Shown: piece after piece, positions 1 through 38,225 of the stretch
Numbering within the stretch: the stretch's first letter is position 1
Layout of the letters: each line of letters opens with the position of its first letter
Assembly: GCA_026984835.1 (NCBI GenBank)
Contig: JALSRI010000179.1
Span: 1-38,225 of the forward strand
DNA: 38,225 nucleotides
DNA from: Thiohalobacter sp.
GTDB taxonomy: Bacteria > Pseudomonadota > Gammaproteobacteria > DSM-19610
Direction of reading: 5' to 3'
Notes under the pieces: model-generated
Told to the model about the DNA's origin: nothing
Seen by the model: the letters and a program-made list of their open reading frames with translations, nothing else
The model's database searches: none
Translations under genes and position numbers: made by a program

Positions 1-108
1 TTCGAAGGCCGCCAGGGCCCCGGCGGCCGCACCCACCTGGTGAGCCCGGCCATGGCCGCCGCCGCTGCGGTGGCGGGGCATTTTGTGGATGTAAGGGAGA
101 TGGATTGA
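1..108 (+). CDS. leuC: 3-isopropylmalate dehydratase large subunit, C-terminal end (partial)
   Basis: Frame 1 is open from the window edge to TGA at 106-108 and gives the last 35 residues. They contain [20 protein letters not shown], the conserved C-terminal signature of LeuC, the iron-sulfur subunit of isopropylmalate isomerase (aconitase family). The enzyme converts 2-isopropylmalate to 3-isopropylmalate in leucine synthesis. The start lies outside the window. The partner subunit leuD follows after a 150-bp spacer that holds a palindromic repeat. Confidence 0.93.
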
Positions 109-115
109 TGGAAAA

Positions 116-228
116 CTGCCAAGACACCAGCAACGCCATGAAAAACAAAGCGCTTTTTCGCCCGGTACGCTGCGCGTGTGGCCGAAAACAACAAAACGGT
201 TTTCTTGGCGCTCTTGGCGTCTTGGCGG
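116..228. repeat. Palindromic intergenic element, copy 1 (CCAAGACGCC-type arms)
   Basis: The right arm at 204-228 reads CTTGGCG-CTCTTGGCG-TCTTGGCGG. It is essentially identical to the right arm of the element at 2136-2159. The left arm at 116-140 is a decayed complement that keeps TGCCAAGAC and AACGCCA. Between them lie A/T-rich runs and a GC core around 161-178 (GTACGCTGCGCGTG), which on the minus strand carries the CGCGCAGCG core shared with the other elements. It fills the leuC-leuD spacer. A GTG-started extension of leuD from 178 would be translated from this repeat and is rejected. Confidence 0.7.
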
Positions 229-258
229 CTCATTGACTGTTTTATCCGAGTACCCACC

Positions 259-894
259 ATGCAGAAATTCACACGACTCGACGGCCTGGTGATGCCGCTC
301 GACCGCCCCAACGTCGATACCGACGCCATCATTCCGAAACAGTACCTGAAGTCGGTCAAGCGCAGCGGTTTCGGGCCCAACCTGTTCGACGACTGGCGCT
401 ACCTGGATCCGGGCGAGCCGGGCCAGGACCACGGCAAGCGGCGGCCGAACCCGGATTTCGTCATGAACCAGCCGCGCTACCAGGGCGCCAGCATCCTGCT
501 GGGACGCGAGAATTTCGGCTGCGGCTCGTCGCGCGAGCACGCCGTGTGGGCGCTGGAGGATGCCGGTTTCCGGGTGGTGATCGCGCCCGGCTTCGCCGAC
601 ATCTTCTTCAACAACTGCTTCAAGAACGGCGTGCTGCCCGTCGTGCTGGACGAGGCCGTGGTCGACCGGCTGTTCGAGGAGGTCGAGGCCAGGGAGGGCT
701 ACCGGCTGGTGGTGGACCTGGAAGCCCAAACCATCACCACGCCGGACGGCGAGGCGATCCCCTTCGAGGTCGACGCGTTCCGCAAGTACTGCCTGCTGAA
801 CGGGCTGGACGACATCGGCCTGACCCTGCAGCACGCCGACGACATCCGCGCCTATGAGGAACGGCGCCGCCAGGAGGCGCCGTGGTTGTTCTGA
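259..894 (+). CDS. leuD: 3-isopropylmalate dehydratase small subunit
   Basis: The 211-residue protein has the usual LeuD length (about 200-215). It begins [20 protein letters not shown] and carries the swivel-domain signature [12 protein letters not shown] (about residues 91-102). It pairs with LeuC to isomerise 2-isopropylmalate in leucine synthesis in the cytoplasm. The ATG at 259 was chosen because homologues start at MxxFxxLxGxxxPLDRxNVDTD. The in-frame GTG at 178 would add 27 residues encoded by a repeat. The Shine-Dalgarno sequence is weak, so translation may depend on leuC. leuB follows after 56 bp. Confidence 0.95.
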
Positions 895-950
895 CCAGCT
901 TTCGGCGGACACGGCAATGTGAATTCGATTTCGAACACAGGATTTGAATC

Positions 951-2021
951 ATGACCAGGAAGATACTGATATTGCCCGGCGACGGCATCGGCCCCGAGAT
1001 CGTCGCGGAGGCCGTCAAGGTGCTGGACCGGCTCAAGGCCGACGGCCTGGACATCGAACTGGAGCAGGGCCTGGTCGGCGGCGCGGCCTATGACGCCATG
1101 GGCCATCCGCTGCCCGAAGAGACGCTGGCGCAGGCGCGCGCCGCCGACGCCGTGCTGCTGGGCGCGGTGGGCGGGCCCCGGTACGAAGCGCTGGAGCGGT
1201 CGCTGCGGCCGGAGCAGGGGCTGCTGGGGCTGCGCGCCGGGCTGGGACTGTTCTCCAACCTGCGTCCGGCCATCCTCTATCCGCAGCTCGCCGACGCCTC
1301 CACCCTCAAGCCCGAGGTGGTCTCCGGCCTGGACATCCTGATCGTGCGCGAGCTGACCGGGGGCATCTACTTCGGTCAGCCGCGCGGCGTGCGTACGCTG
1401 GACAACGGCGAGAAGGAGGGCTTCAATACCCTGGTCTACCGCGAATCCGAGATCGAGCGCATCGGTCGCTCGGCCTTCGAGATCGCCCGCAAGCGCGGCG
1501 GGCGCCTGTGCTCGGTGGACAAGGCCAACGTGCTGGAAGTCACCGAACTGTGGCGCCAGGTCATGGTGCGCCTGGCCGGGGAATACCCGGACGTGGAACT
1601 CAGCCACATGTACGTGGACAATGCCGCCATGCAGCTGGTGCGGGCGCCCAGGCAGTTCGACGTCATGGTCACCACCAACATGTTCGGCGACATCCTGTCG
1701 GATGCCGCCGCCATGCTGACCGGTTCCATCGGCATGTTGCCCTCGGCTTCGCTGGACGCCGCCGGCAAGGGCATGTACGAGCCCATCCACGGCTCGGCGC
1801 CTGACATCGCCGGCCAGGGTGTGGCCAACCCCCTGGCCACTCTCCTGTCGGTGGCCATGATGCTGCGCTACAGCCTGGACGAGCCGGCCGCCGCCGACCG
1901 CATCGAGGCCGCCGTCGGCCGGGTGCTGGACCAGGGCCTGCGCACGCCCGACATCGCCGCCGAGGGCCAGCCGACGGTGGGCACGGCGGAAATGGGCGAC
2001 GCCGTGGTAGCCGCATTGTGA
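951..2021 (+). CDS. leuB: 3-isopropylmalate dehydrogenase
   Basis: The 356-residue protein is full length for LeuB. It oxidises and decarboxylates 3-isopropylmalate to 2-ketoisocaproate with NAD+. Visible signatures are [11 protein letters not shown] at the N-terminus, the substrate loop [24 protein letters not shown], the metal-binding stretch [19 protein letters not shown], and the NAD-binding loop [22 protein letters not shown] lies about 8 bp before the ATG. It is the third leucine gene in the row. The spacer after it holds a second palindromic element and then asd. Confidence 0.97.
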
Positions 2022-2031
2022 AAAGATATCA

Positions 2032-2159
2032 CCGCCAAGACGCCAAGGGCGCCAAGAATACGCCAAGCAATACGTATTCTGTTTCTGGCCGCGCGCGCAG
2101 CGCGCCGGTCGAAAAAAAGAGTTTTTTGTTTTTTCCTGGCGCTCTTGGCGTCTTGGCGG
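2032..2159. repeat. Palindromic intergenic element, copy 2 (CCAAGACGCC-type arms)
   Basis: The left arm at 2032-2056 (CCGCCAAGACGCCAAGGGCG plus CCAAG) and the right arm at 2136-2159 (CTGGCGCTCTTGGCGTCTTG plus GCGG) are inverted complements with one main mismatch and one end gap over 24-25 bases. The centre holds GGCCGCGCGCGCAGCGCGCC (about 2088-2107) followed by A- and T-runs. The element fills almost all of the leuB-asd spacer. A 63-codon ORF starting at 2018 runs straight through it and is repeat-derived, not a gene. Confidence 0.85.
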
Positions 2160-2205
2160 TTGATTTTTTTGAGCTATACAGCAGTCCCGAATCACAGGAG
2201 TCGTT

Positions 2206-3228
2206 ATGAGTCGCACTTTTGATGTCGCCGTGGTCGGCGCCACCGGCGCGGTGGGGGAGACCATGCTGGAGATCCTGGCCGAGCGCAAGTTCCCGGTCGG
2301 CCAGGTATACGCGCTGGCCAGCGAGCGCTCGGCCGGCAAGCAGGTGCAGTTCGGCAACCGGCGGCTGACGGTGCAGGACCTGGCCGGGTTCGATTTCTCG
2401 AAGGCGCAGATCGGCCTGTTCTCGGCCGGCGCCTCCATTTCGAAGGACTATGCGCCCAGGGCTGCAGCCGCCGGCTGCGTGGTGGTCGACAACACCTCGC
2501 AGTTCCGCTACGACGACGAGATACCGCTGGTGGTGCCGGAGGTCAACCCGGGCAGCATCGCCGACCATACCCGCCACGGCATCATCGCCAATCCCAACTG
2601 CTCCACCATCCAGATGCTGGTGGCCCTGAAGCCCCTGCACGACGCGGCGCGCATCGAGCGCATCAACGTCTGCACCTACCAGGCCGTCTCCGGCACCGGC
2701 AAGGAAGCCATCGAGGAGCTGGCGACCCAGAGCGCCCGGCTGTTGAACGGCCAACCCATAGAGACCCAGGTCTACCCGAAACAGATCGCCTTCAACGTCC
2801 TGCCCCATATCGACGTGTTCCAGGACAACGGCTATACCAAGGAAGAAATGAAAATGGTCTGGGAGACCCGCAAGATCATGGGTGACGAGAGCATCCAGGT
2901 GAACCCCACGGCGGTGCGTGTGCCGGTGTTCTACGGCCATTCCGAAGCGGTCCATATCGAGACCCGCGACAAGCTGACGGCCGAGGCGGCGCGCGCGCTG
3001 CTGGAAAAGGCGCCCGGCGTGGTGGTGCTGGACGAGCACCGTGATGGCGGCTATCCGACCGCCGTCACCGAGGGCGCCGGCCATGACCCGGTGTACGTGG
3101 GTCGCATTCGCGAGGATATCTCGCATCCCAGAGGTTTAGATTTATGGGTAGTCGCCGATAATGTGCGCAAAGGGGCAGCCCTGAACAGTATCCAGATTGC
3201 TGAGATACTGGTGAAAGATTATCTCTGA
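2206..3228 (+). CDS. asd: Aspartate-semialdehyde dehydrogenase
   Basis: The 340-residue protein reduces aspartyl phosphate to aspartate semialdehyde with NADPH, the branch point to lysine/diaminopimelate, methionine and threonine. Visible signatures are the Rossmann motif VVGATGAVGETM (residues 9-20), the active-site cysteine in NPNCST (Cys132), and HIDVFQDNGYTKEEMKM. AGGAG at 2196-2200 sits 5 bp before the ATG. The asd-fimV adjacency is conserved in gammaproteobacteria. Transcription may come from the leu genes through the repeat-bearing spacer. No separate promoter is obvious. Confidence 0.97.
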   Translation: MSRTFDVAVVGATGAVGETMLEILAERKFPVGQVYALASERSAGKQVQFGNRRLTVQDLAGFDFSKAQIGLFSAGASISKDYAPRAAAAGCVVVDNTSQFRYDDEIPLVVPEVNPGSIADHTRHGIIANPNCSTIQMLVALKPLHDAARIERINVCTYQAVSGTGKEAIEELATQSARLLNGQPIETQVYPKQIAFNVLPHIDVFQDNGYTKEEMKMVWETRKIMGDESIQVNPTAVRVPVFYGHSEAVHIETRDKLTAEAARALLEKAPGVVVLDEHRDGGYPTAVTEGAGHDPVYVGRIREDISHPRGLDLWVVADNVRKGAALNSIQIAEILVKDYL

Positions 3229-3337
3229 CAACGGGTTAGGGGTGATTCTGCAGGGCTTCTGTTTCGTGTTGAAAGGACTGGCCGGGAGAACGGCCGGGTG
3301 CGCCGGCACGGCGCGCCAGCGACAAAAGGGGACCTGT

Positions 3338-5875
3338 ATGTTTAGGAAATCGGCCTTGGTTCTGGCTATGGCAGGGACATTTGCCGGCGGCAATGTGGCA
3401 GCCCTGGGACTCGGTGACATCGAGCTCAAATCGGCACTCAACCAGCCGCTGGTCGCCGAAATCGAACTGCTCTCCGCGACGCCCGCCGAGATGGACGAGT
3501 TGAAGGTGTCGCTGGCGGCGCCGGACGCCTTCGCAAAGGCGGGCATCGATCGACCGCTGTTCCTCACCAAGTTCCGCTTCGACGTGACGCGCAACGCACA
3601 AGGCAAGCCGGTCCTGATGGTCACCAGCCGGAAGCCGGTGCGGGAACCCTTCCTGGACTTCATGCTGGAACTGTCCTGGAGCAAGGGCCGGCTGTTGCGC
3701 GAGTACACGGTGCTGATCGATCCCCCGGCCACCATGCCGGCGGCGGCACCTGCCGTCGCCCAGGCGCCGGCCACCACGGCTGCCCCGAGCCACACGGCCC
3801 CCGTGCCGCGCGCATCCACCCCGGCGCCGGCCCCGGCGGCCTACAGCCGCGCCCCGGTATCCGCGGCGCCCGGCGAGTATGGCCCCACCAGGCGCAACGA
3901 CACCCTGTGGAAGATCGCCGAGCAGGTTCGACCGGACACCGGCGTCAGCATCGAACAGACCATGCTGGGCCTGTTGCGCGCCAATCCGCAGGCCTTTTTC
4001 GGTAACAACATCAACAACCTAAAGGCCGGTTACATCCTGCGTGTCCCCAGCCGCGAAGAGATGACCTCGATCGGCCGCGCCGAAGCGCTGCGCGAGGCCC
4101 GGGCCCAGTACGCGGCCTGGAAGGCGGCACGCAGCAACCCTGCCCAGGCCGCCGCGGTGGCACCGGCCACCAGGCTGCAGCTGGTGGCGCCGGAACTGGG
4201 TGAGGCCAGCAGCGGTACCGTCGGCCAGGGTGCCGAAGAGACCGCCAGCCTGGAGGCGCTGAAACGCGAACTGGTGCTGGCCAACGAAGCCATGGAGGCC
4301 CAGCGCCGCGAGAGCGAGGACATGTCGAAGCGCCTGTCCATGCTCGAGGAACAGATTACCAACATGCAGCGCCTGATCCAGCTCAAGGACGACGAGCTAG
4401 CGCGCCTGCAGGCCATGGCCGGTGAGCAGCCGCCGGATGCCGCTGCCATTGCGGCTGAGGATGCGGCTGAGGATGCGGCGGCCACGCCGGCCACACCGGC
4501 CACCGAAGTCGAAGCCACGGTCGCCGAAGCCGGCGAGGGCACGGACACCGCCGGCGCCGGGCCCGACCAGACTGCGGCAGAGCCCTCTACCGTGGCCGTG
4601 GTCGACGCCGAAGGCATGGAAGCCCCCGCGGACGCGGCCGCCGGCACGCCGGAAGCGGGCACGCCTGCTGCGGCCGAGCAGCCGGCCACGGCCGGGCAGC
4701 CTGTCGCGGCCGACGAACCGCTGGACGACATGGCGCCGGCCGATACCGATGAATCCGCCGCGCCGCCTGTCGACGAGGTGCCGGTGCCCGCGGTGGTCAC
4801 CACCGAACCGGTCGAAACCGGCTTCGTGGACCGCCTGCTGGCCAACCCGGTGTACCTGGGCGCCGGCGCCGGCGTACTGGCGCTGCTGGCCTTCTTCGGC
4901 CTGCGCCGCCGCCGCGGTGTGGAGACCGAGTTCCAGGAGAGCATCCTGCGGGCCAGCGCCGACGACGAGGCCGACGGTGAGCAGGCCGCTTTCACCGAGC
5001 CGCAGTCGCAGGACCAGGCGAGCAGCGAATCCTCCCTGCTCAGCGAGTTCGCGGTCAGCGACATGGGTTCGATCAAGAACGAGGGCGAGGCCGACCCGCT
5101 GTCCGAGGCGGATGTCTACCTGGCCTACGGCCGCTACCAGCAGGCCGAGGAACTGATCCGCGAAGCACTCGAGAAGGAGCCCGAGCGCGAGGACGTCAAC
5201 CTCAAGCTGCTGGAAGTGTTCCTGGCCACCCAGAACCAGGGCGCCTTCGACGAGCATGCCCAGGCCATCCTGGCGCGGCTGGAAAATACCGCCGATCCCA
5301 TGTGGACCAAGGTGGCGGCCATGGGTCGGGAGCTCAGCCCGGACAACCCGCTGTACCAGGAGGATGCGGATGCGCAGGGTGCCGAAACGGCAGCCGACGA
5401 CAGCCTGGATTTCGACATCGAGGAAGTCAGCCGCTCGCTCGACGAGGCCGCCAGCCTGGACACGGAAAACCCGGAGGCGCCCACCGCCGATGCCGGCGAA
5501 GGGCTCGAGTTCGACATGGACCTCGGCGACGACAGCCAGGCCGGCGACGGTGCGGCCTTCGAGGAGCCGGGCGCGGGCGCGGGTGCGCCCGACCGCCAGG
5601 AAGACACCTCCACGACGGCCACCGCCAGCGCCGACGAGGGCCTGGACTTCGACATCGAGAACTTCGGTGATCTGGGCGATGCCGAACCCGCGGAGGCCAC
5701 GCAGGACGGCGAGCTGGCCGAGCTGGACGAGGTGTCGACCAAGCTGGACCTGGCCCGGGCCTACATCGACATGGGCGACCCGGACGGCGCCCGCAGCATC
5801 CTCGACGAAGTCCTGGAAGAGGGCAGCGACGAGCAGAAGAACGAGGCCCAGGACATCATGGCCAAGATCGCCTGA
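3338..5875 (+). CDS. fimV: FimV-family peptidoglycan-binding polar hub protein
   Basis: The 845-residue protein organises polar type IV pilus and twitching functions in relatives. Visible parts are a signal peptide (residues about 1-22), the FimV N-terminal domain (GLGDIELKSALNQPL...), a LysM-like domain (about 187-245, NDTLWKIAEQV), a coiled coil (about 305-350), a long Ala/Pro/Glu-rich linker, a membrane segment (YLGAGAGVLALLAFFGL, about 507-523) followed by an RRRR stop, a TPR-like region, three acidic L-D/E-F-D repeats (near 5407, 5506, 5641), and the conserved FimV C-terminal motif. The start at 3338 follows AAAAGGGG and begins at the signal peptide. An in-frame ATG at 3242 would add 32 unlikely residues. 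Confidence 0.93.
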   Translation: MFRKSALVLAMAGTFAGGNVAALGLGDIELKSALNQPLVAEIELLSATPAEMDELKVSLAAPDAFAKAGIDRPLFLTKFRFDVTRNAQGKPVLMVTSRKPVREPFLDFMLELSWSKGRLLREYTVLIDPPATMPAAAPAVAQAPATTAAPSHTAPVPRASTPAPAPAAYSRAPVSAAPGEYGPTRRNDTLWKIAEQVRPDTGVSIEQTMLGLLRANPQAFFGNNINNLKAGYILRVPSREEMTSIGRAEALREARAQYAAWKAARSNPAQAAAVAPATRLQLVAPELGEASSGTVGQGAEETASLEALKRELVLANEAMEAQRRESEDMSKRLSMLEEQITNMQRLIQLKDDELARLQAMAGEQPPDAAAIAAEDAAEDAAATPATPATEVEATVAEAGEGTDTAGAGPDQTAAEPSTVAVVDAEGMEAPADAAAGTPEAGTPAAAEQPATAGQPVAADEPLDDMAPADTDESAAPPVDEVPVPAVVTTEPVETGFVDRLLANPVYLGAGAGVLALLAFFGLRRRRGVETEFQESILRASADDEADGEQAAFTEPQSQDQASSESSLLSEFAVSDMGSIKNEGEADPLSEADVYLAYGRYQQAEELIREALEKEPEREDVNLKLLEVFLATQNQGAFDEHAQAILARLENTADPMWTKVAAMGRELSPDNPLYQEDADAQGAETAADDSLDFDIEEVSRSLDEAASLDTENPEAPTADAGEGLEFDMDLGDDSQAGDGAAFEEPGAGAGAPDRQEDTSTTATASADEGLDFDIENFGDLGDAEPAEATQDGELAELDEVSTKLDLARAYIDMGDPDGARSILDEVLEEGSDEQKNEAQDIMAKIA

Positions 5876-5896
5876 AAACCCCGTTCGAAGCAGGGC

Positions 5897-5925
5897 AAAA
5901 AAGGGGCGCCGCGGCGCCCCTTTTT
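5897..5925 (+). terminator. Intrinsic terminator after fimV (possibly bidirectional)
   Basis: A perfect palindrome, AAAAAGGGGCGCC-GC-GGCGCCCCTTTTT, lies 22 bp after the fimV stop. It has a GC stem with a poly-T tail on the plus strand and, by symmetry, on the minus strand. Confidence 0.88.
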
Positions 5926-5937
5926 CATGCCAGCCGG

Positions 5938-5943
5938 TATAAT
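5938..5943 (+). promoter_or_regulatory. Candidate -10 box upstream of the CbiM-like gene
   Basis: A perfect TATAAT lies 31 bp before the ATG at 5975 and directly after the fimV terminator, where a new promoter is expected. No recognisable -35 is seen at 16-18 bp spacing. Confidence 0.35.
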
Positions 5944-5974
5944 CCCGGACAGGAGTTCAGACCCGGAGCCGCGC

Positions 5975-6640
5975 ATGGATTTCCCCGCCGAACTGATACC
6001 CGCGGGCCTCTTGTGGCCGGCCAACCTGCTGTTCGGTCTGCTGGTGCTGGCGGCCGTCGCCCGCGCGCCGCTGACACGCCTGCTGGAGAACGAATTCTCG
6101 CACGTCTACTTCGCCGCCTGCGTGGTGCTGCTGGTGCTGTGGAACACCCGTGTCGGGGTGCTGCCGGCGCTCAATTTCCACCTGCTCGGCGTGACCAGCG
6201 TGACCCTCATGTTCGGCTGGTCCTACGCGGTGCTGGCGGTGCTCATCGCGGTGGTCGGCAGCCTGCTGAACGGCGGTGGCAGCTTCACCGCCCTGGGTCT
6301 CAACGCCCTGGTCATGGGCGGCATCCCCGTCTTCACCACCTGGTTGCTGCTGCAGCTGGCCCAGCGCCGCCTGCCCCACAACTTCTTCATCTACATCTAC
6401 ATCAACGGTTTCCTGGCCGCCGGCCTGTCCATCCTGCTGGCGAGCACCGCCGGCGCCCTGGTGATGCTGGCCACCAACGCCCACAGCGCCGACTGGCTGA
6501 GCTACCAGTACTACCCCTACTTCCCCATGGTGTTCTTCTCCGAGGCGCTGCTCAACGGCATGGTCATGACGGCCATGGTGGCGCTGCGCCCGGCCTGGGT
6601 CTGCAGCTTCGATGACAATCTGTATCTCAAGAACAAGTAG
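5975..6640 (+). CDS. CbiM-like energy-coupling factor transporter permease (orphan)
   Basis: The 221-residue, very hydrophobic protein has about six membrane segments. GSLLNGGGSFTALGLNALVMGGIP resembles the core of CbiM/NikM-type S-components, which bring cobalt or nickel through ECF transporters; this comparison is from family memory. The ATG at 5975 has GGAG 7 bp upstream. Unlike CbiM/NikM, which start MHIP/MHIM with His2 as a metal ligand, this protein starts MDFP and has no early histidine. No ECF ATPase or T-component lies nearby. The substrate is unknown. It is followed 3 bp later by truA, so the two are likely cotranscribed. Confidence 0.7.
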   Translation: MDFPAELIPAGLLWPANLLFGLLVLAAVARAPLTRLLENEFSHVYFAACVVLLVLWNTRVGVLPALNFHLLGVTSVTLMFGWSYAVLAVLIAVVGSLLNGGGSFTALGLNALVMGGIPVFTTWLLLQLAQRRLPHNFFIYIYINGFLAAGLSILLASTAGALVMLATNAHSADWLSYQYYPYFPMVFFSEALLNGMVMTAMVALRPAWVCSFDDNLYLKNK

Positions 6641-6643
6641 TCG

Positions 6644-7423
6644 ATGCGTCTCGCCTGCGGTATCGAGTACGACGGTTCGGGCTTCAGCGGCTGGCAGCGC
6701 CAGCCCGGCAGCCGCACCGTGCAGGGGGAAGTCGAGCGGGCGCTGTCGTATGTCGCCGACCACCCGGTAGAACTGGCCTGCGCCGGTCGCACCGACGCCG
6801 GCGTGCACGCCACCGCCCAGGTGGTGCATTTCGACTCCGACGCCCCGCGCAGCGAGCGTTCCTGGCTGCTGGGTGCCAACGCCAACCTGCCCGACGACGT
6901 GCGCCTGTTGTGGGTGCGGCCGGTGACGGCGGATTTCCATGCCCGCTTCTCCGCTACCGCCCGCCGCTACCGCTACGTGATCCTCAACCGCCCGGTGGCC
7001 AGCGCCCTGGAGCGCGGCCGCACCACCTGGGAACGCCGGCCGCTGGACGAGAACCGCATGGCGGCCGGCGCCCGCCACCTGCTGGGCGAACACGACTTTT
7101 CTTCCTTCCGCGCCCTGGCCTGCCAGGCGAAGCACCCGGTGCGCACGGTCCACCGGCTGGAGGTCAGTCGCAGCGGCCCGTATGTCTACCTGGACGTGGA
7201 GGCCAACGCCTTCCTGCACCACATGGTGCGCAATATCGCCGGCGTGCTGATGGCGGTGGGTCGCCTGGAGGAACCGCCGGACTGGGTGGCGGAGGTGCTG
7301 GCGCACCGCGACCGGACCCGGGGCGGCGTGACCGCGCCGGCGGACGGGCTCTATCTGGTGGGGGTGAGCTATCCCGGCCACCACGGCATCCCCGCCGACG
7401 GCCAGTTGCCGAGCTTCGGCTAG
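6644..7423 (+). CDS. truA: tRNA pseudouridine(38-40) synthase
   Basis: The 259-residue protein modifies uridines 38, 39 and 40 in the anticodon stem-loop of many tRNAs. The catalytic aspartate is Asp51 in the motif AGRTDAGVHA. Other family signatures are YDGSGFSGWQRQP at the N-terminus, FHARFSATARRYRY, HDFSSFRA and FLHHMVRNIAGVLM. The start ATG is 3 bp after the permease stop. truA next to trpF and accD is a conserved gammaproteobacterial order. Confidence 0.96.
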   Translation: MRLACGIEYDGSGFSGWQRQPGSRTVQGEVERALSYVADHPVELACAGRTDAGVHATAQVVHFDSDAPRSERSWLLGANANLPDDVRLLWVRPVTADFHARFSATARRYRYVILNRPVASALERGRTTWERRPLDENRMAAGARHLLGEHDFSSFRALACQAKHPVRTVHRLEVSRSGPYVYLDVEANAFLHHMVRNIAGVLMAVGRLEEPPDWVAEVLAHRDRTRGGVTAPADGLYLVGVSYPGHHGIPADGQLPSFG

Positions 7424-7425
7424 GC

Positions 7426-7542
7426 GGGCGGCGTGGACTTTCCGGAAGAGGGGGCGAGGGCCATCATCCGGCGGCCACTCCGGAAACGAAGCGGAACGGC
7501 GTATATCGCTGGGCAACAAAGGGATCCGGGTCCACGCCGCCC
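7426..7542. repeat. Inverted-repeat element between truA and trpF
   Basis: Perfect 13-bp inverted repeats, GGGCGGCGTGGAC at 7426-7438 and GTCCACGCCGCCC at 7530-7542, bound a 117-bp element. Inside, TTTCCGGA (7439-7446) is complementary to TCCGGAAA (7479-7486). It begins 3 bp after the truA stop. It differs in sequence from the other repeats in the window. It could be a small non-autonomous mobile element or a structured 3' end; no T-run follows, so it is not a standard terminator. Confidence 0.65.
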
Positions 7543-7585
7543 TGTTCGCCGCACCGGCGCCGTGATGGGGTTCGTCGGGGGGTTC

Positions 7586-7594
7586 TGGTAACAT
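7586..7594 (+). promoter_or_regulatory. Candidate extended -10 promoter for trpF
   Basis: TG-G-TAACAT forms an extended -10 box 28 bp before the trpF ATG, after the inverted-repeat element. No good -35 is visible, which is acceptable for extended -10 promoters but keeps confidence low. Confidence 0.35.
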
Positions 7595-7622
7595 AGCGCT
7601 TTTACCGCGAAGAATCCGGGGC

Positions 7623-8232
7623 ATGCGCACGCGCGTCAAAATCTGTGGCATCACCCGCGGCGAGGATGTGCGGGCGGCGGCGGAGGGCGGTGCCGATGCC
7701 CTCGGGCTGGTGTTCTACGAACACAGTCCGCGGGCGGTGGGTATCGCGCAGGCGGTGGAACTGTGCCGGGCGCTGCCGCCCTTCGTGACCGTGACCGGCT
7801 TGTTCGTGAACGCGGGCGAGGCGCGGGTGCGCGAGGTGCTGGCCGCGGTGCCGCTGGACCTGCTGCAGTTCCACGGCAGCGAGACGGCCGGCGAGTGCGA
7901 AGGTTTCGGCCGGCCTTACATCAAGGCCATCGCCATGCGCGAGGGTGTCGACCCGCTGGCGGTCATGCAGGAACATCCGGAGGCCGCCGGCTTCCTGTTC
8001 GATGCCTGGCAGCCGGACATCCACGGCGGTGGCGGGGTCGTCTTCGACTGGGGACGTCTGCCGAAGCGGGCGCCGCGGCCCGTCATCCTGGCCGGCGGCC
8101 TGACGCCGGACAACGTGGCCGAGGCGATTCGTCGGGTGCGGCCCTGGGCGGTGGACGTCAGCAGCGGCGTGGAAGCATCGAAAGGCATCAAGTCGGCCGC
8201 ACGCATCGCGGCCTTCATGCGAGGAGTGGAAC

Positions 8233-8252
<20 letters not shown>
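7623..8252 (+). CDS. trpF: Phosphoribosylanthranilate isomerase
   Basis: The 209-residue TIM-barrel enzyme performs the Amadori rearrangement of phosphoribosylanthranilate in tryptophan synthesis. The catalytic cysteine is Cys7 in VKICGIT, and the catalytic aspartate is in FLFDAW. The phosphate-binding end is [11 protein letters not shown] and VDVSSGVE. It stands alone rather than fused to trpC. It heads a trpF-trpB-trpA cluster, so trpE, trpG, trpD and trpC must be elsewhere. Its 3' end overlaps trpB by 20 bp. Confidence 0.96.
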
Positions 8253-9452
<1,200 letters not shown>

Positions 9453-9456
<4 letters not shown>

Positions 9457-10277
9457 GCCGCATCGAGGCCCGTTTCGCCGGCTTGCGTGGCGCCGGGCGC
9501 ACGGCGTTGATCCCCTACGTGACCGCCGGGGATCCCGAGCCGTCGGTCACCGTGCCTCTGCTGCACGCCCTGGTCGAGGCCGGCGCCGACCTGCTGGAGA
9601 TCGGTGTGCCGTTCTCCGACCCCATGGCCGACGGCCCGGTCATCCAGGCCGCCTGCGAACGGGCGCTGAAGCACCACGTCAGCCTGCACGGGGTACTGGA
9701 CATGGTGCGCGAGTTCCGCCGCCGGGACGCCGACACGCCGATCGTGCTGATGGGTTACCTCAACCCGGTGGAGGTGATGGGCTATGAAGACTTCGCCGTT
9801 GCTGCCGAAGAAGCCGGCGTGGACGGTGTGCTGACAGTGGACCTGCCGCCGGAGGAGGCCGGGGAGCTGGTCGGTGCCCTCAAGGCGCACGGCATCGACC
9901 CCATCTTCCTGGCCGCGCCCACCAGCGACGCGGCGCGCATCGAAACAATGGACGCCCTGGGCGGCGGTTTCCTCTACTACGTCTCCTTCAAGGGCGTCAC
10001 CGGCGCCAACCGGCTGGATGTACAGGCGGTAGCGGACAAGCTGGCGGAGATACGCGGCCACACCCGCCTGCCGGTGGGCGTGGGCTTCGGCATCCACGAC
10101 CCGGAATCGGCCGCCCGGGTGGCGGCCGTGGCCGACGCCGTGGTGGTCGGCAGCGCCCTGGTGAAACGCATCGCGGAACTGGCCGATGCGCCGCAGCGCA
10201 TCCCGGCCGAGGCCCCGGCTGTCATCGCCGCCATGCGCGCGGCCATGGACGAGCCCTTCTCGGCCGCCTCTGCATGA
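9453..10277 (+). CDS. trpA: Tryptophan synthase alpha chain
   Basis: The 274-residue TIM-barrel subunit cleaves indole-3-glycerol phosphate and channels indole to TrpB. The catalytic residues are visible as Glu49 in [11 protein letters not shown] and Asp60 in MADGPVIQ, at the same positions as in the enteric enzyme. The ATG at 9453 overlaps the trpB stop as ATGA. The reading frame is open far upstream through trpB, but homologues start at MSRIxxRFxxL. The gene is followed by 220 bp of palindromic elements before accD. Confidence 0.97.
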
Positions 10278-10286
10278 TTACCCGTA

Positions 10287-10314
10287 GGGTGGGGTGAGCA
10301 CAGCGAATCCCGCC
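10287..10314. repeat. REP-like palindrome, copy A (GGGTGG...CCCGCC)
   Basis: GGGTGGGGTGAGCACAGCGA plus ATCCCGCC is a short imperfect palindrome with an AGC-centred core. It matches 24 of 28 bases with the sequence at 11393-11420. The form GTAGGGTGG...CCACC recurs as a dispersed repeat in many bacterial genomes (recalled, not searched). Confidence 0.7.
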
Positions 10315-10336
10315 GGGCGGACTCTGGAGAACATGA

Positions 10337-10445
10337 GATAGCCACGGAAAACACGGAAAGCACGGACAAAGGCTTCAGCCGGGCGCGCTGCGCGCGCCCG
10401 CAGAGTAAAGCCAGGTCCGTGTTTTCCGTGCTTTCGGTGGCTATC
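10337..10445. repeat. Palindromic intergenic element, copy 3 (CACGGAAAACACGG-type arms)
   Basis: The arms at 10337-10367 (GATAGCCACGGAAAACACGG...) and 10415-10445 are 31-bp inverted complements matching at 28 positions. The centre at 10378-10401 is a GC hairpin, GCCGGGCGCGCTGCGCGCGC. On the minus strand it contains the same CGCGCAGCG core as the elements at 116-228 and 2032-2159, although the arms differ in sequence. It occupies most of the trpA-accD spacer. Confidence 0.85.
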
Positions 10446-10498
10446 CTGACAAAACCAACAGCCGCGGCCCGTGCCGCCAGGACAATCAGGAAACCGAC

Positions 10499-11359
10499 AT
10501 GAGCTGGTTCGAGAAACTGATGCCGTCGCGCATCCGCACCGAGGGCAAGGGCAAACGCAACGTCCCCGAGGGGCTGTGGTCGAAATGCAGCGGCTGCGAC
10601 GCCGTGCTGTACCGCGCCGAGCTGGAGCGCAACCTGGACGTCTGTCCCAAGTGCGGCTACCACATGCGCATCGGCGCGCGGCGGCGCCTGGACGTGTTCC
10701 TGGACGAGGAGCCGCGCGAGGAGATCGGCACCGGCCTGGAACCCTCCGACCCGCTCAGGTTCAAGGACAGCAAGAAGTACCGCGACCGCATCACCCAGGC
10801 GCAGAAGGCTACCGGCGAGAAAGATGCGCTGGTGGTGATGCGCGGTCAGGTGGAAGGCCTGCCGTTGGTGGCGGCCGCCTTCGAATTCGGCTACATGGGC
10901 GGCTCCATGGGTTCGGTGGTCGGCGAGCGCTTCGTGCGCGCTGTCAACGCCAGCATCGACCACAACATCCCGCTGGTGTGCTTCTCCGCCAGCGGTGGGG
11001 CGCGCATGCAGGAGGCGCTGTTGTCGCTGATGCAGATGGCCAAGACCAGCGCCGCGCTGGCGCGCCTGTCGGCGGCCGGCATCCCCTATGTCTCGGTGCT
11101 CACCGACCCGACCATGGGCGGCGTGTCGGCCAGCCTGGCCATGCTCGGCGACGTCAACATCGGCGAGCCCAGGGCGCTGATCGGTTTCGCCGGCCCGCGG
11201 GTGATCGAACAGACGGTGCGCGAGACGCTGCCGGAAGGCTTCCAGCGCAGCGAGTTCCTGCTGGAACACGGCGCCCTGGATCTCATCGTCGACCGCCGCG
11301 AAATGCGCGAACGCGTCGCCTCCCTGCTGGGCATCCTGACCCGTCGCCCGGCGGCCTGA
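10499..11359 (+). CDS. accD: Acetyl-CoA carboxylase, carboxyltransferase beta subunit
   Basis: The 286-residue protein, with AccA, transfers the carboxyl group from biotin to acetyl-CoA to make malonyl-CoA, the committed step of fatty acid synthesis. The N-terminal zinc ribbon has Cys30, Cys33, Cys49 and Cys52. The crotonase-fold body carries [21 protein letters not shown] and PTMGGVSAS, both typical of AccD. The start MSWFEKLMP is the usual one. It sits between two REP-like palindromes and just before folC, as in other gammaproteobacteria. Confidence 0.97.
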
Positions 11360-11392
11360 ACATGCACACGAGCCTTCCATCGGCCACCTGCA

Positions 11393-11420
11393 GGGTGGAG
11401 TGAGCAGAGCGAACCCCACC
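11393..11420. repeat. REP-like palindrome, copy B
   Basis: GGGTGGAGTGAGCAGAGCGA plus ACCCCACC matches copy A (10287-10314) in the same orientation with four substitutions. It lies in the 87-bp accD-folC spacer, so the two copies flank accD. Confidence 0.7.
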
Positions 11421-11446
11421 CGCTGTGGTGAGAGGCGTTCGCTTCC

Positions 11447-12754
11447 ATGAACGGCGTGCGTTTCGACAATGTCCACGACTGGCTGGCCTGGCAGGAGACG
11501 CTGCATCCGGCCGCCATCGACCTGGGGCTGGATCGCGTGCAACGGGCGCACGAACGCCTCGGCGGACGGCGGCCCGCGCCGGTGGTCGTCACAGTGGCCG
11601 GCACCAACGGCAAGGGGTCCAGCGTCGCCTTCCTGGAAGCCATGCTGGGGGCGGCCGGCTATCGCACCGGTGCCTACACCTCGCCACACCTGCTGCGCTA
11701 CAACGAACGCATACGGGTCGATGGCGAGCCGGTGCCGGACACGGCGTTGTGCGCCGCTTTCGCGCGCATCGACGCGGCCCGCGGTGCCGATTCCCTGACC
11801 TATTTCGAATTCGGCACCCTGGCGGCGCTGGAGCTGTTCGCGGACGCCGGGCTGGACGTGGCGCTGCTGGAGGTCGGGCTGGGCGGCCGGCTGGATGCGG
11901 TCAACCTCGTCGACCCCGACGTGGCGCTGGTGACGCGCATCGGCCTGGACCACACCGAATGGCTGGGGTCCGACCGCGAGGCCATCGGCGTCGAGAAAGC
12001 GGGCATCTTTCGCGCCGGCCGGCCGGCGGTGTGTTCCGATCCCGCGCCGCCGGCGGCGCTGCCGGCGCGCGCCCGGGCGCTGGGCGCGCCCTGGCATGCC
12101 CTCGGCGAGCAGTTCGGGCACCGGTTGGCCGGTGACGGCAGCAGCTGGAGCTGGTGCGCCGGGCAGGCCCGCCACGAGGACCTGCCACTGCCGGCGCTGG
12201 CCGGGCGCCACCAGCTCGACAACGCCAGCGGCGCCCTGATGGTGCTCGAATGCCTGCGCGGCCGCCTGCCGGTGCCGCGGCACGCCCTGGTGGCCGGCCT
12301 GCGCGAGGCGCGGCCCGCCGGGCGCTTCCAGCGCCTCGCCGGGGCAGTGGAACAGGTGCTGGACGTGGCCCATAATGCGCTGGGCGCCGAGACGCTGGCC
12401 GCGGCCCTGGCAGAGCGGCCGGTGGCGGGGCGTACCCTGGCGGTACTGGGCATGCTGGCGGACAAGGACTGTGCGGCTTTCGTCGCCGCCTTGCGCGGCC
12501 AGGTGGATGCCTGGTGGGCGGTCGGTCTGGCCGATGCCCGGGCGGCGGCGGCAGACGACTTGTGCGCCTGCATACGACGGGCTGCGCCGGCGGCTGGCTG
12601 CGAGGTCTGTGGGGACGTGCGTGCCGCCCACGCCGGCCTGTGCGCCGAAGCCCGGGCGGGCGACCGCATCCTCGTCTGCGGTTCGTTCCACACCGTTGCC
12701 GAGTGGCTGGCGGCGGCCCCATCCGAGACTGATGGAGTGACATGGACTATCTGA
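11447..12754 (+). CDS. folC: Dihydrofolate synthase / folylpolyglutamate synthase
   Basis: The 435-residue Mur-ligase-family enzyme joins glutamate to dihydropteroate and extends the polyglutamate tail of folates. The ATP loop is GTNGKGS (residues 52-58), followed by TSPHLLRYNERIRVDG, FEFGTLAAL, EVGLGGRLDAVN and GLDHTEWLG, all Mur-ligase/FolC landmarks. The ATG follows GAGAGG. Its end overlaps the next gene by 13 bp, a sign of an operon with dedD. Confidence 0.96.
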   Translation: MNGVRFDNVHDWLAWQETLHPAAIDLGLDRVQRAHERLGGRRPAPVVVTVAGTNGKGSSVAFLEAMLGAAGYRTGAYTSPHLLRYNERIRVDGEPVPDTALCAAFARIDAARGADSLTYFEFGTLAALELFADAGLDVALLEVGLGGRLDAVNLVDPDVALVTRIGLDHTEWLGSDREAIGVEKAGIFRAGRPAVCSDPAPPAALPARARALGAPWHALGEQFGHRLAGDGSSWSWCAGQARHEDLPLPALAGRHQLDNASGALMVLECLRGRLPVPRHALVAGLREARPAGRFQRLAGAVEQVLDVAHNALGAETLAAALAERPVAGRTLAVLGMLADKDCAAFVAALRGQVDAWWAVGLADARAAAADDLCACIRRAAPAAGCEVCGDVRAAHAGLCAEARAGDRILVCGSFHTVAEWLAAAPSETDGVTWTI

Positions 12755-13347
12755 TCAAGCAGCGCCTGGTGGGCGCAATCGTGCTGGTGGCGCTGGGGGT
12801 GATCTTCATTCCCATGCTGCTGGAAGGGCCAGAGCAGCCGGTGGTGCCGCCGGTGTCGGAGATGCCGGAACCGGAATCGCTGCCGCCGGTGAGCCAGTTG
12901 CACGAGTTTCCGCCGCCCGCCGAGGTCCCCGCCCGGCCGCCGGTGGCGGTACTTGGGCCGGAGGCGGAGCAGGAACAGCAGCAGGATGCCGCGCCGGCTC
13001 CTGAAAAGCGGGCCACGTCCAGGCCGGCGGGCGAACCGGCGCCGGCGCCGAAACCGCAGGCGGAGCCGGGCCCGGCGGGCAGGGAAGAGGGCAGCCCGTC
13101 GCGCAAGTTGCCGCAGGCCTGGGTGGTGCAAGTCGGCAGCTTCTCGCGCCGGGACAACGCGCTGGCGCTGCGCGACCGCTTGCGCAAGGCGGGTTTCGCC
13201 ACCCAGGTGGAGCAAGTGACGCTGGCCAAGGGAACCACCTACCGCGTGCGGGTCGGGCCCTACCCGCAGCGCCGGGAGGCGGACAAGGCGCAGGCGAAGC
13301 TGAAGAAGAAATTCGTCGAGTCGGCACGCGTGCTGGCATACCCCTGA
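12742..13347 (+). CDS. dedD: SPOR-domain cell-division protein (DedD-like)
   Basis: The 201-residue protein has one N-terminal membrane anchor (about residues 9-27, VGAIVLVALGVIFIPMLL), a long Pro/Glu/Ala-rich periplasmic linker (about 30-120) and a C-terminal SPOR domain (about 123-199, AWVVQVGSFSRRDNALALRD). SPOR domains bind denuded septal peptidoglycan, and DedD takes part in division. The position between folC and cvpA-purF is the conserved place of dedD. The ATG lies inside the end of folC. Confidence 0.92.
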   Translation: MDYLIKQRLVGAIVLVALGVIFIPMLLEGPEQPVVPPVSEMPEPESLPPVSQLHEFPPPAEVPARPPVAVLGPEAEQEQQQDAAPAPEKRATSRPAGEPAPAPKPQAEPGPAGREEGSPSRKLPQAWVVQVGSFSRRDNALALRDRLRKAGFATQVEQVTLAKGTTYRVRVGPYPQRREADKAQAKLKKKFVESARVLAYP

Positions 13348-13357
13348 ACGGGTTCTC

Positions 13358-13366
13358 TGTTAAAAT
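13358..13366 (+). promoter_or_regulatory. Candidate extended -10 promoter for cvpA-purF
   Basis: TG-T-TAAAAT forms an extended -10 box 11 bp after the dedD stop. The predicted transcription start, 7 bp downstream, falls on the ATG at 13373. There is no clear -35. Confidence 0.45.
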
Positions 13367-13372
13367 ACCTCC

Positions 13373-13426
13373 ATGCGTAACGACGATGGTTGGTGGTACC
13401 GGGCGGCAGGTGGACGGCCCGGATGA
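13373..13426 (+). CDS. Possible 17-codon upstream ORF coupled to cvpA
   Basis: The short frame encodes MRNDDGWWYRAAGGRPG. Its stop TGA (13424-13426) overlaps the cvpA start (ATG 13423-13425), the usual geometry of translational coupling. There is no Shine-Dalgarno sequence before its ATG. The ATG instead coincides with the start site predicted from the extended -10 box, so it could be a leaderless mRNA. It may be chance in a short frame; conservation in relatives is unknown. Confidence 0.3.
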   Translation: MRNDDGWWYRAAGGRPG

Positions 13427-13911
13427 TCTGGGTCGACTGGTTCCTGCTGGCCATCATCACGGTGTCGGCGCTGCTGAGCCTGTGGCGCGGTTTCGTCCGC
13501 GAGGCGCTGTCGCTGGCCGGCTGGGTGGTCGCCCTGTGGGTGGCGATGCTGTTCTTCCACGATTTCGGCAACTGGCTGGCCGACTGGATCAGCTCGCCGA
13601 CCATTCGCAACGTGGTGGCGTTCACCTTGCTGTTCGCGGCGGTGGTGCTGCTGGCGGGCGTGGTCAACTACCTGGCCGGGCAGCTCATCGACAAGACCGG
13701 CCTGACGGGCACCGACCGGGCCCTGGGCATCGTGTTCGGGGTCGCGCGCGGCATCGTGATCGTCGCCATCCTGGTGCTGCTGGCCGGGCTCACGCCGCTG
13801 CCGCAGGAGACCTGGTGGCGCGAGTCGCTGCTGCTGGTGCAGTTCCAGGACATGGCCCTGTGGCTGAGGAGTTTCCTTCCGGCGGACATCGCCGACAACA
13901 TTCGCTATTAG
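13423..13911 (+). CDS. cvpA: CvpA family membrane protein (colicin V production)
   Basis: The 162-residue inner-membrane protein has four membrane segments. It starts MIWVDWFLLAIITVSALLSL followed by WRGFVREALSL, matching the conserved CvpA N-terminus (WIDY...SLxRGFVREALSL). In Escherichia coli it was found through colicin V export; its core role is unclear. The ATG at 13423 was chosen from this match, with AGGTGG 9 bp upstream. An in-frame ATG at 13390 would add 11 residues. purF starts 14 bp after its stop, the conserved cvpA-purF pair. Confidence 0.94.
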   Translation: MIWVDWFLLAIITVSALLSLWRGFVREALSLAGWVVALWVAMLFFHDFGNWLADWISSPTIRNVVAFTLLFAAVVLLAGVVNYLAGQLIDKTGLTGTDRALGIVFGVARGIVIVAILVLLAGLTPLPQETWWRESLLLVQFQDMALWLRSFLPADIADNIRY

Positions 13912-13925
13912 GGCAGGGGTAGAGC

Positions 13926-15437
13926 ATGTGCGGCATTGTTGGCATCGTGGCACACGATGCGGTTAACCAGTCCATCTACGACGCGCTGACCATCCTGCAG
14001 CACCGCGGCCAGGACGCGGCCGGCATCATGACCTGCGACGGCAAGCAGCTCTACCTGCGCAAGAGCAACGGCCTGGTGCGTGATGTCTTCCACACCCGCC
14101 ATATGCTGCGCCTGCGCGGCAGCATGGGCATAGGCCACGTGCGCTACCCGACCGCCGGCTGCGAGAGTTCCGCCGAGGCCCAGCCGTTCTTCGTCAACTC
14201 GCCCTACGGCATCTCGCTGGCCCACAACGGCAATCTCATCAACGCCGGGGAACTGAAGGACGCCCTGTACCGCGAGGACCTGCGACACATCAACACCGAT
14301 TCCGACTCCGAGGTGCTGCTCAACGTGTTCGCGCACGAGCTGCAGCAGCGCGGCAAGCTCGCCGTCGGAGACGAGGACGTGTTCGCCGCCGTCGCCGGCG
14401 TGCATCGCCGCTGCCGGGGCGCCTACGCGGCGGTGGCCATGATCACCGGCTACGGGGTGGTGGGTTTCCGCGACCCCTACGGCATCCGCCCGCTGGTCTA
14501 TGGCAAGCGCGAGACGCCGCGGGGCACCGATTACATGGTGGCCTCCGAGAGCGTGGCGCTCGATGCCCTGGGCTACGAACTCATCGACGACGTGCGTCCC
14601 GGCGAGGTCGTGTTCATCTCCCAGGACGGCCGCCTGGTGACGCGCCAGTGCGCGGACCGGCCCGAGTATGCGCCCTGCATATTCGAACACGTCTACCTGG
14701 CGCGGCCGGATTCCATCATCGATGACATCTCGGTCTACAAGGCGCGGCTGCGCATGGGCGAGCACCTGGCCGGGAAGATTCGCCGTGAGCGGCCCGAGCA
14801 CGGTATCGACGTCGTCATCCCCATTCCCGATACCAGCCGTACGGCAGCCCTGCAGGTGGCCAACGCGCTGGGCGTCAAGTACCGCGAAGGCTTCATCAAG
14901 AACCGCTACATCGGCCGCACCTTCATCATGCCCGGCCAGCAGCAGCGCAAGAAATCGGTGCGCCAGAAGCTCAACCCCATCGAGCTGGAGTTCAAGGGCA
15001 AGACCGTGCTGCTGGTCGACGACTCCATCGTCCGCGGCACCACCTCGCAGCAGATCATCCAGATGGCGCGCGACGCCGGCGCTGCGCAGGTGTATTTCGC
15101 TTCCGCCGCGCCGCCGGTGCGCTACCCCAACGTCTACGGCATCGACATGCCGACCAAGGACGAACTGATCGCTCACGGCCGCAGCGTGGAGGAGGTGGCC
15201 GCCGCCATCGGCGCCGACTGGCTGGTGTACCAGGACCTGGACGATCTGGTGGACTCGGTGCGCCGCGGCAACCCGGATATCGCACGCTTCGACTGCTCGG
15301 TGTTCACCGGCGAGTACATCACCGGCGGCGTCAGCGACGACTACCTGGATCACCTGGAAGCGCTGCGCAACGATTCCGCCAAGGATGTGCGCCGCAACGC
15401 CGAACAGGAAGTGATCGAGCTGCACAACAATGCTTGA
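13926..15437 (+). CDS. purF: Amidophosphoribosyltransferase
   Basis: The 503-residue enzyme makes phosphoribosylamine from PRPP and glutamine, the first step of purine synthesis. The N-terminal nucleophile is Cys2 in MCGIVGIV, exposed after removal of Met1, with no propeptide. The glutaminase domain shows GHVRYPTAG and HNGNLINA. The PRPP-binding loop is [14 protein letters not shown]. The last codons overlap a consensus -35 box that serves the metZ leader. Confidence 0.97.
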
Positions 15438-15462
15438 CAGCCCGAACCGGCGCGCCTAACCT
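15434..15462 (+). promoter_or_regulatory. Promoter of the metZ leader
   Basis: A perfect TTGACA (15434-15439) overlaps the purF stop codon. It is spaced 17 bp from TAACCT (15457-15462), which keeps the key T, A and final T of a -10 box. The predicted start near 15469 lies immediately before the riboswitch aptamer, which supports the call. Confidence 0.65.
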
Positions 15463-15470
15463 GAAATCGT

Positions 15471-15526
15471 TACATGCGCCGATTTGATCTCAGCTTGCGG
15501 GCGCACAACAAATCCGGCTAAAGCGA
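15471..15526 (+). ncRNA. SAM-II riboswitch aptamer upstream of metZ
   Basis: The stem TGCGCC (15475-15480) pairs perfectly with GGCGCA (15500-15505). The loop starts with GATTTG (15481-15486), which can form the pseudoknot with CAAATC (15509-15514). The loop also holds CTTGC (15494-15498), and the 3' tail has GGCTAAAGCG (15516-15525). The order GATTTG, CTTGC, ACAAAT, GCTAAAG matches the SAM-II (SAM_alpha) consensus as I remember it. The downstream gene is metZ, a typical SAM-II target, so SAM should repress it. Confidence 0.88.
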
Positions 15527-15532
15527 TGGCGC

Positions 15533-15567
15533 AACCTGCTTTCGTTCAGCCGATGGCGGGTTTTTTT
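15533..15567 (+). terminator. Riboswitch-linked intrinsic terminator before metZ
   Basis: AACCTGC (15533-15539) pairs with GCGGGTT (15556-15562) with one G-U pair, followed by further T residues to 15567. A competing hairpin pairs CGGCT+AAAGC (15515-15524) with GCTTT (15538-15542) and AGCCG (15548-15552). That hairpin uses the SAM-binding tail and part of the terminator stem. It looks like an attenuator rather than the purF end alone. Confidence 0.7.
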
Positions 15568-15623
15568 GTGCCCGCTCGCAAATGACAGCGGACCCCCTCC
15601 AATAAGAGCCACAGGAGCGCCCC

Positions 15624-16802
15624 ATGAGCGACGATCACCCCGGCTTCGATACCCGTGCCGTGCGCGCCGGCCAGCACCGCACCGCGGAGCAGGAGCACAG
15701 CGAACCCATCTTCCCGACCTCGAGCTACGTGTTTGGCAGCGCCGCCGAGGCCGCCGCGCGTTTCTCCGGCGAACAGCCCGGCAACATCTATTCCCGCTTC
15801 ACCAACCCGACGGTGCGCACCTTCGAGGAACGGCTGGCGTCCCTGGAAGGCGGCGAGCGCTGCGTGGCCACGGCCTCCGGCATGGCAGCCATCTACGCCA
15901 CCTGCGCCGGGCTGCTGGCGGGCGGCGACCACATCGTTTCGTCGCGCAGCATCTTCGGCAGCACGACGTTGCTGTTCACCAACTTCCTCGGCAAGTTCGG
16001 CATCGGTACCAGCTTCGTCCCCCAGAACGACCTGGCGGCCTGGGAAGCCTCTATCCGTCCGCAGACGCGGCTGCTGTTCCTGGAGACACCGTCCAATCCC
16101 CTGACCGAGGTCGCCGACATACGGGCGCTGGCGGAGCTGGCCCACCGCCACGACTGCCTGCTGGTGGTCGACAACTGTTTCTGCACCCCGGCGCTGCAGC
16201 AGCCGCTGGCCCTGGGTGCGGACATCGTGGTGCATTCCGCCACCAAGTACATCGACGGCCAGGGCCGTTGCGTGGGCGGCGCGGTGGTCGGCGACGCCGG
16301 GCGGGTCGGCCAGGAGATATACGGCTTCCTGCGCACCTGCGGTCCCACCATGAGCCCGTTCAACGCCTGGGTATTCCTGAAAGGACTGGAGACGCTGTCA
16401 CTGCGCATGCGGGCGCATTCCGCCTCGGCCGCCGCGCTGGCGCGCTGGCTGCGCGAGCAGCCGGGCGTGCAGCGGGTGTACTATCCGGGGCTGGAGGACC
16501 ACCCACAGCACGAGCTGGCGAGCCGCCAGCAGTCGGACTACGGCGGCATCCTGTCGTTCGAGCTGGCGGGCGGGCGCGAGGCCGCCTGGCGACTGATCGA
16601 CGCCACCCGGGTGTGTTCCATCACCGCCAACCTGGGAGACGCCAAGACCACCATCACTCATCCCGCAACCACTACCCACGGCCGCCTGACGCCGGAACAG
16701 CGGGCCGAGGCGGGCATCGCCGACGGGCTGGTGCGGGTGGCGGTGGGCCTGGAAGACGTCGACGATCTGCGCGCCGACCTGGCGCGCGGCCTGGACGCCT
16801 GA
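15624..16802 (+). CDS. metZ: O-succinylhomoserine sulfhydrylase
   Basis: The 392-residue PLP enzyme of the Cys/Met metabolism family makes homocysteine directly from O-succinylhomoserine and sulfide. The PLP lysine is Lys208 in HSATKYIDGQGR. Other family marks are YSRFTNPTV, ATASGMAAI, ETPSNPL and VDNCFCTP. The motif KYIDGQGR with VGGAVVG points to MetZ rather than MetB or MetC. AGGAG (15613-15617) lies 6 bp before the ATG. purF-metZ adjacency is conserved in gammaproteobacteria. Control by the SAM-II leader is inferred. Confidence 0.94.
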   Translation: MSDDHPGFDTRAVRAGQHRTAEQEHSEPIFPTSSYVFGSAAEAAARFSGEQPGNIYSRFTNPTVRTFEERLASLEGGERCVATASGMAAIYATCAGLLAGGDHIVSSRSIFGSTTLLFTNFLGKFGIGTSFVPQNDLAAWEASIRPQTRLLFLETPSNPLTEVADIRALAELAHRHDCLLVVDNCFCTPALQQPLALGADIVVHSATKYIDGQGRCVGGAVVGDAGRVGQEIYGFLRTCGPTMSPFNAWVFLKGLETLSLRMRAHSASAAALARWLREQPGVQRVYYPGLEDHPQHELASRQQSDYGGILSFELAGGREAAWRLIDATRVCSITANLGDAKTTITHPATTTHGRLTPEQRAEAGIADGLVRVAVGLEDVDDLRADLARGLDA

Positions 16803-16818
16803 AACAGGAGAGATCGAC

Positions 16819-17526
16819 ATGAAGCAATTTCTGACAGTCCTGCTGGCCGTATTGCCGCTGACCGCCATGCCGGCGGGTAGGGCGCAGCAGACAGCCACCT
16901 ACGACCGCATAAGTTTCCAGATGGACCGGGACCGCGAGGTCGCCAACGACCACGCCGAGGCGGTGCTCAGCGTCACCGACGAGGACCGCAATCCGACAGC
17001 CCTGGCCGGGCGCATCAACACGGCCATGCGCTGGGCGCTGGATACGGCGCTGGCGGAGAAAAAGGTGAAAGTGCAGTCCGGCAGCTACCGTACCTACCCG
17101 GTCTACGACGACAAGAAGATCGTGCGCTGGCGCGGCCGCCAGGACCTGGTGCTGGAGAGCGGCGACGTCGACGCCCTGAGCCGGCTGGTGGGCCGGCTGC
17201 AGACACGCCTGCAGATGCAGTCGCTGCGCTTCTCCGTGGCGCCGGACACGCGTCGCAAGGTGGAAGATGGCCTCATCGAACAGGTACTGGCCGCCTTCCA
17301 GGCGCGCGCCGCGCGTATCGCTACGGCGCTCGGCGCCAGCGGCTATCGCATCGTGCGCATCGATCTCGGTACCACCGGGCGTCCGCCCGTGCTGCCGGTG
17401 CGCATGGAGAGTGCGAGGCGACTGAGCGCCGCCGACGTGCCGCCGCCGGCCATGGAGAGCGGCACCAGCCGCATCGGCATGCAGTTGTCCGGCACCATCG
17501 AACTGCGCCGCAAGCGCGCTCAGTGA
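16819..17526 (+). CDS. SIMPL-domain (DUF541) periplasmic protein
   Basis: The 235-residue protein has a signal peptide (about residues 1-22, MKQFLTVLLAVLPLTAMPAG) and a SIMPL/DUF541 fold: an N-terminal part with INTAMRWALDTALAEKKVKV and SYRTYPVYDDKK, and a C-terminal beta-rich part ending in a typical strand (MQLSGTIELR). Members are periplasmic or surface proteins of poorly defined role. The best known relatives affect stress tolerance. AGGAG lies 9 bp before the ATG, 16 bp after metZ, so it probably shares the metZ transcript. Its last 7 bp overlap the convergent minus-strand gene. Confidence 0.78.
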   Translation: MKQFLTVLLAVLPLTAMPAGRAQQTATYDRISFQMDRDREVANDHAEAVLSVTDEDRNPTALAGRINTAMRWALDTALAEKKVKVQSGSYRTYPVYDDKKIVRWRGRQDLVLESGDVDALSRLVGRLQTRLQMQSLRFSVAPDTRRKVEDGLIEQVLAAFQARAARIATALGASGYRIVRIDLGTTGRPPVLPVRMESARRLSAADVPPPAMESGTSRIGMQLSGTIELRRKRAQ

Positions 17527-17861
17527 GGCGCGGGGCTGATCTTGCCCACGCCCCAGCGCAGGATGCTTTCGAAGGTGAGCGACGTGGAATCGTCGAGGTG
17601 GGTGTCGGGTGGCACGCGGGCGATGTTCACCGTGCAGGTGCTGCACACCGCGCGATCGATCTTGTCACCGTTGTAGCGTGGCGCCACCAGCAGTTGTTCG
17701 ACCCGCTCATGGTCGTACTCCACGGGTGAACTCAGTTCGAGCAGGTAGTAGTTGCTGCGCGTGGGGCCTTTCAGTACGGCCACCCCCGACACTTCCAGCG
17801 GGTTGGGCCCATCGTACTCGTAGGGCTCGTAGATCTCTATGAAATGCTGTTGGTCACCCAT
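17520..17861 (-). CDS. Small conserved-looking protein of unknown function
   Basis: The 113-residue product starts MGDQQHFIEIYEPYEYDGPN on the minus strand. I do not recognise the family. It is soluble, acidic and aromatic-rich, with a CxxC pair in AVCSTCTVN (about residues 73-81) and no signal peptide or membrane segment. The ATG at 17861 has a G-run plus GAAA upstream in place of a strong Shine-Dalgarno sequence. A longer frame from 17948 adds 29 residues but would start before the candidate promoter. It is convergent with the SIMPL gene (7-bp overlap) and divergent from the glycerate kinase. Confidence 0.6.
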   Translation of the reverse strand: MGDQQHFIEIYEPYEYDGPNPLEVSGVAVLKGPTRSNYYLLELSSPVEYDHERVEQLLVAPRYNGDKIDRAVCSTCTVNIARVPPDTHLDDSTSLTFESILRWGVGKISPAPH

Positions 17862-17891
17862 AACAGGTTTCCCCCCAAGCTTGCTGATTCG

Positions 17892-17920
17892 AGCATGCAC
17901 AAAGCGGGGTAGGGTGTCAA
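17892..17920 (-). promoter_or_regulatory. Candidate promoter of the small minus-strand gene
   Basis: On the minus strand a perfect TTGACA (17920-17915) is spaced 17 bp from CATGCT (17897-17892). The predicted start near 17885 gives a leader of about 24 bases before the ATG at 17861. Confidence 0.45.
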
Positions 17921-17958
17921 AGAAAGGGATCGGGCTGTATTGATTCAAATTCTCATAA

Positions 17959-19206
17959 ATGAACCACTACTCATTGTATTTAAATAAAAACGGCAAACAG
18001 AAAGCCCTGTTGACAGCGCTCTTCGCCGACACGCTGGAACAGCTCGAAAGCGACCGCCTGGTGCAGCGCGCCCTCGATGGCCGACACCCCGGCGGGCCGT
18101 TGTCGGTGGTGGCCATCGGCAAGGCGGCGCCCGCGATGGCGAGCGGCGCGCTGGCTGCTCTCGGTACGCAGGTCCGTCGCTGCCTGGTGGTGACGCGGCA
18201 TGGCGGCGCCGGCCCCTGGATGAAGCGGTTGGCCGGCGCCGACGTCATCGAGGCAGGCCATCCGCTGCCCGACGCCGACAGCCTGCGCGCCGGTCGGGCC
18301 CTGCTCGACTTCCTGGCCGATGCAGCGGGCGAGTGGCTGTTCCTGCTGTCGGGCGGTGCTTCTGCGCTGGTCGAGGTGCCGCGCGCCGGCGTCACCCTGG
18401 ACGCGCTGCGCCGCGCCAACCGCTGGTTGATCGGCAGCGGGCTGGACATCGGCGCCATCAACAGCGTCCGCTGCCGCCTGTCGCGTATCAAGGCCGGCGG
18501 ATTGCTCGACCGGCTGCGCGGGCGGCCGGCCCGGGTGCTGCTGGTGTCGGATGTGCGCGGCGACGATCCGGCCCTGATCGGCTCCGGGCTGCTGTATCCG
18601 GGCGCCGCTGCGCGAGCGCTGCCCGCCGGCCTGCCGGACTGGCTGCGGGCGCTGTGCGCCGGCCCGGTGGCGGACGTCGGACGCAGGCCGGTGCAGCACC
18701 GGATCATCGCCAACCTGGAACTGGCCCGCGAACAGGTGGAGCGGGCCGGCCGCCGGCGCGGCCTGGAGGTGCATCGCCATGTCCCGGAACTCGACAATGA
18801 TGCGGCCGACACCGGCCGTGAGCTGGCCCGCTACCTGCTGGAGGCGCCTGCCGGCCTGCACCTGTGGGGTGGCGAACCGCGCGTGACGCTGCCGGCGCGG
18901 CCGGGACGCGGCGGCCGCTGCCAGCAGCTGGCACTGGCCGCCGCCACCGGCATGGCGGGCCGCGACGACATCTGGCTGCTGGCGGCCGGTACGGACGGCA
19001 GCGACGGTCCGGGTGACGACGCCGGCGCGCTGGTCGATGGCGCCACCCTGGCGCGCGGCGGGCTGGCCGGCCTGGATGCCGCCGACTGCCTGCGGCGCGC
19101 CGATGCCGGACGCTTCCTGGAGGCCAGCGGTGACCTGCTGTCCGCGGGTCCCACCGGCACCAACGTGCGCGACCTGGTGCTGGCGTTGAAGTCCGGTGCA
19201 GCGTGA
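17959..19206 (+). CDS. Glycerate 2-kinase (MOFRL family)
   Basis: The 415-residue protein resembles GckA/TtuD glycerate kinases, which phosphorylate D-glycerate to 2-phosphoglycerate. Visible marks are VAIGKAAPAMASGA (about residues 51-64), VVTRHGGAGP, LLSGGASALVEVP, VLLVSDVRGDDPALIGSG, and the MOFRL C-terminal domain with LWGGEPRVTLP, GRGGRCQQLAL and GTDGSDGPGDDAGA. The ATG lies in an A/T-rich stretch without a Shine-Dalgarno sequence, so translation may be weak or leaderless. It is a single gene, divergent from the small unknown gene. A role in photorespiratory or serine-cycle glycerate use is inferred. Confidence 0.85.
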   Translation: MNHYSLYLNKNGKQKALLTALFADTLEQLESDRLVQRALDGRHPGGPLSVVAIGKAAPAMASGALAALGTQVRRCLVVTRHGGAGPWMKRLAGADVIEAGHPLPDADSLRAGRALLDFLADAAGEWLFLLSGGASALVEVPRAGVTLDALRRANRWLIGSGLDIGAINSVRCRLSRIKAGGLLDRLRGRPARVLLVSDVRGDDPALIGSGLLYPGAAARALPAGLPDWLRALCAGPVADVGRRPVQHRIIANLELAREQVERAGRRRGLEVHRHVPELDNDAADTGRELARYLLEAPAGLHLWGGEPRVTLPARPGRGGRCQQLALAAATGMAGRDDIWLLAAGTDGSDGPGDDAGALVDGATLARGGLAGLDAADCLRRADAGRFLEASGDLLSAGPTGTNVRDLVLALKSGAA

Positions 19207-19279
19207 CGGGAACGACGGGCTTGCCAGAGCCGGCGCCGGCCCGCTACGCTTGGCTGCGCACGCCAGTCGGGACCGGGAT

Positions 19280-19560
19280 TTGAGACAGTCACTGCACGCC
19301 CTGTGGGATACGCTGTTCGGCAGCGTGGAGGACCTGGCACCCATCGTGCTGGTCATCGCCTTCTTCCAGCTGGTGGCGCTGCAGCAGCCGCTTCCCGATC
19401 TGCTGGACATGCTGCTGGGGGTGCTGTTGGTGGTGCCCGGTCCGACTGCATTCGTCTACGGCCTGGAAATGGGCCTGTTTCCCGTCGGCGAGAGCATGGC
19501 GGTCGCAGCTTCACCGACACGGTGCTGCACGGCCTGGTGGCCGGGGCCGGAGATGCCTGA
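19280..19560 (+). pseudogene. Remnant of a DUF1538 membrane transporter-like gene
   Basis: From a TTG at 19280 the frame encodes about 75 residues, LRQSLHALWDTLFGSVEDLA... to YGLEMGLFPVGESMA. They resemble the first membrane segments of DUF1538 proteins, which are normally several hundred residues long. The frame then breaks near 19500 into unrelated sequence. A second frame carries a plausible tail, SFTDTVLHGLVAGAGDA, ending with TGA at 19558-19560. The best reading is an internal deletion with a frameshift. The family call is from memory. Confidence 0.5.
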
Positions 19561-19596
19561 TCGGTCGGGCCGGCCACGACGGCAGCGGGACCTGGA

Positions 19597-20406
19597 ATGA
19601 CCGCCCTGTTCGAGCGCGCCGGTGTCTGCCTGGCCTGCGCCGACGTGGACCGGAAATGCCGCCTGGTCGCGGCGCTGGTGGCGGACTGGCGCCGCGGCGG
19701 GCTGGAACCCGGCGCCGCCCCGCCGCCGCCCCCCATCGGCGAGCCGGGCCGGCCGCCGCGGCCGCGGCTGGTGGCACCGCGCGACCTGCCGCGGCGGCGG
19801 GCCGGTTCGGTGCAGGGGCAGGCGGCGCTGCTGCACGCGCTGGCCCATATCGAATTCAACGCCATCAACCTGGCGCTGGACGCCGTGTTCCGCTTCCGCG
19901 ACCGGCCGCCAGCGTTCTACGCCGACTGGCTGCAGGTGGCGGGGGAGGAGGCGACACATTTCGGGCTGCTGCGCGGTCGGCTGCGGGAGCTCGGTCACGA
20001 CTACGGCGATTTCGACGCCCACGACGGTCTCTGGCAGATGGCGCGCCAGACCGCCCACGACGTGCTGGTGCGCATGGCGCTGGTGCCGCGGGTGCTGGAG
20101 GCGCGCGGCCTGGATGTCACGCCGGCCATGATCGAGCGCCTGCAGCGGTCCGGGGACCGGCGCACCGTCGATATTCTTGCTATCATTCTGCGTGACGAGA
20201 TCGGCCATGTGGAGATCGGTACGCGCTGGTTTCGCCACGCCTGCGCCGAGCGCGGCCTGGACCCGCGCGTCACTTTCCGCGAACTGCTGCTCACCCACAT
20301 GAAGGGGACAGTCAAGGGGCCGTTTCACCACGAAGCGCGCCGGCGGGCCGGCTTTACCGACGACGAGATGAAGGACCTGGAACAGATGGCGGGGAGGCTG
20401 GAATGA
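19597..20406 (+). CDS. DUF455 ferritin-like diiron protein
   Basis: The 269-residue protein matches the DUF455 family, a four-helix ferritin-like fold. Likely metal ligands are Glu86 in HIEFNAI, Glu117/Glu118 and His121 in GEEATHF, and Glu201, His204 and Glu206 in RDEIGHVEIGTRW. The biochemical role is unknown; related folds bind two irons and act as oxidases or hydroxylases on substrates such as tRNA. KGPFHHEARRRAGF near the C-terminus is typical. It overlaps the next gene by ATGA, so the two are translated together. Confidence 0.85.
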   Translation: MTALFERAGVCLACADVDRKCRLVAALVADWRRGGLEPGAAPPPPPIGEPGRPPRPRLVAPRDLPRRRAGSVQGQAALLHALAHIEFNAINLALDAVFRFRDRPPAFYADWLQVAGEEATHFGLLRGRLRELGHDYGDFDAHDGLWQMARQTAHDVLVRMALVPRVLEARGLDVTPAMIERLQRSGDRRTVDILAIILRDEIGHVEIGTRWFRHACAERGLDPRVTFRELLLTHMKGTVKGPFHHEARRRAGFTDDEMKDLEQMAGRLE

Positions 20407-21098
20407 GAGCGGCCTGGCTGGCCGCGCTGGCCCTGTTTCCGCTGCTGGCCGCAGCCACCGGCCGCGACGCGGTGCTGCTGTGGTACCGGCAGGTGGAGGC
20501 CGGACGCGCCGAGCGGGTGCGCTACATCGCCACCCCCGACTACCTGCGCATCGACGACGGCAGTAGCGGCAACGGCTTCGTGCTGCTGGACCGCGCCCGG
20601 CAGCAGGTGTTCAGCGTGGTGCCGGACACCCACACCATCCTGGTGATCGACGGCAAGGGCGAACTGCCGCAGGCGCCCGCTTCACTGCACATCCGTGAGA
20701 CGCAGGCCGAAGATGCCGATGCGCCTGCCATCGATGGTCACGCCGTGCTGCAGGTGCAGGTGAGCGCCAACGACGAACGTTGCTACAGCGGCGTGGTGGT
20801 GCCGGGCCTGCTCGACGACGTCGGCCGTGCCATGGCCGAATTCGACCACGTCATGGCGGTGCAGCAGCAGCGTACCCTGGAGGCCACGCCGGCCGAACTG
20901 CGCACCCCCTGTTTCCTGGCGCGCTACCTCTACGCCCCGGCCCGCCACTTGCAACGGGGTGTGCCGGTCGAGGAATGGAGCCACGACGGCAAGCGTCGCA
21001 CGCTGCTCGACTACGATGCCGCGGCCCGCGTCGACGACAGCCTGTTCCGGCTGCCCGGCGACTACCTGCGCTACACCGTTCCCGGTGGCGCTCCCTGA
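20403..21098 (+). CDS. Secreted protein of unknown function (LolA/DUF4412-like pattern)
   Basis: The 231-residue protein has a signal peptide (about residues 1-19, MRAAWLAALALFPLLAAATG), then a beta-rich periplasmic body. The pattern RYIATPDYLRIDDG...FVLLDRARQQVFSVVPDTHTILVIDG resembles LolA-like sheets that record outer-surface stress or bind lipids, but this is only a pattern match. Two cysteines (about 129 and 166) could form a disulfide. It starts within the DUF455 stop codon. It converges on lpxH with a 24-bp gap. Confidence 0.6.
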   Translation: MRAAWLAALALFPLLAAATGRDAVLLWYRQVEAGRAERVRYIATPDYLRIDDGSSGNGFVLLDRARQQVFSVVPDTHTILVIDGKGELPQAPASLHIRETQAEDADAPAIDGHAVLQVQVSANDERCYSGVVVPGLLDDVGRAMAEFDHVMAVQQQRTLEATPAELRTPCFLARYLYAPARHLQRGVPVEEWSHDGKRRTLLDYDAAARVDDSLFRLPGDYLRYTVPGGAP

Positions 21099-21122
21099 TT
21101 CCTTCGGCGGGCGGGGCCGCTG

Positions 21123-21842
21123 CTACGGCAGGGGGATGGTTTCGGTGCCGTCGGCGTCCAGGGCCAGCAGGCTGCCGGCCTGGTACCAGTCACCCAGCAC
21201 GATGCGCTGCACCGCCCGGCCGTCGACCTGCAGCCGATGGGTCGCGGGCCGGTGGGTGTGGCCGTGAATGAGCAGGTCGGCGCCGGAATCCCTCAGCGCC
21301 GCCGTCACGGCGTCCGGGTTCACGTCCATGATCGCCTGCGGCTTGTCGCGGGTGGCCCGGTCGCTGGCGGCGCGCGCCCGGCGTGCCAGCGCCAGGCGTT
21401 CGGCCACCGGCTTTTGCAGCACCGCCTGCTGCCAGGCCGGGTCCCGCAACTGCCGGCGCAGGCGCTGGTAGTCGACGTCGTCCGTGCACAACAGGTCGCC
21501 GTGCATCAGCAGTACCCGGCGTCCGTACAACTCGACCAGGGTCGGGTCGTCCAGCCGGCTGCAGCCGCTGCGCTGCAGGAAATGCTCTCCGATCAGGAAA
21601 TCCCGGTTGCCGTGCATGAACAGTACCGGGGTGCCGCTGCGGGTGCAGTCCTGCAGGGCGTCGAGCAGGGGCTCGAAGGCCGGATCGACGTAGTCGTCGC
21701 CGATCCAGAGTTCGAACAGGTCGCCCAGGATGAACAGGCGGTCCGCCGCGCGGGCGCGGCCGTGCAGCAGGTCGATGAAGCTCTGCAACGGCCCCGGGTT
21801 GTCCGGGGCCAGGTGCAGATCGGAAACGAAGAGTACCGACAC
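21123..21842 (-). CDS. lpxH: UDP-2,3-diacylglucosamine diphosphatase
   Basis: The 239-residue calcineurin-like phosphoesterase cleaves UDP-2,3-diacylglucosamine to lipid X and UMP in lipid A synthesis at the inner membrane. The metal ligands are visible: Asp8 and His10 in SDLHL, Asp41 in ILGDLFELWIGDD, Asn79 in HGNRD, His in LMHGD, and GHTH near the C-terminus. It lies 32 bp after the cyclophilin on the same strand, the conserved ppiB-lpxH pair. Confidence 0.96.
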   Translation of the reverse strand: MSVLFVSDLHLAPDNPGPLQSFIDLLHGRARAADRLFILGDLFELWIGDDYVDPAFEPLLDALQDCTRSGTPVLFMHGNRDFLIGEHFLQRSGCSRLDDPTLVELYGRRVLLMHGDLLCTDDVDYQRLRRQLRDPAWQQAVLQKPVAERLALARRARAASDRATRDKPQAIMDVNPDAVTAALRDSGADLLIHGHTHRPATHRLQVDGRAVQRIVLGDWYQAGSLLALDADGTETIPLP

Positions 21843-21874
21843 CGCAGGGTGGCGGCGGTGTTGCCGGCGGCCGC

Positions 21875-22474
21875 CTATTCTTCTACCGTCACCTTCTCGA
21901 TGACCACGTCCTCGACAGGCACGTCGCCGTGGCCGCCACGGTTGGCGGTGGCGACCTTCTCGATGTCGTGCACGACGTCCATGCCCTCGACCACCCGGCC
22001 GAACACGCAGTAGCCCCAGCCCTGTGGTGTCGGAGACTTGTAGTTGAGGAAGTCGTTGTCCTTGACATTGATGAAGAACTGGGCGGTGGCGGAGTTCGGA
22101 TCCGGGGTGCGCGCCATGGCGATGGTGCCCTCGTCGTTCTTCAGACCGTTGTCGGCCTCGTTCTTGATCGGTTCCCGGGTCTTCTTCTGGTGCATGCCGG
22201 GCTCGAAGCCGCCGCCCTGGATCATGAAGCCGGGGATGACGCGGTGAAAGATGGTGCCATCGTAGAAACCGGCCCTGGCGTATTCGACGAAGTTGGCGAC
22301 GGTGACGGGCGCCTTGTCGGCGTCCAGTTCCAGCACGATGGTGCCCTTGTTGGTTTCCATGCGAACGGTCACGGTGTGGTCTCCTTTGTTGGCGGATTGC
22401 CCGTCAGCCGATGCGGAAAAAGGCGCGACGAGGCTCAGCAGCAGGCCGAGCAGCAGGGCAGTGAATGATTTCAT
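21875..22474 (-). CDS. Periplasmic cyclophilin-type peptidyl-prolyl isomerase
   Basis: The 199-residue protein has a signal peptide (about residues 1-24, [20 protein letters not shown]) and a complete cyclophilin domain with [33 protein letters not shown] and [12 protein letters not shown]. It accelerates proline isomerisation in exported proteins; PpiA is the enteric periplasmic counterpart. The start at 22474 follows GAGG and begins at the signal peptide. A longer frame to 22717 would run into gltX and is rejected. lpxH follows, probably on the same transcript. Confidence 0.93.
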
Positions 22475-22507
22475 GGCTGGTCTCGTATCCTCGTTGGTGA
22501 GCAGCGT

Positions 22508-22535
22508 ATGATAAGGCTTTCCGGCGTCGCCACAA
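22508..22535 (-). promoter_or_regulatory. Candidate promoter of the cyclophilin-lpxH operon
   Basis: On the minus strand TTGTGG (22535-22530) is spaced 16 bp from TATCAT (22513-22508). The predicted start near 22501 is 27 bases before the ATG. The -35 overlaps the left half of the palindrome at 22532-22543. Confidence 0.4.
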
Positions 22536-22543
22536 AATTTTGT
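22532..22543. promoter_or_regulatory. Perfect 12-bp palindrome between divergent promoters
   Basis: ACAAAATTTTGT is fully self-complementary in otherwise GC-rich DNA. It touches the minus-strand -35 box and the plus-strand extended -10 of gltX, a position suited to an operator. The binding protein is unknown, and it could be chance. Confidence 0.35.
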
Positions 22544-22549
22544 TACCAT
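22541..22549 (+). promoter_or_regulatory. Candidate extended -10 promoter for gltX
   Basis: TG-T-TACCAT is an extended -10 box with a predicted start near 22556, 22 bases before the gltX ATG. No -35 is seen. Confidence 0.35.
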
Positions 22550-22577
22550 CCGCCACTTCCATGCCAGCCCCGACCCC

Positions 22578-24017
22578 ATGAGCACCAGGCAGACCAAGAC
22601 CCGCTTTGCGCCCAGCCCGACCGGCGAGATCCATCTCGGCAACCTGCGCACGGCCCTGTTCAATGCCTTGCTGGCGCGCAAGGAGGGGGGCTGTTTCCTG
22701 CTGCGCATCGAGGACACCGACCGCGAGCGCAGCCGCGAGGAATGGGTGCAGGCGCTGCTGGACGACCTGCGCTGGCTCGGCCTGGACTGGCAGGAGGGGC
22801 CGGAAGTCGGCGGGCCGCACGGCCCCTACCGGCAGTCGCAGCGCGGCGACATCTACGCCCGCTACTACGACGCGCTGGAGTTCGGCGGTCTCGGCTACCC
22901 CTGTTTCTGCAGCGACGCCGAACTGGCGCTGGCGCGCAAGCGCCAGCGCGCCGCCGGCCAGGCGCCGCGCTACCCCGGCACCTGTGCGGCCCTGCCGCCG
23001 GACGAGGCACAGCGGCGCCTGCAGGCCGGCGAGGCGGCCAGCCTGCGTTTCCGGGTGCCGCGCGGCGAGACCGTCGCCTTCGACGACCTGGTGCGCGGGC
23101 CGCAGCGCTTCGCCAGCGACGACATCGGTGATTTCGTCATCCGCCGCAGCGACGGCAGCCCGGCGTTCTTCTTCAGCAACGCGCTGGACGATGCGCTGAT
23201 GGGGGTCAGCCACGTGCTGCGCGGCGAGGACCACCTGGCCAATACCCCGCGCCAGCTGTTGCTGCTGCGGGCGCTGGGGCTGGACGCGCCGCGCTACGGC
23301 CACCTGTCGCTGCTGGTCGGCGCCGACGGCAGCCCCTTGTCGAAGCGCAACGGCAGCCTGAGCGCGCGCGAACTGCGCGAGGCCGGCTACCTGCCGGAGG
23401 CCGTGCTCAATTACCTGGCGCGCCTGGGACACAGTTGCGGGCCTGAGGAATGGCTGGATCTCGACGGTCTGGCCGCCTGTTTCTCGCTGCAGCGCCTGGG
23501 GCGCTCCCCGGCGCGCTTCGACGCGGCGCAGCTGCAGCGCTGGCAGAAGCAGTCGGTGGAACGCCTGGACGCCGCCTCTTTCGCCGCCTGGCTGAATGCC
23601 TCCCGCACCGGCGCCCTGTTGCGCGAGCGGGTGCCGGAGGCGCAGCGCGATGCATTTCTCGCCTGCATCCGCGACAATGTCGTGCTTCCGGCCGAGGCCC
23701 TGGAATGGGCCGGGCGCCTGTTCGGCGAGCCGCCGGCGCCCGGCGCCGGGGAAAAGGCGGCGCTGCGCGACGCCGGTCCCGCTTTCTTCGCACGGGCGGC
23801 GGAGTCGGCCGGCGAGGACGATTTGCGCACCTTTGCCAAACGCCTGGGCGAGGCGACGGGCCGGCGCGGCAAGGCCCTGTACCTGCCGCTGCGCATTGCG
23901 CTGACCGGCACGGCGCACGGCCCGGAGTTGGCGCGGGTCTGGTCGCTGCTGGGCCCGCAGCGGCGCCGTGAGCGGCTGCAGGCGGCTGCCCGCGCCGCCG
24001 GCGAGGCCCACCCGTAG
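22578..24017 (+). CDS. gltX: Glutamate-tRNA ligase
   Basis: The 479-residue class I synthetase is full length, unlike the shorter GluQ-RS. The ATP site shows [19 protein letters not shown], with the HIGH-like motif as HLGN (19-22), and the KMSKS-like motif as LSKRN (254-258). The zinc knot is CFC...YPGTC. The C-terminal anticodon-binding half ends [11 protein letters not shown], typical of GluRS. Many proteobacteria without GlnRS use a GluRS that also charges tRNA-Gln, which GatCAB then amidates. The sequence alone does not show whether this copy discriminates. Confidence 0.93.
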
Positions 24018-24034
24018 GAGCGGGCCCGCCCGCG
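24014..24034. repeat. REP-like palindrome over the gltX stop codon
   Basis: GTAGGAGCGGGCCCGCCCGC plus G contains the 6-bp stem GCGGGC/GCCCGC (24020-24033). It resembles the Pseudomonas REP form GTAGGAGCGGGCTTGCCCGC (recalled). The gltX TAG at 24015-24017 lies inside it. Confidence 0.55.
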
Positions 24035-24104
24035 TTCACGGCGGCCACCGGCCGGCCTTGCCAGGCGCGGCGAGGTCGGGGACTTCGAATCACAGAGTGA
24101 CGAC

Positions 24105-25493
24105 ATGCTCAAGATCTACAACAGCCTGACTCGCAGGAAAGAGGAATTCGTGCCCATCACGCCGGGCAAGGTGAAGATGTACGTGTGCGGCATGACCGTG
24201 TACGACTACTGCCACCTCGGACATGCGCGGGTGCTGGTGGTGTTCGACGTCATCGTGAGGCACCTGCGCAGCCTCGGCTACGACGTCACCTACGTGCGCA
24301 ACATCACCGATATCGACGACAAGATCATCGCCCGCGCCATCGAGAACGGCGAGTCCATCCAGGAACTCACCGACCGGTTCATCGAGGCGATGCACGAGGA
24401 CGCCGAGGCGCTCGGCGTGCTGCCGCCGGACGTCGAGCCGCGCGCGACCGAATCCATGGACGCCATCATCGACATGATCCGGCGGCTGATGGAGAAGGGT
24501 TATGCATACCAGGCGGACAATGGCGACGTCTACTACTCGGTGAGCCGTTTCCGGGACTACGGCAAGCTGTCCGGCAAGCAGCTGGAGGATCTGCGTTCCG
24601 GGGCCCGCGTCGAGGTCGACGAGGCCAAGCGGGACCCGCTGGACTTCGTGCTCTGGAAGGCGGCCAAACCCGGCGAGCCGGCCTGGAATTCACCCTGGGG
24701 GCCCGGCCGGCCCGGCTGGCACATCGAATGTTCCGCCATGTCCACGCAGCGGCTCGGCGACCATTTCGACATCCACGGTGGCGGCCTGGACCTGCAGTTC
24801 CCCCACCACGAGAACGAGATCGCCCAGTCCGAGGCGGCCACCGGCCACCCGTTCGTGAACTACTGGATCCACAACGGCTTCGTACAGGTCGACGAGGAGA
24901 AGATGTCCAAGTCGCTGGGCAATTTCTTCACCGTGCGCGAAATCCTCAAGCGCTACCGGCCGGAGGAGGTGCGCTATTTCATCCTCTCCAGCCACTACCG
25001 CAGTCCCCTCAACTATTCCGACGACAACCTCGACAAGGCGCGGGCGGCACTCACGCGCCTGTACACGGCGCTGCGCGGTGTCGACGCCGGTGGCGACGAT
25101 ATCGATCCGGAGTTCGAGCGCCGCTTCACGGACGCCATGAACGACGATTTCAACACGCCCGAGGCGCTGGCGGTGCTGTTCGAGGTGGCACGCACCCTGA
25201 ACCGGGCCCGCGAGGAAGACCCGCAGGCGGCGCGCCGGCTGGCCGCCACCCTGCGCAGGCTGGGCGGCCGGCTGGGCCTGCTGCAGGCCGATCCCGAGGT
25301 CTACCTGAAGGGCGGCCAGGCCGGCGCCGGCGGCGGACTGGCCGACGCCGAAATCGACGCCCTGGTGCAGCAGCGGCTGGACGCCCGCAAACGCAAGGAC
25401 TGGGCCGAGGCCGACCGCATCCGTGACCAGCTCGCCGAACAGGGCGTCGTGCTGGAGGACAGCGGCACACGGACGACCTGGCGACGGACGTGA
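24105..25493 (+). CDS. cysS: Cysteine-tRNA ligase
   Basis: The 462-residue class I synthetase charges tRNA-Cys. The ATP motifs are HLGH (37-40) and KMSKS (266-270). Zinc ligands are Cys28 in YVCGMTVYD, the cysteine in HIECSAMS, and the histidines in [12 protein letters not shown]. The DALR-type helical region and a C-terminal [15 protein letters not shown] anticodon part complete it. A REP-like palindrome separates it from gltX, and the Shine-Dalgarno sequence is weak (GAGTGACGAC). Confidence 0.97.
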
Positions 25494-25591
25494 AGCCTGT
25501 TGATATCTAAAGAAATTTGCGGTCATGCCGATGAAGTCTGAGGCGCGCGTCTCCGCTCGTGCCAGAGAAAGGGCTTTTTCATCAGGGTGTT

Positions 25592-25987
25592 ATGACAGAC
25601 CGCCAGTTTCGCTTGCTGCTCGGGGCACTGCTGCTGCCGAGTCTCTACTTCGACCAGTCGCGCATCGTCGCGGCGGTCGTGGTGCTGCTGCTGTTCGAGG
25701 GTGTCACCAACTGGCGCCTGCCGCTGCTGGTCGAGCGGCTGCGCGGACAGGCGGCCGATCCGTGCGCCTGTGACATCGAGGCCGGCATGGAAGCGCCGGC
25801 ACGTTTCACTGTCGAGGCCGAGCGGGTGTTCCGCCTGGTCGCTGCGGTCGTGCTCGCGGCCTCGGTGTTCCTGTTCCCCGATTATCTGTGGTGGCTGGGC
25901 TGGTTCTTCGCCTTCGCCATGCTGGGTGCCGGCATCAGCGGCGTCTGCCCGCTGCTCATTTTCCTGCGTCTGGCGGGTTTCCGCTGA
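25592..25987 (+). CDS. Small inner-membrane protein, DUF2892-like C-terminus
   Basis: The 131-residue protein has an N-terminal hydrophobic pair (LLLGALLLPSLYFDQSRIVAAVVVLLLFEG), a short cytoplasmic stretch with a Cys-x-Cys (PCACDIEAG), and a C-terminal pair (LVAAVVLAASVFLFP and WWLGWFFAFAMLGAGISGVCPL). The last segment resembles the glycine- and cysteine-bearing DUF2892/YgaP-type membrane unit. The ATG at 25592 follows AGGG. An in-frame ATG at 25559 is less likely. Its stop overlaps the start of the c-di-GMP gene by one base (TGATG), which implies coupled expression and possibly joint function. Confidence 0.65.
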   Translation: MTDRQFRLLLGALLLPSLYFDQSRIVAAVVVLLLFEGVTNWRLPLLVERLRGQAADPCACDIEAGMEAPARFTVEAERVFRLVAAVVLAASVFLFPDYLWWLGWFFAFAMLGAGISGVCPLLIFLRLAGFR

Positions 25988-28419
25988 TGGCCGATCCCGA
26001 GTCCCGCGAACGGCTGGCCCTGGAGGCCAATGTGGTGCTGCCGCAGCGGGTTTCCGGTATCGTGTTCTGGGGGCTGGTGCTGATCGGCCTGCTGGCGGCG
26101 CTGCCGCTGCTGCAGTACCGCGAGGACCAGATCCTGCAGCACCAGCAGTCATCCATCGACCGTGCTGTCGCCATGCTCAGCCAGGCCGTGGCGCGCAGCC
26201 CGGCGATGGCGGTGGATGAGCTGGTGGAGGAAGCCCGCCGCCTGGTCGCCGGTTCGCCGACCATACGCGCTCTCCATGTCCGCACTCCCGGCCGGCAGTT
26301 CCGGATCGGTTCGGAGTCCGCGGACGGCAGCCGCTACGAGCGCATCCTGCTGCTGCCGGCTGCGGTGGCCGAAGGCGGCGCGCAACGGGTGCAGTTGTCC
26401 TTTCTGCTGCCCTCCATGGAGTCGCAGATCGCCGCCACCCGCAAGAATCTGGTGCTCGGCATGGGGGGGCTGTTCCTGCTGTTCGGCCTGGTGCTGCAGC
26501 GGGTGTTGCAGCACATCCTGACCCGGCCGTTCCGGCAGATGGTGGGCACCGTGCAGGCCTTGCTGGATGGTGACGAGACGGTTCGCTTCGACACCCGGCG
26601 GCGTGACGAATTCGGTTACCTGGGGCGTTTCATCAACCACGCCCTGGACCGTTCCCTGGCGCAGCGCGACGCCCTCAACGAGACCCTGGCGCAGGCGCGC
26701 CGCGTGGAGCGCGAGCTGCACGAGGAAAAGGAGAAGGCGGTGGTCACGCTCCATTCCATCGGCGACGGCGTCATTACGACGGACGGCGACGGCCGCATCG
26801 ACTACATGAACCGGGTGGCGGAGAGCCTCACCGGCTGGACGCTGGAGGAAGTGGCGGGAAGCCCGCTGGGCAAGCTGCTGCGACTGGTGGAGGAGGAGAG
26901 CGGCCGTGCCCTGCCCAACCCGGTCGACCGCTGCCTGAGCTCGGGCGAGCTGGTGGCCGGCGAGGATCACCGCCTGCTGATCCGCAACGACGGCGAGGAG
27001 GTGGCTATCGCGGACTCCGCGGCGCCCATCTGCAACCGCGAGGGCGAGGTCATCGGTGCGGTGCTGGTGTTCCGCGATGTCGGTCATGCCCGCCGGCTGG
27101 CGCGCCAGCTTTCCTACCAGGCCAGCCACGATCCGCTCACCGGCCTGTACAACCGCCGCGAGTTCGAGGCCCGGCTGGAGGCGCTGTGCGAGGGCGCTGG
27201 TCACGAGGGGGCGCGCCACGCGTTGTGCTACATAGACCTGGACCAGTTCAAGGTCGTCAACGATGTCTGCGGGCACGGCGCCGGTGACGAACTGCTGTGC
27301 CAGCTTGCCGGCCTGCTCGCCAGCCAGATCCGCGAGGCCGATGTGCTGGCGCGCCTGGGGGGCGACGAGTTCGGCGTGCTGTTCAGCCACTGCAGCACGG
27401 AGCAGGCGCTGCGCATCGCCGAGAACATCCGTTCGGCCGTCCGTGACTACCGCTTCCTGCATGGCGAACGCAGCTTCGAGGTGGGGGCGAGCATTGGTGT
27501 GGTGTCCATCGGCGCGGCCGCACAGGCGACGGAGGTGATGAGTGCCGCCGACATCGCCTGCTACGCGGCCAAGGACGGTGGCCGCAACCGTGTCCACCTG
27601 TACGAGCCGGGCGACGACGAGGTGGCGGCGCGCCGGGGCGAAATGGACTGGGTGGGCGCGATCCACGAGGCGCTGGCGCAGGACCGGTTGTCGTTGCTCT
27701 GCCAGCCGGTGGTGCCGCTGGGCGTGGACGGTCTCAAACCCCATTTCGAACTGCTGCTGCGCATGCGCGGCGCAGACGGCGGGCTGGTGCCGCCGATGGC
27801 ATTCATCCCGGCGGCCGAACGCTACAACCTGATGCCGGACATCGACCGCTGGGTGGTCCGGGCGGCGCTGGATCGGGTTGCGCGGCTGGATCCGGCCTAC
27901 GACGAGGCGGTGTTCCTGATCAACCTCTCCGGCCAGTCGCTGTGCGATCCGGCCTTCGTGGCGTTTCTGGAGGCACAGCTGGCGCGCGGCCAGGTGGCGC
28001 CTTCACGGCTGTGTTTCGAGATCGCCGAGCGGGCGGCGTTTTCCAACCTGCAGCGCGTCGGCGAGGCGGTCGCCCGCCTGCGCTGCGCCGGCTGCCGGTT
28101 CGCGCTGGACGACTTCGGCGGCGGCCTGACTTCGTTCAGCCATCTCAAGAAGCTGGCGGTGGACTACCTGCTCATCGACGGCGCGCTGGTGCGGGACATG
28201 GCGACCGACGAGGTGGATGCCGCCATGGTGACCGCCATCAACGACATCGGCCACGTGATGGGACTGCGCACCGTGGCCAAGATGATCGAGGACGAGGAGA
28301 CGCTGCGGGCGCTGCGGGCGATCCGCGTCGATTTCGGCCAGGGCTACTGGATCGCGCCACCGGCGCCGCTCGGGGAGCTGCTCGGAGAGGCGGCCGACGG
28401 TGGCGCCATCGTCGCCTGA
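25987..28419 (+). CDS. Membrane GGDEF/EAL protein with HAMP and PAS, EAL probably inactive
   Basis: The 810-residue protein has membrane segments at about 23-42 and 154-173 around a periplasmic sensor, then a HAMP region (about 175-225), a coiled coil, a PAS domain (about 255-375), a GGDEF domain with intact GGDEF (458-462), and an EAL domain starting at ELL (Glu588). The GGDEF half should make c-di-GMP. In the EAL half the KID motif reads LID (Leu729 for Lys), and A-E-x-x-E reads AKMIE (Lys765 for Glu). DDFGGG, FEIAE, the NLSGQ asparagine and QGY are kept. Breakdown of c-di-GMP is therefore doubtful, and binding remains possible. The start was chosen at the TGATG overlap. Confidence 0.9.
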   Translation: MADPESRERLALEANVVLPQRVSGIVFWGLVLIGLLAALPLLQYREDQILQHQQSSIDRAVAMLSQAVARSPAMAVDELVEEARRLVAGSPTIRALHVRTPGRQFRIGSESADGSRYERILLLPAAVAEGGAQRVQLSFLLPSMESQIAATRKNLVLGMGGLFLLFGLVLQRVLQHILTRPFRQMVGTVQALLDGDETVRFDTRRRDEFGYLGRFINHALDRSLAQRDALNETLAQARRVERELHEEKEKAVVTLHSIGDGVITTDGDGRIDYMNRVAESLTGWTLEEVAGSPLGKLLRLVEEESGRALPNPVDRCLSSGELVAGEDHRLLIRNDGEEVAIADSAAPICNREGEVIGAVLVFRDVGHARRLARQLSYQASHDPLTGLYNRREFEARLEALCEGAGHEGARHALCYIDLDQFKVVNDVCGHGAGDELLCQLAGLLASQIREADVLARLGGDEFGVLFSHCSTEQALRIAENIRSAVRDYRFLHGERSFEVGASIGVVSIGAAAQATEVMSAADIACYAAKDGGRNRVHLYEPGDDEVAARRGEMDWVGAIHEALAQDRLSLLCQPVVPLGVDGLKPHFELLLRMRGADGGLVPPMAFIPAAERYNLMPDIDRWVVRAALDRVARLDPAYDEAVFLINLSGQSLCDPAFVAFLEAQLARGQVAPSRLCFEIAERAAFSNLQRVGEAVARLRCAGCRFALDDFGGGLTSFSHLKKLAVDYLLIDGALVRDMATDEVDAAMVTAINDIGHVMGLRTVAKMIEDEETLRALRAIRVDFGQGYWIAPPAPLGELLGEAADGGAIVA

Positions 28420-28436
28420 GCTGTGCGCGACCGGGG

Positions 28437-29294
<858 letters not shown>

Positions 29295-29388
29295 GGCGGT
29301 GTCCAGCGAACTCCGGTGTGGCGGGAGGCGGCGATTCTCGCACGCGCCACGGTGCGGGGACAAGGCGGGCGGCCGCCGTGGCGGGCCG

Positions 29389-29418
29389 TTGACGCGGGCT
29401 TGGCGGCTGCCGTATCAT
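29389..29418 (+). promoter_or_regulatory. Promoter of the five-tRNA cluster
   Basis: TTGACG (29389-29394) and TATCAT (29413-29418), 18 bp apart, are followed by the GC-rich discriminator CGCGGGCCCG. Such a discriminator is typical of stringently controlled stable-RNA promoters. The predicted start is near 29425, 47 bases before tRNA-Pro. Confidence 0.65.
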
Positions 29419-29471
29419 CGCGGGCCCGCACGCGGTTCGCGCGGCTGGCGAGGCGAGTCCGACCGGGTTTG

Positions 29472-29548
29472 CGGGGTATAGCGCAGTCTGGTAGCGCGCC
29501 TGCTTTGGGAGCAGGAAGTCGGGGGTTCGAATCCCTCTACCCCGACCA
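29472..29548 (+). tRNA. tRNA-Pro (UGG)
   Basis: The acceptor CGGGGTA pairs with TACCCCG, the discriminator is A, and CCA is encoded (29546-29548). The anticodon stem CCTGC/GCAGG bears loop TTTGGGA with anticodon TGG. The T-arm is GGGGGTTCGAATCCCTC. Confidence 0.97.
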
Positions 29549-29590
29549 AAAGGCAAGCCCGCCGGGTGTGGGCAAGGAGCCAGGCTTCGA

Positions 29591-29667
<77 letters not shown>

Positions 29668-29690
29668 ACACGGGGCGCACAGGGTTCAAT

Positions 29691-29767
29691 GGCGGGCGTA
29701 GCTCAGTTGGTAGAGCACAGGATTGTGACTCCTGTGGTCGCCGGTTCGATCCCGGTCGCTCGCCCCA
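29691..29767 (+). tRNA. tRNA-His (GUG)
   Basis: The acceptor GCGGGCG pairs with CGCTCGC (one G-U). The extra G at 29691 serves as G-1 opposite the discriminator C764, the hallmark of tRNA-His. The anticodon loop TTGTGAC has GTG. CCA is encoded. Confidence 0.97.
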
Positions 29768-29775
29768 TTACAAAC

Positions 29776-29851
29776 GGGCCGTTAGCTCAATTGGCAGAGC
29801 AGTGGACTCTTAATCCATTGGTTGTAGGTTCGATTCCTACACGGCCCACCA
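29776..29851 (+). tRNA. tRNA-Lys (CUU)
   Basis: The acceptor GGGCCGT pairs with ACGGCCC, the discriminator is A, and CCA is encoded. The anticodon loop CTCTTAA has CTT, the less common lysine isoacceptor, which reads only AAG. A UUU-reading tRNA-Lys must lie elsewhere. Confidence 0.96.
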
Positions 29852-29919
29852 TCTTCCCCATCCCGTGGTCTCCGATATCCCGTTGACATGACGGGCTTAT
29901 CCCCGATATTCCAAACCGG

Positions 29920-29925
29920 TATAAT
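29920..29925 (+). promoter_or_regulatory. Candidate -10 box before tRNA-Leu
   Basis: A perfect TATAAT lies 38 bp before tRNA-Leu. The TTGACA at 29883-29888 is 31 bp away and too far to serve as its -35. At 17 bp there is only TTATCC. It could give tRNA-Leu and tig an independent start. Confidence 0.4.
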
Positions 29926-29963
29926 GGCTTGCGACCTGCGTCCCCGCGGCCCGGGGCGACAGG

Positions 29964-30048
29964 GCGAAAGTGGCGGAACTGGTAGACGCGCAGGATTTAG
30001 GTTCCTGTGGGGCAACCCGTGAGAGTTCGAGTCTCTCCTTTCGCACCA
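29964..30048 (+). tRNA. tRNA-Leu (UAG)
   Basis: The acceptor GCGAAAG pairs with CTTTCGC, the discriminator is A, and CCA is encoded. The anticodon loop TTTAGGT has TAG. A long variable arm (TGGGGCAACCCGT) marks a class II tRNA. Confidence 0.97.
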
Positions 30049-30149
30049 AATAAACAACTAATTGAAATAAAATCAAAAACTCGGCCATGGCGCAGTTCGT
30101 GCGGTGGCTGTCCAGTGAATCACAGCATGCAGGGTACCGAGGAAATCAC

Positions 30150-31430
30150 ATGCAAGTCTCAGTAGAAGCGGAACCGGGCCTGACGCGCCGGATGAAGGTG
30201 CAGATTCCGGCCGAACAGGTCGACCAGCAGGTGGAGAACAAATTGCAGCAGCTGGCCAGGTCGGTGCGTCTGGACGGCTTTCGGCCCGGCAAGGTGCCGA
30301 TCAGCGTGGTCAGGAAGCGCTACGGCGAGCAGGTGCGGCTGGAGACGGCCGACGAGCTCATCGCCTCCACCTATGAAGAGGCGTTGCAGCAGCAGAACCT
30401 GCAGCCGGTGGGCGAGCCGGATATCGAACACACCCGCAACGAGCCGGGCCAGCCGTTCGAGTATGTCGCCGTGTTCGACGTCTACCCGGAGGTGGAGCCG
30501 CCGGATCTGAGCGACCTGGTGGTGGAGCGGCCGGTGACGGAGATCACGGACGCCGACGTCGACACCATGCTGGAGAAGTTGCGCCGGCAGCGCATGACCT
30601 GGCAGGAGGTCGATCGGGAGGCCCGGCAGGGTGACCGGCTCGACATCGACTTCGAGGGCCGCATCGACGGCGAGCCCTTCCCGGGCAACAGCGCCGCGCA
30701 CGTGCCGCTGGAGCTGGACTCCGATACCATGATCCCCGGTTTCGAGGAACAGCTGGTGGGCGCGAAGCCCGGCGAGACCCGCAGCATCGAAGTGACCTTT
30801 CCGGACGACTACGGGTCGAAGGAAGTGGCGGGCAGGACGGCGACCTTCGATGTCAAGGTGAACACGGTGTCCGAACCGGTGCTGCCGGCACTGGACGATG
30901 AGTTCGCGCGTGCCTTCGGCGTCGGCGACGGCGGCCTGGAAGCGCTGCGCGCCGAGGTCCGGCGCAACATGGAGCGGGAACTGGAAGTGGCCGTCAAGGC
31001 AAAGGTCAAGCAGCAGGTGTTCGATGCGCTGCTGGAACGCGCCGATGTCGACGTGCCGGCCTCGCTGGTGGACAGCGAAGTGGAGGCGCTGATCAAGAAG
31101 CAGGGCGGCGATGCCGACACAGACACCGACCGTGATCGCGCGGCGCTGGAAGAAGAGGCGAAACGCCGCGTGGCCCTGGGCCTGCTGATTGCCGAGATCG
31201 TCAAGCGCAACCAGCTCCAGGTCGATCCGGAGCGGGTGCGCAGCATGGTGGAATCCATCGCCGCTTCCTACGAGAAGCCGGATGAAGTCATCCAGTGGTA
31301 CTACAGCAACCAGGAGATGCTGGGTGGCATCCAGACCTACGTACTCGAGGACACGGTCGTCGAATGGGTCGTTGACCATGCAAAAGTTGATGATAAATCA
31401 AAGACTTTTGAAGAAATCATGCAGTCCTGA
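30150..31430 (+). CDS. tig: Trigger factor
   Basis: The 426-residue ribosome-bound chaperone meets nascent chains at the exit tunnel. The N-terminal domain carries the ribosome-docking loop GFRPGKVP (about residues 43-50). The FKBP-type domain is at about 160-245 (GDRLDIDFEGRIDGEPFPG, MIPGFEEQLVGAKPGE), and the helical C-terminal arms follow. The ATG at 30150 has GAGGAA 7 bp upstream and starts at the conserved MQVSVE. An in-frame ATG at 30087 would add 21 residues. It lies about 100 bp after tRNA-Leu and heads the tig-clpP-clpX-lon order. Confidence 0.96.
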   Translation: MQVSVEAEPGLTRRMKVQIPAEQVDQQVENKLQQLARSVRLDGFRPGKVPISVVRKRYGEQVRLETADELIASTYEEALQQQNLQPVGEPDIEHTRNEPGQPFEYVAVFDVYPEVEPPDLSDLVVERPVTEITDADVDTMLEKLRRQRMTWQEVDREARQGDRLDIDFEGRIDGEPFPGNSAAHVPLELDSDTMIPGFEEQLVGAKPGETRSIEVTFPDDYGSKEVAGRTATFDVKVNTVSEPVLPALDDEFARAFGVGDGGLEALRAEVRRNMERELEVAVKAKVKQQVFDALLERADVDVPASLVDSEVEALIKKQGGDADTDTDRDRAALEEEAKRRVALGLLIAEIVKRNQLQVDPERVRSMVESIAASYEKPDEVIQWYYSNQEMLGGIQTYVLEDTVVEWVVDHAKVDDKSKTFEEIMQS

Positions 31431-31463
31431 AGCAGGATTGCCACAGTAAAGGAAACCTTCCCG

Positions 31464-32129
31464 ATGTCCGATAGCATCTATAATGGCGGGGCCGGTGACG
31501 TCCAGGCGCTGAACCTGGTCCCGATGGTGATCGAGCAGACCGCGCGGGGTGAGCGCGCCTATGATATCTATTCGCGTCTGCTCAAGGAACGCGTGGTGTT
31601 CGCGATCGGGCCGGTCGAGGATTACATGGCGAACGTGGTGGTGGCGCAGCTGCTGTTCCTGGAGTCGGAGAACCCCGACAAGGACATCCACCTCTACATC
31701 AACTCGCCGGGCGGGTCGGTGACCGCGGGGCTGGCGATCTACGACACCATGCAGTTCATCAAGGCCGACGTCAGCACCATGTGCATCGGCCAGGCGGCCA
31801 GCATGGGTGCCATCCTGCTGGCCGGCGGCGCCAAGGGCAAGCGCTACTGCCTGCCGCATTCGCGCATGATGATCCACCAGCCGCTGGGTGGCTTCCAGGG
31901 CCAGGCGACCGATATCGACATCCATGCCCGCGAGATCCTGCTGATCCGGGACCGGCTCAACAAGATCCTCGCCAAGCATACCGGCCAGAGCCTGGAGCAG
32001 ATCGAGGCCGATACGGACCGGGACAACTTTTTTGGCGCCGAGCAGTCGAAGGAATACGGTCTGGTGGACGAAATTCTCGTGTCGCGGGCGGCTGCCGGCG
32101 ATGGCGGGGAAGCCGGGGCGGCAGACTAG
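31464..32129 (+). CDS. clpP: ATP-dependent Clp protease proteolytic subunit
   Basis: The 221-residue serine protease forms the tetradecameric chamber fed by ClpX or ClpA. The catalytic triad is Ser113 in GQAASMGA, His138 in [11 protein letters not shown] and Asp187 in DTDRDNFF, with the same spacing as in E. coli. The short N-terminal propeptide precedes [17 protein letters not shown] is upstream of the ATG. It starts 33 bp after tig and is probably cotranscribed with it. Confidence 0.97.
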
Positions 32130-32154
32130 GCGCAGGCGGGCGGCGGCAATAACC

Positions 32155-32183
32155 GCTGACAAGTGCCGGAATAACTTGTCAGC
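32155..32183. repeat. 10-bp inverted repeat in the clpP-clpX spacer
   Basis: GCTGACAAGT (32155-32164) and ACTTGTCAGC (32174-32183) are perfect complements around a 9-base loop. No T-run follows. The right arm overlaps the candidate clpX -35 box, so it could be an operator or a transcript-end hairpin of clpP. Confidence 0.6.
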
Positions 32184-32204
32184 CCGCGAAAGACATAGTT
32201 GAAT
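32176..32204 (+). promoter_or_regulatory. Candidate clpX promoter
   Basis: TTGTCA (32176-32181) and TTGAAT (32199-32204), 17 bp apart, match consensus at five and four of six positions. The predicted start near 32211 gives a leader of about 77 bases, which contains the palindrome AACCGGG-GG-CCCGGTT (32211-32226). Confidence 0.45.
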
Positions 32205-32287
32205 AGGGAAAACCGGGGGCCCGGTTCGGGTAAAGGCTGAGCGCCGGCTGCCGATCTGCTGGTCAGGGAAACATCGAGGACAGTCCA

Positions 32288-33565
32288 TTGAGTAACGAAA
32301 GAAACGGCAAAGGCGACGACGGCAAGCTGCTGTACTGCTCATTCTGCGGCAAGAGCCAGCATGAAGTACGCAAGCTGATCGCCGGTCCCTCGGTGTTCAT
32401 CTGCGACGAATGCGTGGAGCTGTGCAACGACATCATCCGCGAAGAGATGCAGGAGAAGTCGGCCGCCGGCGGCAGCAAGCTGCCCACCCCGCACGAGATC
32501 AAGGACGTGCTCGACGAGTACGTCATCGGGCAGAACAGCGCCAAGAAGGTGTTGTCGGTGGCCGTCTACAACCACTACAAGCGCCTCGAGGCCGGTTACA
32601 AGAAGGACGACGTCGAGCTGTCCAAGAGCAACATCCTGCTCATCGGCCCGACCGGTTCCGGCAAGACGCTGCTGGCGGAGACGCTGGCGCGCCTGCTCAA
32701 CGTGCCGTTCACCATCGCCGACGCCACCACGCTGACCGAAGCCGGCTACGTGGGCGAGGATGTCGAGAACATCATCCAGAAGCTGCTGCAGAAGTGCGAC
32801 TACGACGTCGAGAAGGCGCAGACCGGCATCGTCTACATCGACGAGATCGACAAGATCTCGCGCAAGTCGGACAATCCATCCATCACCCGCGACGTGTCGG
32901 GCGAGGGCGTGCAGCAGGCGCTGCTCAAGCTCATCGAGGGCACGGTCGCCTCGGTGCCGCCGCAGGGCGGGCGCAAGCACCCGCAGCAGGAATTCCTGCA
33001 GGTCGACACCGCCAACATCCTGTTCATCGTCGGCGGCGCCTTCGCCGGGCTGGAGAAGATCATCAGCCAGCGTTCCGAGGCGGGCGGCATCGGTTTCTCG
33101 GCCGAGGTCAAGAACAAGGACGAGACGCGCAACGTCGGCGAGATCCTCTACGACGTCGAGCCCGAGGATCTGATCCGGTACGGCCTCATTCCCGAGTTCG
33201 TCGGCCGCCTGCCGGTGGTCGCCACCCTGGAGGAGCTCGACGAGGACGCGCTGGTGTCGATCCTGACCGAGCCCAGGAATGCGCTGACCAAGCAGTACGC
33301 CAAGCTGTTCGAGATGGAGGGCGCCGAGATCGAGTTCCGCGAGGACGCCCTGCGCGCCGTGGCCCGCAAGGCCATGGAGCGCAAGACCGGCGCCCGTGGC
33401 CTGCGCACCATTCTGGAGCAGGTGCTGCTGGATACCATGTACGAACTGCCGTCACTGGACAACGTGCAGAAGGTGGTGGTGGACGAGCGCGCCATCGAGG
33501 GCGAGTCCGAGCCCTACCTGGTCTACGAATCCTCCGATTCCGAGCAGCGCGCGGCTTCCGATTGA
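32288..33565 (+). CDS. clpX: ATP-dependent Clp protease ATPase subunit ClpX
   Basis: The 425-residue AAA+ unfoldase delivers tagged proteins to ClpP. The N-terminal zinc-binding domain has Cys17, Cys20, Cys39 and Cys42. Walker A is GPTGSGKT (120-127), the pore loop is GYVGED, Walker B is [10 protein letters not shown], and the IGF loop for ClpP docking falls in GGIGFSAEV. The start codon is TTG at 32288 with GAGGA 7 bp upstream. The next in-frame ATG would delete the zinc domain. An independent promoter is suggested upstream. Confidence 0.96.
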
Positions 33566-33728
33566 GATTGGCGCTGCAGCCCGGATCCCGCGAGGCGGCT
33601 GTGCGAAATTGCACCGCTTCGCGGTGAGTCAGAAGCACGGCGGAATTCGCCCGCCCATCCATCGTCCTCCAGCCCCCATGGCTGGCTCGGTTCTTGCAAA
33701 ATTCCAGGGGAAGGCGGGGAAAGCGCCA

Positions 33729-33756
33729 TTGAAATGCCGGTTGGCCGCCCCCATAT
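33729..33756 (+). promoter_or_regulatory. Sigma-32 (heat-shock) promoter of lon
   Basis: TTGAAA (33729-33734), a 14-bp spacer and CCCCATAT (33749-33756) match the sigma-32 consensus CTTGAAA-N13-17-CCCCATNT almost completely. The predicted start is near 33763. lon is a classic heat-shock gene, so the context agrees. Confidence 0.85.
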
Positions 33757-33762
33757 CCACTG

Positions 33763-33792
33763 CCGGTATCCGGCCTCGAGGCCGCCTACCGG
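33763..33792 (+). promoter_or_regulatory. Hairpin at the predicted 5' end of the lon mRNA
   Basis: CCGGTA-TCC-GGCCTCGAGGCC-GCC-TACCGG is a 30-base near-perfect palindrome that begins at the predicted transcription start. Paired outer arms (6 bp) and an inner self-complementary 12-mer would fold at the extreme 5' end. It could protect the message or respond to temperature. Confidence 0.6.
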
Positions 33793-33821
33793 ATGACAGA
33801 TTTCAAATGAGGTGCTCCTGA

Positions 33822-36275
<2,454 letters not shown>

Positions 36276-36290
36276 CCGCGGCTTCCCCGG

Positions 36291-36333
36291 GCCCGCCGGA
36301 CGCATTGCCGCGTCCGGCGGGCCTTTTGTTTTG
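36291..36333 (+). terminator. Intrinsic terminator after lon
   Basis: GCCCGCCGGACGC (36291-36303) pairs perfectly with GCGTCCGGCGGGC (36310-36322) over a 6-base loop, followed by CTTTTGTTTTG. It is a very stable Rho-independent end. Confidence 0.92.
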
Positions 36334-36335
36334 TG

Positions 36336-36365
36336 TTGACGCCGAGCCGGCCGGCTTGGTATAAA
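36336..36365 (+). promoter_or_regulatory. Promoter of hupB
   Basis: TTGACG (36336-36341) is spaced 18 bp from TATAAA (36360-36365), and the -10 is extended by TGG just upstream. It sits directly after the lon terminator. The predicted start near 36372 gives a leader of about 137 bases. Confidence 0.75.
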
Positions 36366-36508
36366 ACGCGCTTGCAGTACGGCGCTGATCGTCCGAAGCC
36401 CGGACGGCGTTCCAGATTTCCCTTGCGGCCCGGCGGGTCCGGGTCTCGCTGCTGAACGGACAACGAAATTCAACTTTCTTTCCAGATCTTTCTGAGGGTC
36501 TCAACTAC

Positions 36509-36781
36509 ATGAACAAATCCGAACTGATTGATGCTGTCGCCAGTGCTGCCGATCTCTCCAAGGCGGACGCCACCCGGGCCGTTGATGCGGTCATCGATAC
36601 GATCACGGACACCCTGCGCAAGGGCGATTCGGTGGCCGTGGTGGGCTTCGGCACTTTCGAAGTGCGTCAGCGCGCCGCGCGTGCAGGCCGCAACCCGCAG
36701 ACCGGTGAAACCATCCAGATAAAGGCTTCCAAGGCGCCTGCCTTCAAGGCTGGAAAAGCGCTCAAGGATGCCGTAAACTAG
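36509..36781 (+). CDS. hupB: DNA-binding protein HU-beta
   Basis: The 90-residue histone-like protein bends and compacts DNA. It starts [11 protein letters not shown] and carries the HU signature [20 protein letters not shown] (about residues 46-65), which forms the DNA-binding arm with the conserved proline. GAGGG precedes the ATG. The place after lon is conserved in gammaproteobacteria. Only 12 bp separate its stop from tRNA-Val, so hupB and the two tRNAs are probably on one transcript. Confidence 0.97.
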
Positions 36782-36793
36782 CGCGCTTCCCAG

Positions 36794-36869
36794 GGGTGCT
36801 TAGCTCAGCTGGGAGAGCATCTCCCTTACAAGGAGAGGGTCGGCGGTTCGATCCCGTCAGCACCCACCA
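36794..36869 (+). tRNA. tRNA-Val (UAC)
   Basis: The acceptor GGGTGCT pairs with AGCACCC, the discriminator is A, and CCA is encoded. The anticodon stem TCTCC/GGAGA bears loop CTTACAA with TAC. Confidence 0.97.
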
Positions 36870-36877
36870 TGGTTTCA

Positions 36878-36954
36878 GGAGCGGTAGTTCAGCTGGTTAG
36901 AATACCGGCCTGTCACGCCGGGGGTCGCGGGTTCGAGTCCCGTCCGCTCCGCCA
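36878..36954 (+). tRNA. tRNA-Asp (GUC)
   Basis: The acceptor GGAGCGG pairs with CCGCTCC, the discriminator is G, and CCA is encoded. The anticodon stem CCGGC/GCCGG bears loop CTGTCAC with GTC. It lies 8 bp after tRNA-Val. Confidence 0.97.
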
Positions 36955-36965
36955 TATACCAGCCG

Positions 36966-36993
36966 AAAGGGCGTCCATGTCGGGCGCCTTTTT
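36966..36993 (+). terminator. Intrinsic terminator after tRNA-Asp
   Basis: AAAGG-CGTCC (36966-36976, one bulged G at 36971) pairs with GGGCGCC-TTT (36982-36991) over loop ATGTC, followed by T to 36993. It closes the hupB-tRNA unit. Confidence 0.75.
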
Positions 36994-37050
36994 GGTTTCC
37001 GGCGCAAGACAATTACAATCCCTACGGGAAACGCATTCGGGAATACCACC

Positions 37051-38225
37051 ATGCTGCAGGCATTGAACGAAAAGATCACCGGCTGGCTGGGCTGGATCAT
37101 CATCGGGCTCATCATCGTCACCTTCGCCCTGTTCGGACTCGGTTCCTATCTGCAGGACAAGGCGCGCGCCTACGCGGCCAGGGTGAACGATGTGGAGATC
37201 TCTACCCAGCAGCTGCAACGCGCCTACCAGCAGCAGCGCGCCCGGCTCGAACGCATGCTGGGCGATGCCTACGACCCGGCCCGCATCGATGAAGACCTGC
37301 TGCGCAAGCGTGCACTGGATGTGCTGATACAGCGCGTGCTGCTTCTGCAGGAGGCCGAACGCCAGGGGCTGACCATCAGCGACGCCTACCTGGCGGCCTT
37401 TATCCATGCCATTCCCGAACTGCAGGAAGACGGCAAGTTCTCGAAGAAGCGCTACCAGCGTATCCTGTTCCAGCAGGGTCTGACGCCGGCAGCCTTCGAG
37501 GCGGATACCCGCCAGCGCCTGCTGGTCAGCCAGCTCGTCGACGGGGTGGGGCGCACCACGCTGGTGACGCCGCGGGAACTGGGCGACGCCTGGCGGTTGC
37601 AGGCGCAGAAGCGCGACTTCGCCTACCTGATCGTGGCCGCTGCGCCCTTCGAGGCCACTGCCAGTGTGGATGACGCGGATGTACAGGCCTATTACGACAG
37701 CCACAGGGCCGAGTTCGTGGCACCGGAGAAGGTGCGCATCGACTACCTGCGTCTGCGCCTCGACGACCTGGCGAAGCAGGTCGAAGTCACCGAAGACGAA
37801 CTCCGCGCCGAGTACGAGGCGCGCAAGACCACGCTGGCGAGCGAGGAACAGCGCCGCGCCAGCCATATCCTCATTGCTGTCGATGCCGATGCCGACGCGG
37901 CGACCCGCGAGGCTGCGCGCCGCAAGGCGCAGGAAATCCTGGAACGTGCCCGGGCGGGCGAGGATTTCGCGGTGCTGGCGAAGAAATACTCGGCCGACAA
38001 GGCATCCGCGGCCAAGGGCGGCGATCTCGGCTTCTTCGGCAAGGGCGTCATGATGCCGGCTTTCGAGAAAGCCGTGTTCGGCATGCAGAAGGGCCAGGTC
38101 AGCGACATCGTCGAAACCGATTTCGGTTACCACATCATCATGCTGACGGATATCCGCGGCAGCTCCATTCCCTCTTTCGAGAAGGCGCGCGCCGAGCTGG
38201 AGAAGGACCTGCGGCTGCGCAAGGC
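37051..38225 (+). CDS. ppiD: Periplasmic folding chaperone PpiD (partial, 3' end outside)
   Basis: The first 391 residues are present and the frame runs off the window. PpiD is anchored in the inner membrane and helps newly exported proteins at the Sec translocon. The anchor is at about residues 12-31 (LGWIIIGLIIVTFALFGLGS). A SurA-like N-terminal region (about 45-200, with VLIQRVLLLQEAERQGLTIS) follows. A parvulin-type domain starts near residue 266 (RRASHILIAVD ... GEDFAVLAKKYS ... GGDLGFFGKG). The ATG at 37051 is preceded by CGGGAATACC. hupB-ppiD is a conserved pair, here split by two tRNAs and a terminator. Confidence 0.95.
   Translation, partial: MLQALNEKITGWLGWIIIGLIIVTFALFGLGSYLQDKARAYAARVNDVEISTQQLQRAYQQQRARLERMLGDAYDPARIDEDLLRKRALDVLIQRVLLLQEAERQGLTISDAYLAAFIHAIPELQEDGKFSKKRYQRILFQQGLTPAAFEADTRQRLLVSQLVDGVGRTTLVTPRELGDAWRLQAQKRDFAYLIVAAAPFEATASVDDADVQAYYDSHRAEFVAPEKVRIDYLRLRLDDLAKQVEVTEDELRAEYEARKTTLASEEQRRASHILIAVDADADAATREAARRKAQEILERARAGEDFAVLAKKYSADKASAAKGGDLGFFGKGVMMPAFEKAVFGMQKGQVSDIVETDFGYHIIMLTDIRGSSIPSFEKARAELEKDLRLRK

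Follow-up and report, generated by a model that had tools for sequence, protein, structure and literature searches.

The window, as the whole stretch of 38,225 nucleotides analysed here is called, contains a gap between purF and metZ, and all features of this locus described below lie on the plus strand. The upstream neighbour, purF (13926–15437), encodes amidophosphoribosyltransferase (NCBIfam TIGR01134, 533 bits against a cut-off of 350). The downstream gene, metZ (15624–16802), encodes O-succinylhomoserine sulfhydrylase, as judged by NF006003 (697 bits) and TIGR01325 (589 bits), both above the cut-off. The switch region occupies positions 15471–15567 of the gap, which extends from the purF end at 15437 to the metZ start at 15624. 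The Shine-Dalgarno sequence of metZ, AGGAG, is located at 15613–15617, 90 nt on the 3′ side of the aptamer tail and outside both the aptamer and its pseudoknot. A candidate sigma-70 promoter, TTGACA-N17-TAACCT (15434–15462), matches the consensus at 9 of 12 positions and overlaps the 3′ end of purF; 13 nt separate the end of its −10 box from the GCGCC strand of the first aptamer stem, P1. Promoter-like sites with at least 9 of 12 matches were present in 125 of 189 leaders, compared with 14.4 in shuffled sequences, and their −10 boxes lie mostly 7–13 nt before P1. A promoter just before P1 was described as a feature of SAM-II by Corbino in 2005 (PMC1273637). The simple terminator and promoter scan of the window listed neither feature, owing to its loop rule and to a −10 rule that was too strict, and the Rfam scan of the window at gathering scores returned tRNAs only, with no RF00521. 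Two tRNA clusters are found in the window, one of five tRNAs (29472–30045) and one of two (36794–36951).

The SAM-II (SAM_alpha) aptamer is situated at 15475–15526. When 221 bases (15420–15640) were searched with a lax threshold, RF00521 gave a plus-strand match to 15466–15542 (28.7 bits, E = 6.3e-5). In the search of the whole genome, the metZ leader obtained E = 1.9e-4, and two further sites scored 28.4 and 26.0 bits. The assignment to SAM-II, made in an earlier note from the letters of the sequence, thus has a significant score behind it, though one below the RF00521 gathering score of 36 bits, and the leader is missed at the default threshold. This gathering score is an operational cut-off and not a structural trait. 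Several leaders of the same layout in relatives exceed it, namely L011 (metZ, 39.1 bits), L160 (metX, 37.2 bits), L188 (36.4 bits) and L170 (metX, 36.2 bits). A search of the window for the core motif pattern gave a single occurrence, and 100 shuffles gave none. SAM-V, or long-loop SAM-II, was considered as well, but RF01726 did not match significantly (12.6 bits, E = 7). The minimum-energy fold of the leader is unremarkable (z = −0.09); as its plain folding energy is ordinary and gives no support, the support comes from comparison.

The scan for MetZ proteins provided 80 metZ loci with leaders, all from Gammaproteobacteria or from MAGs filed as Proteobacteria, the closest belonging to Thiogranum-, Thiohalobacter- and Ectothiorhodospiraceae-like MAGs. 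An almost gap-free alignment of 42 aptamers combined the one in the window with those of 39 metZ leaders and of two further sites in the Thiohalobacter genome. The covariance model built from the aligned aptamers, R1, contains P1 as its only stem. Slightly more than half of the 80 metZ loci gave strong R1 matches, as did four sites of the Thiohalobacter genome; the element was present in nearly all sampled genomes of the bacterium's own family and in 23 of 39 relatives overall.

Stem P1 is formed by TGCGCC (15475–15480) and GGCGCA (15500–15505). Its five core pairs are paired in 100% of the cells in 84 distinct relatives, with two-sided changes at four of the five pairs and 20 compensatory cells, a level reached in none of 500 shuffles. 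Loop L1 carries UUU (15483–15485), corresponding to U10–U12 of the SAM-II structure, which make up the third strand of the SAM-binding triplex (PMC3764141), and loop L3 contains a conserved A-rich stretch with AAA (15510–15512), assigned from the same structure to the A-minor strand against P1. The 5′ side of P2b, UUGC (15495–15498; U20 U21 G22 C23), is invariant and would pair with G15517, C15518, A15520 and A15521 of GCUAAAG (15517–15523). The latter comprises the 3′ side of P2b and the part of the SAM pocket formed by G42 C43 U44 A45 A46 A47 (G42–A47 correspond to 15517–15522). All 13 pocket nucleotides named from the SAM-II crystal structure (U10–U12, U20, U21, G22, C23, G42, C43, U44 and A45–A47; PMC3764141) are present and invariant in the 42 aptamers.

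The P1 strands, GATTTG and the GCTAAAG tail had been located correctly in the earlier note, which regarded GATTTG/CAAATC as the pseudoknot. The latter pairing did not survive the comparison: relatives show no covariation for it, and 10 of 20 sequences cannot form its terminal G-C pair. In the crystal structure of SAM-II, the two strands correspond to loops L1 and L3 (PMC3764141). The predicted pseudoknot is that of UUGC with GC(U)AA, and it is the less well supported part of the model. P2a consists of 2 bp, UC (15490–15491) with GA (15525–15526), whereas about 5 bp are found in most SAM-II aptamers (PMC6061858). It is paired in 95% of the cells in 20 close leaders and shows no covariation; in the survey of P2a lengths, some counts of 0–1 bp were mislocated, the first TTGC having been picked from the upstream sequence. 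P2b is complementary in all aligned aptamers and nearly invariant, so covariation cannot show it.

Behind the aptamer lies an intrinsic terminator (15533–15567; −14.3 kcal/mol) with the stem AACCUGC(U)/(G)GCGGGUU, an inner stem and a U run at 15561–15567. The stem strands 15533–15539 and 15556–15562, as well as the T run, agree with the positions given in the earlier note. Terminator hairpins below −6 kcal/mol were found in 147 of 190 leaders, and some family members have no terminator. The GCUAAAG stretch doubles as the 5′ part of a predicted antiterminator (15515–15552), which comprises CGGCU/AGCCG, AGCGA/UCGUU and GGCG/UGCU, 14 pairs in total, with an energy of −16.7 kcal/mol. It takes up 15537–15540 from the 5′ arm of the terminator, the rest of which it encloses. 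The pairing of CGGCTAAAGC (15515–15524) with GCTTT (15538–15542) and AGCCG (15548–15552), as suggested previously, proved right in its partners and too short in its extent; this version reaches −9.7 kcal/mol. The antiterminator is the minimum-energy structure of a transcript ending at 15553, and the terminator forms instead when the SAM-bound strands are held out of folding. In the fold of the full leader, the 3′ strand of P1 pairs with GCGCCC beside the metZ start, a pairing that is not part of the model.

The antiterminator keeps 92% of its pairs in the 20 closest leaders. The alternative pairing is backed by covariation, of the kind for which the earlier note had advised looking: pair 15516/15551 occurs as GC in 13 of 20 relatives and as AU in 6, a compensatory change that appeared in none of 500 shuffles by one count and in one by another. 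In 136 leaders, the pairing of the aptamer tail with the 5′ half of its own terminator has an energy of −13.26 kcal/mol, compared with −12.24 for permuted partners and −8.3 for shuffled ones; none of 2000 permutations gave a pairing as strong as the cognate one, these permutations ignoring the shared ancestry of the leaders. By minimum-energy folding, the tail folds into the terminator half in 133 of 139 leaders, and in 63 when the platform was shuffled. In most leaders GCUAAAGC has its partner in GCUUUAGC or GCUUUGGC, whereas several metX leaders preserve the pairing with a different tail, GCUAAAGACG, and CGUUUUUAGC opposite it. This conservation of the tail pairing across leaders indicates that the SAM-binding strand is also the antiterminator strand.

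It is very likely that the purF–metZ gap carries its own promoter and a leader of about 95 nt comprising a SAM-II riboswitch that controls metZ by transcription attenuation. We infer SAM binding, the direction of the switch and its kinetics along the following lines. In the SAM-bound state, P1 and the P2 pseudoknot would hold 15517–15526 (GCUAAAGCGA) in the pocket and block the antiterminator, the terminator (15533–15562) would form, and transcription would stop in the U run, leaving metZ off. When SAM is scarce, the strand 15517–15526 would pair with 15537–15552 and break the 5′ arm of the terminator, and the polymerase would read into metZ. The core of the earlier reading, a SAM-II aptamer with mutually exclusive terminator and antiterminator and metZ off in the presence of SAM, appears to hold, judging from homology, the pocket, the covariation of P1 and the antiterminator, and more than 100 leaders.

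The Thiohalobacter genome contains other copies of the aptamer. A tandem pair is found at L002 (1394–1572, minus strand; G000:C53:68782-68960). Its first aptamer has its own terminator and a 10-bp complementarity between tail and terminator, and its second precedes a Shine-Dalgarno sequence and an ORF (MTNTSGSHPFDG...) with no Pfam or PADLOC match. The pair looks like the bi-mechanism tandem type of PMC9481103, a paper that describes 44 examples of tandem SAM-II. A third copy is located directly before metK (L003, 1459–1573, minus strand; G000:C100:11183-11255) and possesses a terminator and an antiterminator-like pairing; about 1.4 kb downstream of it lies an SAH riboswitch (RF01057, 62.5 bits). 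In relatives, tandem copies stand before genes of unknown or unexpected function (L176–L180, L133, L142, L182, L191, L205 and L223), with L176–L180 coming from a single genome, G237, that has nine R1 matches. The genes behind them include a MoxR-like ATPase, recognised by eye, and small hypothetical proteins, and a C-rich stretch complementary to the Shine-Dalgarno sequence typically comes after the second aptamer. An anti-phage role for these genes was considered and set aside, as there was no convincing PADLOC match.

Control of metZ at the level of translation, with SAM hiding the ribosome-binding site as in the metX SAM-II from the Sargasso Sea, is a very improbable reading of the metZ leader. 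The crystallised SAM-II works in this way (PMC6061858), the P2a of the window, at 2 bp, is similarly short, and in relatives a Shine-Dalgarno sequence lies next to the second aptamer of many tandem pairs. However, in the metZ leader 90 nt and a strong terminator separate the aptamer from the Shine-Dalgarno sequence, and both the terminator and the antiterminator are conserved in homologous leaders. Another notion is that the hairpin is a mere 3′ terminator of purF, the tail pairing a by-product and the aptamer decayed or inactive. No more than 95 nt lie between the end of purF and the terminator stem, and the promoter-like site overlaps that end, but the hairpin is also found behind the aptamer before metK, metX and metF, where other genes are upstream, its 5′ arm stays complementary to the aptamer tail, and the bases of the pocket are all intact; this explanation, too, is very improbable.

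A shift of the SAM-II-like aptamer to another ligand, such as SAH or another metabolite of the methionine cycle, would fit the low RF00521 score, the short P2a and the compact sequence subgroup. It is nevertheless hardly credible, given that the SAM-contacting nucleotides are all invariant, including two uridines interpreted as sensors of the positively charged sulfur (PMC3764141), that a distinct SAH riboswitch is present near metK in the Thiohalobacter genome, and that the targets are classic SAM-repressed genes. Attenuation through a leader peptide was also rejected: a 15-codon frame runs from ATG at 15474 to TAA at 15519–15521, inside GCUAAAG, and has no additional Met codons. This frame (15474–15521) is not conserved, an ATG near P1 being present in only 39 of 190 leaders. 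The metZ leader is, with high probability, a SAM-II riboswitch acting by transcription attenuation. Aptamer homology, conservation of the pocket, covariation of P1 and of the antiterminator, the conserved terminator, the promoter and the gene context were all computed.

In the class sample, 181 of 370 genomes, representing 130 of 273 genera, had an R1 match at E ≤ 1e-4; the phylum sample gave 85 of 397 genomes, many of the matches outside the class being weaker. In the GTDB taxonomy, the classical Betaproteobacteria are placed inside the class Gammaproteobacteria. RF00521 found 120 genomes of the same class sample at E ≤ 1e-3 and 34 of the 370 above its own cut-off. About half of the class sample has the element according to R1, against about a tenth in which RF00521 exceeds its cut-off, so the annotation of Gammaproteobacteria probably underrepresents the control of methionine genes by SAM. 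Clustering of the downstream genes gave 117 metZ-like genes, 21 metK, 9 metX in two clusters, a metF-like group of 5, 3 metN-like ABC transporter genes, 2 homocysteine methyltransferase-like genes and one metE, in addition to the unknown genes behind tandem copies; metZ alone was checked by profile search, and the other names come from reading the translations. The element is thus located before genes of methionine and SAM synthesis, metZ in the window and metK at L003, and metZ, metK, metX and metF in relatives.

Leyn et al. (2014) reported SAM_alpha in Rhizobiales and Rhodobacterales only, and separately a metXZ element of beta-proteobacteria with a terminator and an antiterminator and an unknown ligand (PMC4239095). 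The latter has six conserved blocks, folding 1–4 and 2–6, with a terminator behind them, and stands before metX or metZ (PMC4239095). In the present study, R1 found SAM-II followed by a terminator at metX leaders L160–L171, from a family in this class, and at Burkholderia-like metZ leaders L236–L240, and some of the R1-found metX and metZ leaders that fit the description of the metXZ element also pass RF00521. Considering the layout, genes, taxa and published description, the metXZ element is probably the same RNA as the SAM-II leader. The Burkholderia-like aptamers L236, L237 and L240 have the P1 GCGTC/GACGC and an extra hairpin-like insert, GGGN..CCCG, in loop L3; RF00521 reported none of the three at E ≤ 0.01.

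Another family, RF02424 (Bp2_287), has matches at each of the three terminator-bearing aptamers of the Thiohalobacter genome, always on the antisense strand. Antisense to the SAM-II RNA, it scored 24.8 bits in the window and 204 bits at the metZ leader L237, the DNA of which shares 93% identity with a replicon of Burkholderia cenocepacia. The matches at L237 (426–598, minus), L236 (1412–1588, plus) and L240 (454–656, minus) are likewise antisense only, and the SAM-II/metZ strand had no RF02424 match. The sRNA Bp2_Cand287_SIPHT was reported to adjoin purF, metZ and metX, and a cis-acting role was proposed for it (PMC3521395). RF02424 looks like the opposite strand of the SAM-II attenuator in Burkholderia relatives, and its review as such is suggested. 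No link of the metXZ element or RF02424 to SAM-II was found in the literature searched, the coverage of which leaves out many journals. It is likely, on balance, that the beta- and gammaproteobacterial copies constitute a mechanistically uniform SAM-II subclass, with a short P2a and the SAM strand as antiterminator (GCUAAAGC pairing with a GCUUUAGC-like sequence in the terminator arm), that this subclass is mostly missed at the Rfam cut-off, and that the metXZ element and RF02424 represent the same RNA, reported twice independently.

SAM-II had been described in the earlier note as usually translational, which is the reverse of the literature (PMC1273637, PMC2258182, PMC6061858, PMC9373788), and the terminator arrangement, taken there as worth a look, is to be expected given the published transcriptional SAM-II switches. 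Terminators behind many members were noted in 2005 by Corbino (PMC1273637); a report of 2007 listed gamma-Proteobacteria among the carriers of SAM-II and linked most SAM-II of alpha- and beta-Proteobacteria to terminators (PMC2258182). The majority of SAM-II riboswitches are transcriptional, the metX example being a rare translational one (PMC6061858). In Sinorhizobium meliloti, a terminated metZ leader RNA of about 100 nt is more abundant in the high-SAM condition (Scheuer 2022, PMC9373788). The SAM-II switch before metZ is therefore of a type already known, and the Thiohalobacter leader conforms to the predictions of theory and of earlier surveys. The conserved antiterminator adds a concrete account of how SAM-II would control termination, which was only predicted in the papers cited.

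Compared by description with the S. meliloti metZ leader (sRNA RZ, PMC9373788), the Thiohalobacter leader shares the SAM-II aptamer before metZ and a predicted SAM-dependent terminator; sRNA RZ is alphaproteobacterial and was seen as a terminated RNA of about 100 nt on Northern blots. As regards tandem SAM-II (PMC9481103), the same genome has a tandem pair on contig C53, and the metZ leader is single. The metXZ element resembles the leader in being a pseudoknot-forming structure before metX or metZ with a terminator and a proposed antiterminator, but was published as a new element not linked to SAM-II, and RF02424 Bp2_287 differs in that it is classified as a gene for an sRNA of the opposite strand (PMC3521395). 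In comparison with SAM-II as represented by RF00521, the window aptamer is distinguished by a P2a of only 2 bp, by its score of 28.7 against 36 bits and by its place in a gammaproteobacterial subgroup with a near-invariant GCGCC/GGCGC P1 and CAGCUUGC loop. It agrees with SAM-II in P1, the predicted P2b pseudoknot, the UUU of L1, the A-rich strand of L3 and the 13 pocket nucleotides, as well as in the met-gene context, the promoter just before P1 and the terminator behind the aptamer.
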